Assembly (NCBI RefSeq): GCF_014191495.1 | Contig: NZ_JACHWR010000001.1 | Coordinates: forward strand, 1,302,001 to 1,366,000 | Direction: 5' to 3' | DNA from: Nocardioides soli | Lineage (GTDB): Bacteria > Actinomycetota > Actinomycetes > Propionibacteriales > Nocardioidaceae | DNA length: 64,000 bases | Notes under the pieces: generated by a model | Told to the model about the DNA's origin: nothing | The model's database searches: none | Seen by the model: the letters and a program-made list of their open reading frames with translations, nothing else | Made by a program: the position numbers and the translations under genes | Part shown: in pieces, positions 1 to 64,000 of the stretch | How positions within the stretch are numbered: the first letter of the stretch is position 1 | Layout of the letters: the number at the start of each line of letters is the position of its first letter

Positions 1-906
1 GGCCGCGACCGGCCGCTCGGCGAAGATCGCCTCCAGCAGCGGCAGCAGCTCCCCGGCGTTGCGCTGCCGGTCGGCGAAGGTGGCGAACCGCGGATCGGTC
101 GCCAGCTCCGGCCGCTCGACGACCACGGCGAGCCGCTGCCAGAACTTCTCCTTGGCGCAGCCCACCACGAGCCAGCCGTCCTGGGCCTCGAACGCCTGGA
201 AGGGCACCAGCGACGGGTGGGCGGAGTGGTGGGTGCGCACCGGCTGGAACCCGGCGTTCAGGTGCCAGGTCGCCGGGTAGGTCAGCAGCCCGACCGCGGT
301 GTCGTAGAGGCTGACGTCGCAGTCCATGCCGACGCCGTCGCGCCTGGCGGCGTGCAGGCCGGCGAGCAGCGAGATCGCGGCGACGAACCCGCCGCTGTAG
401 TCGACCATCGACAGCCCCGACTTGGTGGGTGGGCCGTCCGGCTCCCCGGTCAGATCCATCCAGCCGGCGAGGCCCTGCAGGATGTAGTCGTAGCCCGGCT
501 CCTTGGCCCGCGGCCCGGTCATCCCGAAGCCGGTCAGCGAGCAGCACACGATCCGCGGGTTGAGGTGCTTGAGGTCGTCGTAGGTGATGCCGATCTTCGC
601 CGGCACGTCGCCGCGCAGGTTGGAGTAGACGACGTCGGAGACCCGCACCAGCTCCTCGAAGACCTCACGCCCCTCAGGGGTCGCGAGGTCGAGCGAGAGG
701 CTGCGCTTGTTGCGGTTGAAGGTCTCGAAGAAGAGCGAGTCCTCGCCCTCGGCGTACGGCGGCACGTAGCGCCCGACGTCGCCGCCGACCCGCGGGTCCT
801 CGATCTTGATCACCTCGGCACCGAGATCGGCCAGGTGCACGCTGCCGAACGGGCCGGCGCCGTACTGCTCGACCGCGATGATCCGGACGTCCTCGAGGGG
901 CTTCAT
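1..906 (-). CDS. CaiB/BaiF (class III) CoA-transferase, 3' end outside window
   Basis: The product would move CoA between an acyl-CoA donor and a carboxylic acid through an aspartyl-CoA thioester intermediate in the cytosol. My translation from the ATG at 906 begins MKPLEDVRIIAVEQYGAGPF and shows the family features: the ADLGAEVIKIEDP segment (residues 26-38), NRNKRSLSLDL (64-73), and SGLSMVDYSGG with Asp169 at the exact position of the catalytic Asp of formyl-CoA transferase. Only 302 codons are visible; the gene runs off the window, and full-length members are about 400 residues. The ATG overlaps the stop of the upstream flavin oxidoreductase by 4 bases, so it is the last visible gene of an acyl-CoA operon. 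The substrate cannot be inferred. Confidence 0.93.
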   Translation of the reverse strand, partial: MKPLEDVRIIAVEQYGAGPFGSVHLADLGAEVIKIEDPRVGGDVGRYVPPYAEGEDSLFFETFNRNKRSLSLDLATPEGREVFEELVRVSDVVYSNLRGDVPAKIGITYDDLKHLNPRIVCCSLTGFGMTGPRAKEPGYDYILQGLAGWMDLTGEPDGPPTKSGLSMVDYSGGFVAAISLLAGLHAARRDGVGMDCDVSLYDTAVGLLTYPATWHLNAGFQPVRTHHSAHPSLVPFQAFEAQDGWLVVGCAKEKFWQRLAVVVERPELATDPRFATFADRQRNAGELLPLLEAIFAERPVAA

Positions 907-1949
907 GCGGCCCTCCCGCTCAGCTCGCCGATCAGGGCGATGATCTGGTCCTGCGCCGCGCGGGTCTCGTCCGCGGGCAGCCCGTGCGTGGGCGGCGAGA
1001 GCTTCACCGCGTCCGCGATGCCGTCGTACGCCGCGAGGCGCTGCCGGACCTCCTCGCGGGTGCCGGTGAGCGTGAGCGCGTCGACCATCCGGTCGGACAC
1101 GACGTCACCGAGGTGATCGGCACCGCGGCCGCCGCGGAAGGCCGCCACCACGGCGTCCTGCTCCTCGGCGAGCCCGTGGAAGGCGAAGAAGTCGGCGTAG
1201 GTGCGCACGCTCGCGTAGAAGCCGACGAGCCCGGCGATCCGGGAGACCGCGCTGCGGCGGTCGTCGGCGATCGAGCAGCACGCGGAGACCACGATCTTGA
1301 ACGCCGACCAGCTGCGCTCGGCACGCTCGATCCCGGCGGTCAGGTCGGGCAGGATCCGCTCGGAGAGGTAGCCCGGAGAGCACAGCTCGTGGGAGATCCA
1401 GCCGTCCGCGATCTCCCCCGCGGTGCGGGTCATCACCGGCCCCATCGCCGCGAGGTAGATCGGGATGTCGGTGCGCAGCACGGGGAACGGGCGCTCGTAG
1501 CCGCGGATCCGCATCGGCTCGTACTCACCGTCGAGGTCGATGGTCTCTCCGGTCGTGCAGGTCTCCCAGAACGTCCGGATGTTGCGCACGGTCTCACGGA
1601 CGTGACCGACCGGCTTGCCCCAGCGGGCGTTGTGCCACTGCTCGTTGAGCCGCTGCACGCCCGAGCCGAGGCCGAGCACGAACCTCCCGCCGGCCAGCTC
1701 GTCGAGGTCGAGTGCCTCCAGGGCGGTGATCATCGGGCTGCGGGTGAAGGCCAGCGCGATCGCGGTGCCCACGGCCGCGCTGGTGGTCGCCTGCGCCATC
1801 GAGGCCGCCGAGATCGTCGCGCTGCGGTGCATCTCCGGCGTCCAGAGCACCGTCGCGCCGGCGCGCTCCGCGCGGCGGGCGGCGTCGTCCTGCTCGGCGA
1901 GCGTCTCGCCCCACGGCTGGTAGGTGAGCTCGAGCATTCCCTCACGCAC
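903..1949 (-). CDS. LLM-class (luciferase-like) flavin/F420-dependent oxidoreductase
   Basis: A TIM-barrel luciferase-like monooxygenase-fold oxidoreductase of about 348 residues, resembling the F420-dependent LLM group common in actinobacteria. Family signs are the early VLWTPEMH strand, the TAIALAFTRSP segment, LGLGSGVQRLNEQW (cofactor phosphate region), the IPIYLAAMGPVMTRTAGEIADGW stretch near the middle, and a C-terminal VKLSPPTHG segment. The start is uncertain: GTG at 1949 overlaps the MaoC stop by 8 bases, and ATG at 1937 (MLELTYQPWGE) fits homologue beginnings as well. It sits between hotdog hydratases and a CoA-transferase, which suggests oxidation of an acyl-CoA or an alicyclic/steroid-derived intermediate. 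That role is inference; FMN and F420 cannot be told apart here. Confidence 0.88.
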   Translation of the reverse strand: MREGMLELTYQPWGETLAEQDDAARRAERAGATVLWTPEMHRSATISAASMAQATTSAAVGTAIALAFTRSPMITALEALDLDELAGGRFVLGLGSGVQRLNEQWHNARWGKPVGHVRETVRNIRTFWETCTTGETIDLDGEYEPMRIRGYERPFPVLRTDIPIYLAAMGPVMTRTAGEIADGWISHELCSPGYLSERILPDLTAGIERAERSWSAFKIVVSACCSIADDRRSAVSRIAGLVGFYASVRTYADFFAFHGLAEEQDAVVAAFRGGRGADHLGDVVSDRMVDALTLTGTREEVRQRLAAYDGIADAVKLSPPTHGLPADETRAAQDQIIALIGELSGRAA

Positions 1950-2502
1950 CTTCGAGGCTGAGGGCCGTCTCGGCCTGCGGGAACGTGTCGCTGACCTCGG
2001 CCGCGCCGCGCTTGTAGACGTAGAACGTCCGCCGGAAGGAGCAGACCTCCTTGCCGTCCTGGTTCAGCGTCCGGGTGCGGACCGTGACGATCCCGGCACC
2101 GGGCCGGCTGCCCGACTCCCTCTTCTCGATCACCAGCGACTCGCTGAAGAGCGTGTCGCCGGCGAACACCGGGTGGGTCATCCTGATGTCGTCCCAGCCC
2201 AGGTTCGCGAAGGCGTTCTGGGTGATGTCGGTGACGCTCTGGCCGACGGCGATTGCGACCGTGAAGGTCGAGACGACCAGTGGCCTGCCGAACTCGGACT
2301 TCGCGGCGTACTCCGCGTTGAAGTGCATCTGGTTCGTGTTCATCGTGAGCAGGGTGAACCAGGTGTTGTCGGCCTCGCTGACCGTGCGGCCCAGGGGATG
2401 CTGGTAGAGATCGCCGATCTCGAAGTCCTCGTAGAACCTCCCCTGCCACCCGTCCCTGCGGGTCACCGGTGCGGCCGTCGCCGCCGGCTGCTGCTCACTC
2501 AC
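1942..2502 (-). CDS. MaoC-like hotdog-fold dehydratase
   Basis: A 186-residue single-hotdog MaoC family protein, likely an (R)-specific enoyl-CoA hydratase or mesaconyl-CoA hydratase-like enzyme. It contains FEIGDLYQHPLGRTVSEADN, then MNTNQMHFNAEYAAKSEFGRPLV, which corresponds to the hydratase-2 signature with its Asp/Asn-His pair (here Asn-x-x-x-His), then DTLFSESLVIEKRES. The GTG start at 2502 was chosen because it overlaps the preceding gene's stop (GTGA) and gives a protein of the usual length; the reading frame stays open upstream only because of GC bias. It is coupled to the next hotdog gene upstream, and the two may form a heterodimer as MaoC pairs often do (inference). Confidence 0.88.
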   Translation of the reverse strand: MSEQQPAATAAPVTRRDGWQGRFYEDFEIGDLYQHPLGRTVSEADNTWFTLLTMNTNQMHFNAEYAAKSEFGRPLVVSTFTVAIAVGQSVTDITQNAFANLGWDDIRMTHPVFAGDTLFSESLVIEKRESGSRPGAGIVTVRTRTLNQDGKEVCSFRRTFYVYKRGAAEVSDTFPQAETALSLEGA

Positions 2503-2918
2503 AACTGTTCCTCTCGGGTGGATGGGCCGTTCTCGATCGGCTGCACGAGCATCTGCACGGTCGCCTCCAGCACGACCACGTCGAACTGGTTGTGCACCGT
2601 GCAGCCGAAGGTCTCGATCCGGGACCCGCCGCTCGTGGTGCGGGCGCTGCGGAGCTGGAGTGCGGCGCGGATCCGGTCGTCCGCCCGGACCATCGTGCGG
2701 AACCGGACGTCGTCGAGGCCGACCATCGCGATCGCGTGGTCGAGCGCGCCGGAGCGCTCGAGCATCCCGCCCACCAACAGCAGGACCCCCTGGCCGGGCA
2801 GCGGCCGGTCCGGATTCGAGGCGTCGAACAGCGGATGGACGAAGCCCGCCGCGTCGAGGAGGGTGGCCACCAGCTCGCCGGTGACCACCACCTCCTCCGT
2901 AGTGGTCGTGCGCGTCAC
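2499..2918 (-). CDS. Small MaoC/hotdog-domain protein (putative partner hydratase subunit)
   Basis: A 139-residue protein starting VTRTTTTEEVVVTGELVATL at a GTG that overlaps the enoyl-CoA hydratase stop (GTGA). The middle shows a hotdog-like pattern: AAGFVHPLFDASNP, then a hydrophobic helix (GQGVLLLVGGMLERSG), then the strands VRFRTMVRADDRIRAALQL and VHNQFDVVVLEATVQMLV. No complete hydratase-2 catalytic motif is evident, so it may be the non-catalytic partner of the 186-residue MaoC protein encoded immediately downstream. The hotdog call is reasonable from pattern and context but less certain than for its neighbour. Confidence 0.75.
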   Translation of the reverse strand: MTRTTTTEEVVVTGELVATLLDAAGFVHPLFDASNPDRPLPGQGVLLLVGGMLERSGALDHAIAMVGLDDVRFRTMVRADDRIRAALQLRSARTTSGGSRIETFGCTVHNQFDVVVLEATVQMLVQPIENGPSTREEQL

Positions 2919-3709
2919 CGGGTCCACACCGGCTCCCGCTTCTCGACCCACGCGCGGTAGCCCTCGGCACTGCTGGGCACCTCGGCGTGGAAGCGGGCGA
3001 ACTCCGCCCGCTCGGCCGCGAGCGCGTCGGCCTGGGCCAGGTCGCCGGCCAGGCCGACCAGCCGCTTCATCGACGCGAGGCACTCGGGCGAGCGCCGGCT
3101 CATCGAGCCGGCCAGGTCGGCGACGGCCTCGTCGAGCCCGTCGGCCGGGACCGCCCGGACCGCGAGGCCGTGCTCGACCATCTCGGCGCCGGTGAACCAG
3201 CGGCCCGTGAACAGCAGCTCACGGGCCCGCTGGTCACCGAGCTTGCGCACCGCCCGGACGGTCGCGCCGGCCCCCGGCACGATGCCGAACTCGATGTGGT
3301 GGTCGGCCACCCGTGCGGAGTCCGCGGCCACCGCCAGATCGCAGGCCAGCAGCAGCTCCAGGCCACCGGCCCGGGCCAGCCCGTTGACCGCGGCGACCAC
3401 GGGGATCGGCAGCGCCTCGAGCCGGTCGAGCAGGGCGTGGAACCGGGTGGTGAACGGCACGAAGACGCCAGCCGGGTCCGCGAAGCACTCGCCGAGGTAG
3501 TCGATGTCCATCCCCACCGAGAACGCCGTGCCGGCGCCCCGGATCACGAGCACCCGCACGCTGCCGTCGGCCTCGGCACGGTCGAGGATGACCTCGAGGG
3601 CGTCGAGCACCTGCGGGGTGATGCTGTTCATCGTGTCCGGGCCGTCGAGCAGCACGTGCCCGACGCCGTCACGGACCTCGAACCGGACCTCAGTCGCCGA
3701 AGGGGTCAT
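2915..3709 (-). CDS. Enoyl-CoA hydratase/isomerase (crotonase) family protein
   Basis: A 264-residue crotonase-fold protein, expected to hydrate or isomerise an enoyl-CoA ester. Recognisable parts are VRVLVIRGAGTAFSVGMDID (first oxyanion-hole strand, residues about 51-70), IPVVAAVNGLARAGGLELLLACDLAVAADSAR (second oxyanion-hole helix), and FGIVPGAGATVRAVRKLG. The position normally holding the catalytic Glu in the GGG-helix region reads ARAGGLELLLACD, which keeps a Glu but with an altered GG context. The C-terminal trimerisation helices are present. It is the first of five coupled minus-strand genes, 7 bases downstream of the cupin gene. Confidence 0.93.
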   Translation of the reverse strand: MTPSATEVRFEVRDGVGHVLLDGPDTMNSITPQVLDALEVILDRAEADGSVRVLVIRGAGTAFSVGMDIDYLGECFADPAGVFVPFTTRFHALLDRLEALPIPVVAAVNGLARAGGLELLLACDLAVAADSARVADHHIEFGIVPGAGATVRAVRKLGDQRARELLFTGRWFTGAEMVEHGLAVRAVPADGLDEAVADLAGSMSRRSPECLASMKRLVGLAGDLAQADALAAERAEFARFHAEVPSSAEGYRAWVEKREPVWTR

Positions 3710-3716
3710 CGACCGG

Positions 3717-4724
3717 TCACATCCCGTCGCCGTCCCAGCGGCCGCGGGAGCGGCTGCGGACCGGCATGCTCGACAGGATCGGGGCGGGGATCGGGTCGCC
3801 CTGCTTCCACTTCCGGCCCGCGCCCCAGTTGTGCGCGTGCTCGTCGGTGCGCTCGGCGGCGTGCTCGGTGTCCTTGCCGCTCCAGCCCCAGTCGAGGTCG
3901 ATCACCTCGCGGGTCTCGCCCGCATCCTCCGACTCGTGCGCGTGGTCGTGGCCCTCGTGGTCATGGTCGTGGTCGTGGTCGTGCGAGTGGTCGTGCGCGT
4001 GGTCGCCGTGCCCGCCCTGCAGGTTCTGGGCGTCGAGTGCCTTGGCGATCGCGATCAGCGACGGGTCGGCACCGGTGCCGTGCGGCCGGACCGGGTCGTC
4101 GAACTGACCCTGGTCCTTCTGGAACTGCCACGAGACGGTGAGGTGGGCCAGGTCCTCCTCGGTGCGCCAGGGCTGCGCCAGGTCGTGCGTCGAGTGCGCC
4201 CAGCGCGTGGCCGGGTGCGGGCTGTCGTCGAGACCGTTCGGGCCGTAGTTGACGCCCTCGCCGCCCCAGCGCACCCACTCGTTCTGGGTGTACCAGTTGG
4301 CCAGCTCGCCGTCGGAGCGCAGCAGCCAGGTGCAGCCGCCCTCCATCGAGGTGAAGTGGCCGTGCTTGACCCGGGCGGGGCGGAAGAAGTAGGTGCCGAG
4401 GTCGAGGGTGCCGAAGTTGTACTCCATCAGCCCCTGGGTGGTGTAGGCCTCCTCGTAGCACGGGTGGTGCGCGAGGCGGTGGTCGCTCCAGCCCTCCTGG
4501 GCGTGCACCAGGCGGGTGTAGAAGCCGGTGACGGGGTCGACGTGGAGGTACTTGATGAACAGGCCGGGCATCGGGCCGGGGTTGGGGACCGCGTCCCAGT
4601 TCATCGCCTCGGAGTCGATCACGATGACCTCCTCGCGCGCCTCCGCCCACGACCGGGCACCGCCGAGGGACTCGACCGGGTCGAACCCCGACGGATGCGA
4701 CCGTCGTCGTCTTGGCGACGCCAC
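3717..4724 (-). CDS. Cupin-domain protein with His-rich segment; 5' end rearranged
   Basis: The frame encodes a cupin (about residues 34-140): EVIVIDSEAMNWDAVPNPGP, the motif-1 region HHPCYEEAYTTQG (His86, His87, Glu91/92) and the motif-2 region FFRPARVKHGHF (His121/123). A linker with 12 His in about 27 residues (239-263, DHAHDHSHDHDHDHDH) follows, then an Arg-rich tail; the His run probably binds metal ions. The first 13 or so codons from GTG 4724 are not cupin sequence but an out-of-frame read of a parA start, so translation may begin at the GTG or at ATG 4604 (Met41). The retained cupin resembles the second half of tandem-cupin DUF4437-type proteins, so an N-terminal cupin may have been lost. 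Function unknown; it precedes the acyl-CoA operon. Confidence 0.7.
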   Translation of the reverse strand: MASPRRRRSHPSGFDPVESLGGARSWAEAREEVIVIDSEAMNWDAVPNPGPMPGLFIKYLHVDPVTGFYTRLVHAQEGWSDHRLAHHPCYEEAYTTQGLMEYNFGTLDLGTYFFRPARVKHGHFTSMEGGCTWLLRSDGELANWYTQNEWVRWGGEGVNYGPNGLDDSPHPATRWAHSTHDLAQPWRTEEDLAHLTVSWQFQKDQGQFDDPVRPHGTGADPSLIAIAKALDAQNLQGGHGDHAHDHSHDHDHDHDHEGHDHAHESEDAGETREVIDLDWGWSGKDTEHAAERTDEHAHNWGAGRKWKQGDPIPAPILSSMPVRSRSRGRWDGDGM

Positions 4725-4758
4725 CCTTCTGGTTGGCCACCGCGAGTGTCGTGCTCAT
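4687..4758 (-). pseudogene. 5' remnant of a ParA-family ATPase gene
   Basis: From ATG 4758 the first 24 codons read MSTTLAVANQKGGVAKTTTV followed by ASVG. This is the N-terminus of a ParA/Soj-type ATPase with the deviant Walker A motif KGGVAKTT (residues 11-18). After codon 24 the frame no longer looks like ParA and continues as an Arg/Pro-rich out-of-frame read of the cupin gene. Downstream ParA motifs (the DLDPQ strand, Walker B) are absent. The fragment is therefore a truncated parA start fused, in a different frame, to the cupin gene. A deletion or a chimeric assembly would both explain it. Confidence 0.75.
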
Positions 4759-4820
4759 CGAGGCCCATCATGCCGGACCGGCGTCGCCGCATCGTGGCGA
4801 CACCTGCTTGACTCGACGGC

Positions 4821-5591
4821 ATGTCCGACTCGAGGCGCACCGCGCTCGTCACCGGCGCCACCGCCGGCATCGGCCGCTCCTTCGCCCACCAGCTCGCCGG
4901 CCGGGGCCACGACCTGGTGCTGGTCGCGCGCGACCGGGAGCGACTGGAATCCGAGGCCGAGCTGCTGCGCTCGACGTACGCCGTCGACGTGGAGGTGCTG
5001 CCGGCCGACCTGGTCGACCGCGGGCAGCTGGCCGCGGTCGAGGCCCGGCTCGCCGACCGCAACCGCCCGGTCGACCTGCTGGTCAACAACGCCGGCTTCG
5101 GCCTGAAGAGGCGCTTCCTGGACAACGCGGTCGACGACGAGCAGGCGATGCTCGACGTGCTGGTGACGGCGGTGATGCGGCTGAGCCACGCCGCGCTGGG
5201 CCCGATGGCCGAGCGCGGTCGCGGCGGCGTCATCAACGTCTCGAGCGTGGCGTCGTTCCTGCCCCGCGGCAGCTACAGCGCCGCCAAGGCGTGGGTGAAC
5301 TCCTTCTCCGAGTGGGCCGCCTACGAGTACCGCGACCGGGGCGTCACCGTGACCTGCCTGTGCCCGGGGTTCACCAGGACGGAGTTCCACGAGCGGATGG
5401 ACGTCTCGCGCGGCTCCGCGCCGGGCTTCCTGTGGCTCGACGCCGACGAGCTGGTGGCGACCGCGCTCGACGACCACGAGAAGGGCCGGGTGTGGTCGAT
5501 CCCGAGCCCGCAGTACCGCGTGATCGCCCGGCTGGCGCGGATCGTCCCGACCCCGGTGCTCAGGCGGTTCCAGTCGCTCGGCCGGCGGTGA
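4821..5591 (+). CDS. SDR family NAD(P)-dependent oxidoreductase
   Basis: A classical short-chain dehydrogenase of 256 residues. It has the nucleotide-binding TGATAGIG motif (residues 11-18), the LLVNNAGFG motif, the catalytic Ser in VINVSSVASF and the YSAAK Tyr-x-x-x-Lys pair, all in normal order, then the PGFTRTEF segment. VLVARDRERL after the second strand, with its Arg, suggests NADP(H) preference (inference). It is transcribed away from the parA/cupin junction with a 62-bp gap, and its 3' end overlaps the convergent PHP gene by 32 bases. The substrate is unknown. Confidence 0.92.
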   Translation: MSDSRRTALVTGATAGIGRSFAHQLAGRGHDLVLVARDRERLESEAELLRSTYAVDVEVLPADLVDRGQLAAVEARLADRNRPVDLLVNNAGFGLKRRFLDNAVDDEQAMLDVLVTAVMRLSHAALGPMAERGRGGVINVSSVASFLPRGSYSAAKAWVNSFSEWAAYEYRDRGVTVTCLCPGFTRTEFHERMDVSRGSAPGFLWLDADELVATALDDHEKGRVWSIPSPQYRVIARLARIVPTPVLRRFQSLGRR

Positions 5592-6468
5592 CCACGGTCG
5601 GCGTCGCCCGCCCGCTGCGCGCGGACGCGTCGGCGGCGAGCGCCAGCAGCCGCTCCAGCTCCGCGGGGTGGGTGGTGTTGCAGCCGAGGTCGTGGTCGGC
5701 CTTGCCGATCCCGTGGTAGTCGCTCGACCCGGTGGCGACCAGGCCGAGGTCGCGGGCCATCGCCCGCAGCCGGCCCCGGGTCGCCGGGTCGTGGTCCTGG
5801 TGGTCGACCTCGATGCCGGCCAGCCCCACCGCCTGCAGCTCCGCGAGCGTCGCCTCGTCGGGGCGGCCCAGGCCGCCGCGTCCCCACGGATGCGCGATGA
5901 CCGACACCCCGCCGGCACCGGCGACCGCCCGGATCGTGGTCTCCAGCGGGGCCGCGTAGCGGTCGACGTGGGCGGGCCTGCCCCAGCCGAGGTAGCGGTC
6001 GAACGCCTCGGTGCGGTCGACGACCACCCCGAGGGTGACCAGCGCGTCGGCGACGTGCGGCCGCCCCGACGCGACCGCGCCCGCCGACGCCCGGCGTACG
6101 TCGTCCTGGGTGATGTCGATGCCCAGGCCGTTGAGCCGCTCGACCATCGTCGGCACCCGCTCGGCCCGACCGTGGAGCACCTTCTGGAGCTCCGCGGCCA
6201 GCGGCGGGTAGGCCGGGTCGGGCAGGTAGGCCAGCAGGTGCACGCTGCGCCCGTGGTGGCGGGTGCTGATCTCCATGCCCGGCACGAGCGTGAGCCCGAC
6301 GTCGTCGGCGGCGGCCGCGGCCGCGGCCCAGCCCTCGGCGGTGTCGTGGTCGGTGATCGCCAGCACGTCGAGGCCGGCGCGCGCCGCGGCGTGCACCAGC
6401 TCGGTCGGGGTGTCGGTGCCGTCGCTGGCGCGTGAGTGCGTGTGCAGGTCGATGCGCACAGGCGTCAC
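5560..6468 (-). CDS. PHP-domain metal-dependent phosphoesterase (YciV/RNase AM-like)
   Basis: A 302-residue PHP-domain protein. The N-terminus holds the metal-binding motif DLHTHSRASDGT, followed by LAITDHDTAEGW, PGMEIST, VSVIAHPWGRGG and GSSDYHG, which are the metal-ligand motifs of the PHP fold in order. The closest type is the YciV group, known as 5'-3' RNase / 3',5'-bisphosphate nucleotidase enzymes. The start was set at GTG 6468 (VTPVRIDLHTHS); GTG 6459 is also possible. Its 3' end overlaps the convergent SDR gene by 32 bases. Confidence 0.88.
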   Translation of the reverse strand: MTPVRIDLHTHSRASDGTDTPTELVHAAARAGLDVLAITDHDTAEGWAAAAAAADDVGLTLVPGMEISTRHHGRSVHLLAYLPDPAYPPLAAELQKVLHGRAERVPTMVERLNGLGIDITQDDVRRASAGAVASGRPHVADALVTLGVVVDRTEAFDRYLGWGRPAHVDRYAAPLETTIRAVAGAGGVSVIAHPWGRGGLGRPDEATLAELQAVGLAGIEVDHQDHDPATRGRLRAMARDLGLVATGSSDYHGIGKADHDLGCNTTHPAELERLLALAADASARSGRATPTVVTAGRATGTA

Positions 6469-6487
6469 CCTAGAGGCTCCACGGACC

Positions 6488-7123
6488 TCACCAGCCGGGC
6501 CGGTGCCCGCCGAAGGGCAGCTCGACCAGCTGCGGGCCGGCGGCCGACACGTCGCGCAGGATCCAGTCGTCGCGCAGGAGCAGCAGGGCCGAGGCCGGCC
6601 GGAGCACGATCCAGAGCCACCTCCCGGCGGCCTCCCCGGCCAGCACGGACCGGTCGAACTCGCCGTCGAAGCCGCTCGTCGAGATGTCCCACAGGTTGAC
6701 GGACTGGCTGCCGATCCGCACCCGCGCCGACGGCGCGCGGTCGCCGATCTCGTGCCCGGGGTCGGTGTAGCGGGTGCCGGCACAGCGGGCGCCCAGCCCG
6801 GTGCCCGCCTCCTCCGCGACGACCAGCACGTCGACCGGACCGTCGAGCTCGCTGGTGCCCGAGGTGCAGGTCAGCGCCGCCGTCGCCCGGCCCGGCCGCG
6901 CGGCGACCACCGCGAAGTCGGTCACCGACCAGCCCGGGCTCATCGGCCACGGTACGTAGGTCGGGAAGGTCCCGGCCGTGCGCAGGTGCTCCGCGAACGC
7001 GTCGTACGACGCCTCGGGCGCACGCCACAGCGGCCCGGTCGCGCCGTGCTCGGGACAGGACCACTCGCCGTCCGACTCGACCACCGGTGCCGAGCAGAGC
7101 ACGCAGCCCGCCGTCAGCGACAT
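6488..7123 (-). CDS. DUF6758 family protein
   Basis: A 211-residue protein matching my memory of the actinobacterial DUF6758 family. It has an N-terminal zinc-ribbon-like CVLCSAP...CPEHG (Cys7, Cys10, Cys22, His25), YVPWPMSPGW, VLVVAEEAGTGLGARCAGTRYTDPG, and a C-terminal FVGEA-like stretch (VLAGEAAGRWLWIVLRP) ending in LVELPFGGHRPGW. The molecular function is not established. It lies 19 bp upstream of the PHP gene and may be co-transcribed with it. The ATG at 7123 is the only sensible start. Confidence 0.8.
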   Translation of the reverse strand: MSLTAGCVLCSAPVVESDGEWSCPEHGATGPLWRAPEASYDAFAEHLRTAGTFPTYVPWPMSPGWSVTDFAVVAARPGRATAALTCTSGTSELDGPVDVLVVAEEAGTGLGARCAGTRYTDPGHEIGDRAPSARVRIGSQSVNLWDISTSGFDGEFDRSVLAGEAAGRWLWIVLRPASALLLLRDDWILRDVSAAGPQLVELPFGGHRPGW

Positions 7124-7172
7124 GCGACCACGGTGCGGAACCCGGCAGCGTCCGTCAAGGGGTGAGGCCGGT

Positions 7173-7263
7173 GGTTTCGAGGCTCAGGCCTGGCGGCCTT
7201 CGCACCTCAACCACCGTGACGGTGGTTGAGGTGCGACGAGCGCCAGCGAGGAGCCTCGAAACC
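7173..7263. repeat. 91-bp concentric palindromic repeat (copy A)
   Basis: The outer arms GGTTTCGAGGCTC (7173-7185) and GAGCCTCGAAACC (7251-7263) are perfect 13-bp inverted repeats. Inside them 7201-7217 and 7219-7235 form a perfect 17-bp inverted repeat around a single G, with core CCTCAACCACCGT. Both pairs are centred on base 7218. The 15-nt segments between the arms are only partly complementary. It directly abuts the purE stop codon and could act as a terminator or REP-like element. The same arms recur at 21988-22082 and, as a half copy, at 55374-55411. Confidence 0.9.
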
Positions 7264-7782
7264 CTAGAAGCCGACGCGCCGTCCACCCGCGTCGCCGCGG
7301 ACGACCTTGCCCTTCTCGTACGCCGACTCGCGCAGCTCGGCCTGGAACGTGCGCATCCGGTCCTGGAGCGCCGGGTCGGTGGCGGCGAGGATGCGCACGG
7401 CGAGCAGGCCGGCGTTGCGCGCCCCGCCGACGGCGACGGTGGCCACCGGGACACCCGCGGGCATCTGCACGATCGAGAGCAGGGAGTCCATGCCGTCGAG
7501 GTACTTCAACGGCACCGGCACGCCGATCACCGGCAGCGGCGTCACGGCGGCGAGCATGCCCGGCAGGTGCGCCGCTCCCCCGGCGCCCGCGATGATCACC
7601 GACAGGCCGCGCTCGGCGGCCTCACGCCCGTAGGCCAGCATCTCCTCGGGCATCCGGTGGGCCGACTTCACGTCGGCCTCGTAGGCGATGTCGAACTCGC
7701 CCAGCGCCTCGGCGGCCAGCTTCATCACCGGCCAGTCGGAGTCGGAGCCCATCACGATGCCCACGCGAGGCTGGTCCGCCAT
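7264..7782 (-). CDS. purE: 5-(carboxyamino)imidazole ribonucleotide mutase
   Basis: Class I PurE, which converts N5-CAIR to CAIR in de novo purine synthesis. From ATG 7782 the protein is 172 residues and begins [20 protein letters not shown]. It carries the GSDSDWP substrate loop, [22 protein letters not shown] and [21 protein letters not shown], all classic PurE signatures. ATG 7782 was chosen because it lies 1 bp after the purK stop and fits the family start; a start at 7812 would add 10 residues overlapping purK. It is coupled to purK. Confidence 0.96.
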
Positions 7783-7783
7783 C

Positions 7784-8968
7784 TCACTCACTCTCGTTTC
7801 CGAGGTCGCCACGGAACCACGAGGCGGCGTGCCGCGCGCGCTCGAGGCAGTCGTCGAGGTCGTCGCCGTAGGCGTTGACGTGGCCGACCTTGCGGCCGGG
7901 CCGCAGCTCCTTGCCGTAGAGGTGCACCCGCAGGTGGGGATCGCGCGCGAGCGCGTGCGGGTAGCCGTCGTAGAGGCGGCCGACGCCCGCGTCGGGGCCG
8001 CCGAGGATGTTGACCATCACCGTCCACCGGGCCCGCGGCTCCGGCGCCCCGAGCGGCAGGTCGAGCACGGCGCGCAGGTGGTTCTCGAACTGCGAGGTGA
8101 CGGCGCCGTCCTGGGTCCAGTGCCCGGTGTTGTGCGGGCGCATCGCGAGCTCGTTGACGAGGATCCGGCCGTCGTCGGTCTCGAACAGCTCGACCGCGAG
8201 CACGCCCGTCACGTCGAGCGCGCCGGCGATCCGCAGCGCGATCTCCTGCGCCCGGCCCGCGAGCTCAGGTGACAGGTCGGGCGCCGGCGCGATCACCTCG
8301 TGGCAGATGCCGTCCTTCTGCGTCGAGGCGACGACGGGGTACGCCGCGGCCTGACCGCTGGGCGAGCGGGCGACGAGCGCGGAGAGCTCGCGCCGGAAGT
8401 CGACGAGCTCCTCGGCGATGATCCGCACGCCCGACGTGGTCGCGGCCGCGAACGCCTCCGCACCGACCTTCTCCAGCTCGGCGGCGTCCCGCACGAACCA
8501 CACGCCCTTGCCGTCGTACCCGCCTCGGGTCGTCTTGAGCACGCACGGGAAGCCGAAGTCCTCGACCTCGGCGGCGGACGTGACGATCGCGTTGCGCGGG
8601 CACGGCACGTCGAGGGCCGCGAGCCGCTCGCGCATCACGCCCTTGTCCTGGGCGTGCACGAGCGCCTCGGGTCCGGGCCGCACGGCGACGCCGTCGGCCT
8701 CGAGGGCGTGCAGGTGCTCGGTCGGCACGTGCTCGTGGTCGAAGGTGACGACCGGGCAGCCCGCGGTCACCTCGCGCAGCGTCGTGAGGTCGCGGTAGTC
8801 GCCGACCGTGTGGTCGGGGATCACCTGGGCGGCCGAGACGCCCTCGGCCTCGGCCAGCAGGCGGAGCGGCAGCCCCATCGCGGCAGCCGGCTCGGCCATC
8901 ATCCGGGCCAGCTGTCCGCCGCCGATCACGGCGAGAGTGGGCGCGAGGGGCGGGGCGGGCTCGGGCAC
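7784..8968 (-). CDS. purK: 5-(carboxyamino)imidazole ribonucleotide synthase
   Basis: PurK, an ATP-grasp enzyme that carboxylates AIR with bicarbonate to N5-CAIR, the substrate of PurE. It is 394 residues long with the N-terminal [19 protein letters not shown] motif, the central ATP-grasp [19 protein letters not shown], and the C-terminal [30 protein letters not shown] metal-binding segment, followed by VMVNILGG. All are family hallmarks. It is directly followed by purE with a 1-bp gap. A first-frame overlap with the repeat region does not occur. Confidence 0.96.
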
Positions 8969-8990
8969 ACCCGCAGCCTAGGCGACGTCT

Positions 8991-9314
8991 TCAGAGCGGC
9001 TGCCGGTGGTCCTGGGTCTCGAAACGCAGGCCCTGACCGCGGATCGTCGTGATCAGGAAGGGCTCCCGGGCATCATCGCCGAGCTTGCGGCGTACCCAGC
9101 CCAGGTGCACGTCGATGGTCTTCGACGAGGTCCAGAACGTCGTCTCCCAGACCTCCTCCATCAGCTCGGCCCGGCTGACGATGGTGCCGGCGTGCCGCAT
9201 CAGGCAGTGCACGAGGTCGAACTCCTTGCGCGACAGGGTGATCTCCTGATCCCCTCGCCACGCGCGACGTTCGTCGGGGTCGAGCCGGATGCCCTGCACC
9301 TCGATCACCTGCAC
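8991..9314 (-). CDS. Stand-alone winged-helix (OmpR/PhoB-type) DNA-binding protein
   Basis: A 107-residue protein that is only the OmpR/PhoB effector domain: LSRKEFDLVHCLMRHAGTIVSRAELMEEVW (helices 1-2), TIDVHLGWVRRKLGDD (recognition helix) and FLITTIRGQGLRFE (wing). There is no receiver domain and no upstream coding sequence that could supply one; 57 bp separate its ATG from the adenylate cyclase stop. Such orphan domains occur in actinobacteria, but how they are controlled is generally unclear. A CRP-like inverted repeat lies 11 bp upstream of the start. Confidence 0.9.
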   Translation of the reverse strand: MQVIEVQGIRLDPDERRAWRGDQEITLSRKEFDLVHCLMRHAGTIVSRAELMEEVWETTFWTSSKTIDVHLGWVRRKLGDDAREPFLITTIRGQGLRFETQDHRQPL

Positions 9315-9324
9315 ACGGTAGGAA

Positions 9325-9340
9325 CGTGATGCGGATCACG
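9325..9340. promoter_or_regulatory. CRP-like inverted repeat CGTGAT-N4-ATCACG
   Basis: The sequence CGTGATGCGGATCACG is a perfect 6-4-6 inverted repeat and contains GTGA-N6-TCAC, the core of actinobacterial cAMP-receptor (CRP/GlxR) sites, whose consensus is TGTGA-N6-TCACA. It lies 11-26 bp upstream of the winged-helix gene and 32 bp downstream of an adenylate cyclase gene. Binding by a CRP protein is inference; no CRP gene is in this window. Confidence 0.45.
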
Positions 9341-9371
9341 GGGTGGATTCGGTGAATTTCCTCGGGTTTGG

Positions 9372-10379
9372 TCAGGCCCGGCGCACGGCCACCGGCTCGA
9401 CGATGCCGAAGCCGCGGACCGGGCGGGCGGGCAGCCGCCGGGTCTCGAACTCGTCGGCGGGCAACAGCCCGGCGGTGGCCGCGTCGATGATGATCCGGTT
9501 GCGCCGGGCGACGGCGGTCAGCCGCGCGGCCAGGTTGACCGGCGGGCCGAAGACGTCGCCGAGCCGCATCACGACCGACCCGCTGGCGAGCCCGAGGCGT
9601 ACGTCGGGCATCCGCGGGTCGCGACCGACGACGTTGATGATGCCCTCCGCGATGTCGTAGGCGCGGACGGGATCGTCGCTGACGAAGAGCACCGAGTCGC
9701 CGATGCTCTTGATGACCCGGCCGCGCTGCGCGGCGACCACGTCGGCGCACCGGGACTCGAAGAGCTCGACCAGGTCGCCGATGCGGTCCTCGCTCAACCG
9801 GTTGGAGAGCGCGGTGAAGCTGACGATGTCGGCGAAGCCGACGGTGAGCTGGACCGTGTTGAGGTCCTCCTCGTTGGCCCGCAGCGCCTCGACGCGGGCG
9901 ACGGCCGCCGCGAGATGCCGGCGCCACACGTAGATCAGCAGCTCCTCGAACGGCGCGCTGAGGTCGTCGACGAGGCGCAGCGCCGAGACCGTGCGGCTGT
10001 CGGTGCCCTCCGGGTCGCCGGCCAGCTCCTCGACGCGGGTGACCAGCGTCGAGACCTCCCAGTCGGCGAGCCGGGCCATGGTCTGGCCGACGGCGCGGGT
10101 CAGGTTCAGCGCCAGGTCGAAGTCGACCGCGCCCGACCGCACGATGGCCAGCATCGACGACAACGCCTCGGCGTCGGCGTCGGTGAACGCGGTCTCGAGG
10201 CCGTGCTCCGGGAAGCCCAGCGCCCGCCAGAGCCGGCGCGCCTCCTCGATCGTCACCCCGGTGCGGGTCGCGATCTCCGCGGCGTTGAAGGTCGGCGCCT
10301 CGCCGAGGATCGCGCGCTCGAGGTCCTTGGGGCCCCGGCCGCCCTCGGTGGACTCGTGCGGCTGGTCAGACTCCGTCAT
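9372..10379 (-). CDS. Class III adenylate cyclase with N-terminal regulatory domain
   Basis: A soluble 335-residue cyclase. The C-terminal catalytic domain (about 175-335) holds all six canonical residues: metal Asp184 (VGFADIVSFT) and Asp228 (IGDSV), purine-selecting Lys224 and Asp275, and transition-state Asn282 and Arg286 (PPVNLAARL). This predicts ATP-specific cAMP synthesis. The N-terminal 170 residues are helical and resemble the pH-sensing autoinhibitory domain of mycobacterial Rv1264 (FTDADAEALSSMLAIVRSG and the following helices). No membrane segments are seen. Its start overlaps the PH-domain gene by 14 bases. That pH regulates this enzyme is inference from the family. Confidence 0.92.
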   Translation of the reverse strand: MTESDQPHESTEGGRGPKDLERAILGEAPTFNAAEIATRTGVTIEEARRLWRALGFPEHGLETAFTDADAEALSSMLAIVRSGAVDFDLALNLTRAVGQTMARLADWEVSTLVTRVEELAGDPEGTDSRTVSALRLVDDLSAPFEELLIYVWRRHLAAAVARVEALRANEEDLNTVQLTVGFADIVSFTALSNRLSEDRIGDLVELFESRCADVVAAQRGRVIKSIGDSVLFVSDDPVRAYDIAEGIINVVGRDPRMPDVRLGLASGSVVMRLGDVFGPPVNLAARLTAVARRNRIIIDAATAGLLPADEFETRRLPARPVRGFGIVEPVAVRRA

Positions 10380-10866
10380 GTCCGCCCGAGCGGTCGTGGA
10401 TCCTCTGGAGCATCTCGTTGACCTTCCGCTGGGTCTCCTCGACCCGCGGGATGTCGTGGAGCTTGATCGTGCCGTGCGTGCTCGCGTCCGAGATCAGCAG
10501 CGTGCCGCAGCCCAGCATCCGGTCGATCAGGCCGAACTCGTAGGCGATGTCGCTGATCCGGGCCAGCGGCATGTCGTGGCCGCGGCGCACCAGGACGCCG
10601 CTGCGGGTGATCAGCCGCCGGTCGGTGAAGGTGTACGACGCGGTCGCCCAGACGATCACCGGCCGCAGCACCCACCACACGACGGCGACCGCGACGATCG
10701 CCCACACGACGTACGCGACCCTCTGGTCCCACTGCACCTGGACGTAGGTGCCCACCGCCAGCAGCACCACCAGCAGGATCAGCGGCCACAGCAGGGCCTT
10801 GACGTGGGTGCGGGTGTCGATGACGACGCTCTCGCCGTCGTTCAGCAGTCTGCGTGAGATGGCCAC
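10366..10866 (-). CDS. Bacterial PH-domain (bPH2) membrane protein
   Basis: A 166-residue protein with two N-terminal transmembrane helices (about 24-45 and 50-70), followed by a YdbS/bPH2-type domain: SYTFTDRRLITRSGVLVRRGHDMPLARISDIAYEFG, then LLISDASTHGTIKLHDIPRVEE. bPH2 domains sit at the cytoplasmic face of the membrane; specific functions are mostly unknown. The 3' end overlaps the cyclase start by 14 bases, so the two are probably translated together, which hints that this protein could anchor or localise cyclase signalling (inference). Confidence 0.87.
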   Translation of the reverse strand: MAISRRLLNDGESVVIDTRTHVKALLWPLILLVVLLAVGTYVQVQWDQRVAYVVWAIVAVAVVWWVLRPVIVWATASYTFTDRRLITRSGVLVRRGHDMPLARISDIAYEFGLIDRMLGCGTLLISDASTHGTIKLHDIPRVEETQRKVNEMLQRIHDRSGGHDGV

Positions 10867-10892
10867 GGGCAGATCATGTCACCGATCGAGGG

Positions 10893-11696
10893 CTACCGGG
10901 CGGGGCGCACATGGACCACGTCGCCGGCGCCCACGGCGGTGGAGCCCTCCGGCCCGGCCACCACCAGCCGCCCGTCGCGGTCCACTCCGGTGGCCCGCCC
11001 GACGAGGGGATCGCCCGAGGGCAGCAGCACCCGGACGTCGCGGCCGACGGTCACGCACGCAGCGGCGTACGACGACGCGAGCCGGTCACGCGCCTGTTCG
11101 CCACCGACCTGCCAGGCGTCGTAGGCCTCGACGAGCGCGTTCAGCACCGTCGCCAGCACCTCGGTGCGGTCCGGCTCCGCGCCGCCGGCGATGGCCAGCG
11201 ACGTCGCGGTGGGCACGGGCAGCTCGTCGGCGGTGACCGACACGTTGAGACCGATCCCGACCACCGCCGCCGGTCCGGTCGGCGTGTCCACCCGCTCGAC
11301 GAGGATGCCGGCCACCTTGCGGCTCTCGCCCGAGGGGTCGCCGAGCAGGACGTCGTTGGGCCACTTCACGCCGGCGTCGTACCCCGCTCCGCGCAGCGCC
11401 TTGGCGACGGTGTGCCCGGTGAGCAACGGCAGCCAGGGCCACTCGGCCGCCGGGACGGTCGGACGCAGCACCACCGAGAACAGCAGCGCCGAGCGCGGCG
11501 GGGTCGACCAGCTGCGGTCGAGGCGACCGCGGGCCGCGGTCTGGTGCTCGGCCACGACGACCAGCCCCTCGGGAGCGCCGGCGCGGGCGCGGTCGGCGGC
11601 GACGGCGTTCGTCGACGTCACCTCGGGCAGCACCTCGACGTCCAGTCCGGTCGCGAGCGCCGCGAGGCGCCCGGCGTCGAGTGATGGGCGTCTCAT
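10893..11696 (-). CDS. birA: Biotin--[acetyl-CoA-carboxylase] ligase (BirA without HTH)
   Basis: Attaches biotin to carboxylase carrier domains via biotinyl-AMP. The 267-residue protein from ATG 11696 has TSTN (27-30), the biotin/AMP loop ARGRLDRSW (55-63), KWPNDVLL (111-118) and KVAGILVE (127-134), then a short C-terminal SH3-like domain. There is no N-terminal winged helix, so it is a group I ligase that cannot repress transcription as E. coli BirA does. It diverges from the acyl-CoA carboxylase genes, whose biotin subunit is a substrate class for it; two biotinylated enzymes (at 25.2 and 33.8 kb) lie in this window. Confidence 0.95.
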   Translation of the reverse strand: MRRPSLDAGRLAALATGLDVEVLPEVTSTNAVAADRARAGAPEGLVVVAEHQTAARGRLDRSWSTPPRSALLFSVVLRPTVPAAEWPWLPLLTGHTVAKALRGAGYDAGVKWPNDVLLGDPSGESRKVAGILVERVDTPTGPAAVVGIGLNVSVTADELPVPTATSLAIAGGAEPDRTEVLATVLNALVEAYDAWQVGGEQARDRLASSYAAACVTVGRDVRVLLPSGDPLVGRATGVDRDGRLVVAGPEGSTAVGAGDVVHVRPAR

Positions 11697-11727
11697 GGCA
11701 TCGCGGGTCACGGGCACTAGATTGGCC

Positions 11728-11745
11728 CACGGTCCCAACACCGTG
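11728..11745. promoter_or_regulatory. Inverted repeat between birA and carboxylase beta gene
   Basis: CACGGT-N6-ACCGTG is a perfect 6-bp inverted repeat in the 81-bp divergent intergenic region. Its position between birA and pccB makes it a possible operator for one or both; no promoter elements close to consensus could be assigned with confidence. The regulator is unknown. Confidence 0.4.
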
Positions 11746-11777
11746 TCAGTAGGCCTGTCGAAGAGGAGCCGACCCCC

Positions 11778-13397
<1,620 letters not shown>

Positions 13398-13462
13398 GTG
13401 GGGTCGCGAGAGCAACCCGCGGCCAGAAGCGACCGCGACCACAGGAGCAGGAGGAGCCCACG

Positions 13463-13702
13463 GTGAGTGACGAGGCATCCGCAACCCCGGAGACCGTGCC
13501 GCAGCGCCCGATGCTGCGCGTCGTCCACGGCGACGCCACGCCCGAGGAGATCGCGGCGATCGTCGCCGTGCTCGCCGCGGCCGGCGACGCCCCGTCGCCC
13601 GCGCCGCGGCGCGTGCCCGAGTGGGCGGCACACCACCGCCAGGTGCGACGCGCGCTGCCGCACGGGCCTGGTGGGTGGCGGTCCAGCGCGCTGCCACGCT
13701 GA
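13463..13702 (+). CDS. accE: Acyl-CoA carboxylase epsilon subunit
   Basis: A 79-residue protein starting at GTG 13463 behind a purine-rich AGGAGCAGGAGGAG run. It contains LRVVHGDATPEEIAAIVAVLAAA, the conserved core of actinobacterial AccE5-type epsilon subunits, which stabilise and activate the alpha-beta carboxylase complex. The Arg/Trp-rich tail is typical. It is 65 bp downstream of the beta subunit and clearly in the same transcript. Confidence 0.88.
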   Translation: MSDEASATPETVPQRPMLRVVHGDATPEEIAAIVAVLAAAGDAPSPAPRRVPEWAAHHRQVRRALPHGPGGWRSSALPR

Positions 13703-14092
13703 GGCGTCGCCGTCGCACCGGTCGACCGGCACCCCCGCTCCGGCCTGGCAACCCGTCGCGGCCGGGGCATGTGGGCCTCGGGCCAGGTAGGTCGCGGTCC
13801 AGCGCTGCCGCCCGGAGGCCGACGTCGTTTCACCGGCCGCCCGGTGAAACGGTGACGACACGCCGCACCGGCCCGGCGTGTCGCGCTCGCTTCCCCTGCC
13901 CGAGGGGCAGATGTGACCGGTCGCACCCCGGGTCGCCTTCCGAGAAATGCCGCCTAGACCACCTGGTCTGGACCATACTTGAGCCGATCTTTGGGATTTC
14001 CCGTGTGGCGTCTTGAGGCTGGCCGACCAGACTGAGCGTCACACCATGGGGGTGTCGCACGGGCGGCGCCGTAGCACGGGAGACGAGACCAC
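13703..14092 (+). other. 390-bp intergenic region upstream of glycosyltransferase
   Basis: No gene is convincing here; short open frames on both strands have only GC-biased Arg/Pro/Ala composition. From about 13945 the sequence becomes less GC-rich and holds an iterated GACCA/TGGTC element (13957-13975), a possible -10 hexamer CATACT (13974-13979), and about 110 nt of leader before the GTG at 14093. I see no hairpin followed by a T run for the carboxylase operon. Confidence 0.6.
13956..13975. promoter_or_regulatory. Iterated GACCA/TGGTC operator-like element
   Basis: Three pentamer half-sites alternate in orientation with 2-bp spacers: GACCA (13957-13961), TGGTC (13964-13968) and GACCA (13971-13975). 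The first pair extends to a perfect AGACCA-CC-TGGTCT palindrome and the second pair gives TGGTC-TG-GACCA. The TGGT...ACCA pattern is like FadR-type GntR operators. It overlaps a possible -10 box (CATACT, 13974-13979), as expected for a repressor site. The regulator is not in this window. Confidence 0.5.
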
Positions 14093-15565
14093 GTGGACGT
14101 GAACGACACGGGCACGCAGCAGTTCGCCGCGACCGGTGACGACCAGTACGTGCGACTCGCGGACCCCGATCTCGCGGCGTACGCCGACCAGTACCAGGGC
14201 GAGGTGCAGGAGCTCCCGACCTACCGGCCCACGGTCGGCTGCATCATCCCGGCCTACAACGAGGCCGAGACCATCGCCGGCGTGCTGGACTCACTGCTCC
14301 AGCAGACCCGGCTCCCCGACGTCATCCACGTCATCATCAACAACTCCTCCGACGACTCCGTCGAGATCGCCAGCCACTACGCCGGACCGCACAAGCGGAT
14401 GACGCCGACCGGCGAGCAGGAGACGGCGATCTACGTCCACGACATCGGCAAGAACCCCGACAAGAAGGTCGGCGCGCTCAACTACGGCTACTCCCTCGTC
14501 GAGACCATGGACTACCTGCTCGGCGTCGACGGCGACACCACGCCCGAGCCGGACGCCGTGCAGCACCTCGTCGACGAGATCTCGAGCGACGCCCGGATCG
14601 GCGGCATCTCCGCGATCTACTCCATCGACGACAGCGCCCTCGACGGCTGGATGTCGAAGTTCCTGATCGCCGGGCAGCGAGCCCAGTTCTCGGCGTTCAA
14701 CATGCAGAACCTGCTCAAGGGCCGCAACATGGCGGTCCTCGGCGGCCAGTTCTCCATCTTCTCCACGCAGGCGCTGCGCGACGTGCTCAAGGACAGCCAC
14801 CAGCGCACCCCCTGGGTCAACGACAGCGAGGTCGAGGACTCCCTGCTCTCGCTGCAGATCAAGAGCGCCGGCTACCTCACCAAGATCTCCGCCCGGGCCC
14901 GCGCCCACGTGGGCGGCATGACCACGCTGCGGGCGCTCGACGCCCAGCAGGTGAAGTGGAACTTCGGGGCGATCGACCTGATGTGGCCCGGCCAGCGCGG
15001 CGACACCCGCGGGCAGCCGTTCCACCCCAACCTGCGACTGCGCTGGTTCGAGCACATGTCGATGGTGCTCAACATCCTCACCCGGACGATGTTCGTGCTG
15101 CTGCTCGCGGGCTCGCTCAACATCCACGCGTTCGTGTTCAGCCCGTGGTGGCTGATCCCGCCCGCGGCCGCGATCTGGCTGAACTTCCGGGTCGCCCGGT
15201 CCATGGAGTTCGTCAACAGACGCGACTATCTCTTCGCGCTGCTGATGGTCCCGGCCGAGTCGTACATGGTGATCCGGATGGGCCACTTCATCCGGGCGTG
15301 GCTGAAGTTCTTCAGCCGCCAGCAGACCGACAACTGGGCGGCGCAGGCGAAGGCCGAGCGCGGCAAGGGCGTCGCGTGGCTCTACCCGTTCGTCGCCTTC
15401 CTGTTCATCTTCGCGGTGAGTGCGGCGATCTGGCTCCAGCTCCCGATCAGCCTGCGCTCCGACATCCTGGCGGTGGGCTGGCCCATCCTCGGAGTCATCA
15501 CCGTCCTCCAGACCGCCTGGATGATCATGAAGGCCATGCGTCGCTACCGCGGCTTCAAGGCCTGA
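14093..15565 (+). CDS. Membrane GT2 family glycosyltransferase
   Basis: A 490-residue processive-type GT2 enzyme. The GT-A domain shows VGCIIPAYNEAETIAGVLDS (about 47-66), the DxD motif in LLGVDGDTTPEP, the acceptor-site acid in WVNDSEVEDSLL, and QQVKWNFG in place of QxxRW. At least four transmembrane helices follow, from about residue 325 on (MVLNILTRTMFVLLLAGSL, WWLIPPAAAIWL, WLYPFVAFLFIFAVSAAIWL, ILGVITVLQTAWMIM). It probably builds or exports an extracellular polysaccharide; the sugar is unknown. GTG start; the lipoprotein gene downstream is 33 bp away and likely its partner. Confidence 0.9.
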   Translation: MDVNDTGTQQFAATGDDQYVRLADPDLAAYADQYQGEVQELPTYRPTVGCIIPAYNEAETIAGVLDSLLQQTRLPDVIHVIINNSSDDSVEIASHYAGPHKRMTPTGEQETAIYVHDIGKNPDKKVGALNYGYSLVETMDYLLGVDGDTTPEPDAVQHLVDEISSDARIGGISAIYSIDDSALDGWMSKFLIAGQRAQFSAFNMQNLLKGRNMAVLGGQFSIFSTQALRDVLKDSHQRTPWVNDSEVEDSLLSLQIKSAGYLTKISARARAHVGGMTTLRALDAQQVKWNFGAIDLMWPGQRGDTRGQPFHPNLRLRWFEHMSMVLNILTRTMFVLLLAGSLNIHAFVFSPWWLIPPAAAIWLNFRVARSMEFVNRRDYLFALLMVPAESYMVIRMGHFIRAWLKFFSRQQTDNWAAQAKAERGKGVAWLYPFVAFLFIFAVSAAIWLQLPISLRSDILAVGWPILGVITVLQTAWMIMKAMRRYRGFKA

Positions 15566-15598
15566 TCCCACATGCCCCACGATCCTCAGGAGCGCCGC

Positions 15599-16342
15599 AT
15601 GTCCCGCATCCACCCCCGCCCGAGTCTGCGCCGCAGCGCGGTGGCCGTCGCCGCCGCGGGCGCGCTGATGCTGACGGGGCTGACCGGCTGCTCCGCGATC
15701 GACAGCCTCACCGGCAACGACGACCCATCGGCCGCGCCGTCGGCGACGCCGACGGCGAGCGAGACGCCGTACGACTCGCAGTTCACCCGCGACGGCACGT
15801 TCCAGTCCCACATCAACATCGACAACCTCGACTTCGTGTACACGCTCTACCCGACGAAGTCGACGCCGCGCACCAACGAGTGGTACCCGAAGGGCAAGAA
15901 GTACTTCTCGTTCACCTTCCAGGCCTACGACCTCGACCGCGACCTGCGGGACCCGTTCCGGACCAAGCGCAAGGTCTACCTCGACCGGATCCGGGTCACC
16001 TCGCAGGTGGTGACGTACGACGGGTCGACGTCCGGCGAGAAGCCCTACTCCCTCGACGCCGTGGCCAAGAACGTCACCTTCGATCCCGAGCCGCTGTCGA
16101 CCAAGTACGGCATGCTGATCACCTCACCGAAGGGTGCCTTCGAGCTGCGCAACCAGGCGATCCGGCCGACGTCGATGGACACCAAGGGCCTCAACCTGTT
16201 CTTCACCGCGACCGTCTGGATGGAGCGGCGCGCCGGGACCGGGAGCTTCGTGAAGAAGAAGGTCAGCCAGAAGGTCCCGATCGCGATCTTCAAGTCCGAC
16301 CAGCCGACCCAGGCGCAGTCGATCCCGGTCGACGCCAACTGA
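15599..16342 (+). CDS. Putative secreted lipoprotein
   Basis: A 247-residue protein starting at ATG 15599 (CAGGAG upstream). It has an Arg-rich n-region, a hydrophobic core and the lipobox LTGC, giving a lipid-anchored Cys at about residue 30, followed by a Ser/Thr/Pro/Ala-rich linker. The mature domain (from about TRDGTFQSHINIDNLDFVYTLYP) is rich in beta-strand pattern and matches no family I recognise. It follows the GT2 gene, so a role in handling the polysaccharide outside the membrane is plausible but unproven. Confidence 0.8.
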   Translation: MSRIHPRPSLRRSAVAVAAAGALMLTGLTGCSAIDSLTGNDDPSAAPSATPTASETPYDSQFTRDGTFQSHINIDNLDFVYTLYPTKSTPRTNEWYPKGKKYFSFTFQAYDLDRDLRDPFRTKRKVYLDRIRVTSQVVTYDGSTSGEKPYSLDAVAKNVTFDPEPLSTKYGMLITSPKGAFELRNQAIRPTSMDTKGLNLFFTATVWMERRAGTGSFVKKKVSQKVPIAIFKSDQPTQAQSIPVDAN

Positions 16343-16356
16343 GCCGGCCCACCGGT

Positions 16357-16428
16357 TGTAACGCCGGGTTACTGCCTGTTCCCACGGTGTTGCAACACGG
16401 TGGGAAGAGCGGATAACCCGGCGTTACA
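16357..16428. repeat. 72-bp concentric palindrome between convergent genes
   Basis: The outer arms TGTAACGCCGGGTTA (16357-16371) and TAACCCGGCGTTACA (16414-16428) are perfect 15-bp inverted repeats. Inside lies a 28-bp palindrome (16379-16406) with core GTGTTGCAACAC, broken only by one symmetric G/G pair. Both share the same centre (16392.5), with 7-nt spacers on each side. It lies exactly between the lipoprotein and response-regulator genes, which converge, so it could be a bidirectional terminator. The symmetry and lack of a T run also allow a protein-binding or recombination site. Confidence 0.92.
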
Positions 16429-16441
16429 TGCGCGTCGAGCG

Positions 16442-17485
16442 CTACACCGCCTCGGCGAGCCTGTAGCCCACGCCCCGGACCGTCTCGATGTAGCGCGGCG
16501 TCGCCGCGTCGTCGCCGAGCTTGCGGCGCAGGTTGGCGATGTGCACCTCGACGGAGCGCTTGTCGGCCTCGTTGACGAAGTACGACGTGACGTACTGCTG
16601 CCCGCGCATGGTCAGCACCAGGTCGGCCTTGCTGCGCACCCGGCGACCGGTGCCCATCAGCGAGGCGAGCAGGTCGAACTCCGTACGGGTCAGGTCGACG
16701 GCCCCGTTGTTGACGGTCACGACGCGGGTCTCGTGGTTGAGCGCCAGGCCGTTGAACTGCATCCAGCCGGTCGACGGGTCGGCGAGCACCGCGCCGTGCT
16801 GGGCTGCGGGCTGGGCGACGGGCTGGGGCGCACCCCGGTGCGGCTGCTCGGCCGGCGGCTGCGGAGCGACCTGCGGCGGGGCCTGCTGGGGGGCCGGCGG
16901 CGGCGCCGGCACGGTCGGCGGGTGCGCCGGCTGGAAGGGCCGCTGCGGCTGCTGCGCCTGCTGAGGCTCGGGCGCCTGCGAGGAGAGCGGCGCGAGCGGG
17001 CCGGCCGTGGCCAGGTCGCGCGCGGCCGCGGCGGCCCACGACTCCGGCTCGGGAGCGGCGGGCGCCTCGCGCTCGGCGTCGACCCAACCCTGCGGCTTGT
17101 CCATCCGGGTGCGCGGCCGGCGCAGCATCGAGTCGGCGCGGGCGCGCAGCTCGCGGGGACGGAACGGCTTGACCAGGTAGTCGTCGGCACCGGCCTCGAA
17201 CCCCTGCACGACGTCGATCTCGTCGGCGAGCGCGGTGATCATGATCAGGTAGGTGCTGCTGAACTCGCGCAGCCGCTTGGCGACCGCGAAGCCGTCCATG
17301 CCCGGCATGTTCACGTCGAGCGTGGTGATCAGCGGGTTGTGGCGACGGACCGCCTCGACACCGTCGGCGCCGTTCTCGGTCACCACGGTCGTGAAGCCCG
17401 ACTGGGTCAGCACTATGTCGATCAGGTCACGTACATCGGGGTCGTCCTCGATGATGACCGCAACCCACTCGTTGCCCGACTCCAT
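16442..17485 (-). CDS. OmpR-family response regulator with long Pro/Gln linker
   Basis: A 347-residue regulator from ATG 17485. The receiver domain (1-125) has the acidic pocket EDD (13-15), phospho-acceptor Asp57 (TTLDVNMPG), Thr84 and Lys106 (LVKPF). A winged-helix domain (about 240-347) includes LTRTEFDLLASLM, VEVHIANLRRKLGDD and YIETVRGVGYRL. Between them are about 110 residues of low-complexity Pro/Gln/Ala sequence, far longer than the usual 5-20 residue linker. No sensor kinase gene is adjacent, so it is an orphan here. Target genes are unknown. Confidence 0.92.
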   Translation of the reverse strand: MESGNEWVAVIIEDDPDVRDLIDIVLTQSGFTTVVTENGADGVEAVRRHNPLITTLDVNMPGMDGFAVAKRLREFSSTYLIMITALADEIDVVQGFEAGADDYLVKPFRPRELRARADSMLRRPRTRMDKPQGWVDAEREAPAAPEPESWAAAAARDLATAGPLAPLSSQAPEPQQAQQPQRPFQPAHPPTVPAPPPAPQQAPPQVAPQPPAEQPHRGAPQPVAQPAAQHGAVLADPSTGWMQFNGLALNHETRVVTVNNGAVDLTRTEFDLLASLMGTGRRVRSKADLVLTMRGQQYVTSYFVNEADKRSVEVHIANLRRKLGDDAATPRYIETVRGVGYRLAEAV

Positions 17486-17570
17486 GAGCCGCAGCCTAAC
17501 AACGCCGCTGCGCCCGACGGCGACGCGTGGGTCCCCGACTCGCCGCCCGGATCCCACCGCGTCCGGCGCA

Positions 17571-18560
17571 TCACCACCCGGACGCGCCGGCCAGCTCCAT
17601 CGCGCGGTCGGGCCAGAACTGCCCGGCCGGCGGTCCGCCGTGGCACTCGCCGTCGCTCTCCCCCGGCGGCTTCACCCACACGTAGGCGTCGAGGTTGCCC
17701 TGGTCCGTCGCCGCGCCGGGCTCGGTGCCGAACGCCCGGCCCGGTGGGTTGCACCAGTCCTGGCTGGCGCCGAACCCGTTGCGGCCACTGTCGATGACGT
17801 AGTGCGCACCGCCGAGCATCCCGCTCAACCGCTCGGCGTAGGCCCGCTCGTCCGCGTCGGTCTGGAAGTTCGAGACGTTGGTCGCGAAGCCGCGCACGTC
17901 CTCGACACCGACCTGCTCGAGCAGCCGCGCCAGGTCCTTCGCCTCGACCCAGTGGGAGTGACCGCCGTCGACGTACGTCGTGAGGCCGGCCGCGGCGAGC
18001 CGGTCCACGGCGTCGGCGATCAGCCGGACCCGGTCCTCACGGCTCCCGCACTCGAGCACCGAGGCGAGGGCGTCGGGCTCGACGACCACCGCCACGTCGT
18101 CGCCCGCCGCGGCGGCGTCGGCGATCTCCTGCACCCACGGGCCGTACCGGTCGGCCGGGAGGCCGCCTCCGGAGAAGCCGCCCGTGCAGTCGCGGTCGGG
18201 GATGCCGTAGACCACGAAGGTCGGCACCCGGCCGGCCTCGTCCGCCGCGTCGACGATCCGCGTCACGTAGCCGCCGACGTCCCCGGCGGGGTGCTCCTCC
18301 GGGGTGAGCCAGATGCCCTGCGGCGTCTCGGCCAGCCGGCGGAAGACCCGCTCCCGATCGGCGTCGCCGGACGCCTTCGCCTGCTCCGCGGCCTGCGCCG
18401 TGCGCGAGTCCGGATCGGCGTAGCCCGCGTGGTCGGCGTACGGGTTGACCGCCTGGGCGTCCGCCGGGCCACCGTCACCGCCTCCGGAGCAGGCGGTGAG
18501 CCCGGCGAGGGTGGCCAGCAGCAGCGCCGCCGGTGCGGCGGAGGGGCGGCGGAGGAGCAC
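17571..18560 (-). CDS. Glycoside hydrolase family 6 lipoprotein
   Basis: A 329-residue GH6 protein (endoglucanase/cellobiohydrolase family) from GTG 18560. The signal peptide ends in lipobox LTAC with Cys24, so it is predicted to be lipid-anchored outside the membrane. Family motifs are FVVYGIPDRDCTGGFSGGG (Asp124) and VVVEPDALA (acid Asp163), then TYVDGGHSHWV, GFATNVSNF, YVIDSGRNG and YVWVKPPGESDG. Together these strongly support a beta-1,4-glucan hydrolase fold. There is no carbohydrate-binding module. The start is set by the lipoprotein signal; the frame extends further upstream without signal character. Confidence 0.9.
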   Translation of the reverse strand: MLLRRPSAAPAALLLATLAGLTACSGGGDGGPADAQAVNPYADHAGYADPDSRTAQAAEQAKASGDADRERVFRRLAETPQGIWLTPEEHPAGDVGGYVTRIVDAADEAGRVPTFVVYGIPDRDCTGGFSGGGLPADRYGPWVQEIADAAAAGDDVAVVVEPDALASVLECGSREDRVRLIADAVDRLAAAGLTTYVDGGHSHWVEAKDLARLLEQVGVEDVRGFATNVSNFQTDADERAYAERLSGMLGGAHYVIDSGRNGFGASQDWCNPPGRAFGTEPGAATDQGNLDAYVWVKPPGESDGECHGGPPAGQFWPDRAMELAGASGW

Positions 18561-18597
18561 CGCGCCATCATGCCCGAGGCGCGGTCCCCGCCCCGGC

Positions 18598-20031
18598 TCA
18601 TCCCGCCCGGCTCGCCCGTCCGGGCGCGAACAGGCTCGCGACGAACGCGATCGCGACGGCGGCGGCACCGGTGATCAGGGCCGGGCCGATCGCACCGTCG
18701 TAGCCCCGCGGGTCGAGCGCGCCGCCGTAGCCGAGGAAGACCGCGGTCAGCAGCGCGATGCCGAGTGCCACGCCGAACTCGCGGACCGTGGAGTTCGCGG
18801 AGCTGGCGACCGCGAAGTCGCCCTCCGGGAGGCCGTCGAGCACCGCGGTGGCCATCGGCGCGAACGTCAGGCCCATGCCGACGCCGGCCAGGAGCAGTGC
18901 GGGGACGAACGCGGAGTACGCCGAGTCCGACTCGGTGAGCCACGCGAACCAGACCAGCGACGCGGTCTGCAGCGCCAGCCCCAGCGCGAGCAGCGGCCGA
19001 AGCCCGACCTTCGGCGCCAGCGCCCCGGCGATCGGGGCGACCACCATCGGCGCCGCGGTCCACGGCAGCGTGCGCAGGCCCGCGTCCAGCGGGGAGTAGC
19101 CCTGCACGATCTGGAGGTACTGCGCGAGCAGGAAGACCGTGCCGAACATGCCGAGGGTGAAGAACAGCGCGATCACGTTGGCCACCGAGAAGCTGCGCGA
19201 GGAGAACAGCCGCAGCGGCAGCACGGCGTACGAGCGGCCCCGGGCCCAGACGACGTACGCCGGCACCAGCAGCGTCGCGAGCGCGAGCGGCACGAGCACC
19301 CGCGGGTCGCCCCACCCGTCGTCGTTGCCGTGCACGATGCCCCAGACCCCGAGGAAGACCGCGCCGCCGAGCAGCAGCACGCCGACCAGGTCGAGACGCT
19401 GCCAGGCGCCGCGCGACTCCGGGATCGCCGCCAGCAGCAGCGGCGCGGCCACCAGGGCGACCGGCACGTTGAGCCAGAAGATCGCCTCCCAGCTGACGCC
19501 CTCCACCACGGCCCCGCCGATCACCGGGCCGAGTGCGACCCCGAGGCCGCTGACCCCGCCCCAGATGCCGATCGCGGCGGCCCGCCTGGCGGGCGGCACC
19601 GCGGCCGCGAGCAGCGTCAGCGAGAGCGGCATGATCGCGGCGGCGCCGACGCCCTGCACGGCCCGCGCGACGATCAGCGCCTCCGACGTGGTGCTGAGCG
19701 CCGAACCGATCGAGCCGAGCGTGAAGACGGCCAGGCCGACCAGCATCACCCGGCGCCGTCCGAGCCGGTCGCCCAGAGTCGCGGCCGGGAGCATGAACGT
19801 GGCGAAGGCGAGCGTGTAGGCGTTCATGAACCAGGAGAGCTCGCCGACCGACGAGCCGAGGTCGGCCTTGATCACCGGTAGCGCGCTGGTCATCACCAGG
19901 TTGTCCAGCGTGGCCATGAACATCGGGAGCGACGCCGCGAGGACGGCGAGCCACACCGGCGCACGGCGGGACCGGGGCCCGGGGTCGCTGGCGGGGGCGA
20001 GCTCCCGCGTCGCGTCGAGAGTGGTCATCAC
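18598..20031 (-). CDS. MFS transporter, DHA2 (14-TM) drug-efflux type
   Basis: A 477-residue major facilitator with the motif A loop GDRLGRRRVMLVG after TM2-3, the TM1 LDNLVMTSALPVIKADLG segment typical of EmrB/QacA-type DHA2 carriers, the antiporter motif in TM5 (SGLGVALGPVIGGAVV), and enough hydrophobic segments for 14 helices. It likely exports a drug or toxic metabolite with proton antiport. The start is GTG 20031 or ATG 20028, behind AGGAG. It diverges from a TetR gene with a 61-bp gap containing a clear inverted-repeat operator, the classic layout of a self-regulated efflux pair. Confidence 0.94.
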   Translation of the reverse strand: MMTTLDATRELAPASDPGPRSRRAPVWLAVLAASLPMFMATLDNLVMTSALPVIKADLGSSVGELSWFMNAYTLAFATFMLPAATLGDRLGRRRVMLVGLAVFTLGSIGSALSTTSEALIVARAVQGVGAAAIMPLSLTLLAAAVPPARRAAAIGIWGGVSGLGVALGPVIGGAVVEGVSWEAIFWLNVPVALVAAPLLLAAIPESRGAWQRLDLVGVLLLGGAVFLGVWGIVHGNDDGWGDPRVLVPLALATLLVPAYVVWARGRSYAVLPLRLFSSRSFSVANVIALFFTLGMFGTVFLLAQYLQIVQGYSPLDAGLRTLPWTAAPMVVAPIAGALAPKVGLRPLLALGLALQTASLVWFAWLTESDSAYSAFVPALLLAGVGMGLTFAPMATAVLDGLPEGDFAVASSANSTVREFGVALGIALLTAVFLGYGGALDPRGYDGAIGPALITGAAAVAIAFVASLFAPGRASRAG

Positions 20032-20053
20032 GGCTCCTAAGAAGGCATTGAAT

Positions 20054-20082
20054 GATTACTTAGGTCACGACGGTAAGTAATC
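20054..20082. promoter_or_regulatory. TetR-type operator
   Basis: GATTACTTA (20054-20062) and TAAGTAATC (20074-20082) form a perfect 9-bp inverted repeat with an 11-bp spacer. It fills the centre of the 61-bp divergent region between the MFS and TetR genes, and its AT-richness stands out from the surroundings. The TetR protein next door is the obvious ligand (inference). Confidence 0.8.
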
Positions 20083-20092
20083 GACTGATAAC

Positions 20093-20707
20093 ATGTCAAG
20101 CATGAATGCGGCCGGACGTGCGCAGAAGGTCAGCCGGATGAGCGCCGAGGACCGGCGCGAGCTGGTGCTGGAGGCGGCCACCCGGGCCTTCGCCCGCGGC
20201 GGGTATGCGGGCACCAGCACCGACGCGGTGGCCAAGGAGGCCGGCGTCTCCCAGCCGTACGTCGTGCGGATGTTCGGCACCAAGCTCGACCTCTTCCTCG
20301 AGGTCTTCGAGCGAGCGGTCGGCCGGATCCGCGACGCGTTCGCGGCGGTGCTCGACGAGGGTCCGTTCGACCCCACGAGCGAGGACGACCGCGCCCGGAT
20401 GGGCATCGCCTACACCGAGCTGCTGCAGGACCAGGACTTCCTGCAGGTGATGATGCACGGCTTCTCCGCGGGCGGCGTGCCCGAGATCGGGGCGGCCGCC
20501 CGGCGCTGCATGGGCGAGGTCTTCGCGACCATCAAGCGCACCGGCTGGGACGACGAGGAGACCCGCGACTTCATCGCCTACGGGATGCTGCTCAACGTGA
20601 TGATCTCGATGCGCGCCCACGAGCACCTCGACGAGGGCGACCCGCTGACCGCGCTCGCGACGTGCGCGTTCGGTGACGCGATCGAGATGCTTGAATCACC
20701 CGCGTGA
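20093..20707 (+). CDS. TetR/AcrR family transcriptional regulator
   Basis: A 204-residue TetR-family repressor. The N-terminal HTH region is LVLEAATRAFARGGYAGTSTDAVAKEAGVSQPYVVRMFGTKLDLF (about residues 23-67), followed by an all-helical ligand-binding domain. It probably represses itself and the divergent MFS gene. Starts at ATG 20093 or ATG 20102; no ribosome-binding site is seen, so a leaderless mRNA is possible. The 3' end overlaps the Maf gene by 4 bases (GTGA). Confidence 0.93.
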   Translation: MSSMNAAGRAQKVSRMSAEDRRELVLEAATRAFARGGYAGTSTDAVAKEAGVSQPYVVRMFGTKLDLFLEVFERAVGRIRDAFAAVLDEGPFDPTSEDDRARMGIAYTELLQDQDFLQVMMHGFSAGGVPEIGAAARRCMGEVFATIKRTGWDDEETRDFIAYGMLLNVMISMRAHEHLDEGDPLTALATCAFGDAIEMLESPA

Positions 20708-21315
20708 CGGCTCTCGTTCTCGGCTCCGCGTCCCCCGCCCGGCTCCAGACGCTGCGCAACGCCGGCATCGAGCCCACGGTGATGGTGTCCGGGGTCGACG
20801 AGTCGCAGCTCGAGGGCCTGCCGCCCGCGGAGCTCGCACTCCAGCTCGCCGAGCTCAAGTGCGCCGCGGTCGCCGAGCGCGACGACCTGCCCGAGGGTGC
20901 GCTCGTGCTCGGCTGCGACTCGGTGCTCGACCTCGACGGCGCCGCGCTCGGGAAGCCCGAGGACGCCGCGGAGGCCGTGCATCGCTGGGAGCGGATGCGC
21001 GGCCGCTCGGGCGTGCTGCGCACCGGCCACTGCCTGCGCGACACCGCCACCGGCCGGGTCGCCGCGGCCACGGCGTCGACCACGGTGCACTTCGCCGACC
21101 TGGCCGACGATGAGATCGCGGCGTACGTCGCGAGCGGCGAGCCGCTGCACGTCGCCGGGGCGTTCACGGTCGACGGACTCGGTGGTGCGTTCGTGACAGG
21201 GATCGACGGCGACCACCACAACGTGGTCGGGGTCAGCCTGCCGCTGCTCAGGGACCTCGTCGCGGAGCTCGGTCACTCGTGGACCGAGCTGTGGACTCCC
21301 CGTCCGTCCCGGTGA
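20704..21315 (+). CDS. Maf family nucleoside triphosphate pyrophosphatase
   Basis: A 203-residue Maf-like protein, expected to hydrolyse non-canonical or specific NTPs/dNTPs to monophosphates as a housecleaning enzyme. It carries LVLGSASPARLQTLRNAGI (substrate loop), ELKCAAVAER, the catalytic-acid region VLGCDSVLDLDG, GKPEDAAEAVHRWERMRGRSG, and EPLHVAGAFTVDGLGGAFVTGIDGDHHNVVGVSLPLL. GTG start overlaps the tetR stop. The 3' end overlaps the convergent GtrA gene by 68 bases. Confidence 0.92.
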   Translation: MTALVLGSASPARLQTLRNAGIEPTVMVSGVDESQLEGLPPAELALQLAELKCAAVAERDDLPEGALVLGCDSVLDLDGAALGKPEDAAEAVHRWERMRGRSGVLRTGHCLRDTATGRVAAATASTTVHFADLADDEIAAYVASGEPLHVAGAFTVDGLGGAFVTGIDGDHHNVVGVSLPLLRDLVAELGHSWTELWTPRPSR

Positions 21316-21871
21316 CCTCCAGACCACCCAGACCACCCAGCTCGCCCGGGCCGCCGCCCTCGTCGGTCGGCTGCAGCTCGCTCAGCTCGAAGACCTGGAG
21401 CGGGTGGTGCCGCAGCTCGGCCAGGACCACCGGCCGCCGGAAGACCAGCGTGCGGAACAGGTAGAAGCGCGCCACCATGCCCAGGAAGAGCCCGAGCACG
21501 TTCGCGGAGACGTTGTCGGAGTAGGGGTCGTCGAGGCCGAGCACGTTGCGGCTGACCCACAGGCACCCGATCGGGATCAGCATGGTGACCAGGTTGATCG
21601 CCACGAACATCAGCCGGCCGCCGTCGGCGGTGCGCGGCGGCCGGTCCTTGAAGACCCAGGTACGACTGCCGCGGTAGCTGATCGTCATGCCGACCACGTT
21701 GGCGATCACGAACGCGAGGTAGGGATGGTTGGCGAGCGGCGCGTCCCAGCCAGTGCTGAACCCGTGCAGCAGGAAGTTGAAGATCAGGAACGCGACGATC
21801 GTCGCGAGGCCACCGACCGCCAGGAACCGGTATGCCTCGGTGAAGATCCGATGCCACCGGCCACCAGCCAT
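21248..21871 (-). CDS. GtrA-like membrane protein
   Basis: A 207-residue GtrA-family protein with four transmembrane helices (about 15-35, 50-67, 85-105 and 118-140). It carries the typical RFLAVGGLATIVAFLIFNFLL beginning and the YRGSRTWVFKDR loop. Members help flip or present polyprenyl-linked sugars for cell-envelope glycosylation. The C-terminal 55 residues are a Gly/Glu-rich tail encoded where the gene overlaps Maf. No glycosyltransferase partner is adjacent. Confidence 0.9.
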   Translation of the reverse strand: MAGGRWHRIFTEAYRFLAVGGLATIVAFLIFNFLLHGFSTGWDAPLANHPYLAFVIANVVGMTISYRGSRTWVFKDRPPRTADGGRLMFVAINLVTMLIPIGCLWVSRNVLGLDDPYSDNVSANVLGLFLGMVARFYLFRTLVFRRPVVLAELRHHPLQVFELSELQPTDEGGGPGELGGLGGLEVTGTDGESTARSTSDRAPRRGP

Positions 21872-21987
21872 GGGGCCAAGGCTAACCGTTGGGCCCGCTC
21901 AGCCCGGTAGCAACCGCCCCGGACCACGTGGCTGAGGTGTGAGGGCCGCCGAGCCCGAACCTCGAGACCCCCTCCCCCGCACCGGCC

Positions 21988-22082
21988 GGTTTCGAGGCTC
22001 GTCGCTGGCGCTCCTCACACCTCAACCACCGTGACACGGTGGTTGAGGTGCGAAGGCGCCCTGGCGCCTGAGCCTCGAAACC
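21988..22082. repeat. 95-bp palindromic repeat (copy B)
   Basis: The same outer arms as copy A: GGTTTCGAGGCTC (21988-22000) and GAGCCTCGAAACC (22070-22082). The inner palindrome CACCTCAACCACCGTG / CACGGTGGTTGAGGTG (22018-22033 and 22035-22050) surrounds a single A. The middle segments differ in length and sequence from copy A, consistent with independent drift or with a mobile REP-like family. It lies 14 bp beyond the 3' end of the acyl-CoA dehydrogenase gene. Confidence 0.9.
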
Positions 22083-22095
22083 ACCCCGGGTGGCG

Positions 22096-23304
22096 CTACT
22101 CGACCGGCAGGCCCAGGCCGCGCGCGATCAGCATCCGCTGCACCTCCGAGGTGCCCTCGCCGATCTCGAGCACCTTGGCGTCGCGGTAGAAGCGGGCGAC
22201 GGGGTACTCCTCCATGAAGCCGTAGCCGCCGAAGACCTGGGTGGCGATCCGGGTGGCGGTGACGGCGGACTCGGTGGCGTAGAGCTTGGCGACGGCGGCG
22301 GCCTGCTTGAAGTCCTTCGTCGACGCGCCGGACCCGTCGCGCATCGAGTCCTTCATCGCCGCGGCCCGGTAGGTCAGCAGCCGCGACGCGTGCAGCATCA
22401 CCTCGAGGTCGGCGATCTGGAACGCCACGCCCTGCTTACGCCCGATCGGACCGCCGAAGGTCTGCCGGTCCCCGGCGTACTCGACGCTCAGGTCGAGGCA
22501 GGCCTGGATGCAGCCGACGGCGAGCGCGGCGATGGCGACCCGGCCGTCGTCGAGCGTTGCGAGGAACTGGGCGTAGCCGCGGCCACGGGCGCCGAGCAGG
22601 TTGGCCTCCGGGACGCGCGCGTCCTCGAACGTCAGCGGGTGGGTGTCGGAGGCGTGCCAGCCGAGCTTGTCGTAGGCCTTCTCCGCGGTGAACCCGGGCG
22701 TGCCGCTGGGCACGATGATCGTGCTGATCTCCGCCTTCCCGGCCTCGGTCTCACCGGTGCGCGCGGTGACGGTCACCAGGCTGGTGATCTCGGAGCCGGA
22801 GTTGGTGATGAACTGCTTGGCGCCGTTGACCACCCACTCGCCGTTTTCCAGTACGGCGCGGGTCGTGGTCGCCCCGGCGTCGGAGCCGGCACCCGGCTCG
22901 GTGAGGCCGAAGCCGGCCAGCCGCTCCCCCGCGACGAGGTCGGGCAGCCAGGTCCGACGCTGCTCGTCGGTGCCGTAGGCGAGGATGGGGTTGATGCCGA
23001 GGCCGACCGCCGCCTCGAGCGTGATGCCGAGCGACTGGTCGACCCGGCCGATCTCCTCGATGGCCACGCAGAGGCTGGTGAAGTCGCCGTCCTCGCCGGC
23101 GCCGCCGTACTCCTCCGGAGCGGTCAGCCCGAAGAGGCCGAGCGCGCCCATCTTCCGCACGACGTCGACCGGGAAGTGGTGGTCGCGGTCCCACCGAGCG
23201 GCGTGCGGCGCGATCTCGGCCTCCGCGAAGTCGCGGACGCTGCGACGGAACTCCTCGTGCTCGCGGGACACCTCGAAGCTCGACGACTGGCTCATGCTCC
23301 GCAT
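22096..23304 (-). CDS. Acyl-CoA dehydrogenase
   Basis: A 402-residue FAD-dependent acyl-CoA dehydrogenase that oxidises acyl-CoA to trans-2-enoyl-CoA. It shows EEYGGAGEDGDFTSLCVAIEEIGRVD, GFGLTEPGAGSDAGATTT, WVVNGAKQFITNSG, DTHPLTFEDARVP, RQTFGGPIGRKQGVAF, ATQVFGGYGFMEEYPVARFYRDAKVLEIGEGTSEVQ. The catalytic base is Glu383 in GEGT, as in short-chain acyl-CoA dehydrogenase. The start is ATG 23304 or, more likely, ATG 23295, which lies 7 nt after a TAGCAT -10 box and would be leaderless. A palindromic operator overlaps that promoter. Confidence 0.94.
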   Translation of the reverse strand: MRSMSQSSSFEVSREHEEFRRSVRDFAEAEIAPHAARWDRDHHFPVDVVRKMGALGLFGLTAPEEYGGAGEDGDFTSLCVAIEEIGRVDQSLGITLEAAVGLGINPILAYGTDEQRRTWLPDLVAGERLAGFGLTEPGAGSDAGATTTRAVLENGEWVVNGAKQFITNSGSEITSLVTVTARTGETEAGKAEISTIIVPSGTPGFTAEKAYDKLGWHASDTHPLTFEDARVPEANLLGARGRGYAQFLATLDDGRVAIAALAVGCIQACLDLSVEYAGDRQTFGGPIGRKQGVAFQIADLEVMLHASRLLTYRAAAMKDSMRDGSGASTKDFKQAAAVAKLYATESAVTATRIATQVFGGYGFMEEYPVARFYRDAKVLEIGEGTSEVQRMLIARGLGLPVE

Positions 23305-23337
23305 GCTAGCCGCCGAGGTTAGCGATTGTTAACCTCG
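23303..23337 (-). promoter_or_regulatory. Promoter and overlapping operator of acyl-CoA dehydrogenase gene
   Basis: On the minus strand TTAACA (23332-23327) and TAGCAT (23308-23303) are separated by 18 bp, a good sigma70-type promoter. Across the -35 and spacer lies a perfect inverted repeat CGAGGTTA-N8-TAACCTCG (23314-23337). A repressor bound there would block this promoter. Regulation by a TetR- or FadR-like fatty acid regulator is inference. Confidence 0.6.
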
Positions 23338-23470
23338 CGACCCTCGGGACACCAAACATCCGCTTGGTGCGACATGGCCCACACCCGGACGAAGCCCATC
23401 TGGGCGCCCGCTGGCGATACCCTGCCCCGCGGGGTCGTGCCGACCCGCCATGTCTGACGCAGGAGGGGTA

Positions 23471-25270
23471 GTGCCCGAGAGCAAGCCGCTGCAGAAGGTC
23501 CTGATCGCCAACCGCGGAGAGATCGCGGTGCGGGTGATCCGGGCCTGCAAGGACGCCGGGATCGGAAGCGTGGCGGTCTACGCCGACCCCGACCGGGACG
23601 CGCTCTTCGTGCGGCTGGCCGACGAGGCCTACGCGCTGGGCGGAGCGACGCCCGCCGAGTCCTACCTCGACATCGCCAAGATCCTCGCGGTCGCCGAGCA
23701 GGCGGGCGCCGACTCGGTGCACCCCGGCTACGGCTTCCTGGCCGAGAACGCCGACTTCGCCCAGGCCGTGCTCGACGCCGGCCTGGTGTGGATCGGCCCG
23801 CCGCCGGCCGCGATCGAGGCGCTGGGCGACAAGGCGCGGGCCAAGCACATCGCCCAGAAGGCGAACGCCCCGCTCGCCCCCGGCACCAAGGACCCGGTCC
23901 AGGACGCCGACGAGGTCGTCGAGTTCGCGAAGGCCAACGGCCTGCCGGTCGCGATCAAGGCCGTCTTCGGCGGCGGCGGCCGCGGCCTCAAGGTCGCCCG
24001 CACGCTCGAGGAGATCCCCGACGCCTACGAGTCCGCGGTGCGCGAGGCGGTCACGGCGTTCGGCCGCGGCGAGTGCCTGGTCGAGAAGTTCCTCGACCGG
24101 CCGCGCCACGTCGAGACCCAGTGCCTGGCCGACGCCCATGGCAACGTCGTGGTGGTCTCCACCCGCGACTGCTCGCTGCAGCGCCGGCACCAGAAGCTGG
24201 TCGAGGAGGCGCCCGCCCCGTTCCTCACCGACGACCAGGTGGCCCGCCTCTACGAGTCCTCGAAGGCGATCCTGCGCGAGGCCGGCTACGTCGGCGCCGG
24301 CACCTGCGAGTTCCTCGTGGGCCGCGACGGCACCATCTCCTTCCTCGAGGTCAACACCCGGCTCCAGGTCGAGCACTGCGTCTCCGAGGAGGTGACCGGC
24401 ATCGACCTGGTGCGCGAGATGTTCCGGATCGCCGCCGGCGAGGCGCTCGGGTACGACGACCCGGAGGTGCGCGGCCACTCGATCGAGTTCCGCATCAACG
24501 CCGAGGACGGCGGCCGCAACTTCATGCCCGCCCCCGGCACGCTGTCGGCCTGGAGCCCGCCGCAGGGTCCGGGCGTGCGGATCGACGGGGGCTACGAGAA
24601 CGGCGAGACCGTACCCGGCTCGTTCGACTCCCTGATCGCCAAGCTGATCGTGACCGGCCGCGACCGCACCCAGGCGCTGGAGCGCTCGCGCCGCGCGCTC
24701 GACGAGTTCGTCGTCGACGGCATGCCGACCGTGATCCCCTTCCACCGCACGGTGGTCGACGACCCGGCGTACGTCGGCGCCTCCACGCCGTCCGGCGAGG
24801 GTGAGTTCACCGTCTACACCACGTGGATCGAGACCGACTTCGACAACCAGATCCAGCCCTACGGCGGCGACGTGGCCGAGGCCGAGGAGGCCGACGAGCG
24901 CCAGAAGGTCGTCGTCGAGGTCGGCGGCAAGCGGCTCGAGGTCGTGCTGCCCGGCGGGCTCAGCCAGACTCTGGGGGCAGGTCTGTCCGCCGGTGGCGGC
25001 GGGGCGAAGAAGCCGAAGCGCGCCGGCGGCAAGAAGGCCGGCGCGGCCGCGAGCGGCGACGCCGTCACCAGCCCCATGCAGGGCACGGTCGTGAAGGTCG
25101 TCGTCGAGGAGGGCCAGGAGGTCGCCGAGGGCGACACCGTGGTCGTCATCGAGGCGATGAAGATGGAGCAGCCGCTCAAGGCCCACAAGGCCGGCACCGT
25201 CACCGGCCTGCAGGCCGAGGTCGGCCAGACCGTGGCCAACGGCGCGGTGATCTGCGAACTCAAGGACTGA
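23471..25270 (+). CDS. accA3: Acetyl/propionyl-CoA carboxylase alpha subunit (biotin carboxylase + BCCP)
   Basis: A 599-residue AccA3-type subunit. The biotin carboxylase part has [35 protein letters not shown]-grasp [16 protein letters not shown] and [21 protein letters not shown]-terminal biotinyl domain has EAMKM (biotin Lys564 from this start). The alpha subunit carboxylates biotin with ATP and bicarbonate and passes CO2 to beta subunits such as the one at 11.8 kb. GTG 23471 was preferred because AGGAGGGG lies just upstream; ATG 23450 would add seven residues. It heads a plus-strand run of closely spaced genes. Confidence 0.93.
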
Positions 25271-25286
25271 CCGGGTCCGCAACGCC

Positions 25287-26540
25287 ATGCTGCTCTCGGG
25301 CGATGTCCCCTACCCGGACACGATCGACGCCCTGGAGCAGGCGCTGCGCCAGGACCACGTGATCGTCCAGGAGACGCGCGCGTCCGGCGACACCAGCGGG
25401 GCGATGGCCCGGATCGGCGAACTGGTGTCGCGACTGCCCTTCGCGGCGTACGTCGCCGTGATCGACGCGCCGCCCGACGTGGACGCCGGCATCGACTCGT
25501 CGCGCTTCCTCGCCACCGCGCTGAGCCGGCGGATCGGCGAGCCCGGTCTCTACGTCGTCTCGGCGAGCGGCAGCCCCACCGGCGTCCGGGTCATCGGCAC
25601 GGGCTGGGACGAGACGCTCTTCAGCCTCCAGGCCAACACCGACAGCGACGCAGTCGAGGCCGCGAGCGGGAGCTACCTCCTCACCCCGACCGTCGACGTC
25701 GAGGCCGTGCTCCAGACCGCGCTCGCCGCCCCGCCGCAGAGCGAGGGACTCGACTACGAGGACGTCAGCCTCCCCGATACCGTCGTCGACGACCTCGCCG
25801 AACGGGAGCGGGACCTGCAACCGTACGAGCGGCCGAGCCGGTCCGACCTGGACGAGCCGCCGGAGCCGTGGAGCACCGGCAAGCGGTGGATGGTCGGGGT
25901 CGCCGTCGGCGCGGGCCTGCTGGCCGTGCTGCTCCAGAGCCTCGTCGGCTGGCCGGGCTGGCGTCGCCAGCGCGGCGACCGGACGAGCGACCGGCCGAGC
26001 ACTCGGGCGAGGGCCGCCGGCAGTCCTGCGCCTCCCGACATCGAGACCCTGCGGGCCGAGGCGGGCACCCAGCTCACCGCGCTCGCCGAGACGCTGCCGA
26101 CCGCGCCCGCCGGAGACCGGCACGACCGCGCCGCACTCGCGCGCGAGGTCGCCGAGCCACTGCTCGGCTCCGACGACGTCCTCGACGTCATGGGTGCGCT
26201 GGTGCTGGCCCGCGCCGGGCGCCGCGAGCTCGCCATCGCCCGGCGGCGCGCCACGGCGCCGTACGACGTCTGCTTCTTCGACCCGCGCCATGCCACCGCG
26301 ACCCAGGTGGCCGAGTGGCGCTTCGGCGACAGCGCGGTCGAGGTGCCGGTGTGTCGCGCGTGCCGGAAGGCGGTGAGCTCCGGCCGGGAGCCCGAGACCC
26401 TGAAGGTACGCCGGCACGGGCGGCTCCAGCCCTACTACGAGGGCGACTCGGTCTGGGCGCAGACCGGCTTCGGCAGCCTCGCCGCCGACCTCGGCGACCT
26501 CGCCTCGCGCGTGGCCGCCGCGAGGGGGCGGTCGCGATGA
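25287..26540 (+). CDS. Membrane protein of unknown function, Cys/His C-terminal domain (array gene 1)
   Basis: 417 residues, not recognised. Residues 1-150 form an alpha/beta-like domain (AAYVAVID, PGLYVVSAS strands) that vaguely recalls TPM domains. One transmembrane helix follows (about 201-221), then an Arg-rich stretch. The C-terminal domain (about 325-417) carries CFFDPRHATAT (Cys329, His335), VEVPVCRACRKAV (Cys356, Cys359) and VWAQTGFGSL. The Cys/His set looks like a metal site. The same C-terminal domain is in array gene 3. There is no signal peptide, so the N-domain side is undecided. It begins 16 bp after the carboxylase and overlaps array gene 2 by 4 bases. Confidence 0.85.
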   Translation: MLLSGDVPYPDTIDALEQALRQDHVIVQETRASGDTSGAMARIGELVSRLPFAAYVAVIDAPPDVDAGIDSSRFLATALSRRIGEPGLYVVSASGSPTGVRVIGTGWDETLFSLQANTDSDAVEAASGSYLLTPTVDVEAVLQTALAAPPQSEGLDYEDVSLPDTVVDDLAERERDLQPYERPSRSDLDEPPEPWSTGKRWMVGVAVGAGLLAVLLQSLVGWPGWRRQRGDRTSDRPSTRARAAGSPAPPDIETLRAEAGTQLTALAETLPTAPAGDRHDRAALAREVAEPLLGSDDVLDVMGALVLARAGRRELAIARRRATAPYDVCFFDPRHATATQVAEWRFGDSAVEVPVCRACRKAVSSGREPETLKVRRHGRLQPYYEGDSVWAQTGFGSLAADLGDLASRVAAARGRSR

Positions 26541-27214
26541 GGGTCCTCGGTGCCCTGCTGGCGGTGGTCGTCGCGGTCGGGGTCGGGCTGTTCGCCGGCC
26601 TGGTCCCCGGGCACCACGCGGTGCCGCCGGAGGTCGACTTCGACGACGCCATCCTGGCCGCGGCGGCGCAGGAGCCGCCCGGCGACCGAGTGCAGGCGGC
26701 GATCGACGGCGTGCGGGAGACCGGCTTCTACGTCGGGCCGGAGCTGCGCGACGAGCTGACCGACGACGAGGTCGCCACCGTCGAGCGGATCATCGCCACG
26801 GCTCCCGTGCCGGTCTTCGTCGTCTGGTGGGCGGACACCGCCGACGCCGGCTACAACACGACGTACGCCGCGCTCGACCAGCTGCGGGTGGGGGTCGGCG
26901 AGGACGGCTACTACGCGGTGGTGACCCGGGGCAGCTACCCACTCCTGGGGGCCCTCGGCTACCGCGATCCCTACGTCGACGCCGACGGCAAGGGCCGCGC
27001 GGGCGCGGCCCTGGAGCGGCTCGTCGACGAGCTGGCGGCGGTGCCGCCGGAGCGCGAGTTCGAGGGCGGTGACACGCGCTCGGACTACTGGGGCGGCACC
27101 GGCGGCGGCATCGCGGCCGGCCTGCTCTTCGCGGCGATCGGCTACCTCGGGCTGCTGGCGGTCGTCGGCCTCGTCGGTGCGCTGTCCCGCTCCGCTCGTG
27201 AGGGCCGCGGATGA
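26537..27214 (+). CDS. Two-TM protein of unknown function (array gene 2)
   Basis: 225 residues from ATG 26537, which overlaps gene 1 (ATGA). It has an N-terminal hydrophobic segment (about 5-25), a soluble middle with GFYVGPELRDELTDDE and VPVFVVWWADT, and a C-terminal helix (about 190-215, GIAAGLLFAAIGYLGLLAVVGLVGAL). The middle is clearly related to the N-terminal domain of array gene 3 (GVWVAPELRDQ, TPTYVALVD), but the Cys/His domain is missing. The soluble part is probably extracytoplasmic (inference from the two helices). Function unknown. Confidence 0.82.
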   Translation: MRVLGALLAVVVAVGVGLFAGLVPGHHAVPPEVDFDDAILAAAAQEPPGDRVQAAIDGVRETGFYVGPELRDELTDDEVATVERIIATAPVPVFVVWWADTADAGYNTTYAALDQLRVGVGEDGYYAVVTRGSYPLLGALGYRDPYVDADGKGRAGAALERLVDELAAVPPEREFEGGDTRSDYWGGTGGGIAAGLLFAAIGYLGLLAVVGLVGALSRSAREGRG

Positions 27215-28419
27215 CCCGGATCGACGAGGAGACCCTGCGACAGATCGAGGCCGAGCTCGGCGAGGACGGCGTCTGGGTCGCCCCCGAGCTCCGCGACCAG
27301 GTGCCGCACGACGTCGAGGCACAGATCGAGGCGGCGGCGGCCGAGGCGGACACGCCGACGTACGTCGCCCTCGTGGACCTCGACCACCGCGACCCGCTGA
27401 CGCACGGCGACGCCGGGGAGCTCGCGAACTACATCCGCGACGACACCGGCCGCTCCGGCGTGTACGTCGGGCTCGAGCCGCAGTACGGCGACGACCCCTA
27501 CGTCCTCGAGCTCACCAGCTTCCCCGACGACTCCGGGCTCTTCTACGCCGCGCGGGTCGCCTCGGCCGAGCACCCCGACGACCTCGGCGCCCAGGCGCTG
27601 CGGGTGCTCGAGCTGCTGAAGTCGGGCGACGCCGAGCGCCTCTACGAGCAGCTCGACCCCGAGGAGCGGTACCCCGGCGGCTCGTCCGGCGGGGACGACG
27701 GCGGGCTCGGCGCCGGAGCGCTGACCGGCATCGCCGTCGCGGTGCTCGCCCTGGTCGCCGTCGTCGTGACCGCGCGCCGTCGCCGGGCGCGGGCGCTGCC
27801 GGCCGCGCCCACCCCGACGGGGGCATCGTTCACGCTGCCGACCGCCGTGCTCAGCACCGTCCGGGCCGCCGAGGACCGCCGCACCGAGGGCCGGGCCCAG
27901 GCCGACGTGCTCGCTCTCGGCGAGGCGATCGACGCCGCCGAGCTCGACCCCCGGCACAGCGCGGGCCTGCCCGCGTGGCAGGCGGCGCTCGACCACTACG
28001 ACGTCGCGCGCCGCATCCTGGACCGCGACCACTCGCCCGCCGACGCCGTCGGCGCGATCGTGCTGGCCGGGCGGGGACGCTCCGCACTCGCCGCGGCCGT
28101 CGACGGTCGCGGCTGGGAGCCCGCGCCGAACTGCTACTTCAACCCACTGCACGAGGGCGCCACGACACCGGTGCTCTGGCGCGACGGCGAGTCCGGTGTC
28201 CGGGTGCCCGCCTGTGAGCGGTGCGCTCGCGCGGTGACCGGGGGCACCGAGCCCGACGACGTGCTCGACTTCGTCGCCGACGGGCGGCCGGCGCACTACT
28301 TCAAGCTCGACCTGGGCGCGTGGAGCCGCACCGGCTACGGCGCCCTCGACGGCGACCTCCTCGGGCGGCTGCTCGAGTCGGGCCGACGGGGTCGGAGCCG
28401 CCGCCGCTCCGCCCCGTAG
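27211..28419 (+). CDS. Membrane protein of unknown function, Cys/His C-terminal domain (array gene 3)
   Basis: 402 residues from ATG 27211, overlapping gene 2 (ATGA). The N-terminal domain (about 1-150) has GVWVAPELRDQ, TPTYVALVDLDHRD and SGVYVGLEPQYG. It ends in a Gly/Ser-rich linker, then a transmembrane helix (168-187) and an Arg-rich stop. The C-terminal domain repeats the pattern of gene 1: NCYFNPLHEGATT (Cys308, His314), VRVPACERCARAV (Cys335, Cys338), WSRTGYGAL. The conserved Cys-x-Phe-Asp/Asn-Pro-x-His and Cys-x-x-Cys suggest zinc binding. The PH-domain genes follow after 9 bp. Confidence 0.85.
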   Translation: MTRIDEETLRQIEAELGEDGVWVAPELRDQVPHDVEAQIEAAAAEADTPTYVALVDLDHRDPLTHGDAGELANYIRDDTGRSGVYVGLEPQYGDDPYVLELTSFPDDSGLFYAARVASAEHPDDLGAQALRVLELLKSGDAERLYEQLDPEERYPGGSSGGDDGGLGAGALTGIAVAVLALVAVVVTARRRRARALPAAPTPTGASFTLPTAVLSTVRAAEDRRTEGRAQADVLALGEAIDAAELDPRHSAGLPAWQAALDHYDVARRILDRDHSPADAVGAIVLAGRGRSALAAAVDGRGWEPAPNCYFNPLHEGATTPVLWRDGESGVRVPACERCARAVTGGTEPDDVLDFVADGRPAHYFKLDLGAWSRTGYGALDGDLLGRLLESGRRGRSRRRSAP

Positions 28420-28428
28420 GCTCGGGTC

Positions 28429-28929
28429 GTGACGGACTCCGAGGCCCGGCCACGCCTGCGCGAGCCCCGCCAGCGGGTGAGCCCCCGGGCGCGGCTGATG
28501 TGGGCGACGTCGGCGGGGCTCGAGGCGGTCGTGCTGGTCGCGGTCCTCGCCGTGGTCGGCCCGATCACCGACTGGCTCCCGATCCCCGGCTGGCTGGTCG
28601 CGCTGGTCGGCGTCCTCGCCGCGGCGTACGTCGTGGTGATGCCGCTCTGGCGCTACCGGGTGCACCGCTGGGAGGTCACCGACACCGCCGTCTACACCCA
28701 GACCGGCTGGTGGGTGCGTGAACGGCGGATCGCGCCCATGTCGCGGATCCAGACCGTCGACCACGCCGAGGGCGCGATCGCGCGGCTCTTCGGGCTCGCC
28801 ACCGTCACCGTCACCACGGCCTCGGCCGCCGGAGCACTCGAGATCGTCGGACTCGACCGCGGCCGCGCCCTCGAGCTGGTCGACCAGCTCGCGGTGCAGG
28901 CCGACACCGTGCCGGGCGACGCGACGTGA
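28429..28929 (+). CDS. Bacterial PH-domain (YdbS-like) membrane protein
   Basis: A 166-residue protein with two transmembrane helices (about 28-50 and 55-72), followed by a bPH2 domain: RWEVTDTAVYTQTGWWVRERRIAPMSRIQTVDHAEGAIARLFGLATVTVTTAS, the typical YdbS signature (R-I-Q-T/S-V and L-F-G-L-A-x-V). GTG start; it overlaps the larger YdbT-like gene by 4 bases. YdbS/YdbT pairs are known in Firmicutes and actinobacteria; in Bacillus they have been linked to resistance to a bacteriocin. The role here is unknown. Confidence 0.9.
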   Translation: MTDSEARPRLREPRQRVSPRARLMWATSAGLEAVVLVAVLAVVGPITDWLPIPGWLVALVGVLAAAYVVVMPLWRYRVHRWEVTDTAVYTQTGWWVRERRIAPMSRIQTVDHAEGAIARLFGLATVTVTTASAAGALEIVGLDRGRALELVDQLAVQADTVPGDAT

Positions 28930-30482
28930 CCGATCCCGAGACCGCACCGGAGACCCCGGAGGCCGGCGGGATCCCGGTGGCCGCGGAGGACGTCGCCTGG
29001 CGCCGGCTCGACCCGCGGATGCTGCTGATCTACCCGGTGCGCGAGCTGGTGCGCTTCCTGCCCGCGCTGCTGGCCATCTTCATCGCCGGCACCGCCGCCG
29101 GCCGGACCGACTGGTGGCACGGGCTCGGCATCGCGATCCCGGTCGCGCTCGGCCTGCTGCGGTACTTCACGACGTACTACCGGATCACCGCCGCCCGGGT
29201 CGAGCTGCGCCGCGGCCTGGTCAACCGGCACCTGCTGTCGACGCCGCTCGACCGGGTGCGCACCGTCGACGTCACCGCCTCGCTCACCCATCGGCTGCTG
29301 GGGCTCACCACGGTGCGGATCGGCACCGGCACGGCTTCGACCGACGACGAGGACCACCTCGACCTCGACGGCCTGCCGGTCGAGCACGCCCGGCGGCTCC
29401 GTGCCGAGCTGCTCCGACTCGGCGACGCCGGGAGCGAGGCCGCGCCCACCGACCGCGTGGTCGTGCGCTTCGACCCCGCCTGGGTGCGGTTCGCCCCGCT
29501 GACGACCACCGGCCTGGTGCTGGCCGGCGGTGCCCTCGGCGTGGCGGCCCAGACGCTCAACGCCGTCGGCGGCTTCGACGACCTCGACGCCGAGGGCATC
29601 GTCAACGGCGCGACCGGATGGTCGATCTGGCTCGCAGTGCCGATCGGGCTGGTGCTGCTGGCCATCCTCGTCTCCGCGCTGGCCATCACCGGGTACGTCG
29701 TCACCAACTGGGGCTTCACGCTCACCCACACCGGCCCCCGACGCCACGGCGCCTGGCACCTGCGCCGCGGCCTGCTCACCACCCGGGAGACGACCGTCGA
29801 CGACGAGCGCGTCAGCGGCGTGAGCATCGCGGACCCGCTCGCGCTGCGGGCCGCGCGCGGGGCGCGCGTCTCGGCGATCGTGACCGGCCTGGACCGCGGC
29901 CGGTCGGCCAGCTCGCTGCTGGCACCGCCCTGTCCGCGCCCGGTGGTCGACCGGGTTGCGGCCGAGGTGCTGGGCACCGTCGCACCGGTGCAGACGCCGC
30001 TCACCGGCCACGGACCCCGCGCCCGGGGGCGCCGCTACACCAGGGCGTCCGGACCGGTGCTCGTCGCGCTCGCGGTCGTCGTGGGTGCCGTCGCCGCCGG
30101 CGTGCTCGACACCTGGTGGCTGGTCACGCTGCTCGCGCTCCCGGCGGCGCTCCTGCTCGCCCACGACCGGGCCGCCGCACTCGGTCACGCGCTGGTCGAC
30201 CGGCACCTGGTCGCGCGCTCGGGCAGCCTCGATCGCCGGCGCGAGGCGCTCGCGGTGCGCGGCGTGATCGGCTGGAACCTGCGCGCCTCGTGGTTCCAGC
30301 GCCGGGCCGGCCTGACGACGCTGGTCGCGACCACGGCCGGCGGGCGGCAGGCGGTGACCGTGCTCGACGTACCGGTGGACACGGCGGTGGCACTCGCCCA
30401 CGACGCGATGCCCGAGTTGCTCGGGCAGTTCCTCGTCTCGCCGGAGACGAGCGCGCCGTCGCCCGCCGCGCCGGGCTTATAG
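28926..30482 (+). CDS. Bacterial PH-domain (YdbT-like) membrane protein
   Basis: A 518-residue protein with three bPH2-like units separated by pairs of transmembrane helices: YRITAARVELRRGLVNRHLLSTPLDRVRTVDVTASLTHRLLGLTTVRIGT (about 85-135), a degenerate second (WGFTLTHTG...VSIADPLALRAARGARV) and a third near the C-terminus (HLVARSGSLDRRREALAVRGVIGWNLRASWFQRRAGLTTL). This is the YdbT architecture. It overlaps the YdbS-like gene (GTGA) and ends 10 bp before pyruvate carboxylase. Function unknown; the pair is expected at the cytoplasmic membrane. Confidence 0.9.
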   Translation: MTDPETAPETPEAGGIPVAAEDVAWRRLDPRMLLIYPVRELVRFLPALLAIFIAGTAAGRTDWWHGLGIAIPVALGLLRYFTTYYRITAARVELRRGLVNRHLLSTPLDRVRTVDVTASLTHRLLGLTTVRIGTGTASTDDEDHLDLDGLPVEHARRLRAELLRLGDAGSEAAPTDRVVVRFDPAWVRFAPLTTTGLVLAGGALGVAAQTLNAVGGFDDLDAEGIVNGATGWSIWLAVPIGLVLLAILVSALAITGYVVTNWGFTLTHTGPRRHGAWHLRRGLLTTRETTVDDERVSGVSIADPLALRAARGARVSAIVTGLDRGRSASSLLAPPCPRPVVDRVAAEVLGTVAPVQTPLTGHGPRARGRRYTRASGPVLVALAVVVGAVAAGVLDTWWLVTLLALPAALLLAHDRAAALGHALVDRHLVARSGSLDRRREALAVRGVIGWNLRASWFQRRAGLTTLVATTAGGRQAVTVLDVPVDTAVALAHDAMPELLGQFLVSPETSAPSPAAPGL

Positions 30483-30492
30483 CGTGTCCGCC

Positions 30493-33400
30493 ATGTTCTC
30501 CAAGGTACTGGTGGCCAACCGGGGCGAGATCGCGATCCGAGCGTTCCGCGCGGCCTATGAGCTGGGTGCGCGCACCGTCGCGGTCTTCCCCTACGAGGAC
30601 CGCTGGTCCGAGCACCGGTTGAAGGCCGACGAGGCCTACGAGATCGGTGAGCGGGGCCACCCGGTGCGCGCCTACCTCGACCCCGAGGCGATCGTCGCGG
30701 TCGCGGTGCGGGCCGGTGCGGACGCCGTCTACCCGGGCTACGGCTTCCTGTCGGAGAACCCCGCGCTCGCCGAGGCGTGCGCCAACGCGGGCATCACCTT
30801 CATCGGTCCGACCTCCGAGGTGCTGGAGCTGACCGGCAACAAGGCGCGCGCGGTCGCCGCTGCCAAGGCGGCCGGCGTCCCGACGCTGGCGAGCGTCGAG
30901 CCCTCGACCGACCCGGACACGCTGATCGCGGCGGCCGCCGACCTGCCCTACCCGCTCTTCGTCAAGGCCGTGGCGGGCGGCGGCGGGCGCGGCATGCGGC
31001 GGGTCGACAACCCGAAGGACCTGCGCGACGCCGTCGAGACCTGCATGCGCGAGGCGGAGGGCGCCTTCGGCGACCCGACCGTCTTCATCGAGCAGGCCGT
31101 CGTCGACCCGCGGCACATCGAGGTGCAGATCCTCGCCGACGGCGCGGGCAACGTGATCCACCTCTTCGAGCGCGACTGCTCGGTGCAGCGGCGGCACCAG
31201 AAGGTCGTCGAGATCGCCCCGGCGCCCAACCTCGACCCGGAGCTGCGGGACCGGATGTGTGCCGACGCGGTGCGCTTCGCCCAGGAGATCGGCTACCGCA
31301 ACGCCGGCACCGTGGAGTTCCTGCTCGATCCGCAGGGCAACTACGTCTTCATCGAGATGAACCCGCGCATCCAGGTCGAGCACACCGTGACCGAGGAGGT
31401 CACCGACGTCGACCTCGTGCAGTCGCAGCTGCGGATCGCCTCCGGCGAGACGCTGGCCGACCTCGAGCTCGCGCAGGACACGGTCCAGCTGCGCGGCGCG
31501 GCGCTGCAGTGCCGGATCACCACCGAGGACCCCGCGAACAACTTCCGTCCCGACACCGGCGTGATCACGACGTACCGCTCCCCCGGCGGCGGCGGCGTCC
31601 GCGTCGACGGTGGCACGACGTACACCGGCGCGGAGGTCTCCGCGCACTTCGACTCGATGCTGGCCAAGCTCACCTGTCGCGGACGCACCTTCGAGAAGGC
31701 CGTCGAGAAGGCGCGCCGAGCGGTGGCGGAGTTCCGGATCCGCGGCGTCTCCACCAACATCCCGTTCCTGCAGGCGGTGCTCGCCGACCCCGACTTCGCG
31801 GCCGGCCGGGTGACGACGTCGTTCATCGAGACGCACCCGCAGCTGCTCCAGGCGCGCGGGTCGGGCGACCGCGGCAGCAAGCTGCTCAGCTACCTCGCCG
31901 ACGTGACCGTGAACCAGCCGCACGGCGCGGCGCCGGTCAGCCTCGACCCGGTCGCGAAGCTGCCGGCGGTCAACCTCGACGTGCCCGCGCCCGACGGCAC
32001 TCGGCAGCTGCTGCTCGAGGTCGGCCCGGCCGAGTTCGCGCGCCGGCTGCGCGCACAGAACGACGTCGCCGTCACCGACACGACCTTCCGCGACGCCCAC
32101 CAGTCCCTGCTCGCGACCCGGGTGCGCACCCGCGACCTGCTCGCGGTCGCCGGCCACGTCGCGCGCACGACGCCGGAGCTGTGGTCGCTGGAGTGCTGGG
32201 GCGGCGCGACGTACGACGTGGCGCTGCGCTTCCTCGCCGAGGACCCGTGGGAGCGGCTCGCCGCCCTGCGCCAGGCGGTGCCGAACATCTGCCTCCAGAT
32301 GCTGCTGCGCGGTCGCAACACCGTCGGCTACACGCCGTACCCGACCGACGTGACCAACGCCTTCGTCGAGGAGGCGGCCGCGACCGGCATCGACGTGTTC
32401 CGGGTCTTCGACGCCCTCAACGACGTCGAGCAGATGCGCCCGGCGATCGAGGCGGTCCGGGCGACCGGCACCGCGGTCGCCGAGGTCGCCCTGTGCTACA
32501 CCGGCGACCTGTCCGACCCCGCCGAGTCGCTCTACACGCTCGACTACTACCTGCGGCTGGCCGACGAGATCGTCGCGGCCGGCGCGCACGTGCTCGCGAT
32601 CAAGGACATGGCCGGCCTGCTGCGCGCGCCGGCGGCGCGGACCCTGGTGACCGCGCTGCGCGAGCGCTTCGACCTGCCCGTGCACCTGCACACCCACGAC
32701 ACCGCCGGTGGCCAGCTCGCGACGCTGGTCGCGGCGATCGAGGCCGGGGTCGACGCCGTCGACGCCGCGTCCGCGTCGATGGCCGGCACCACCTCCCAGC
32801 CACCGCTCTCGGCCCTGGTCTCGGCGACCGACCACAGCGACCGCGAGACCGGCCTGTCGCTGGGCGCCGTCAACGCCCTCGAGCCCTACTGGGAGGCGAC
32901 CCGGCGGGTCTACGCGCCGTTCGAGTCCGGCCTGCCCTCGCCCACCGGCCGGGTCTACCGGCACGAGATCCCCGGCGGTCAGCTCTCCAACCTGCGCCAG
33001 CAGGCGATCGCGCTCGGCCTCGGCGAGAAGTTCGAGCAGATCGAGGACATGTACGCCGCCGCCAACGACATCCTCGGCAACGTCCCGAAGGTGACGCCCT
33101 CGTCGAAGGTCATCGGCGACCTCGCGCTGCACCTGGTGGCCGTCGGCGCCGACCCGGCCGAGTTCGCCGAGAACCCCGGCCGGTTCGACATCCCCGACTC
33201 CGTCATCGGCTTCCTCAACGGCGAGCTCGGCGACCCGCCGGGCGGCTGGCCCGAGCCGTTCCGCACCAAGGCGCTCGAGGGCCGCAAGCACAAGCCGCCG
33301 CTCGAGACCCTCACCGACGAGCAGCGGGAGGCTCTCGACGGTGAGCGCCACACCACCAACCCGCGCCGCCGCCGGATGCTCAACGAGCTGCTCTTCCCCG

Positions 33401-33891
33401 GCCCGACCCGGGAGTTCACCGAGTCGCGCGCGACGTACGGCGACCTGTCGGTGGTGCCGACCCGGGAGTACCTCTACGGCCTGCGCCAGGGCGTCGAGCA
33501 CACCGTCGAGCTCGAGGAGGGCAAGACCCTGCTCTTCGGCATCCAGGCGATCAGCGACGCCGACGAGCGCGGCATCCGCACGGTGCTGGCCACGATCAAC
33601 GGCCAGCTCCGCCCGGTCAACGTGCGCGACCGCTCCATCGCGGCCGAGGTCGCCGCGGCCGAGAAGGCCGACAGCGGCCAGCCCGGCCACGTCGCCGCGC
33701 CGTTCCAGGGCGTCGTGACCGTGGTCGTCGCCCCGGGCGACAAGGTCGCCGCCGGCGACACCGTCGCGACCATCGAGGCCATGAAGATGGAGGCCTCGAT
33801 CACCGCCCCCGTCGCCGGGACCGTCGAGCGGATCGCGCTCTCCGGCACCCAGGCCGTCGACGGCGGCGACCTGGTGCTCGTGCTCTCGTAG
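30493..33891 (+). CDS. pyc: Pyruvate carboxylase
   Basis: Converts pyruvate, bicarbonate and ATP to oxaloacetate (anaplerosis). The 1132-residue protein has in order a biotin carboxylase domain (VLVANRGEIAIRAFRA, DAVYPGYGFLSENPALAEACA, ATP-grasp VKAVAGGGGRGMRRV, RDCSVQRRHQKVVEIAPAP), a carboxyltransferase domain (VTDTTFRDAHQSLLATRVRT, VLAIKDMAGLL, HLHTHDTAGGQ) and a biotinyl domain (EAMKM, Lys1098). This order is specific for single-chain PYC. ATG 30493 matches family starts; GTG 30484 is also in frame. It may be co-transcribed with the PH-domain genes, 10 bp upstream. Confidence 0.97.
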   Translation: MFSKVLVANRGEIAIRAFRAAYELGARTVAVFPYEDRWSEHRLKADEAYEIGERGHPVRAYLDPEAIVAVAVRAGADAVYPGYGFLSENPALAEACANAGITFIGPTSEVLELTGNKARAVAAAKAAGVPTLASVEPSTDPDTLIAAAADLPYPLFVKAVAGGGGRGMRRVDNPKDLRDAVETCMREAEGAFGDPTVFIEQAVVDPRHIEVQILADGAGNVIHLFERDCSVQRRHQKVVEIAPAPNLDPELRDRMCADAVRFAQEIGYRNAGTVEFLLDPQGNYVFIEMNPRIQVEHTVTEEVTDVDLVQSQLRIASGETLADLELAQDTVQLRGAALQCRITTEDPANNFRPDTGVITTYRSPGGGGVRVDGGTTYTGAEVSAHFDSMLAKLTCRGRTFEKAVEKARRAVAEFRIRGVSTNIPFLQAVLADPDFAAGRVTTSFIETHPQLLQARGSGDRGSKLLSYLADVTVNQPHGAAPVSLDPVAKLPAVNLDVPAPDGTRQLLLEVGPAEFARRLRAQNDVAVTDTTFRDAHQSLLATRVRTRDLLAVAGHVARTTPELWSLECWGGATYDVALRFLAEDPWERLAALRQAVPNICLQMLLRGRNTVGYTPYPTDVTNAFVEEAAATGIDVFRVFDALNDVEQMRPAIEAVRATGTAVAEVALCYTGDLSDPAESLYTLDYYLRLADEIVAAGAHVLAIKDMAGLLRAPAARTLVTALRERFDLPVHLHTHDTAGGQLATLVAAIEAGVDAVDAASASMAGTTSQPPLSALVSATDHSDRETGLSLGAVNALEPYWEATRRVYAPFESGLPSPTGRVYRHEIPGGQLSNLRQQAIALGLGEKFEQIEDMYAAANDILGNVPKVTPSSKVIGDLALHLVAVGADPAEFAENPGRFDIPDSVIGFLNGELGDPPGGWPEPFRTKALEGRKHKPPLETLTDEQREALDGERHTTNPRRRRMLNELLFPGPTREFTESRATYGDLSVVPTREYLYGLRQGVEHTVELEEGKTLLFGIQAISDADERGIRTVLATINGQLRPVNVRDRSIAAEVAAAEKADSGQPGHVAAPFQGVVTVVVAPGDKVAAGDTVATIEAMKMEASITAPVAGTVERIALSGTQAVDGGDLVLVLS

Positions 33892-34018
33892 GTTCGGTCG
33901 TGTCGGGGCGGGAGTCGGCGCTGGCGCAGGCGTTGCGGGACTGCCCGCGAAGTACGCCGGGGCGGTCGACGACTGCATCGCGCCCGCTCGTCCCGGGGCG
34001 CCACGGTGGGAGTCGGGC

Positions 34019-35185
34019 GTGACCGATCAGGAGGGCACGCCGGTCGTCGCCGGCATCGTCACCGCGGTCGTGGGCACGAGCAGCTCGTTCGTGGTCGTGC
34101 TGGCCGGGCTCGCCGCCGTCGGGGCGACGCCGGAGCAGGCCGCGTCCGGATTCCTCACCCTGCTGATCACCCAGGCGCTCGGCATGCTCTGGCTCTCCGT
34201 CCGGCACCGGGCGCCGATCACTCTCGCCTGGTCGACGCCGGGTGCCGCGCTGCTGATCTCGACCGGCGTCGTGACCGGTGGCTGGCCCGCGGCTGTCGGA
34301 GCGTTCGTCGTCACCGGCCTGCTCGTCGTGCTCACCGGCCTGGTCCCGGCCCTGGGCGACCTGGTCTCGCGCATCCCGACGTCGCTCGCCCGGGCGATGC
34401 TCGCCGGGGTGCTCGTGCCGATCTGCCTCGAACCGGTCACGGGGCTCGCCGACTCCCCGGCGTACGTCGCGCCCGTGGTGCTCGCCTGGCTGGTCATGCA
34501 CCGGATCTCGCGGCGGTGGGCGGTGCCGGTCTCGCTGGCCGTAGCGCTGATCGTGGTGGTGGTCGCGGCGGGGTCGTCGGTGGCGGCGGCCGACCTGGTC
34601 CCCTCGGCCACGTGGACCACCCCGCACTGGACCCTCCAGGCCGTCGTGAGCATCGGCGTGCCGCTCTACGTCGTGACGATGGCCTCGCAGAACGTGCCCG
34701 GCGTCGCGATCGCCGCGAGCTACGGGTACGCCGTGCCGTGGCGCGAGGCCATGACCGTGACCGGGATCGGCACGGTCGCCGGCGCCCCCTTCGGCGGACA
34801 CGCGATCAACCTGGCGGCGATCACCGCCGCGCTGACGGCCGGACCAACGGCCGGACCCGACCGCAGTCGCCGCTGGATCGCCGCCGTGACCGCGTCGGCG
34901 ACCTACCTCGTGCTCGCGCTCTGCTGCGCCGCCCTGACGGCACTGGTCGCCGCGGCACCCGGCGACGTGATGCAGGCGGCGGCGGGCCTGGCCCTGCTCG
35001 GCACGCTCGCGGCGTCGCTCGCCGGCGCACTCGCCGACGAGGACGGCCGCGAGGCGGCCGTCGTGTGCTTCATCGTGGCCGCCTCGGGCGTGACCGTGCT
35101 CGGTGTCGGCGCGGCGTTCTGGGCGCTGGTCGCCGGGCTCGTGCTCCGGCCGTTGCTGCGGGTGGTCAGCCCGGCGCGATCGTGA
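34019..35185 (+). CDS. benE: BenE family (benzoate/H+ symporter-type) transporter
   Basis: A 388-residue membrane protein of the BenE family. Characteristic parts are VVAGIVTAVVGTSSSFVVVLAGL (TM1), GFLTLLITQALGMLWLSVRHRAPITLAWSTPGAALL, and later VPLYVVTMASQNVPGVAIAASYGY and PFGGHAINLAAITAAL, which match conserved BenE segments. About 11-12 helices are expected. No benzoate catabolic genes are in the window, so the substrate is uncertain. The start is GTG 34019. The 3' end overlaps the convergent SpoIID gene by 20 bases. Confidence 0.92.
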   Translation: MTDQEGTPVVAGIVTAVVGTSSSFVVVLAGLAAVGATPEQAASGFLTLLITQALGMLWLSVRHRAPITLAWSTPGAALLISTGVVTGGWPAAVGAFVVTGLLVVLTGLVPALGDLVSRIPTSLARAMLAGVLVPICLEPVTGLADSPAYVAPVVLAWLVMHRISRRWAVPVSLAVALIVVVVAAGSSVAAADLVPSATWTTPHWTLQAVVSIGVPLYVVTMASQNVPGVAIAASYGYAVPWREAMTVTGIGTVAGAPFGGHAINLAAITAALTAGPTAGPDRSRRWIAAVTASATYLVLALCCAALTALVAAAPGDVMQAAAGLALLGTLAASLAGALADEDGREAAVVCFIVAASGVTVLGVGAAFWALVAGLVLRPLLRVVSPARS

Positions 35186-36383
35186 GGGTCAGCCAGGTCG
35201 AGCGCAGCCCGAGCGCCGAGCGGAAGCTGTCTCCGCTCACGGTCACCTGACCGGCGCTGCCGGTCAGGGTGATCGAGCCGACCCGGCCGCCCCAGGCGCC
35301 GTTGCCGTCGCGCGAGGTGATCTCGATGCGCCGCAGGTCGCCGACGGCCGGCCACGCCTGCTCCAGCCGGGTGTCGGCGAGCACGATCTTCCAGGCATGC
35401 ACCGGGTTGCCCGCCCAGCCGTCGTACGGGTCCTCGCGCGCCGGCAGGTAGGGCATCGAGCCCGCGGCCGTCCAGCCGCCGCTGCTCGAGCCGAACTGGG
35501 TGAAGGCCGGCTCGCCGGAGCTGGTCAGGATCTGGGTCCGGGTGTCCCGGATCGCCCGGTTGGCGCTCGGGTGCTCGGCGGCGACCCCGCCATAGACCTG
35601 GCAGGAGGTCGTGTCGCAGATCTGGTACGCCGAGGACCGCGGGTGCGCGCGCTCGTACGCCGCGTAGGTGCGCGCCGCGACCGCCTGGGCACGCACCGCC
35701 TCGGTACTCCACGTCGCCGGAAGCTCGAGCGGGACGACCCCGCGCAGGTACTTCTCGAGGCGCAGCTCGTTGACGGTCGCGCGGGTGCCGGTGGAGGTGA
35801 TCCCGGTGCGCAGCCGGCCGCGATAGGCGCGCTCCCCCGACGGCGTCACCAGGGTGATCGGCCGGCCGCCCGCGAAGAACTCGCCGGTGCCGCGCAGGGT
35901 CGTGTAGGGGTACCAGCGGTCGGTGCGGTAGGAGACCCGGCCGACGCCGGCCCGGCCGGTGACCACCCGCCAGGCGGTGGCGCCGTTCTCGGGCAACAGG
36001 GTCCGCCCGCGGACCTGGGTGTCCTTGATCGTGAGACCGGCGCGGGCGCGGACCACGAGGTCGCGCGGCGTGGTGTCGGCGGTGAGCTGCACGGACACCC
36101 GCCCGGCGGCGGTGCCCCACTGGGTGCCCGGGTAGTAGAACTCGGTGATCTGCTGGTAGGTGAGGCCCTGGCGCGCGGCCCCCTCCGCGCCGTACTGGGA
36201 CATGCCGTGGCCGTGGCCGTAGCCGTGCCCGCTGATGGTGATCCGCGCCGCGGCCGGCACGTCCCAGCCGCCGGCGCGTCGCTCGGCGGCAGCGCCGGCC
36301 GGCCCGGCGGACGCCACCGTCGCCGAGAGCGTCAGGGCGCCGGCCAGGAGGCCGACGCGCAGGGGCGCGGTGCTGCGACGCAT
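35166..36383 (-). CDS. Secreted SpoIID/LytB-domain protein (copy 1)
   Basis: 405 residues from ATG 36383 with a signal peptide (RRSTAPLRVGLLAGALTLSATVASA). The SpoIID/LytB domain shows ITISGHGYGHGHGMSQYGAEG, LTYQQITEFYYPGTQWG, the YLRGVVPLELPATWSTEAVRAQAVAARTYAAYE signature with the catalytic-type Glu, and ICDTTSCQVYGGV. SpoIID-type enzymes are lytic transglycosylases acting on denuded peptidoglycan; the actinobacterial members are secreted and their substrates are not established. It is a paralogue of the next gene upstream (36480-37664). Confidence 0.92.
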   Translation of the reverse strand: MRRSTAPLRVGLLAGALTLSATVASAGPAGAAAERRAGGWDVPAAARITISGHGYGHGHGMSQYGAEGAARQGLTYQQITEFYYPGTQWGTAAGRVSVQLTADTTPRDLVVRARAGLTIKDTQVRGRTLLPENGATAWRVVTGRAGVGRVSYRTDRWYPYTTLRGTGEFFAGGRPITLVTPSGERAYRGRLRTGITSTGTRATVNELRLEKYLRGVVPLELPATWSTEAVRAQAVAARTYAAYERAHPRSSAYQICDTTSCQVYGGVAAEHPSANRAIRDTRTQILTSSGEPAFTQFGSSSGGWTAAGSMPYLPAREDPYDGWAGNPVHAWKIVLADTRLEQAWPAVGDLRRIEITSRDGNGAWGGRVGSITLTGSAGQVTVSGDSFRSALGLRSTWLTLTIAPG

Positions 36384-36409
36384 GAGGTCCTCGGGGCTTG
36401 AAGTGGCGG

Positions 36410-36440
36410 ATGGTGCGAGTGTGACGAGCCATCGCACCAT
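36410..36440. promoter_or_regulatory. Inverted repeat between the two SpoIID genes
   Basis: ATGGTGCGA (36410-36418) and TCGCACCAT (36432-36440) form a perfect 9-bp inverted repeat with a 13-bp spacer. It lies 27-57 bp upstream of the copy 1 start and 40 bp after copy 2 ends. It may be an operator of copy 1 or the stem of a terminator for copy 2; there is no T run. Confidence 0.5.
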
Positions 36441-36479
36441 GCTCCGAGCGGCCCCGCAATGTGAACCGGAGAACTACAC

Positions 36480-37664
36480 TTATGTAATTTCGAAGAGCGT
36501 GGAGCGCAGCCCCATCCAGCTCCGGAAGTCGTCGCCGGAGACCGTGTGGGTGCCACCGGTGCCGGTCACCGTGACCTCCAGCGCCCGGCCGCCGTACGGG
36601 CCGCGGCCGTCGCGGGCGGTGACCGCGATCGACACCAGGTCGCCCATCCCCGGCCAGTTGCGGGTGATGTCCGACGCGGTGAAGGTGGTGGCCTTCGGGT
36701 CCTCACCGAGGACGCCGGTGTCGAAGGGGTCCTCCTCCGCGCGCAGGTAGGGGTAGCCGCCGTCGATGCTCCAGCCGCCGTTGCTCGCCGAGAACTGGGC
36801 GAAGATCGGGCGGCCCTGGAGGCTGACCACCTTGCGTCGGGTCGCCGTGATGGCACGATCCGTCTGCGGAGTCTCGTCGGCGACCCCGCCGTAGACCTGG
36901 CAGGCGTCGGTATCGCACAGGTCATAGGGGCGGTGCCGGTTGTCGCGGCGCTCGAAGGCCGCGTACGTGCGCGCCGCCACGGCCTGCGACCGAAGCGCGT
37001 GAGCCGGCCACGACGGGAAGACTTCGCGGGGCACGACGCCGCGCAGGTAGGAGTCGATCGGCAGCACGTTGACGGTGTTGCGCTTGCTGCCCGAGTCGTT
37101 GACGGAGGTGGAGCGCAGGGCGCCGCGGTACGTCGCCCGTCCGCCGGGGATCTTGAGGACGATCGGCTGGCCGCCGGCGGAGAACTCGGCGTCGCCTCGG
37201 GCGGTGCGCCAGTGGTGCCACGTGCGGGTCTTGAACGAGACCTTCGAGCGATGCCCGGCCGGCTGGATCCGCCACGCCTGCACGTGCTTGCCCCGGATCT
37301 TGGCCGGCAGCCGCCAGGTCCGGCCGACGCCGAGCGAGCGCAGCCTCAGCCCGGCTCGGGCCCGCACGACCACGTCGCGGGAGGTGTCGTCGGTGAGCTG
37401 GATCCGGATCTTGCCGCCGGCGGTGCCCCACTTCGTGCCGGGGTAGTAGTGCCGCACGATCTCGCGCCAGCTCTGGCCCGCCTCGGCGCGGGCACGGGCG
37501 CCGTACTGCGAGAGGCCCTTGCCGTGTCCCCAGCCGACCGTGGTGATCGTGACGCTGTCGAGCCTGCGCCGGTCGGGCTTCGCCGGGCCGGCGTCGGCCG
37601 GCGCGGCGGTGGCGGCGAGCGCCAGGGTCACGGACAGGGCGACGGCAGCGCGCCGGATCGACAT
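36480..37664 (-). CDS. Secreted SpoIID/LytB-domain protein (copy 2)
   Basis: 394 residues with a signal peptide (RRAAVALSVTLALAATAAPADA). It has the same domain plan as copy 1: VGWGHGKGLSQYGARARAEAG, WREIVRHYYPGTKWG, SYLRGVVPREVFPSWPAHALRSQAVAARTYAAFE, LCDTDACQVYGGVADETPQTD. The two proteins diverge in the N-terminal sugar-contact region (GYGHGHGMSQ versus GWGHGKGLSQ), so they may act on different wall structures (inference). It is transcribed in the same direction as copy 1, 96 bp upstream of it. Confidence 0.92.
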   Translation of the reverse strand: MSIRRAAVALSVTLALAATAAPADAGPAKPDRRRLDSVTITTVGWGHGKGLSQYGARARAEAGQSWREIVRHYYPGTKWGTAGGKIRIQLTDDTSRDVVVRARAGLRLRSLGVGRTWRLPAKIRGKHVQAWRIQPAGHRSKVSFKTRTWHHWRTARGDAEFSAGGQPIVLKIPGGRATYRGALRSTSVNDSGSKRNTVNVLPIDSYLRGVVPREVFPSWPAHALRSQAVAARTYAAFERRDNRHRPYDLCDTDACQVYGGVADETPQTDRAITATRRKVVSLQGRPIFAQFSASNGGWSIDGGYPYLRAEEDPFDTGVLGEDPKATTFTASDITRNWPGMGDLVSIAVTARDGRGPYGGRALEVTVTGTGGTHTVSGDDFRSWMGLRSTLFEIT

Positions 37665-37729
37665 CGGACCTCCCGAGAAGCGGACGGAGCGGTCAGGTTA
37701 GCGGGGACGCGCAAGCGGACACGCTGCTG

Positions 37730-37785
37730 GTGGTCGAGCGAGCCGCGCGACCGAGCCTGCGAGGTCGCGACCGGCGTGTCGAGGC
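37730..37785. repeat. GTCGAG-type imperfect palindromic repeat
   Basis: The intergenic segment GGTGGTCGAGCGAGCC, CGCGACC (37746-37752), GGTCGCG (37763-37769) and GTGTCGAGGC forms nested inverted repeats. It resembles, from memory, short palindromes scattered through Nocardioides genomes and differs from the copy A/B family. No second copy with strong identity is seen in this window, so the family assignment is weak. Confidence 0.4.
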
Positions 37786-37815
37786 AACGGACCGCCTCAA
37801 GGCGGGCTCCGAGGC

Positions 37816-39213
37816 TCAGATGCGGTGCAGGCGGCGCGCGGCCTCGGCCAGCGAGCCGCTCATCGACGGGTAGACCGTGAACGCCTGGGCGAGCTGGTCG
37901 GCCGTCAGCGACTCGGCGACCGCGATCGAGACCGGGTGGATCAGCTCGCTGGCGCGCGGGCCGACCACGACGCCTCCGACGACGTTGCCGGTGCCGGGGC
38001 GGCAGAGCAGCTTCACGAAGCCGTCGCGGACGCCCTGCATCTTGGCGCGCGGGTTGCCCGAGAGCGGCAGCATCACGACCTCGGCCTGGATCTCGCCCGC
38101 GTCGACGGCCTGCTGCGACCAGCCGACCGTGGCGATCTCGGGCGCCGTGAAGACGTTGGAGGACACCGTCTTCAGGTCGAGCGGATGCACGGTGTCGCCG
38201 AGGAAGTGCCACATCGCGATCCGGCCCTGCATCGCCGCCACGCTGGCGAGCATCAGCACGCCGGTGCAGTCGCCGGCGGCGTACACACCGCGAGCGGAGG
38301 TGCGCGAGACCCGGTCGACGTTGACGAAGCCGCCGTTCTTGGTGACGACGCCGGCCTCCTCGAGGCCGAGATCCTCGGTGTTGGGCACCGAGCCCAGCGC
38401 CAGGATGCAGTGGGAGCCCTGGACGGTGCGGCCGTCGGTGAGGGTCACGGTGACGACGTCGCCGTCGCGGGTGACCGACTCCATGCGCGACTTGGAGAGC
38501 ACGTTCATGCCGCGCCGGGTCAGCACGTCCTCGAGCACCTTGGCGGCGTCGGCGTCCTCGCCGGGCAGCACCCGGTCGCGGCTGGAGACCAGCGTGACCG
38601 GGATGCCGAGGTTGAGGTAGGCGCTGGCGAACTCCGCGCCGGTGACGCCGGAGCCGACGACGATCAGCTCGGTCGGCACCTCGGTGAGGTCGTAGACCTG
38701 CTCCCAGGTGAGGATCCGCTCGCCGTCCGGCTGCGCGGTCGGGAGCGTGCGCGGCGCGGCTCCCGTCGCGACCAGGACCGCGTCGGCCTCGAGCGTCCGC
38801 TCGCCGCCGTCGGCCAGACTCGCGACGACCCGGCCCGGACCGTCCAGCCGGCCGCGGCCGTGGACCAGCGTGACGCCGTCGCGGGTGAGTCGCCGCTCGA
38901 TGTCGGAGGACTGGTCGGCGGCGAGCTGCTTCACCCGCTTGTTGACGCGGGCCAGGTCGACCCGGATCGAGGTGGCGGCGTCGCCCCCGGCGTCGAGGAA
39001 GGTCACCCCGAGCTCGGCCGCTCCGGCCAGCTCGCTCATCACCTCGGCCGTGGCGATCAGGGTCTTGCTGGGCACGCAGTCGGTGAGCACGGCGGAGCCG
39101 CCCACGCCGTCCGTGTCGACGATGGTGACCTCGGCGCCGAGCTGCGCGGCGACGTGCGCCGCCTCGTAGCCGCCGGGACCGCCCCCGATGATGACGACCC
39201 GTTCATCGGCCAT
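37816..39213 (-). CDS. LpdA-type NAD(P)H:quinone reductase (flavoprotein disulfide reductase family)
   Basis: A 465-residue FAD protein of the disulfide-reductase superfamily with VVIIGGGPGGYEAAHVA (FAD), the NAD(P) fold IVVGSGVTGAEFASAY and VYAAGDCTG. Where lipoamide dehydrogenase has CLNVGC it reads SAVLTDCVPSK: the first Cys is Ala41 and only Cys46 remains. It therefore cannot form the active disulfide and belongs with mycobacterial LpdA (Rv3303c), a NAD(P)H-dependent quinone reductase. The true lipoamide dehydrogenase gene is directly upstream on the same strand (68 bp away). Confidence 0.9.
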   Translation of the reverse strand: MADERVVIIGGGPGGYEAAHVAAQLGAEVTIVDTDGVGGSAVLTDCVPSKTLIATAEVMSELAGAAELGVTFLDAGGDAATSIRVDLARVNKRVKQLAADQSSDIERRLTRDGVTLVHGRGRLDGPGRVVASLADGGERTLEADAVLVATGAAPRTLPTAQPDGERILTWEQVYDLTEVPTELIVVGSGVTGAEFASAYLNLGIPVTLVSSRDRVLPGEDADAAKVLEDVLTRRGMNVLSKSRMESVTRDGDVVTVTLTDGRTVQGSHCILALGSVPNTEDLGLEEAGVVTKNGGFVNVDRVSRTSARGVYAAGDCTGVLMLASVAAMQGRIAMWHFLGDTVHPLDLKTVSSNVFTAPEIATVGWSQQAVDAGEIQAEVVMLPLSGNPRAKMQGVRDGFVKLLCRPGTGNVVGGVVVGPRASELIHPVSIAVAESLTADQLAQAFTVYPSMSGSLAEAARRLHRI

Positions 39214-39281
39214 AGTGGCGCTTCCTTTCGTCTCACCGGGCCTCGATACGCCGCATCGCCCTCAGCCGCGGCGACTGCTCG

Positions 39282-40673
39282 TCACAAGTTGATCATGTGG
39301 CCGGCGATGCCCTCGACGGCCTCCTTCATCGCCTCCGACAGCGTCGGGTGCGCGAAGACGTTGCGGGCCACCTCGTCGGCGGTGAGGTCCCACTGCTGGG
39401 CCAGCGTCAGCGCCGGCAGCAGCTCGGTGACCTCCGGGCCGATCATGTGGGCGCCGACGATCTCGTTGTACTCGGCGTCCGCCACGATCTTCACGAAGCC
39501 GACGCCCTCGGCCATGCCGCGGGCCTTGCCGTTGGCCGAGAACGGGAACGACGCGACCTTCACGTCGTACCCCTTCTCCTTGGCCTGCTCCTCGGAGTAG
39601 CCGAACGACGCGATCTGCGGCTGGCAGAACGTCGCGCGCGGGATCATGTCGAAGTCGATCTCCATGGTCTCGGCGCCGGCGATGGTCTCGGCCGCGACGA
39701 CGCCCATCGCCTCGGCGGTGTGGGCGAGCATCAGCTTCCCGGTGACGTCGCCGATGGCGTAGATGTTGGGCACGTTGGTGCGGCCGCGGGCGTCGACCGC
39801 GATCGCACCGCGGTCGGTGAGCTCGATGCCGGCGTTCTCGAGGCCGTAGCCCTCGACGCGCGGGGCGAAGCCGAACGCCGCGAGCATCCGGTCGGCCTCG
39901 AGCACCTCGGTGTTGCCGTCCTTGCTCACCGTCACCTTGACGCCGCTGCCGGTGTCCTCGACGTTCTCGACCTTGGTGGACAGCAGCACCTTCACGCCGA
40001 GCTTCTTGTAGTGCTTGAGCAGTTCCTTGGAGACGTCGGCGTCCTCGGTCGGGACCATCCGGTCCAGGAACTCCACGATCGTCACGTCGACCCCGAAGTT
40101 CGCCAGCACGTAGGCGAACTCCACCCCGATCGCACCGGAGCCGCCGATGATGACGCTGCCCGGGAGCTCGCTGTCGAGGATCTGCTCCTCGTAGGTGACG
40201 ACGTTCGCGCTCTTGCTCATGCCCGGCAGCATCCGGACCGTGGCGCCGGTGGCGACGATCAGGTTGTCGAAGGTGTAGGACGTCGTGGCGCCGTCCTTGT
40301 CGACCTCGACCTCGGTCGGGGACTTGATCGTGCCCCAGCCGTCGAGCTCGGTGATCTTGTTCTTCTTCATCAGGTAGTGGACGCCCTTGGCGCTGGCCTC
40401 GGCGACGCCGCGGCTGCGCTGGTGGGTCTTCCCGAAGTCCATCGACGCATCGCCGCTGATCCCGAAGGTGTCCTTCTCCTTCGTGATGATGTGGGCGATC
40501 TCCGCGTTGCGCAGCAGCGCCTTCGACGGGATGCAGCCGACGTTGAGGCAGACGCCGCCCCAGTACTTCTCCTCGATGACGGCGACGGTCTGGCCGAGCT
40601 GCGCGGCACGGATCGCGGCGACGTACCCACCGGGGCCGGCGCCGAGGACGAGGGTGTTGAAGTGGGTGCTCAC
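39282..40673 (-). CDS. lpdA: Dihydrolipoyl dehydrogenase (E3)
   Basis: Reoxidises dihydrolipoamide in pyruvate and 2-oxoglutarate dehydrogenase complexes. From GTG 40673 the protein is 463 residues: [21 protein letters not shown] (FAD), the redox motif [13 protein letters not shown] with Cys42 and Cys47, [21 protein letters not shown] (NAD), IYAIGDVTG, and the C-terminal interface ending in [12 protein letters not shown] with the catalytic His (FAHPTLSE). The frame is open further upstream but only GTG 40673 fits homologues. The next gene upstream diverges with a 59-bp gap. Confidence 0.95.
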
Positions 40674-40732
40674 GCACGTCAGCCTACTGACGTGAACACG
40701 GTCACTCCGCACCGCTCCACTACTCTGCACGA

Positions 40733-41185
40733 GTGACGCTTTACGCCGCCTACGGGACCAACCTCGATCCCGCGCGGATGGGTGAGCGCGCCCCGCACTC
40801 ACCGCTCTCGACGGTGGGGTGGCTCCAGGGCTGGCGGCTCACGTTCGGCGGCGAGGAGCACGGCTGGGACGGCGCGCTGCCGACGATCGTCGAGGACCCG
40901 ATCGACCAGGTCTTCGTCGCGGTGTACGACGTCACCCGCGAGGACGAGTCGACGCTCGACGGCTGGGAGGCCGCCGACTCCGGCCTCTACCGCAAGACCA
41001 AGGTCCGGGTCGCCACGATGACCGGCTCGGTGGTCGCCTGGACCTACGTCCTGGACGCCTACGAGGGCGGGCTGCCCTCCGCGTCGTACCTCGGGATCAT
41101 GGCCGACGCCGCTGAGGCGGCCGACGCCCCGGCCGACTACGTCGCCGCCCTGCGCAACCGGCCCTGCCGGTCGACCGGGTTATGA
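40733..41185 (+). CDS. Gamma-glutamylcyclotransferase-fold protein
   Basis: A 150-residue GGCT/AIG2-fold protein beginning [20 protein letters not shown], the loop that binds the gamma-glutamyl group in this fold. It continues with [21 protein letters not shown] and [24 protein letters not shown], where Glu in the DGWEAAD segment occupies the catalytic position. The exact substrate is unknown. GTG start 6 nt after a TACTCT -10-like hexamer suggests a leaderless message. It overlaps the first Uma2 gene by 4 bases (ATGA). Confidence 0.86.
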
Positions 41186-41760
41186 CGCACCATACCTGTA
41201 TGACCACGCTTCTCCGGCACGACGTGATCGTGCGTGAGGGCCCCTACACCCGCGCAGAGCGAGACGCGGTGCCGCCGAACGGTCGCCACCATGAGCTCCT
41301 CGACGGGGTCCTGGTGATGACTCCGGCCCAAGGCGTCCGGCATCAGTCGATCGTCGGCAGCCTGGCGATCCTGCTGGCGGATCACGCGCCTCGTGATTGC
41401 AAGGTTCTACTCGGACCCTTCGACGTCGCGCTCGGCCCGGCGAGCATTCTCCAGCCCGACGTCCTGGTCGGCCGGCGAACCGACTTCACCGAGATCGATC
41501 TGCCGACCGCGCCGCTTCTCGCCGTTGAGGTGCTCTCCCCCTCCACCCGGCTCTTCGACCTCGGCCGCAAGAAGGAGCTCCTCGCCGAGGCCGGCTGCCC
41601 GTCGTACTGGACCATCGACCCCACCCGTCCGGAGCTCACCGTCTGGCAGCTCGACAACGACCGGTACGTCGCAGCCGAGCTCGTCGGGCCCGACGACACC
41701 TGGACCGCCACCGCGCCCTACCCGGTGACCATCACCCCGCGCGACCTCATCGACGACTGA
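41182..41760 (+). CDS. Uma2-family (PD-(D/E)XK-fold) protein, copy 1
   Basis: A 192-residue Uma2 (DUF820) protein. Motifs are HELLDGVLVM, the metal Asp in QPDVLVG, AVEVLSPST (catalytic Glu of the E-x-K-like core) and GRKKELLAEAGCPSYWTID. Uma2 proteins have a restriction-endonuclease fold; biological roles are poorly known and many are multi-copy. The start overlaps the GGCT gene; Met7 (41200) also fits the second copy's start. The 3' half is about 95% identical in DNA to copy 2. Confidence 0.88.
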   Translation: MTHHTCMTTLLRHDVIVREGPYTRAERDAVPPNGRHHELLDGVLVMTPAQGVRHQSIVGSLAILLADHAPRDCKVLLGPFDVALGPASILQPDVLVGRRTDFTEIDLPTAPLLAVEVLSPSTRLFDLGRKKELLAEAGCPSYWTIDPTRPELTVWQLDNDRYVAAELVGPDDTWTATAPYPVTITPRDLIDD

Positions 41761-41834
41761 GCACCCTGTGGATGACGACCGACGCCGTCCGGCGTGATCG
41801 CCGACGCTGGTGGGCATGGACCACAGGAGGCACC

Positions 41835-42401
41835 ATGGAGACCATGACCCTGTCCCGCGCCGACGTCATCGTCCGCGAGGGCCCCTACACCCGGGCCGAA
41901 CGCGACGCCCTGCCCGACGACGGCCGACGCCATGAGCTCCTCGACGGGGTGCTGGTGATGAGCCCGGCCCCGAGCATCCGGCATCAGCGCATCGTGTTCC
42001 GACTCGCCGTCACCCTCGACGCGGCCGCGCCGAAGACACACATCGTGCTGGTCGCTCCGACCGATGTCACTCTCGGCCCGACGACCGTGCTCGAACCCGA
42101 CGTCCTGGTCGGCCGGCGAACCGACTTCACCGAGATCGATCTGCCGACCGCGCCGCTGCTCGCCGTCGAGGTGCTCTCCCCCTCCACCCGGCTCTTCGAC
42201 CTCGGCCGCAAGAAGGAGCTCCTCGCCGAGGCCGGCTGCCCGTCGTACTGGACCATCGACCCCACCCGTCCGGAGCTCACCGTCTGGCAGCTGACCGACG
42301 GCCAGTACGTCGCAGCCGAGGTCGTCGGGCCCGACGACACCTGGACCGCCACCGCGCCCTACCCGGTGACCATCACCCCGCGCGACCTGCTCGACGACTG
42401 A
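41835..42401 (+). CDS. Uma2-family (PD-(D/E)XK-fold) protein, copy 2
   Basis: 188 residues from ATG 41835, with AGGAGG 4 nt upstream. Motifs are as in copy 1: HELLDGVLVMSP, EPDVLVGRRTDF, AVEVLSPSTRLFDLGRKK, CPSYWTIDPTRPE. The N-terminal half (about residues 1-85) differs substantially from copy 1, while codons for residues 86-188 are nearly the same in DNA. A 74-bp gap separates the copies, so they are a tandem pair. Retained Asp and Glu suggest the nuclease core is intact. Confidence 0.88.
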   Translation: METMTLSRADVIVREGPYTRAERDALPDDGRRHELLDGVLVMSPAPSIRHQRIVFRLAVTLDAAAPKTHIVLVAPTDVTLGPTTVLEPDVLVGRRTDFTEIDLPTAPLLAVEVLSPSTRLFDLGRKKELLAEAGCPSYWTIDPTRPELTVWQLTDGQYVAAEVVGPDDTWTATAPYPVTITPRDLLDD

Positions 42402-42416
42402 CGCGGCAGGGTTGCC

Positions 42417-42806
42417 TCAGGCCGGCGGGGCCGTGTGGCAGACCGCCTCCACGTTGTTGCCGTCGGGGTCGCGCACGAAGGCGCCGTAGTAGCCCTCGTG
42501 GTACTCCGGCCAGTTCCGGGGCTCGTGCAGCACCTCGGCACCGAGGGAGACGGCGGCGTCGAAGAAGGCACGGACGGCGTCGGCCGACTCCGCCTGGAAG
42601 GCGACGTGCACCTCGCGGTTGGGTCCGGACGAGGGGCCGCCCTCGGGCTGGGTGCCGATCCAGAAGTCCGGCTTGCCCGGAACGCCGTATCCGATGGCGA
42701 CCTCGAAGTCCAGGACCCGGCCGAAGCCCAGGACCCCGAGCACCTTGTCGTAGAACGCCGACGACGCGGCCAGGTCGGAGCAGTTGATGCCGAAGTGATC
42801 GATCAT
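42417..42806 (-). CDS. VOC family (glyoxalase/bleomycin-resistance fold) protein
   Basis: A 129-residue vicinal-oxygen-chelate protein: MIDHFGINCSDLAASSAFYDKVLG at the start (metal-ligand His4) and FVRDPDGNNVEAVCH at the end (metal-ligand Glu). The middle, FWIGTQPEGG and REVHVAFQAESADAVRAFFDAA, fits the second beta-alpha-beta repeat with a ligand His. It may bind a metal and act on a small molecule or bind a drug; the substrate is unknown. It converges with Uma2 copy 2, 15 bp apart. Confidence 0.88.
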   Translation of the reverse strand: MIDHFGINCSDLAASSAFYDKVLGVLGFGRVLDFEVAIGYGVPGKPDFWIGTQPEGGPSSGPNREVHVAFQAESADAVRAFFDAAVSLGAEVLHEPRNWPEYHEGYYGAFVRDPDGNNVEAVCHTAPPA

Positions 42807-42861
42807 CCGCTCATCCTGCCGGATGCTGGCGTTGCGGCGGGAGCGGTTTAGAGTCGCCGAT

Positions 42862-43674
42862 GTGACCCACGCAGCAACCCCCGAGTCCCCGTACGAGCTC
42901 GCCGACCAGGCCGCCCGGCGTCTCGCCGAGCTGACCGGAGTCGAGCGTCACGACATCGCACTCGTGCTCGGCTCGGGCTGGCTGCCCGCGGTCGACGCTC
43001 TCGGCGAGGCGACCGCCGAGATCGACACCACCGACCTGCCGGGCTTCAGCGCGGCCGCGGTCGCCGGCCACTCCGGCAAGATCCGCTCGATCAGGTCCGG
43101 CGACCGACAGCTGCTCGTCTTCCTGAGCCGCACCCACTTCTACGAGGGCAAGGGTGTCGACGCGGTCGTCCACGGCGTGCGTACGGCGGCGCGCGCGGGC
43201 TGCCGCGCGATCGTGCTCACCAACGGGTGCGGCGGGCTCAAGGAGACCTGGACGCCGGGCACCCCGGTGCTCATCTCCGACCACATCAACCTCACCGGCC
43301 GGAGCCCGATCGTCGGCGCGACCTTCGTCGATCTCACCGACCTGTACAGCTCCCGGCTCCGCGCCCTGTGCCGCGAGGTGGACTCCAGCCTCGACGAGGG
43401 CGTCTACGTGCAGTTCCCCGGCCCCCACTACGAGACGCCCGCGGAGGTGCGGATGGCCGGCATCCTGGGCGGTCAGCTGGTCGGCATGAGCACGACGCTC
43501 GAGGCCATCGCCGCGCGCGAGGCCGGCATGGAGGTGCTCGGCATCAGCCTGGTCACCAACCTGGCCGCCGGCATCAGCGACCAGCCGCTCGACCACGCCG
43601 AGGTCCTCGAGGCCGGCCGCGCCGCCGCGTCCCGGATGGGCGACCTGCTCGGCCGCGTCGTACCGCGGATCTGA
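42862..43674 (+). CDS. punA: Purine-nucleoside phosphorylase
   Basis: Trimeric-type PNP, which phosphorolyses purine (deoxy)ribonucleosides. From GTG 42862 it is 270 residues: IALVLGSGWLPAVDAL (phosphate loop), VAGHSGKIRSI, RTHFYEGKG, IVLTNGCGGL, LISDHINLTGRSPI, PHYETPAEVRM, LVGMSTTLEAIAAREAGMEVLGISLVTNLAAG. These match the class including MtPNP. A TAGAGT hexamer 7 nt before the GTG suggests a leaderless transcript. Together with adenosine deaminase, DeoC and the phosphohexomutase elsewhere in the window it forms part of nucleoside salvage, though unlinked. Confidence 0.94.
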   Translation: MTHAATPESPYELADQAARRLAELTGVERHDIALVLGSGWLPAVDALGEATAEIDTTDLPGFSAAAVAGHSGKIRSIRSGDRQLLVFLSRTHFYEGKGVDAVVHGVRTAARAGCRAIVLTNGCGGLKETWTPGTPVLISDHINLTGRSPIVGATFVDLTDLYSSRLRALCREVDSSLDEGVYVQFPGPHYETPAEVRMAGILGGQLVGMSTTLEAIAAREAGMEVLGISLVTNLAAGISDQPLDHAEVLEAGRAAASRMGDLLGRVVPRI

Positions 43675-43710
43675 GGCCCGCCGTCCGGCCGCCGACTCCG
43701 ACACGCACGA

Positions 43711-43740
43711 GCCGGCGGCACCCGGGTGGGTACCGCCGGC
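43711..43740. terminator. Bidirectional terminator hairpin
   Basis: GCCGGCGG (43711-43718) pairs with CCGCCGGC (43733-43740), and an inner ACCC/GGGT pair extends the stem past single unpaired bases. It lies between the convergent PNP and HtaA-like genes. The T run is weak, as is usual in high-GC genomes. Confidence 0.65.
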
Positions 43741-43756
43741 CTGCGCAGGGTGCTGC

Positions 43757-45148
43757 TTACTTCTTCGCCTTGGCCTTCTTCGCCTTCTTGACCTTCAGCT
43801 TCAGCGCCTTGGTGCCGTTGGTGTAGACGTCGTCGGCGGAGGTGAAGGCGACCTTGACCTTCCACTTGCCGGCCTGCAGCTTCGGCAGCTTGACGACGGC
43901 CTTGCCGTTCTTCAGCGTCGCGCTCCGCTTCTTGGCGACCTTGCCCTTCTTGAGGGTGACCTTGACCTTGCCGGCGGGCGTGAGCGAGCCGCCCTTGACC
44001 GCCACCGCGAGCTTGCCGGCCTTCGCGGTCGTGACCTTCTTCTTGACCTTGGCGGTGACCTTGGCCTTCGCGGTCAGCTTGCTCCAGTCGAGCGACACCG
44101 CGGTCTGGGTGTCCTGGCTCGTGGTCGAGTGGCCGTGGGCGCGCCACGTGTAGAGCGCGTACGCCGTGCCCTTCTCGAGCTTGTCGGCACCGGCTGTGAG
44201 CGTGGTGCTGAACGCGTTGGCCTTGATCGCCGACGCCGGCACCCACTGCGCGGCGACGAACTTGTCCATGTCGGTCTGCGAGCCGGTGGCGGGCAGGCCG
44301 CCGGCCGGCGCCAGGCCCACGTAGACGCCGTCGTCACCGGGGTTGCCGTCGGTGGGCAGGAAGCCCTTGCCCTCGACCGCGAACGAGACGCTCTGCTTGG
44401 CATAGGTCGCGGTCGTGGTGACGGACTTGGCGACGTTCGCGTACGACGCCGTGAACGCGGCCGGCGCCTTCTTGTCCGAGCCGGTGGTCCAGTAGAAGTG
44501 CGCCCGGACCCCGCTGGTGATCTGGCCGAGGAAGGTCGGGGCGAACGACTTCCCGTCGACCGGTCGGCCGGCGGTGATGCCGAGCGCCGTCGCCTGCGGG
44601 CTGTCAGCGGGCAGTACGCCGGCCCAGTCCGGCGTCGCCGCGATCGAGCCGGTGGACCACTTGGTGGCCGCGTCGAAGGTGGTCACCACGACCCGCGCGG
44701 GCGAGGTGCTCGCCTCGGCCGAGCCCATGGCGGCGGCGTTCCAGGCCGAGACCAGGGCCGTGATCGTCCCCTCGCCCGCGGCGTCGACGGTCACCGCCGG
44801 GTCCTCGATCTTGACCCAGTAGAACGGATTGCCGGCGTTCACGAAGGTGCCCTTGACGGCCCCGTCGTACTGGACGGTGCCCGCACCCGTCGCCGGGTCG
44901 ACCACCGACGAGACGGCCGGGAACGTGATCACGCCGGCGGCGTCCTCCGTCGCGCCGTCCGCGAGCTCGTGGGTCGACAGGTGGTCGTCGAACTGCTCGG
45001 AGATCTCCCACGCGAACGACCCGGTCGCGGCGGAGGCGGTACTGGGCGATGCCGACTGCGCCGGCGCCGTGCCGACTACCAGCGCGGTCGATGCCACCGC
45101 GCCGGCGGCGACGAACGCCAGCCCGCGGAGGCGCTTGTGCTGAGACAT
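43757..45148 (-). CDS. Secreted HtaA-domain protein with Lys-rich Ig-like tail
   Basis: 463 residues with a signal peptide (GLAFVAAGAVASTALVVGTAPAQS). The N-terminal part is an HtaA heme-binding-type domain: GSFAWEISEQFDDHLSTHELADGA, ITFPAVSSVVDPATGAGTVQYDGAVKGTFVNA, YWVKIEDPAVTVDA. A second beta-rich region (about 230-350) is followed by a Lys-rich immunoglobulin-like domain (about 360-463) ending in many Lys residues. There is no membrane anchor, so it is probably released or wall-bound through charge. It is the last gene of the heme operon and likely captures heme outside the cell. Confidence 0.87.
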   Translation of the reverse strand: MSQHKRLRGLAFVAAGAVASTALVVGTAPAQSASPSTASAATGSFAWEISEQFDDHLSTHELADGATEDAAGVITFPAVSSVVDPATGAGTVQYDGAVKGTFVNAGNPFYWVKIEDPAVTVDAAGEGTITALVSAWNAAAMGSAEASTSPARVVVTTFDAATKWSTGSIAATPDWAGVLPADSPQATALGITAGRPVDGKSFAPTFLGQITSGVRAHFYWTTGSDKKAPAAFTASYANVAKSVTTTATYAKQSVSFAVEGKGFLPTDGNPGDDGVYVGLAPAGGLPATGSQTDMDKFVAAQWVPASAIKANAFSTTLTAGADKLEKGTAYALYTWRAHGHSTTSQDTQTAVSLDWSKLTAKAKVTAKVKKKVTTAKAGKLAVAVKGGSLTPAGKVKVTLKKGKVAKKRSATLKNGKAVVKLPKLQAGKWKVKVAFTSADDVYTNGTKALKLKVKKAKKAKAKK

Positions 45149-45160
45149 GCGGTTTCCTTT

Positions 45161-46399
45161 CTAGGGTCGGCGCGGACGGCCGACGGGGACGAGCAAGGTG
45201 AGTGCGGCCGCGATCAGCAGGCCGCCGCCGAGCCACCAGATCCAGGTGGCGTCGGACGCGGGTTCGGCCGGGGCGGCCGACGTCTGGGGCGCCGCGACCA
45301 GCTGTGCGGCGAGCGGGAGCGCCATGTCCACCGCCGGCGCCTCGGCGGTCGGCACCGCGGGCACGGAGGGGGCGGCCGGCGGAGCGACAGCGGGTGGCGC
45401 GGGTGCGGGCCGGGCGGTCACCGTCGCCGTGACGGTCACCGGCGGCGGCACGATCGGGTTGTCGAGGGGCTGCTTGGTGGCCGTCTCGCTCGGCGTCGGC
45501 TCGACCGGCTCCTCCTCCGCGGCCCCGAAGCCGACGGAGACGGGCAGCGGGACCTTGAACCCGTCGGTCGACGCCCCGCTGGAGAGCCAGAACGCCGCGG
45601 TGCCGAGCTGGTTCATGTAGTCGACGAACGACTGCGGGAACGAGCCGAAGGCCGGACCTCCGGGGACCTGACCGACCCCGGTCACCTCGGTGCCGAGGTA
45701 CGCCGGGGTGGCGCTCAGGCCGGTCTCGCCGAGCGTGACGTCGGGCAGGTCGGCGACCGTCACCCGGGCGGCGGGGACGGGCGCCCACTGGGTCGGGTCG
45801 TCGACCGAGGAGGCGTACCCGGAGAGCGTCGCGGTCAGCGTGCCCCGCCCGTCGGCCACGTCGAGGACCGGGTCGGAGAGCGCGAAGAACGACATGCCGG
45901 AGTAGTAGAGGATCGTGACGTCGCCGTCCCACGTCACCTGGGCGGTGCCGGCGGCGAGGTCGACGGTGCCCGTGCCGGCGCCGAAGACGAAGCGGTGCTT
46001 GCTGAACGTGCCGGACGTCGGCGATCCGAGTGGCTTGCCCCGCTCGTCGGTGCGCAGTCCCTCCCACGTGGCCGGCTTCCAGGCCTTGCCGTTCCACTTC
46101 TCGATCGAGACGTCGCCGACGGCCTGCTTCCAGCGCGACTTCGGCAGCGTGGTGCCGCCCTTGCCCGGGTCGGGCACCGTGCCGGCGGCGAAGAAGTTGA
46201 AGGTGTCGGGCGCGAAGGCGCGGTTGCTGGACTCGTCGTTCACACCCCACCGGAGCGTGACGCCGTCGAGCTCGACCGGCCCGGCCGAGGAGGTCGGGCT
46301 CTCGCTCGGGCCGGGATCGTCGGCGACGGCGGGTACGGCGAGCAGGACGCAGCCGACCGCGGCGAGCAGCGCGCCCGCGATCCGCTCACGCCGCCGCAC
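45161..46399 (-). CDS. HtaA-domain membrane-anchored heme-binding protein
   Basis: 412 residues from GTG 46399 with a signal peptide (AGALLAAVGCVLLAVPAVA). One HtaA domain (about 40-230) has LDGVTLRWGVNDESSNRAFAP, HRFVFGAGTGTVDLAAGTAQVTWDGDV and VADGRGTLTATLSGYAS. A Pro/Thr/Ala-rich stalk follows, then a C-terminal transmembrane helix (WIWWLGGGLLIAAALTLLV) and Arg-rich stop: the plan of corynebacterial HtaA/HtaB surface proteins. It overlaps the gene upstream by 14 bases and is 12 bp from the last operon gene. Confidence 0.88.
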   Translation of the reverse strand: MRRRERIAGALLAAVGCVLLAVPAVADDPGPSESPTSSAGPVELDGVTLRWGVNDESSNRAFAPDTFNFFAAGTVPDPGKGGTTLPKSRWKQAVGDVSIEKWNGKAWKPATWEGLRTDERGKPLGSPTSGTFSKHRFVFGAGTGTVDLAAGTAQVTWDGDVTILYYSGMSFFALSDPVLDVADGRGTLTATLSGYASSVDDPTQWAPVPAARVTVADLPDVTLGETGLSATPAYLGTEVTGVGQVPGGPAFGSFPQSFVDYMNQLGTAAFWLSSGASTDGFKVPLPVSVGFGAAEEEPVEPTPSETATKQPLDNPIVPPPVTVTATVTARPAPAPPAVAPPAAPSVPAVPTAEAPAVDMALPLAAQLVAAPQTSAAPAEPASDATWIWWLGGGLLIAAALTLLVPVGRPRRP

Positions 46400-47510
46400 G
46401 ACGCTTGCCCTTCCAGGTGCGCACGCCGAGGCGCAGGACGGCGAGCAGCAGGACCAGCGCGGCGGCGCCCGCGAACAGCCAGGCGGCCCTCGTGTCCTCC
46501 TCCGCGGCCCGCGGCTCGACGCTGTCGGTCGTCGTCCCGGACGCCTGCACGGCGAAGCTGACGGTGGGAGGCTCCGGCACGCCGTACAGCCGCAGCTCGT
46601 GGGTGCCCGGGCCGGTGTCGGCGGGGAGCGTGATGATGCCGGCCAGGCTGCCGTCGCTGCCGGCCAGGAAGGGCCCGGCGCCGGAGGCACCGTCGTCGAA
46701 CACCGCCGAGACCTGGGCACCGGGCGGTAGGCCGGTCGCGCTGAAGGCGAGCACGTTGCCGGCCACGGCCGACTCCCGGTCGACCTCGAGGGCCGCCGGC
46801 TTGGCGGCGCCGGGCTTCGGGTTCGCGCCCTCCCCGGGTGCCGTGCTCGGGGCGGACGGGGCGTCGGTCTCGACGGGGTCGGCGGTCGAGCCGTCGGTCC
46901 CGGTCGGCGTCGGCGTGGCGGCGCCGCTCGCGCCTCCCACGGCGCCGATCGTCACCGGCGTGAAGGTTTCGTTGGGCGGGCTCTTGACGCCGTGCGCACC
47001 GATCGTGATCACGCCGCAGGTGAGCTTGCGGCAGTCGACGGTGCGCACCGCACCGTCGCGGTCGTAGGTCTGGAACGTCGCGCCCGGCACCACGACCTGG
47101 GTCGACCAGGAGCCGGCGGCGGTCATGGTGCCGCCGTTCGCCGAGGAGGCGGTGTCGGAGCCGGGGAAGGCGACGTACTTCTGGAAGCCCTGGTTGGCCT
47201 TGGCCTCGTCGTCGGGCACGTAGAAGTAGTCCTGGCCGGTGACGCCGCCCTTGCTGGGCTGCCACCCGGGCCGGACGGCCCCGAAGAACACGTAGAGCCC
47301 GCCGTGCCCGCCCTTGACCGACTGGAAGCCGGAGCCGGACACCCGCAGGGTGGTGGCGTACGTCGGGTCGATCTTCGCCTGCCCCTCCGGGTTGGCGACG
47401 GTGACCCGCGACGCCGCGTGCGCGGGCGTCGCCACCAGGACGGTGCCGGCGACCACGGCCCCTGCGATCAGGGTCGCCGCGATCAGGCGTGCGGCCACGG
47501 CGTGGCGCAT
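46386..47510 (-). CDS. Cell-surface anchored protein of the heme locus
   Basis: 374 residues with a signal peptide (ARLIAATLIAGAVVAGTVLVATPAHA), a beta-rich domain (about 35-190, with VSGSGFQSVKGGHGGLYVFFGAVRPGW and VDCRKLTCGVITIGAHG), a Thr/Pro/Ala linker, an Ig-like domain (about 245-330) and a C-terminal helix (WLFAGAAALVLLLAVLRLG) with basic stop. I do not recognise the first domain by name; similar proteins accompany HtaA genes in actinobacteria. The Cys pair in VDCRKLTC may form a disulfide. It overlaps hmuV by 28 bases, so it is coupled to the ABC transporter. Confidence 0.82.
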   Translation of the reverse strand: MRHAVAARLIAATLIAGAVVAGTVLVATPAHAASRVTVANPEGQAKIDPTYATTLRVSGSGFQSVKGGHGGLYVFFGAVRPGWQPSKGGVTGQDYFYVPDDEAKANQGFQKYVAFPGSDTASSANGGTMTAAGSWSTQVVVPGATFQTYDRDGAVRTVDCRKLTCGVITIGAHGVKSPPNETFTPVTIGAVGGASGAATPTPTGTDGSTADPVETDAPSAPSTAPGEGANPKPGAAKPAALEVDRESAVAGNVLAFSATGLPPGAQVSAVFDDGASGAGPFLAGSDGSLAGIITLPADTGPGTHELRLYGVPEPPTVSFAVQASGTTTDSVEPRAAEEDTRAAWLFAGAAALVLLLAVLRLGVRTWKGKRRAAA

Positions 47511-48319
47511 CGGACCTCCTCCCCCGCGTGCGACTCCACCGCACGCGTCCGGACCGGCACGACGAGCAGCGCGCCGGCATGGTCGATCACCTCGACCGGG
47601 TGCTCGTAGACCTCGGTCAGCAGCTCGGAGGTGAGCACGTCTCGGGGCACGCCGTTGGCGCAGACCCGGCCGTGCGCGAGCATCACGATCCGGTCGGCGT
47701 ACGCCGCCGCGAGCGACAGGTCGTGCAGCACCACCACGACCGCCGCGCCGGCCTGGGCGGCGGAGCGGGCGACCGCCAGCAGCGACTCCTGGTGGCGGAT
47801 GTCGAGCGCCGCGGTCGGCTCGTCCAGCATCAGCACCGGCGTCTCCTGCGCCAGCAGCCGGGCGAACGACGTGCGGGCCTGCTCGCCACCCGACAGGGTC
47901 GGGTAGAGGCGGGCGGCGAACTCGACCACGTCGGCGCGCTGCATCGACTCGGAGACCACCCGCTCGTCGTCGTCCTCGCGCGCGGTGCGGTGCCAGGGCG
48001 AGCGGCCCATCTGCACGACCTCGCGGACCCGGAAGCCGAAGGCGAGCCCCTGCTTCTGCAGCTGCACGCCACGCTGGCGGGCCAGCTCGCGGGCGGCGTA
48101 CGCCGGGAGCGGCTTGTCGTCGAGCGACACCCCGCCCACGGTCGGCTCGATGTCGCCGGCCAGCACGCCGAGCAGCGTCGACTTGCCGGCGCCGTTGGGC
48201 CCGACCAGCACGACGAGCTCGCCGCCGCGGATGTCGACGTCGACGTCGCTGAGGATCGGGTTGTCGTCGTAGCGCACGCCCACGCCGCGGGCGCTGAGCA
48301 GGGGGCCGGTCCGGCTCAT
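47483..48319 (-). CDS. hmuV: Heme ABC transporter ATPase
   Basis: A 278-residue ABC ATPase of the iron/heme (FepC/HmuV) group. Walker A is GPNGAGKST (40-48), Q-loop VQLQKQGLAFGFRVREVV, signature LSGGEQ (142-147), Walker B VLMLDEPTAALD and switch-His in VLHDLSLAAAYADRI. It powers the HmuU permease to import heme delivered by HmuT. ATG 48319 overlaps hmuU by 4 bases. Confidence 0.94.
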   Translation of the reverse strand: MSRTGPLLSARGVGVRYDDNPILSDVDVDIRGGELVVLVGPNGAGKSTLLGVLAGDIEPTVGGVSLDDKPLPAYAARELARQRGVQLQKQGLAFGFRVREVVQMGRSPWHRTAREDDDERVVSESMQRADVVEFAARLYPTLSGGEQARTSFARLLAQETPVLMLDEPTAALDIRHQESLLAVARSAAQAGAAVVVVLHDLSLAAAYADRIVMLAHGRVCANGVPRDVLTSELLTEVYEHPVEVIDHAGALLVVPVRTRAVESHAGEEVRCATPWPHA

Positions 48320-49392
48320 GCCCAGCCTCCCGCGGTACGCCGGGCGCGCCGGATCAGCCAGAAGAAGAACGGTCCGCCGACCAGCGCCGTGAGCATGCCG
48401 ATCGGCAGGTCGGCGTAGGCGATCAGCGTGCGGGCCCAGAGGTCGGCGAGCACCAGCAGCACGGCGCCGCCGAGCGCGCTCGCGGGCACCAGCAGCCGGT
48501 GTCCGGGCCCGGCGACCATCCGGATCAGGTGCGGTACGACCAGGCCGACGAACGAGATGATGCCGCAGAACGCGACGGCCGCGGCGGTCAGCACCGCCAC
48601 CACGACGATGGTGGTCATCCGCAGCCGCTCGACGTCGACGCCGACGTGCCGGGCGGCCCGGTCGCCGAGGGCGAGCAGGTCCAGTCGCGGCGCCAGGAAG
48701 AGCGCGGCACCGAGGCCGACCGCGGCCATCGGCGCGACCACCCCGACGTACTCCCAGCGGGAGCCGTTGAGGCTGCCGAGCTGCCAGAACACGATCTCCT
48801 CGCGCGCCTGGGTGTCGCCGAGGAACATCAGGAACGCGAGCCCCGCGCTGGCGACCGCGTTGACCGCGATGCCGGTCAGCACCAGCGTCACCACCTCGGT
48901 GCGGCCGCCGTCGCGGGACATCGCGTAGACGAGGAGGGTCGTCAGCAGGCCGCCGATGAAGGCGCAGATCGCGACGGTCCAGGTGCCGGCGAAGGTGAGC
49001 TCGAAGACGATGACGGTCGCCGCCGCGACGGCCGCGCCGGCCGAGACGCCGACGACGCCGGGCTCGGCGAGCGGGTTGCCGAAGACTCCCTGCATCAGCG
49101 CGCCGGCCGTGGCGAGACAGGCCCCGGCGAGCGCGGCCATCACCACGCGCGGGAAACGCACCTGCCACAGGGTGTTCTCCCCCTGCGGGTGGTGCGGCAC
49201 CGGCCCGAGATCGAGGCCGAGCTTGTGCAGCACCGAGCCGAGCACCTCCGAGGGCGGTACGTCGAGCTGGCCGTGGCCGGCCGCGAACACCAGCGAGACC
49301 ACGAGGGCGATCGAGAGTCCGCCGAGCAGGCCGATCCGGCCGGCCAGCGCGCGGATGCCGGCGCGCTGGTGCTCGACGACGGCGGCCGTCAT
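48316..49392 (-). CDS. hmuU: Heme ABC transporter permease (FecCD/BtuC family)
   Basis: A 358-residue FecCD-type permease with about ten transmembrane helices. Family marks are VRFPRVVMAALAGACLATAGALMQGVFGNPLAEPGVVGVSAGA near TM2-3, WQLGSLNGSRWEYV, and FCGIISFVGLVVPHLIRMVAGPGHRLLVPASALGGAVLL near the end. It lies between hmuT (19 bp upstream) and hmuV (4-base overlap) and forms the membrane channel of the heme importer. Confidence 0.94.
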   Translation of the reverse strand: MTAAVVEHQRAGIRALAGRIGLLGGLSIALVVSLVFAAGHGQLDVPPSEVLGSVLHKLGLDLGPVPHHPQGENTLWQVRFPRVVMAALAGACLATAGALMQGVFGNPLAEPGVVGVSAGAAVAAATVIVFELTFAGTWTVAICAFIGGLLTTLLVYAMSRDGGRTEVVTLVLTGIAVNAVASAGLAFLMFLGDTQAREEIVFWQLGSLNGSRWEYVGVVAPMAAVGLGAALFLAPRLDLLALGDRAARHVGVDVERLRMTTIVVVAVLTAAAVAFCGIISFVGLVVPHLIRMVAGPGHRLLVPASALGGAVLLVLADLWARTLIAYADLPIGMLTALVGGPFFFWLIRRARRTAGGWA

Positions 49393-49411
49393 GCGAAGTC
49401 CCCCGAGGTGC

Positions 49412-50524
49412 TCACGCTGCCCCCGGGGCGTAGACGGCGACGGCGAGGGCGTCGAGCACGCTGGCGGAGATCGGCCCGAAGCCGAGGATCTGGGAGTCGT
49501 CCATGGTCACGAACCGACGGTGCTCGCCGGCCGGGGTCTGTGCCAGGGCCGGAAGTCGCTCGAGGAGCCCGTCGACGCCCCCGGCCGAGTCGAGCCCGCC
49601 GCTCATCATCAGCACCAGGTCGGGCTGCGCGGCGACCAGGCCCTCGTCGGTGAGCGGCTTCATGCCGTTCCAGTCGATCTCCTCGGCCACGTCGTACCCG
49701 CCGATGGCGTCGATGAGCGAGTCGGCGCCCGAGCCCTCGCCGAACATGTAGTAGACGCCCGACTGCCCGCGCACGTAGAGGAAGACGGTCCGCAGCCGCT
49801 GGCCCCGGTCGGCGGGCGCGATCTCGGCGATCTCGGCGGTGACGGCGTCGATCTGCTGCTGGGTGCGCTCCGCGAGGGCCTTGCCGGCGTCGGACACCCC
49901 CAGCGAGTCGGCGACCGCGCGGATCAGCTCGGCCGCGTTGTCGAGGCCGCGGTGGGAGTCGAGCACGACGACCGGGATGCCGGAGTCGCGCATCTGGAGG
50001 ATGACGTCCCACGGCCCGAGCGAGGTGTCGGTGATGATCAGCGTCGGATCCAGGCCCAGGATGGCCTCGGCGTTGAGCTCGTGGCCGTTCTGGGTGACCA
50101 GCGGCAGGTCGTCGGCCTCGGGGAACTCCGTCGACACGTCGCGGCCGACCAGGTTGTCACCCAGGCCGAGCTCGAAGACGGTGCGCGACAGCGTGCCGTA
50201 GACGTCGAGCGCGAGGACCCGGCTGGCGTCCTGCACGGTGACCTTCGTGCCCTGGGCGTCGGTCACCGTCACCGGCAGCTTCGGGGTGGGGTCGTCGGCC
50301 ACCGGGTCGACCGGGGTCTCGGCGACGGCGGTGACCTCGCCGTCCCAGTCCCGCACGTCGTCGAGCGGCGTCACCTCGGAGAGCGGCGGCGTACTGCCCG
50401 CGGAGACGGCGGCCGTGCGGTCGCCCTCGGCCGGGTCCGCCTTCGACGACAGCCCGCACGACGCCAGCAGCCCGACCATCACCACGGCGCCCGCGACCGC
50501 GGCCGTCCTCACCCCACCACCCAT
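49412..50524 (-). CDS. hmuT: Heme ABC transporter substrate-binding lipoprotein
   Basis: 370 residues with a lipoprotein signal (VRTAAVAGAVVMVGLLASC, lipid Cys at about 23). The class III periplasmic-binding fold shows RVLALDVYGTLSRTVFELGLGDNLVGRD, LGLDPTLIITDTSLGP, the central helix region and FGPISASVLDAL. A 60-residue acidic/Thr-rich leader separates the anchor from the domain. It is the first gene of the minus-strand heme operon, and its start lies 22 bp from the IdeR-type box, implying repression by iron (inference). Confidence 0.93.
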   Translation of the reverse strand: MGGGVRTAAVAGAVVMVGLLASCGLSSKADPAEGDRTAAVSAGSTPPLSEVTPLDDVRDWDGEVTAVAETPVDPVADDPTPKLPVTVTDAQGTKVTVQDASRVLALDVYGTLSRTVFELGLGDNLVGRDVSTEFPEADDLPLVTQNGHELNAEAILGLDPTLIITDTSLGPWDVILQMRDSGIPVVVLDSHRGLDNAAELIRAVADSLGVSDAGKALAERTQQQIDAVTAEIAEIAPADRGQRLRTVFLYVRGQSGVYYMFGEGSGADSLIDAIGGYDVAEEIDWNGMKPLTDEGLVAAQPDLVLMMSGGLDSAGGVDGLLERLPALAQTPAGEHRRFVTMDDSQILGFGPISASVLDALAVAVYAPGAA

Positions 50525-50545
50525 GACGACAAAGGTAGCACTAAC

Positions 50546-50564
50546 TAAGGCATGCCTTACCTAA
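50546..50564. promoter_or_regulatory. IdeR/DtxR-type iron box between hmuT and hmuO
   Basis: On the minus strand the sequence is TTAGGTAAGGCATGCCTTA, a good match in the outer parts to the DtxR/IdeR consensus TTAGGTTAGSCTAACCTAA. It contains a perfect 14-bp palindrome TAAGGCATGCCTTA (50546-50559). It lies 22 bp upstream of hmuT and overlaps the probable -35 region of hmuO, for which TATATT (50576-50581) is a likely -10. An iron-loaded repressor here would shut off both directions. Confidence 0.78.
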
Positions 50565-50632
50565 AGGTCTGTGTGTATATTACGATCCTGACAATCTGTC
50601 GCAACATCAACCTCGACCCATCTGGAGCCGCC

Positions 50633-51295
50633 ATGACCGTCCTCGACCGCACCACCGACCTCAATCTGTCGGCGGCGATGCGCGAGGGCTCACTCGCCGA
50701 GCACCAGGCGGCGGAGGACTCGAAGTTCATGGCCGACCTGCTCGGCGGCCGGGTCAACGAGCAGGGGTACGCCGACTACCTGCTCCGCCTGCGCGGCGTC
50801 TACGCGACGCTGGAGCAGACCGTGCACACCCACCGCGACGACCCGTCCGTCGCCGCGGTCCGCGACGACGCGCTCGAGCGGCTGGCCGCGATCGACGCCG
50901 ACCTCGACCACTGGGCTCCCGACGGCCCCCGCACCGTCGACTCCCCCGCCACCGACGCCTACCGGCAGCGGCTGGTCGAGGCCGCCGAGCAGTGGCCCGC
51001 GCTGCTGGTCGCCCACCACTACACCCGCTACCTCGGCGATCTCTCCGGCGGCCAGGCCATCGGCCGGATCCTCGACCGGACGTTCGAGCTCGGCGGCGCC
51101 GGCATCGCCTTCTACGACTTCCCGGAGATCGAGAAGCCGAAGGTCTATAAGGACGGCTACCGGGCCCGGCTCGACGCCCTCGACCTGGACGCCGACGAGC
51201 GGCTGCGGATCGTCGCCGAGGTCAAGCTCGCCTTCCGCCTCAACCAGGCCCTGTTCGCCGAGCTCGGCGAGAACCTCGAGGCGTACGCCCGCTGA
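50633..51295 (+). CDS. hmuO: Biliverdin-producing heme oxygenase
   Basis: Breaks heme to biliverdin, CO and free iron. From ATG 50633 (TGGAG upstream) it is 220 residues with AMREGSLAEHQAAEDSKFM, where His24 is the proximal heme ligand, and the distal-helix motif YLGDLSGGQAIGRIL (GDLSGGQ, 135-141), plus FYDFPEIEKPKVYKDGYRARLDAL. These are diagnostic of HmuO-type oxygenases. The frame is open 27 codons upstream but that stretch has no oxygenase sequence. It completes the heme import and degradation locus. Confidence 0.95.
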   Translation: MTVLDRTTDLNLSAAMREGSLAEHQAAEDSKFMADLLGGRVNEQGYADYLLRLRGVYATLEQTVHTHRDDPSVAAVRDDALERLAAIDADLDHWAPDGPRTVDSPATDAYRQRLVEAAEQWPALLVAHHYTRYLGDLSGGQAIGRILDRTFELGGAGIAFYDFPEIEKPKVYKDGYRARLDALDLDADERLRIVAEVKLAFRLNQALFAELGENLEAYAR

Positions 51296-51315
51296 CCGCG
51301 GTCGCCTCGCGGCGG

Positions 51316-51346
51316 TTGACCTGGAGTGCGCTCCAAGGGCGAGACT
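51316..51346 (+). promoter_or_regulatory. MerR-type promoter/operator of merR gene
   Basis: TTGACC (51316-51321) is a -35 box, followed by CCTGGAG-TGCG-CTCCAAG (51320-51337) and a -10-like GAGACT (51341-51346) after a 19-bp spacer. The long spacer with dyad symmetry is the hallmark of MerR-activated promoters. The GTG start is only 5 nt beyond the -10, so the mRNA is probably leaderless. Confidence 0.7.
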
Positions 51347-51351
51347 GAGGC

Positions 51352-51756
51352 GTGAGCTACTCGATCGCCGAGGTCGCCGAGCTGACCGACCTGACCCCGG
51401 ACACGCTTCGCTACTACGAGCGCGACGGCCTGATGCTGCACCCGGTCGACCGGTCCGCGACCGGGCACCGGCGCTACACCGACGGCGACCTCACGTGGAT
51501 CAACCTGCTCACCTGCCTGCGGGGCACCGGCATGCCGATCCGCGACGTCCGCCGGTACGCCGAACTGGTGCGCTCCGGCGAGGGCACGGAGCAGGCGCGC
51601 CTCGACCTGCTCCGTGCGCACCGGGTACAGGTGCTCGCCCGGCTGGCGGAGGTGCAGGAGCACCTCGGTGCCATCGACCGCAAGATCGGGATCTACAGCG
51701 CGAAGCTCGAGGCCCTTGACCTGGAGCGCACTCCAGGCGCTTCAGTGGACACATGA
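51352..51756 (+). CDS. MerR family transcriptional regulator
   Basis: 134 residues: [26 protein letters not shown] (HTH) and [35 protein letters not shown] (wing), typical of the MerR family, then a C-terminal coiled-coil helix ([34 protein letters not shown]). No Cys metal-site motif is seen, so an organic or redox signal is more likely than a metal. It resembles regulators of aldo/keto reductase genes and is coupled to one (ATGA overlap). Confidence 0.92.
51716..51746 (+). promoter_or_regulatory. Second MerR-type promoter/operator, for the aldo/keto reductase
   Basis: Inside the 3' end of the merR gene TTGACC (51716-51721) precedes a perfect 7-bp dyad CCTGGAG-CGCA-CTCCAGG (51720-51737) and a -10-like TTCAGT (51741-51746), again with a 19-bp spacer. 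It nearly repeats the site upstream of merR. The ATG of the reductase is 6 nt further on. Confidence 0.72.
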
Positions 51757-52757
51757 CGATCCAGCACCGCACCCTCGGGACCCAGTCGCCCCTCACCGTC
51801 TCCGCGCTCGGCCTCGGCTGCATGGGCATGTCGGAGTTCTACGGCACCTCGGACGAGGCCGACGGTATCGCCACCATCCACCGTGCCCTCGACCTCGGCG
51901 TCACCTTCCTCGATACCGCGGACATGTACGGCCCGTTCACCAACGAGCGGCTGGTCGGCAAGGCGATCGCCGGCCGTCGCGACGAGGTGCAGCTCGCGAC
52001 CAAGTTCGGCAACGAGCGTCGGCCCGACGGCACCCGTGTCGGCATCAACGGCCGCCCCGAGTACGTCCGCGCCGCGTGCGACGCCTCGCTCCAGCGCCTC
52101 GGTGTCGACCACGTCGACCTCTACTACCAGCACCGCGTGGACCGGACCGTGCCGATCGAGGAGACGGTCGGCGCGATGGCCGAGCTGGTCGAGGCCGGCA
52201 AGGTCCGCCACCTCGGGCTCTCGGAGGCGGGCGCCGACACGATCCGCCGGGCCCACGCGACGCACCCGATCACCGCGCTCCAGACCGAGTACTCGCTCTT
52301 CACCCGCGACCTCGAGGACGAGATCCTCCCGACGCTGCGCGAGCTCGGCATCGGGCTGGTGCCCTACTCCCCGCTCGGCCGCGGCATCCTCACCGGGGCC
52401 ATCACCTCCGACGACTCCCTGGAGGAGGGGGACTCCCGGCGCTCGGCGTACTTCCCCCGGCTCAACGGCGACAACCTGCGGGCCAACCTCGCGCTGGTCG
52501 ACGCCGTGCGCGCCATCGCCGAGGCGAAGGGCTGCACGCCGGGCCAGCTGGCGCTGGCGTGGGTGCTCGCCCAGGGCGGCGACGAGGTCGGCGTCGCGCC
52601 GATCCCCGGCACCAAGCGGGTCCGGTACCTCGAGGAGAACGTGGGGGCCGCCGACGTCGAGCTCGGGTACGACGACCTGACGGCGCTCGCCGAGGCCGTC
52701 CCGCGCGGCGCCGTCGCCGGTGACCGGTACGGCGACATGAGCTCGATCGACGCCTGA
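51753..52757 (+). CDS. Aldo/keto reductase
   Basis: A 334-residue AKR of the YakC/AKR13-like type, NADPH-dependent. The catalytic tetrad is visible: Asp54 and Tyr59 (FLDTADMYG), Lys84 (LATKFG) and His127 (YYQHRVD). The C-terminal cofactor loop has [17 protein letters not shown]. It reduces small aldehydes or ketones; the physiological substrate is unknown. Its own MerR-type promoter lies in the end of the merR gene, so the pair looks like an inducible carbonyl-stress response (inference). Confidence 0.94.
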
Positions 52758-52815
52758 GCGCCGGGGTGTCCGACGACCCCTGCCGGGTGTCGGTGCCGAC
52801 GCCTACCGTGGTGAC

Positions 52816-53268
52816 ATGGTCACCTGGCAGCTCACCATCGACGCCAACGACCCGAACCGGCTGGCCCGGTTCTGGGCCCCGCTCCTCGGCTACGAGCCGC
52901 AGCCGCCTCCGCCGGGCCACGCGTCCTGGGTCGACTGGTACCGCTCGGTCGGCGTTCCCGAGGAGGAGCTCACCGACATCGGTCCCGACTACTGCGACCG
53001 GCTCCACGACCCGTCCGGCGAGGGGCCGACGATCTGGTTCCAGATCGTCCCCGAGGGCAAGACGGTCACGAAGAACCGGCTGCACCTCGACGTCTACCCG
53101 GGCGGCCGCGACAAGACGCGGCCGATGGAGCAGCGTCGCCGCGAGGTCCAGGAGACGGTCGACCGCGTGGTCGCCCAGGGCGCGACGGTGGTCCGCAGCG
53201 TCCTCGACGAGCACTCCTGCTTCGCCGTCATGCAGGATCCCGAGGGCAATGAGTTCTGCGTGAGCTGA
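52816..53268 (+). CDS. VOC family protein
   Basis: A 150-residue glyoxalase-fold protein with WQLTIDANDPNRLARFWAPLLGYEP, the typical N-terminal half of the actinobacterial VOC (DUF-type glyoxalase-like) group. It continues with WFQIVPEGKTVTKNRLHLDVYPGGRDK and ends FAVMQDPEGNEFCVS. A metal-binding His is present in RLHLD and a Glu in EGNEF, but the first ligand position reads Asp, so metal binding is uncertain. TACCGT 6 nt before the ATG suggests leaderless expression. The 3' end overlaps the SRPBCC gene by 41 bases. Confidence 0.88.
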   Translation: MVTWQLTIDANDPNRLARFWAPLLGYEPQPPPPGHASWVDWYRSVGVPEEELTDIGPDYCDRLHDPSGEGPTIWFQIVPEGKTVTKNRLHLDVYPGGRDKTRPMEQRRREVQETVDRVVAQGATVVRSVLDEHSCFAVMQDPEGNEFCVS

Positions 53269-53695
53269 GCGCGAGACGGGCCCGCAGGCCGTAGGCGCAG
53301 CCTCGCATCATCCGCTCGTGGTTCCAGCGCAGCAGCGGCCGCGCGAGGTACGCCGCCGCGCCCAGCCAGCCCCGCACCCGGACCTCCTGCTCGAAGTCGA
53401 GACGGGTCCCGGCCGGCACCGGGGTGAGCGCGAAGCGCACCGCCCCGGCCAGGTCCCCCGAGACCTCCACCTCGAGGTGCGCGGCCGAGCGCGAGACCGC
53501 GTGCAGCACCAGGTCGAGGGTGTAGGGCAGCGCCGAGCGGCAGAGCACCCGGGCGTCGTCGGGGCCGAGCGAGGCGACCGCCACGACCTGCGGCCACCAG
53601 GCCGGGTAGTGCTCGAGGTCGACGAGCACGGCGTGCACGCGCGCCGGAGGCGCGTCGATCTCCCAGCTGTCCCGGAAGGCGAAGGAGGCCCGCAT
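53228..53695 (-). CDS. SRPBCC family (START-like) protein
   Basis: A 155-residue protein with the polyketide cyclase/START-like plan: FRDSWEIDAPPARVHAVLVDLEHYPAWWPQVVAVASLG at the start, a beta-sheet with PYTLDLVLHAVSRSAAHLEVEVSGDLAGAVRF, and a long C-terminal helix (AAAYLARPLLRWNHERMMRGCAYGL). Such proteins bind hydrophobic ligands in a cavity; no function can be assigned. It converges with and overlaps the VOC gene, so the tail SRRTHCPRDPA is encoded within that gene. Confidence 0.86.
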   Translation of the reverse strand: MRASFAFRDSWEIDAPPARVHAVLVDLEHYPAWWPQVVAVASLGPDDARVLCRSALPYTLDLVLHAVSRSAAHLEVEVSGDLAGAVRFALTPVPAGTRLDFEQEVRVRGWLGAAAYLARPLLRWNHERMMRGCAYGLRARLALSSRRTHCPRDPA

Positions 53696-53736
53696 CCTCG
53701 TATGGTGCCCCCTATGAGCACACAGGGGACCCCCGC

Positions 53737-55374
53737 ATGAGTGACCTGCTCGCCGCCGCTCGGGCGTGGGCCGCCGACGATCCCGACCCGCAGACCCGCG
53801 CCGAGCTGGAGGCGGTGATCGCCCGGGTCGAGGCCGGGGCCGAGAGCACCGACCTGGCCGACCGCTTCGACGGCACCCTCGAGTTCGGCACGGCGGGGCT
53901 CCGCGGCGAGCTCGGCGCCGGGCCCAACCGGATGAACCGCGTCGTCGTCACCCGCGCCGCGGCCGGGCTCGCGGCCTACCTGCGCGACACCGGGCACGGG
54001 AGCGGATCGGTCGTGATCGGGTACGACGCCCGGCACAACTCCGACGTCTTCGCCCGCGACACCGCCGAGGTGATGACCGGCGCCGGGCTCACGGCGTACC
54101 TCCTCCCCCGACCGCTGCCCACCCCGGTGCTCGCGTTCGCGATCCGCGAGCTCGGCTGCGCGGCGGGCGTGATGGTCACCGCCAGCCACAACCCGCCGCG
54201 CGACAACGGCTACAAGGTCTACCTCGGCGACGGCAGCCAGATCGTGCCGCCGGCCGACACCGAGATCGCGGCGCGGATCGCCGCCGTGGGCCGGGTCGGT
54301 GACGTGCCGCGCGGCGGCGCCGGCACCGTGCTCGGCGAGGAGATCGTCGACCGCTACCTCGACACCACCGCGACGCTGGTCGGCGACGGGCCCCGTGACC
54401 TCGACATCGTCTACACGCCCCTGCACGGGGTCGGCGGCACGTCGGTCGAGCGCGTGCTCGAGGCCGCCGGCTTCGCCGCGCCCGCGGTGGTCGAGCAGCA
54501 GGAGCAGCCGGACCCGGAGTTCCCGACGGTGGCCTTCCCCAACCCGGAGGAGCCGGGTGCGATGGACCTCGCCCTCGAGCTCGCCGAGCGCCGTGGCGCC
54601 GACCTGGTGGTCGCCAACGACCCCGACGCCGACCGCTGCGCCGCGGCGGTGCCGGGCCCCCAGGGCTGGCGGATGCTCCGCGGCGACGAGGTCGGCGCGC
54701 TCCTGGCCCACGCCCTGCTCGCGCGCGGCAAGCGGGGCACCTACGCCTGCAGCATCGTCTCCTCGAGCCTGCTCTGGAAGCTCGCGGCCGCCGCCGGCCA
54801 GCCCTACGCCGAGACGCTCACCGGCTTCAAGTGGATCAGCAAGGTCGAGGACCTCGCGTTCGGCTACGAGGAGGCGCTCGGCTACTGCGTCGACCCCGAG
54901 CACGTGAAGGACAAGGACGGCGTCTCCGCGCTGCTCCTGCTCTGCGAGCTCGCCGCGGCCGCCAAGGCCGACGGCCGCACCCTGGTCGACATCCTCGACG
55001 ACATCGCCCTGGCCCACGGCCTGCACGCCACCGACCAGCTCTCGGCGCGGGTCACCGACCTCGGCGAGATCGCGGCGGCCATGGACCGGCTCCGGACGAC
55101 TCCCCCCAGCGAGCTGGGTGGGCTCGCCGTCGAGCGCGTCGACGACCTCAGCACCGGCAGCGCAGACCTGCCCCCGACCGACGGGCTGCGCTACCGGCTC
55201 GCCGACGGCGCCCGCGTCATCGTGCGCCCGAGCGGCACCGAGCCCAAGCTCAAGTGCTACCTCGAGGTCGTCGTACCCGTGGACCCCGACGCCGGCGTGG
55301 ACGCCGCCCGGATCGCGGCCGCCGGCCGCCTCGACGCCCTGCGCGACGACGTCAAGGCCGCGGCCGGCATCTGA
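53737..55374 (+). CDS. Phosphohexomutase / phosphopentomutase family protein (PGM/PMM)
   Basis: A 545-residue alpha-D-phosphohexomutase. It begins its core with LEFGTAGLRGELGAGPNRMN, carries the phosphoserine loop TASHNPPRDNGYK (Ser150), the Mg loop NDPDADRC, the sugar-specificity loop EEALGYC region (YEEALGYCVDP) and the phosphate loop RPSGTEPKLKCYLEV. The length and EEALGY motif resemble the PGM2/phosphopentomutase-type subgroup, which interconverts glucose-1,6- or (deoxy)ribose-phosphates. That fits with deoC 800 bp downstream (inference). It is preceded by a 41-bp gap after the divergent SRPBCC gene. Confidence 0.92.
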   Translation: MSDLLAAARAWAADDPDPQTRAELEAVIARVEAGAESTDLADRFDGTLEFGTAGLRGELGAGPNRMNRVVVTRAAAGLAAYLRDTGHGSGSVVIGYDARHNSDVFARDTAEVMTGAGLTAYLLPRPLPTPVLAFAIRELGCAAGVMVTASHNPPRDNGYKVYLGDGSQIVPPADTEIAARIAAVGRVGDVPRGGAGTVLGEEIVDRYLDTTATLVGDGPRDLDIVYTPLHGVGGTSVERVLEAAGFAAPAVVEQQEQPDPEFPTVAFPNPEEPGAMDLALELAERRGADLVVANDPDADRCAAAVPGPQGWRMLRGDEVGALLAHALLARGKRGTYACSIVSSSLLWKLAAAAGQPYAETLTGFKWISKVEDLAFGYEEALGYCVDPEHVKDKDGVSALLLLCELAAAAKADGRTLVDILDDIALAHGLHATDQLSARVTDLGEIAAAMDRLRTTPPSELGGLAVERVDDLSTGSADLPPTDGLRYRLADGARVIVRPSGTEPKLKCYLEVVVPVDPDAGVDAARIAAAGRLDALRDDVKAAAGI

Positions 55375-55411
55375 CGGTGGTTGAGGTGCGAGCGGAGCGA
55401 GCCTCGACACC
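55374..55411. repeat. Half copy of the GGTTTCGAGGCTC palindromic repeat
   Basis: ACGGTGGTTGAGGTGCG (55374-55390) is identical to the right inner arm of copy A, followed by GAGCCTCGACACC (55399-55411), one substitution from the right outer arm GAGCCTCGAAACC. The left half is absent. It begins at the last base of the phosphohexomutase stop, just as copy A abuts a stop codon. Confidence 0.8.
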
Positions 55412-55432
55412 ACCGCCGACGCGGGCGACCGC

Positions 55433-56086
55433 TCAGTGCACGACCAGCCACACCACGAACGCCACCACCAGCGCGACCGACGCGCCGATCTCGGGCCAGG
55501 CCCAGGTACGGCGTACGTGGGCGGCCAGCACCTGCAGCTCGGGCGAGCCCTGCCGGAGGCCGGCCCGCTCGCGCGCGGACTTCGCGAGGTGGGCGATCCG
55601 GGACTCCACGAACGCCTGGTGCACGCTGGACTCGAGGGGCGCGTCGCTCACCGGGTCCCGCGGCTCGAGCGCGTCGAGCCGCGGCTGCTCGATCCCGCCG
55701 CGCGGCTGGACCCGGTTCTTCGTCAGGTGCCGCAGCGAGTAGCCCACCACCGGCGACACCAGGGCGCGCTCGCCCACCGTCACCGTCAGGACCTGCCTCA
55801 CCTGCACCCGGTCGATGGCGGCGAGCGGCACCCGGTCGGTGTGGAACATGCCGCGCATCACCAGGTCGCGCTCGGTCACCCACAGCGCCGGGCGCAGCAG
55901 GGCCGCCCAGACCAGCACCGCGCCGAGCACGGCGACGATCGCGACCCCGAGCGCCGTGCCGCTGTCCCGGCCGATCACGGCGAGGACCAGCACGACCCCC
56001 GCCGTCACCAGACCGAGGATGCCGCTGAAGCGACCGCTGGTGGGCTGGAAGCGCTCGACCACCCGGTCGCCGGTCTGCTCGGTCAT
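55433..56086 (-). CDS. PH-domain membrane protein
   Basis: A 217-residue protein with two N-terminal transmembrane helices (about 20-40 and 45-65), a PH-like domain (ALWVTERDLVMRGMFHTDRVPLAAIDRVQVRQVLTVTVG...VVGYSLRHL), a basic linker and a C-terminal helix (WAWPEIGASVALVVAFVVWLVV). It belongs to a PH-related group common in actinobacteria and is different from the YdbS/YdbT pair at 28-30 kb. Function unknown. It diverges from deoC across 52 bp. Confidence 0.84.
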   Translation of the reverse strand: MTEQTGDRVVERFQPTSGRFSGILGLVTAGVVLVLAVIGRDSGTALGVAIVAVLGAVLVWAALLRPALWVTERDLVMRGMFHTDRVPLAAIDRVQVRQVLTVTVGERALVSPVVGYSLRHLTKNRVQPRGGIEQPRLDALEPRDPVSDAPLESSVHQAFVESRIAHLAKSARERAGLRQGSPELQVLAAHVRRTWAWPEIGASVALVVAFVVWLVVH

Positions 56087-56138
56087 GTCGTGCTCTCAAG
56101 GTTGTGGTACTGGGCTCGGCCAACCCTATGCTGGCCCG

Positions 56139-57113
56139 GTGAGCGGAACTTCCACCATCCCCGACCCAGGTCTCGCGGACGCGACCCGTTCGGAGGCCGC
56201 GCTGCGCCGGTTCCTGCACGGACTGCCCGGTGTCGACCAGGTCGGCGCGGAGGCGCGGGCGGCCGGCCTCGGGACGCGTTCGATCAAGACCAGCGCCAAG
56301 GAGTTCGCGCTGGACCTCGCCATCCGGATGGTCGACCTGACCACGCTGGAGGGGCAGGACACCCCCGGCAAGGTCCGGGCGCTCGCCTCGAAGGCGATGC
56401 GGCCCGACCCGGCCGACCCGACCTGCCCGGCGGCCGCCGCCGTCTGCGTCTACCCCGACATGGTCGCCACCGTGAAGGAGACGCTGGGCAGCTCCGGGGT
56501 CAAGGTTGCCGCGGTCGCGACGGCATTCCCGAGCGGTCGCGCGGCACTCGACATCAAGCTGGCCGACACCCGCGACGCGGTCGAGGCCGGCGCCGACGAG
56601 ATCGACATGGTCATCGACCGGGGTGCGTTCCTCGCCGGCCACTACCAGCAGGTCTTCGACGAGATCGTCGCGGTCAAGCAGGCATGCGCCCGGGCCGACG
56701 GGGAGGACGCGCACCTCAAGGTCATCTTCGAGACCGGCGAGCTGCAGACCTACGACAACGTGCGCCGGGCGAGCTGGCTCGCGATGATGGCCGGCGCCGA
56801 CTTCATCAAGACCTCCACCGGCAAGGTGCAGCCGGCGGCGACGCTGCCGGTCACGCTGATCATGCTCGAGGCGGTCCGCGACTTCCGCGAGCAGACCGGC
56901 ACGATGGTCGGCGTCAAGCCCGCCGGCGGCATCCGCACCGCCAAGGACGCCATCAAGTACCTCGTCATGGTCAACGAGGTGGCCGGCCCGGACTGGCTCG
57001 ACCCGGACTGGTTCCGCTTCGGCGCGTCCACGCTGCTCAACGACCTGCTGATGCAGCGCACCAAGATGACGACCGGCCGCTACTCCGGTCCCGACTACTT
57101 CACGCTGGACTGA
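56139..57113 (+). CDS. deoC: Deoxyribose-phosphate aldolase
   Basis: Splits 2-deoxyribose-5-phosphate into acetaldehyde and glyceraldehyde-3-phosphate. From GTG 56139 the protein is 324 residues with a roughly 50-residue N-terminal extension. The core has VDLTTLEGQDTPGKV, AAAVCVYPDMV, EIDMVIDRGAFLAG, the Schiff-base Lys224 in DFIKTSTGK, and GVKPAGGIRT. A TATGCT box (56127-56132) ends 6 nt before the GTG, so a leaderless message is likely. The two aldehyde dehydrogenase-like genes that follow within 7 bp could oxidise the acetaldehyde product. Confidence 0.95.
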   Translation: MSGTSTIPDPGLADATRSEAALRRFLHGLPGVDQVGAEARAAGLGTRSIKTSAKEFALDLAIRMVDLTTLEGQDTPGKVRALASKAMRPDPADPTCPAAAAVCVYPDMVATVKETLGSSGVKVAAVATAFPSGRAALDIKLADTRDAVEAGADEIDMVIDRGAFLAGHYQQVFDEIVAVKQACARADGEDAHLKVIFETGELQTYDNVRRASWLAMMAGADFIKTSTGKVQPAATLPVTLIMLEAVRDFREQTGTMVGVKPAGGIRTAKDAIKYLVMVNEVAGPDWLDPDWFRFGASTLLNDLLMQRTKMTTGRYSGPDYFTLD

Positions 57114-57119
57114 TCACCG

Positions 57120-58553
57120 ATGACTAATCCGTTCGAGTACGCCCCCGCTCCCGAGTCCCGGAGCATCGTCGACATCAAGCCGTCGTACGGCCTCTTCGTC
57201 AACGGTGAGTTCACCGAGGGCCACGGTACGTCGTTCAAGACGATCAGCCCGGCCACCGAGGAGGTCCTCGCCGAGATCGCGGAGGCCGACGAGGCCGACG
57301 TCGACGCGGCCGTCAAGGCGGCCCGCAAGGCCTACGAGAAGGTCTGGGGCCCGATGTCGGGCCGCGAGCGCGCCAAGTACCTCTACCGGATCGCCCGGAT
57401 CATCCAGGAGCGCAGCCGCGAGCTCGCCGTGCTCGAGTCGATCGACAACGGCAAGCCGATCAAGGAGTCGCGCGACGTCGACGTGCCGACCGTCGCGGCG
57501 CACTTCTTCTACTACGCCGGCTGGGCCGACAAGCTCGCCTACGCCGGCCGCGGCACCGACCCGAGGCCGCTCGGCGTCGCGGGCCAGATCATCCCGTGGA
57601 ACTTCCCGCTGCTGATGCTGGCGTGGAAGATCGCGCCGGCGCTCGCCTGCGGCAACACGGTCGTGCTCAAGCCGGCCGAGACCACCCCGCTGACCGCGCT
57701 CCTCTTCGCCGAGATCTGCCAGCAGGCCGACCTGCCGCCGGGCGTGGTCAACATCGTCACCGGCGCGGGCGCGACCGGTCAGGCGCTGGTCTCGCACCCG
57801 GACGTCGACAAGGTCGCGTTCACCGGCTCGACCGACGTCGGCAAGGCGATCGCCCGCGCGGTCGCCGGCACCGAGAAGCGGGTCACGCTCGAGCTCGGCG
57901 GCAAGGCCGCCAACGTCGTCTTCGACGACGCCCCGCTCGACCAGGCGGTCGAGGGCATCGTCAACGGCATCTTCTTCAACCAGGGCCACGTCTGCTGCGC
58001 CGGCTCCCGCCTGCTCGTGCAGGAGTCGGTCGCCGACGAGCTGCTGGCCAAGCTCAAGCGCCGGATGTCCACGCTGCGCGTGGGCGACCCGCTCGACAAG
58101 AACACCGACATCGGCGCGATCAACTCCGCCGAGCAGCTCGCCAAGATCCGCGAGCTGTCGGAGATCGGCGAGGCCGAGGGCGCCGGCCGCTGGTCGCCCG
58201 CCTGCGACCTGCCCGAGACCGGCTTCTGGTTCCCGCCGACGCTCTTCACCGGCGTCTCGCAGGCCCACCGGATCGCCCGCGAGGAGATCTTCGGCCCGGT
58301 GCTCTCCGTGCTCACCTTCCGGACGCCCTCGGAGGCCGTCGAGAAGGCCAACAACACGCCGTACGGTCTCTCCGCGGGCGTCTGGACCGAGAAGGGCTCG
58401 CGGATCCTGTCCATGGCCAACCAGCTGCGCGCCGGCGTCGTCTGGGCCAACACGTTCAACAAGTTCGACCCCACCAGCCCGTTCGGCGGGTTCAAGGAGT
58501 CGGGCTACGGTCGCGAGGGCGGCCGCCACGGTCTGGAGGCCTACCTCAAGTGA
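57120..58553 (+). CDS. Aldehyde dehydrogenase (catalytic partner)
   Basis: A 477-residue NAD(P)-dependent ALDH. It has IIPWNFPLLMLAWKIAPALACGNTVVLKPAETTP (coenzyme and Asn161), FTGSTDVGKAIA, the general base Glu258 in LELGGKAANVV, the nucleophile Cys292 in QGHVCCAGSR, and EEIFGPVLSVLTF. It most resembles the catalytic domain of ALDH16-type proteins. It lies 6 bp after deoC and overlaps the non-catalytic ALDH-like gene by 4 bases, implying a stable pair. Acetaldehyde from DeoC is a plausible substrate (inference). Confidence 0.93.
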   Translation: MTNPFEYAPAPESRSIVDIKPSYGLFVNGEFTEGHGTSFKTISPATEEVLAEIAEADEADVDAAVKAARKAYEKVWGPMSGRERAKYLYRIARIIQERSRELAVLESIDNGKPIKESRDVDVPTVAAHFFYYAGWADKLAYAGRGTDPRPLGVAGQIIPWNFPLLMLAWKIAPALACGNTVVLKPAETTPLTALLFAEICQQADLPPGVVNIVTGAGATGQALVSHPDVDKVAFTGSTDVGKAIARAVAGTEKRVTLELGGKAANVVFDDAPLDQAVEGIVNGIFFNQGHVCCAGSRLLVQESVADELLAKLKRRMSTLRVGDPLDKNTDIGAINSAEQLAKIRELSEIGEAEGAGRWSPACDLPETGFWFPPTLFTGVSQAHRIAREEIFGPVLSVLTFRTPSEAVEKANNTPYGLSAGVWTEKGSRILSMANQLRAGVVWANTFNKFDPTSPFGGFKESGYGREGGRHGLEAYLK

Positions 58554-59431
58554 GCCCAACCAACAGCAGAGTCGACGTTCGCAAGACCTACAAGCTCTAC
58601 ATCGGCGGCGCGTTCCCGCGCTCGGAGTCCGGGCACTCCTACGAGGTGGCCGACAGCTTGGGGAAGTTCGTGGCCAACGCCGCCCTCGCCTCGCGCAAGG
58701 ACGCCCGTGACGCGGTCGTCGCGGCCCGCAAGGCGCAGGCCTCCTGGGCCGGCCGCACGGCGTACAACCGCGCGCAGATCCTCTACCGCATCGCCGAGGT
58801 GATGGAGGACCGGCGGCCGCAGTTCGTGCAGGCGACCCAGCAGTCCGAGGGGCTGACCGCCGCAAAGGCCGAGAAGGTCGTCGACGAGGCCATCGACCGG
58901 CTGGTCTGGTACGCCGGCTGGGCCGACAAGATCACCCAGGTCGTCGGCAACGCCAACCCGGTGGCCGGGCCGTTCTTCAACCTCTCCACCCCCGAGCCGA
59001 CCGGCGTGGTCGCGGTGCTCGCGCCGCAGCGCTCCTCGCTGCTCGGCCTGGTCAGCGTCGTCGCGCCCGTCATCGTCACCGGCAACACCGCGGTCGTGGT
59101 GTCGTCGTACGAGCGGCCGCTGCCGGCGGTGACCTTCGCCGAGGTGCTGGCGACCTCCGACGTGCCCGGTGGCGTGGTCAACCTGCTCACCGGCTCGGCC
59201 GCGACGATCGCGCCCTGGCTCGCGGCCCACATGGACGTCAACGCCATCGACCTGACCGGCATCGCCGGCGAGCCCGCGCTCGCCACGGAGCTCGAGGTCG
59301 CGGCGGCCGACAACCTCAAGCGGGTACGCCGCGCGCCGGCCGTCGAGCCCGACTGGACCCTCGACCCGGGCCTGGAGCCGATCACCGCGTTCCTCGAGAT
59401 CAAGACCGTCTGGCACCCGATCGGCATCTGA
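58550..59431 (+). CDS. Short, non-catalytic ALDH-like protein (ALDH16 second-domain type)
   Basis: 293 residues from GTG 58550 (overlap GTGA). It keeps the N-terminal ALDH cofactor-domain fold (TYKLYIGGAFPRSESGHSYEVAD, ARDAVVAARKAQASWAGRTAYNRAQILYRIAEVMEDRR, DRLVWYAGWADK, PTGVVAVLAPQRSSLLGLVSVVAPVIVTGNTAVVV), but the sequence ends before the catalytic domain; no ALDH nucleophile Cys or its motif exists. Catalytic plus pseudo-ALDH within one chain is the plan of ALDH16; 477 + 293 = 770 residues is close to bacterial ALDH16 length. I infer a split ALDH16. The frame is open upstream but reads through the previous gene. Confidence 0.85.
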   Translation: MSPTNSRVDVRKTYKLYIGGAFPRSESGHSYEVADSLGKFVANAALASRKDARDAVVAARKAQASWAGRTAYNRAQILYRIAEVMEDRRPQFVQATQQSEGLTAAKAEKVVDEAIDRLVWYAGWADKITQVVGNANPVAGPFFNLSTPEPTGVVAVLAPQRSSLLGLVSVVAPVIVTGNTAVVVSSYERPLPAVTFAEVLATSDVPGGVVNLLTGSAATIAPWLAAHMDVNAIDLTGIAGEPALATELEVAAADNLKRVRRAPAVEPDWTLDPGLEPITAFLEIKTVWHPIGI

Positions 59432-59437
59432 CCGTCC

Positions 59438-60049
59438 GTGCACGCCCGGGTGATCGTCCTGGCCGGTCCGTCGGGCGCCGGCAAGTCCCGCCTCGCCGAG
59501 CGCACCGGCCTGCCGGTGCTGCGCCTCGACGACTTCTACAAGAGCGGCGGCGACCCCACGCTCCCCCTGATCACCGAGGGTCCGAACGCCGGCATCGTCG
59601 ACTGGGACGACCCCGAGTCGTGGCTGCTCGACGACGCCATGGCGGCGCTCGACGAGCTGTGCCGCACCGGGCGCGCGGACGTGCCGGTCTACGAGATCGC
59701 GCGGAACGGCCGCTGCGGCTGGCAGACGCTCGACCTCGACGGGCACGACCTGTTCGTCGCGGAGGGCATCTTCGCGCAGGAGATCGTGTCCCACTGCCGG
59801 GAGGCCGGGCTGCTGGCCGCGGCGTACTGCGTGCGCCAGCACCCGATGGTGACCTTCTGGCGGCGCCTGACCCGCGACCTGCGCGAGCACCGCAAGCCCC
59901 CGCTGGTGCTGGTCCGCCGCGGTCTCGCACTGCTGCGCGACCAGCGCCGGGTGGTCGGCCACGCCGTCGAGTGCGGGTGCCGGCCGGTGACGCCGGACCA
60001 GGCCTACGCCGACCTGGACCGGCTGGCGGGGCAGGACGCCGCGCGATGA
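59438..60049 (+). CDS. Uridine kinase-like P-loop kinase
   Basis: A 203-residue P-loop protein: VIVLAGPSGAGKSRLAERTG (Walker A, 10-17), then LRLDDFYKSGGDPTLP, the uridine kinase Asp-Asp-Phe-Tyr motif, then WDDPESWLLDDAMAAL, LDLDGHDLFVAEGIFAQEIV and VTFWRRLTRDLREHRKPPLVLVRRG with lid arginines. The uridine/cytidine kinase fold is clear, but the true substrate is open. GTG start. It overlaps the next gene by 4 bases (ATGA). Confidence 0.88.
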   Translation: MHARVIVLAGPSGAGKSRLAERTGLPVLRLDDFYKSGGDPTLPLITEGPNAGIVDWDDPESWLLDDAMAALDELCRTGRADVPVYEIARNGRCGWQTLDLDGHDLFVAEGIFAQEIVSHCREAGLLAAAYCVRQHPMVTFWRRLTRDLREHRKPPLVLVRRGLALLRDQRRVVGHAVECGCRPVTPDQAYADLDRLAGQDAAR

Positions 60050-60459
60050 CCGACTGGCCGCGGCAGCCGGACTCCCGCACCTGCGGGCCGTCGGTCGTCG
60101 TGGTCGCCCGGCTCCTCGACCACGGGCTCCCGGAGCCGTGGCCGGGCTTCCGCGACGAGGTACTGGCGATGCACCGCCGGCTCAACCGGTGGTGGCCCCG
60201 GGCACTCGGCACGACACCGTGGGCGGTCGCCCGCGTGCTCGGGGGCCGGGTCCGCCGCTACCGGCGCGCGGACGTGCTCGCCGCGCTCCCCCGGCGGGTG
60301 CCGGTCTACCTGGGCAGCCGGTGGCTGCCCCGCCACGTCGTCCTGGTCCTCGACGAGCGGGACGGGGAGCCCCTGGCCTACGACCCCGCGCGCGGGGTGG
60401 TCGCACCGCTCTCCACATCGCGCTGGAAGCACGCCTGGTTCGCGGTGCTGCCGGACTGA
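60046..60459 (+). CDS. C39-like cysteine peptidase-fold protein
   Basis: 137 residues starting ATG 60046. RQPDSRTCGPSVVVVARLLD places a Cys at the start of a helix, RHVVLVLDERDG gives a His at the start of a strand, and AYDPARG an Asp/Asn-like third residue, the C39/papain-like arrangement. No signal peptide or membrane helix is seen. It overlaps the kinase gene, so both are made together; a peptidase coupled to a nucleoside-type kinase is uncommon. Function unknown. Confidence 0.7.
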   Translation: MTDWPRQPDSRTCGPSVVVVARLLDHGLPEPWPGFRDEVLAMHRRLNRWWPRALGTTPWAVARVLGGRVRRYRRADVLAALPRRVPVYLGSRWLPRHVVLVLDERDGEPLAYDPARGVVAPLSTSRWKHAWFAVLPD

Positions 60460-60492
60460 GCTCCTCCTGGCGGGCTGCCGCCAGGAGGAGCT
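60459..60492. terminator. Strong bidirectional terminator hairpin
   Basis: AGCTCCTCCTGGCGG (60459-60473) pairs perfectly with CCGCCAGGAGGAGCT (60478-60492) around the loop GCTG. The 15-bp stem overlaps the stop codon of the C39-like gene and lies 14 bp before the end of the convergent SHOCT gene. It lacks a long T run but its stem is the strongest in the window. Confidence 0.88.
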
Positions 60493-60506
60493 TCCGGCGA
60501 GGCAGC

Positions 60507-60890
60507 TCAGCCGAGCGCCTTGGCCTTCAGCGACTCGTACTCGGCCTGGTTGATCGTGCCGGCGTCCAGCAGTGCCTTGGCCCGGGCGATCTCCTCGGCG
60601 GGCGAGCCGGCTCCGGAGGACACCGACCGGATGTAGGCGTCGGTGTCGGCCTGGGCGGCCTTCATGGCGGCGACGTTGCGCTCGGCCATGCCGTGGCCGC
60701 GGGCGATCAGGTACACCAGTGAGGTGATCAGCGGGAGGATGATCAGGAAGAAGACCCACACCGCCTTCATCCAGCCGCTGGTGCCCTTGTCGCGGAACAG
60801 GTCCGTCAGGATCTGGAACAGCACAACCAAGTAGGCCATGAGCAGGAAGAAGGAGATGATGAACCAGAAGAAGTCCCAGAAGCTGTCCAC
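60507..60890 (-). CDS. PLDc_N / SHOCT domain membrane protein
   Basis: 127 residues with two transmembrane helices (about 6-28 and 42-62: FWDFFWFIISFFLLMAYLVVLFQIL and AVWVFFLIILPLITSLVYLIA) of the PLDc_N type, followed by a C-terminal SHOCT domain (SPAEEIARAKALLDAGTINQAEYESLKAKAL). This is a common actinobacterial small membrane protein. Function is unknown; SHOCT domains often mediate oligomerisation. Confidence 0.88.
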   Translation of the reverse strand: MDSFWDFFWFIISFFLLMAYLVVLFQILTDLFRDKGTSGWMKAVWVFFLIILPLITSLVYLIARGHGMAERNVAAMKAAQADTDAYIRSVSSGAGSPAEEIARAKALLDAGTINQAEYESLKAKALG

Positions 60891-60944
60891 AGCGTTCCTC
60901 TCAGGTGCGTCGAGGCCGGTTCCGGCCCCGGTGTCGCGCCGAGG

Positions 60945-62162
60945 CTAGTCGGGCCCGGAGTCGGCGGGGCTCACCTGAACCGGGTGACTGCGCCCCGCCA
61001 GCAGCCGCTGCGCGAGGAGCGGACAGATCAACACGCTCAACGCGCCGCCGGCGACCAGCACCGACGCGTTGGTCGTCGTCATCTCGCCCGCGTCGACGGC
61101 CACCGAGGTGACCGCGACGATGATCGGCAGCCCGGTCGCGGCGAAGAGGGCCATCGCCGCGCTCTCGCGGCCGTCGAAGACCCGGCGGCCCGCCTCCCGC
61201 TCCGTACGGGTCGCGATCAGGACGCCGCCGCCGCGCACCAGCAGGATCATGCCGAGGAAGGCCACGAGCGCGACCGGCTCCTCGACGACCGCGCGCGGGT
61301 CGATCGCCATCCCCGAGGTGATGAAGAAGACCGGGATCAGCAGCCCGAAGGCGAGCCCCTCGAGCTTGTGCTCCAGGCTCTCGTGGCCCGCCGGCAGCAG
61401 GCCGCGCAGCACGAAGCCGGCCGCGAACGCCCCGAGCACGACGTCGAGGTCGAAGAGCGCCGCCGCGACGCCGAGCGTGACCAGCAGCAGCACGACGAGG
61501 CGGACCTGGGTCTGGCCGGAGGTCTCCGCCCCACGGCGTACGGCGGCGAGCAGGGCCGAGCCCTCCCGGCTGATCCGCGCCGAGAAGCGGTGCACGAGCA
61601 CGGCGACCGCGAAGAACGAGGCCAGGACGAGCAGCGAGGCGACCAGCCCGCGGCTGCCGAGGAGCACCGCCATCGCCACGATCGGACCGAGCTCGCCGTA
61701 CGCGCCGTGGTTCATCAGCGTGCCCCCGAAGCGGGTGCCGAGCAGGCCGCCGTCCTTGAGGATGGGCAGCAGCGTGCCGAGGGCCGTCGAGGTCAGGGCG
61801 ATCGCGACCGCGATCTCCGCGTGGATGGCGTCGGCCAGGCCGATCAGGAAGATCAGGGTGAGTGCGACCGCGAAGCAGCCCAGCCAGGTGATGAGCGCGC
61901 GGCGGCCACCCCGGCCCACCAGCTCGTCCACCTCGACCTCGTAGCCCGCGAGCAGGAAGAGCATCCCGAGCCCGAGCTCGCGCAGGATGGTGACGCCCTC
62001 GCCGGCGGCGGCGAGCTCGAGCACGTTCGGCCCGATCAGCACCCCGAGCACGAGCAGCAGCACGACCTCGGGCACCCGGCCACGCAGCAGCAGGCCGGCG
62101 AGCAGCGGGGCGAGCACGGCGCAGAGGGTGATCCAGAAGATCGACTCCGCCGCCCCGGGCAT
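60945..62162 (-). CDS. Cation:proton antiporter (CPA2/KefB family)
   Basis: A 405-residue antiporter from ATG 62162 with about 12 transmembrane helices. Conserved segments are LGLGMLFLLAGYEVEVDEL, IALTSTALGTLLPILKDGG, FDLDVVLGAFAAGFVLRGLLPAG (Asp-containing ion-binding helix), FGLLIPVFFITSGMAID and ATGLPIIVAVTSVAVDAG. No C-terminal RCK/TrkA-N domain is present. It likely exchanges Na+ or K+ for H+. The start was chosen because it overlaps the DUF3592-like gene by one base and matches family starts; Met 62198 would add 12 residues. Confidence 0.92.
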   Translation of the reverse strand: MPGAAESIFWITLCAVLAPLLAGLLLRGRVPEVVLLLVLGVLIGPNVLELAAAGEGVTILRELGLGMLFLLAGYEVEVDELVGRGGRRALITWLGCFAVALTLIFLIGLADAIHAEIAVAIALTSTALGTLLPILKDGGLLGTRFGGTLMNHGAYGELGPIVAMAVLLGSRGLVASLLVLASFFAVAVLVHRFSARISREGSALLAAVRRGAETSGQTQVRLVVLLLVTLGVAAALFDLDVVLGAFAAGFVLRGLLPAGHESLEHKLEGLAFGLLIPVFFITSGMAIDPRAVVEEPVALVAFLGMILLVRGGGVLIATRTEREAGRRVFDGRESAAMALFAATGLPIIVAVTSVAVDAGEMTTTNASVLVAGGALSVLICPLLAQRLLAGRSHPVQVSPADSGPD

Positions 62163-62638
62163 CAGGAGGTCCAGACGACGAGGACCAGCACCAGCCACGC
62201 CGCGGCGACGCCGAGCGCGAGCAGCAGCACGCCGTAGCCGAGCACGAACCAGGTCCGCCCGGCGCCCTCCAGGCCGCCCTGGGTCGCCGCCACGTCGACC
62301 CGCTCCGGGCGCTCGGGGTCGTAGGCCACGTCGAGCTCGTCGCCGACCCGCGGCGGCGGCGCGGGCACGTCGGTCAGCGTCTGCGCCTCCACCGGGCCCG
62401 CGGCGCCGTCGGGGACGAAGGAGACCCGCGGGAAGTAGCGCGTGTCGGGCTCACCCCCCAGGCTGAGGTCCTTGGCCTCCAGGCCCACGACGGTCGCTCG
62501 CACCGCGACCGCCCGGGCGCGGAACCGCTGGGCGGTACGACGGACCACCTGTCCCTTGAGCAGCAGCCCGCCCGCGACCAGCAGCAGCACCAGCGCGGAG
62601 CCGAGCAGCAGCACGGTCGGGACGTAGTGGATCCTCAC
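62162..62638 (-). CDS. DUF3592-like two-TM protein
   Basis: 158 residues with N- and C-terminal transmembrane helices (VPTVLLLGSALVLLLVAGGLLL, about 7-28; WFVLGYGVLLLALGVAAAWLVLVLVVW, about 128-155) and an extracytoplasmic-type middle: RATVVGLEAKDLS...TRYFPRVSFVPDG, VGDELDVAYDPERPERVDV. This is the DUF3592 pattern. It sits 1 bp downstream of adenosine deaminase and overlaps the antiporter start. Confidence 0.84.
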   Translation of the reverse strand: MRIHYVPTVLLLGSALVLLLVAGGLLLKGQVVRRTAQRFRARAVAVRATVVGLEAKDLSLGGEPDTRYFPRVSFVPDGAAGPVEAQTLTDVPAPPPRVGDELDVAYDPERPERVDVAATQGGLEGAGRTWFVLGYGVLLLALGVAAAWLVLVLVVWTS

Positions 62639-62639
62639 C

Positions 62640-63740
62640 TCACGTCTCCTCCCGCAGGGCGGCGTACGCCGGCTTGATATGGTCCTGGATGAGCGCCAGC
62701 CGCTCGTCGAAGGGCAGGAACGCCGACTTCATCGCGTTGACGGTGAACCACTCGAGGTCGCGCAGGCCGTAGCCGAACGCCTCGACGAGCGACCACATCT
62801 CGTGGGTCATCGAGGTCTGGCTCATCAGCCGGTTGTCGGTGTTGACCGTGACCCGGAAGCGCAGCTTCTTCAGCAGCCCGATCGGGTGCTCCGCGATCGA
62901 CTCCGCCGCCCCGGTCTGCACGTTGGACCAGGGGCACATCTCGAGCGGGATCCGCTTGTCGCGCACGTACGCCGCGAGCCGGCCGAGCTCGACCGAGCCG
63001 TCGTCGTGGACGGTGATGTCGTCGATGATGCGGACCCCGTGGCCGAGCCGGTCGGCCCCGCACCACTGGATCGCCTGCCAGATCGACGGCAGGCCGAACG
63101 CCTCGCCCGCGTGGATGGTGAAGTGGAAGTTCTCCCGCTGGAGGTACTCGAACGCGTCGAGGTGCCGGGTGGGCGGGTAGCCGGCCTCGGCGCCGGCGAT
63201 GTCGAAGCCGGCCACCCCGCGGTCGCGCCAGGCGACCGCGAGCTGGGCGATCTCCATCGACCGGGCCTGGTGCCGCATCGCGGTGAGCAGCTGGCGCACC
63301 ACGATCCTGCCGTCGGTGGCCGCCACGCCCTGGTCGAAGCCCTCCTGCACGGCCGCGACGACCTCCTCGAGGGTGAGGCCGGTGCCGACGTGCTGCTCGG
63401 GGGCGTAGCGGATCTCGGCGTACACGACGCCGTCGGCCGCGAGGTCCTCCACGCACTCGCGGGCGACCCGGGTCAGGGCCGGCCCGGTCTGCATCACGGC
63501 GACGGTGTGGTCGAAGGTCTCGAGGTAGCGCACCAGCGAGCCCGAGTCGGCGGCCTCGGCGAACCACCGGCCGAGCGACTCCGCGGTCAGGGGGGCGGTC
63601 GGCTCACCGCCCACGTCGGGCAGTTGATGGCCGCAGTCGGCGGCCAGCTCGATGATGGTCTGCGGCCGAAGTCCGCCGTCGAGGTGGTCGTGCAGCAGCA
63701 CCTTCGGCGCCCGGCGTACCTGGTCGTGGGTCGGCGTCAT
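62640..63740 (-). CDS. add: Adenosine deaminase
   Basis: Deaminates (deoxy)adenosine to (deoxy)inosine. From ATG 63740 the protein is 366 residues: [17 protein letters not shown] (metal His pair and substrate Asp), [56 protein letters not shown] (HAGE, zinc His and catalytic Glu; LGHG), and [18 protein letters not shown] (metal Asp). All ADA motifs are in order. The 34-bp gap to the divergent NodN-like gene must hold both promoters. PNP at 42.9 kb would take the inosine product. Confidence 0.95.
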
Positions 63741-63774
63741 GAACTGATCCAACCAGAACCGATACGTTGGCGGC

Positions 63775-64000
63775 ATGCGCGTCTTCACGACTCTCGACGA
63801 GGTGTCGGCCGCCGCCGGCGAGGAGCTCGGCACCTCGGACTGGCTGACCATCGACCAGGAGCGCGTGGACCGGTTCGCCCAGGCGACCGGCGACCACCAG
63901 TGGATCCACGTCGACGTGGAGCGCGCGGCGTCCGGCCCCTTCGGCGGCACCATCGCCCACGGCTACCTGACGCTGTCCCTGGTGCCCTTCCTGGGCAGCC
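63775..64000 (+). CDS. MaoC/NodN family dehydratase, 3' end outside window
   Basis: Only 75 codons are visible from ATG 63775: [20 protein letters not shown], then [49 protein letters not shown]. The [11 protein letters not shown] segment is the hydratase-2 motif (Asp and His catalytic pair), and [12 protein letters not shown] is the typical second segment of NodN-like MaoC dehydratases. It likely hydrates enoyl-CoA or a related thioester. The rest of the gene lies past the window. Confidence 0.9.

Follow-up and report, generated by a model that had tools for sequence, protein, structure and literature searches.

The locus considered here, in Nocardioides soli, raises the question of what three overlapping genes for putative membrane proteins, called g1, g2 and g3 in the following, do between a biotin carboxylase subunit and a pyruvate carboxylase. 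It lies in a window, that is, the whole stretch of DNA that was analysed, of 64,000 nucleotides (Table 1). An earlier note on this DNA proposed that the three proteins arose by duplication, interact and bind a metal through Cys and His residues, and recognized no named family beyond a weak TPM-like resemblance. Its account of the layout stands: at both junctions within the trio an ATGA joins the stop of one gene to the start of the next (-4 each), and the neighbours are in place, the PH-domain (bPH_2) proteins by Pfam and the two flanking genes, which we take to be pccA and pyruvate carboxylase, by recognition of their sequences rather than by a family scan. All seven genes lie on the + strand in the order pccA, g1, g2, g3, PH gene, PH gene, pyruvate carboxylase, with 16 bases between the end of pccA (25270) and g1, 9 bases between g3 and the first PH gene, an overlap of 4 between the PH genes and 1 base before pyruvate carboxylase. 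This tight run, from pccA to pyruvate carboxylase, is predicted to be a single transcript, which we consider likely.

Table 1. Genes of the locus and features of the trio proteins, in window coordinates (TM, transmembrane helix)
Feature	Position	Strand	Description
pccA-like gene	23471-25270	+	Presumed acyl-CoA carboxylase alpha subunit (biotin carboxylase + biotin carrier); sequence recognition
g1	25287-26540	+	417 aa: predicted TPM-fold N-domain, single TM, C-terminal helical bundle with Cys/His module
g1 predicted TPM-fold domain	25317-25757	+	Residues 11-157
g1 transmembrane helix	25875-25946	+	Residues 197-220 in model
g1 Cys/His module	26271-26474	+	C329, H335, C356, C359, then TGFG
g2	26537-27214	+	225 aa: TM, N-domain of the g1/g3 type, SDYWGGTGGGI motif, TM; without Cys/His module
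g2 SDYWGGTGGGIAAG motif	27080-27121	+	Start of TM2
g3	27211-28419	+	402 aa: predicted TPM-fold N-domain, single TM, C-terminal helical bundle with Cys/His module
g3 predicted TPM-fold domain	27211-27645	+	Residues 1-145
g3 transmembrane helix	27730-27777	+	Residues 174-189 in model; then RRRR
g3 three-helix bundle of C-terminal domain	27841-28101	+	Structure model
g3 Cys/His module	28132-28341	+	C308, H314, C335, C338, then TGYG
PH-domain membrane protein (bPH_2)	28429-28929	+	Pfam bPH_2, E 1e-16
PH-domain membrane protein, three bPH_2 stretches	28926-30482	+	Pfam, E 1.4e-28
Pyruvate carboxylase (presumed)	30484-33891	+	Sequence recognition

The suspected duplication is backed both by profile matches and by a tree of the C-domains. 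Profile-profile comparison, which the earlier note had suggested, links all three N-domains (hhalign 97.9% for g3-N/g1-N, 97.8% for g3-N/g2-N and 87.5% for g1-N/g2-N) and also both C-domains (99.9%, with E 4.7e-18 for g3 versus g1 in a search of the own genome), and a profile of 20 N-domains from one-gene and paired relatives finds g3-N at 98.3%, g1-N at 96.5% and g2-N at 96.8%. Control pairs for which no match was expected gave 0.2% (g3-N/g3-C), 0.5% (g3-C/TPM) and 0.1% (g1-C/TPM). An N-domain common to g1, g2 and g3 and a C-domain common to g1 and g3 thus reflect shared ancestry beyond chance. In the C-domain tree, which comprises 63 chosen rows and whose bootstrap is not fully settled, the split between all trio members and the other forms (one-gene, paired or stand-alone) has support of 100/100. 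The g1 of family f21, a long branch, falls with the g1 group (99/95) and its g3 with the g3 group (99/95), which suggests that the g1/g3 duplication is old and would predate the split of families f1 and f21, or that the set was passed between them; the rows of family f3 form two separate clades and are unplaced. The g2 of f21 carries SHYWGGTGGMITAG, the counterpart of the SDYWGGTGGGIAAG motif. When the g3 protein is searched against its own genome, the trio is the single matching locus; the C-domain profile adds one further copy, a stand-alone protein at G000:C1:517182-517964.

The TPM-like resemblance was also strengthened, since the models of the g1 and g3 N-domains find TPM domains as their top structural matches (TLP18.3 and BA41 for g3), an assignment that rests on a second look with VIA-align and on TPM entries leading weak Foldseek lists, with no Foldseek match under 0.001 for either model. 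A TPM fold is hence predicted for both N-domains, and the g2 N-domain probably adopts it too, given its profile match to g3. Sequence searches do not reach this family: Pfam gave no PF04536 match to the window's g1, g2 or g3 up to E 10, and hhalign comparison with TPM proteins of the same taxonomic order was not significant (4.8%, 2.5% and 18.8%, against a small TPM profile of 24 sequences). The proteins of known TPM type (PF04536: TLP18.3, Psb32, cg2496, BA41/BA42, CcoZ and Msmeg_4692, the last a mycobacterial supercomplex subunit) share the predicted fold with g1 and g3, whose N-domains may, by their charge pattern, also lie outside the membrane, though neither shows a signal peptide; the window proteins differ in that g1 and g3 add a helical and Cys/His domain across the membrane, that the trio consists of three genes rather than one, and that g2 has two transmembrane helices.

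That no named family had been recognized was borne out by library searches, in which the window proteins remained below every Pfam and NCBIfam cut-off; the NCBIfam and PADLOC searches returned nothing useful and the PDB, searched by sequence, only chance-level matches. Weak Pfam matches of the window proteins and their relatives (WcbI, DUF4690, COX7a and others) were judged to be chance. The Rv1476 family (PF20381) shows weak similarity to some g3 relatives (E 4e-4 at best, in 11 of the 86 aligned g3 sequences) but not to the window g3, which gave no match at E 0.05, and a search with PF20381 of 30 related genomes, the own genome included, gave none at E 0.001; Rv1476 is not known to have a Cys/His domain. 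A paired protein (L034) matches DUF5129 (PF17173) at E 4e-4, below the cut-off, and a one-gene protein likewise matches it weakly. We class the trio proteins as a variant on the TPM-fold membrane proteins, set apart by a domain that has no name and is predicted to be cytosolic; they belong to no curated family in the libraries searched.

The resemblance of the g3 N-domain to TLP18.3 and BA41 brings up the possibility that the trio acts as a TPM-type phosphatase or nucleotidase, and acid phosphatase or ATPase/ADPase activity is indeed claimed for TPM proteins in the titles of cited works. Such a function is highly improbable here: the residues of the g3 N-domain that are nearly invariant in the alignment (G20, P25, V52, D61, G66, A117 and D124) do not, by eye, resemble a metal-binding catalytic set, and the activity of TPM proteins itself is doubted in PMC11237479 and called unlikely in PMC12419801.

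The Cys/His motifs of g1 and g3 are as first described, C329-FFDPR-H335 ... VPV-C356-RA-C359 ... T393GFG in g1 and C308-YFNPL-H314 ... VPA-C335-ER-C338 ... T374GYG in g3. The ligand-type pattern C-x5-H...C-x2-C is invariant in 86/86 rows of the g3 alignment (the window and 85 of 94 matches, 9 being left out) and in 42/42 rows of the g1 alignment (the window and 41 of 44 matches, 3 being left out). At the trio loci themselves, C, H, C and C are present in all 28 unsplit g3 proteins and in 29 of 29 g1 proteins (26 of them checked by script and 3 by eye). The hairpin of the g3 model (319-325, 328-334) comes after the first ligand pair, and its helix 336-343 begins with the second, so that the module appears to follow treble-clef order. 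Both g1 and g3 show the features by which such a zinc finger is recognized, four invariant Cys/His residues in two pairs around a beta-hairpin, the second at a helix start; the two modules differ from the treble clefs and zinc ribbons that they resemble in having C-x5-H as the first pair. Zinc binding is accordingly a prediction for both cytosolic domains, made from the residues; the structure searches barely covered the Cys/His part and say nothing on its absence from the PDB. Outside the trio the fourth position is less constant. It is Cys or Asp in one-gene and paired forms, and among 79 C-domain proteins from named loci 77 read C, H, C and then Asp, two having escaped the pattern. Nearly all of these 79 proteins are stand-alone, and one (L124) has the full TPM form.

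The orientation of the domains can be predicted from charge. The flank C-terminal to the helix carries the higher net charge in 86/86 g3, 41/42 g1 and 25/25 g2 TM2 sequences (2 of 26 matches being left out of the g2 alignment), and the reverse holds at g2 TM1 in 24/25; stand-alone proteins follow the same pattern in 81 of 90 cases and the opposite one in 7. This would place the TPM N-domains outside and the Cys/His C-domains inside. An N-terminal, signal-like hydrophobic segment is found in 11/11 one-gene relatives and in 7/7 f3 trio members examined, and is almost missing from window-type g3 (0/86) and g1 (1/42); the charge pattern is N-out, yet the window g1 and g3 show no signal peptide.

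What such proteins might do is suggested by the better-known TPM proteins. Ravi et al. (PMC11237479) treat these as chaperone-like helpers of membrane complexes, as does PMC12419801; in PMC8267372, Campylobacter that has lost CcoZ, a protein of TPM type for which Msmeg_4692 served as the modelling template, shows reduced but not abolished cbb3 oxidase activity, and TLP18.3 is located on photosystem II through cross-links and docking in PMC13089150. Because TPM proteins help to build or maintain respiratory and photosynthetic complexes, we infer a scaffold role for the trio. The reading that we tentatively prefer, and hold to be somewhat short of an even chance, takes g1, g2 and g3 for ancient paralogues whose products probably join in a single membrane complex, serving as a scaffold for assembly or docking, with TPM domains outside and predicted zinc-binding Cys/His domains inside. 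The three subunits would assemble in a three-way complex, and its three TPM-fold domains outside and two Cys/His domains in the cytosol would dock or assemble other proteins, with acyl-CoA carboxylase as the best candidate partner, bound through the cytosolic domain, a choice suggested by the neighbourhood. One-gene TPM-TM-C-domain proteins and stand-alone C-domain proteins would then be simpler versions of the scaffold, which in the trio may have been split into three subunits.

The earlier note held that conservation of the trio with its Cys/His residues would support a system, and such conservation was found in part. Among 118 genomes drawn from a larger group within the genus, the own genome included, the g2 profile matches 27, and g1, g2 and g3 are adjacent in all 27, but g2 was not found in the other 91; the trio is patchy within the genus. 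Gene order at the 26 other trio loci is g1-g2-g3 in 21 and g3-g1-g2 in 5. The association with pccA is likewise partial, this gene lying directly upstream of the trio in 14 of these 26 loci and one gene off in 3. Six trios stand behind a gene of 1067-1109 aa, which Pfam identifies, at the locus scanned (L024), as an isoleucyl-type tRNA synthetase, and three sit elsewhere (L228, at a contig end, among them). Three-gene sets also occur in families f21 (L197) and f3 (L026-L030), the f3 middle genes scoring weakly with the profiles (28 to 38 bits at best).

The C-domain occurs outside the trio as well, across the class and often near pccA. Its profile matches 85 of the 118 genus genomes and 103 of 246 class genomes (again a draw from a larger group), in 40 of 95 genera. 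Stand-alone forms are found in Microlunatus, Kribbella, Brevibacterium, Mumia and Tessaracoccus, among others, and in several families one gene combines a signal-like segment, a TPM-like domain, a helix and the C-domain. Outside the genus 91 genomes have the C-domain, and its position relative to pccA was counted in 80 of them, 11 genomes of family f20 being left out. Among the rows listed, with secondary rows partly left out so that the counts are lower bounds, a C-domain lies on the same strand within 6 kb downstream of pccA in at least 53 of 80 genomes and in 10 of 15 families, and within 1.5 kb of it in at least 26 of 80; the misses include three genomes without a pccA over threshold and two without a listed C-domain row. 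In the 80 named loci the C-domain gene directly follows a carboxylase gene in 13 of 79 cases. No C-domain was found within 6 kb downstream of pccA, among the listed rows, in f1 (0/2), f11 (0/1), f20 (0/11), f40 (0/1) and f43 (0/1). The earlier note had counted homologues occurring singly, with variable Cys/His positions and no conserved neighbours, against a system. Homologues do occur singly and the fourth ligand varies outside the trio, but C, H, C and often the neighbour are kept.

This recurrent proximity, together with a pccA gene immediately ahead of the window's trio as in the 14 loci above, could mean that the proteins serve acyl-CoA carboxylase specifically, as its anchor or regulator, and hold the biotin carboxylase subunit at the membrane through the cytosolic Cys/His domain. 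We regard such a dedicated anchor as unlikely, since the domain does not keep this place in f20, six trios lie behind the IleRS-type gene, the f3 and f21 trios are not beside pccA, and a gene order that persists is by itself no proof of contact. The neighbourhood might instead be an old housekeeping gene order without functional meaning, the trio being lineage-specific paralogues that each work alone. Genes homologous to three others of the window (lpd-, AIG2- and PNP-like) also remain near pccA, and homologues of the trio proteins are found singly; but the overlapping starts within the trio, the six loci at which all three genes are present at another place and the grouping of matching f1 and f21 subunits in the tree make this explanation doubtful, more so than the anchor. 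Equally doubtful is the broadest form of the scaffold proposal, in which an undescribed, class-wide actinobacterial TPM/treble-clef scaffold would bring biotin-dependent acyl-CoA carboxylase to the membrane and couple the supply of lipid precursors to assembly of the envelope, with a dedicated three-subunit complex in the Nocardioides group. The literature searches returned no paper linking TPM phosphatases to acyl-CoA carboxylase, none on TPM-domain proteins in Streptomyces and none linking accA3 and biotin carboxylase to a membrane protein through gene neighbourhood. The C-domain is present in about four of ten sampled class genomes, yet the proteins scanned match no Pfam or NCBIfam model over cut-off; that it recurs close to a central carboxylase in many families offers a concrete hypothesis linking acyl-CoA supply and the membrane.

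The other neighbours point in a different direction. The window's trio is followed by PH-domain genes, as are those of 8 of the 26 other loci, in one of these past an intervening gene, and at the f3 locus L026 a toastrack gene (DUF4097, E 3.8e-24) adjoins the trio, with DUF6458 further on; three of the four other f3 loci have a gene of the same size at the toastrack position. As toastrack and TPM domains are connected with PSP-type systems by Ravi et al. (PMC11237479), the trio could be a PSP/Lia-like envelope-stress module, whose outer domains would sense damage and whose inner Cys/His domains would relay it, with PH-domain or toastrack proteins. Its likeness to the PSP/Lia partners (toastrack, PspC, YdjH-TPM) lies in the toastrack gene beside an f3 trio and in the membrane-anchored, predicted TPM-fold domain. 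By eye, however, no kinase, regulator, PspA or PspC was recognized beside the trio, that of the window included, most trio loci have no PH genes among the nearby genes shown, and toastrack genes stand beside f3 trios only, where neighbours were scanned, so that this module, too, seems improbable to much the same degree as the anchor. The trio also provides a case of predicted TPM-fold proteins maintained as a fixed paralogue set. Two tandem trios occur at three loci (L023, L207 and L208), and two genes, the g3 of L214 and the g2 of L024, were split by the gene caller.

Proteins that join a TPM domain, a membrane helix and the C-domain also occur as a tandem pair of overlapping genes (loci L034, L040 and L196, in genomes of families f4, f3 and f21), and this two-gene version branches apart from the trio in the C-domain tree. 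A signal-peptide-like segment is present in the one-gene and f3 relatives, whereas g1 and g3 of the window are without it. At three other loci (L023, L207 and L208), two complete trios stand in tandem as six tightly spaced genes, flanked by pccA on one side and the PH genes on the other.

The C-domain is also found outside such arrays, and a further copy in the N. soli genome is a stand-alone protein of 260 aa with the C-H-C-D version of the Cys/His module. The L190 protein (table) suggests that the domain's helical portion may itself be a mobile unit.

Features discussed in the text
Feature	Position	Description
g1	window 25287-26540	
g3	window 27211-28419	
Stand-alone C-domain protein	G000:C1:517182-517964 (L230)	site distant from the window's pccA
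L190 protein	L190:5312-6631	pentapeptide-like repeats, membrane helix and helical part of the C-domain; Cys/His module absent
Carboxylase-related pair	window 11778-13702	
Uma2-like pair	window 41200-42401	

Elsewhere in the window, a presumed carboxyltransferase-like gene is followed by a 79-aa gene that we take to be similar to the acyl-CoA carboxylase epsilon subunit; homologues of both adjoin pccA in L194 and L201, with a C-domain gene nearby. Another two neighbouring genes resemble each other and are presumably of the Uma2-like kind.
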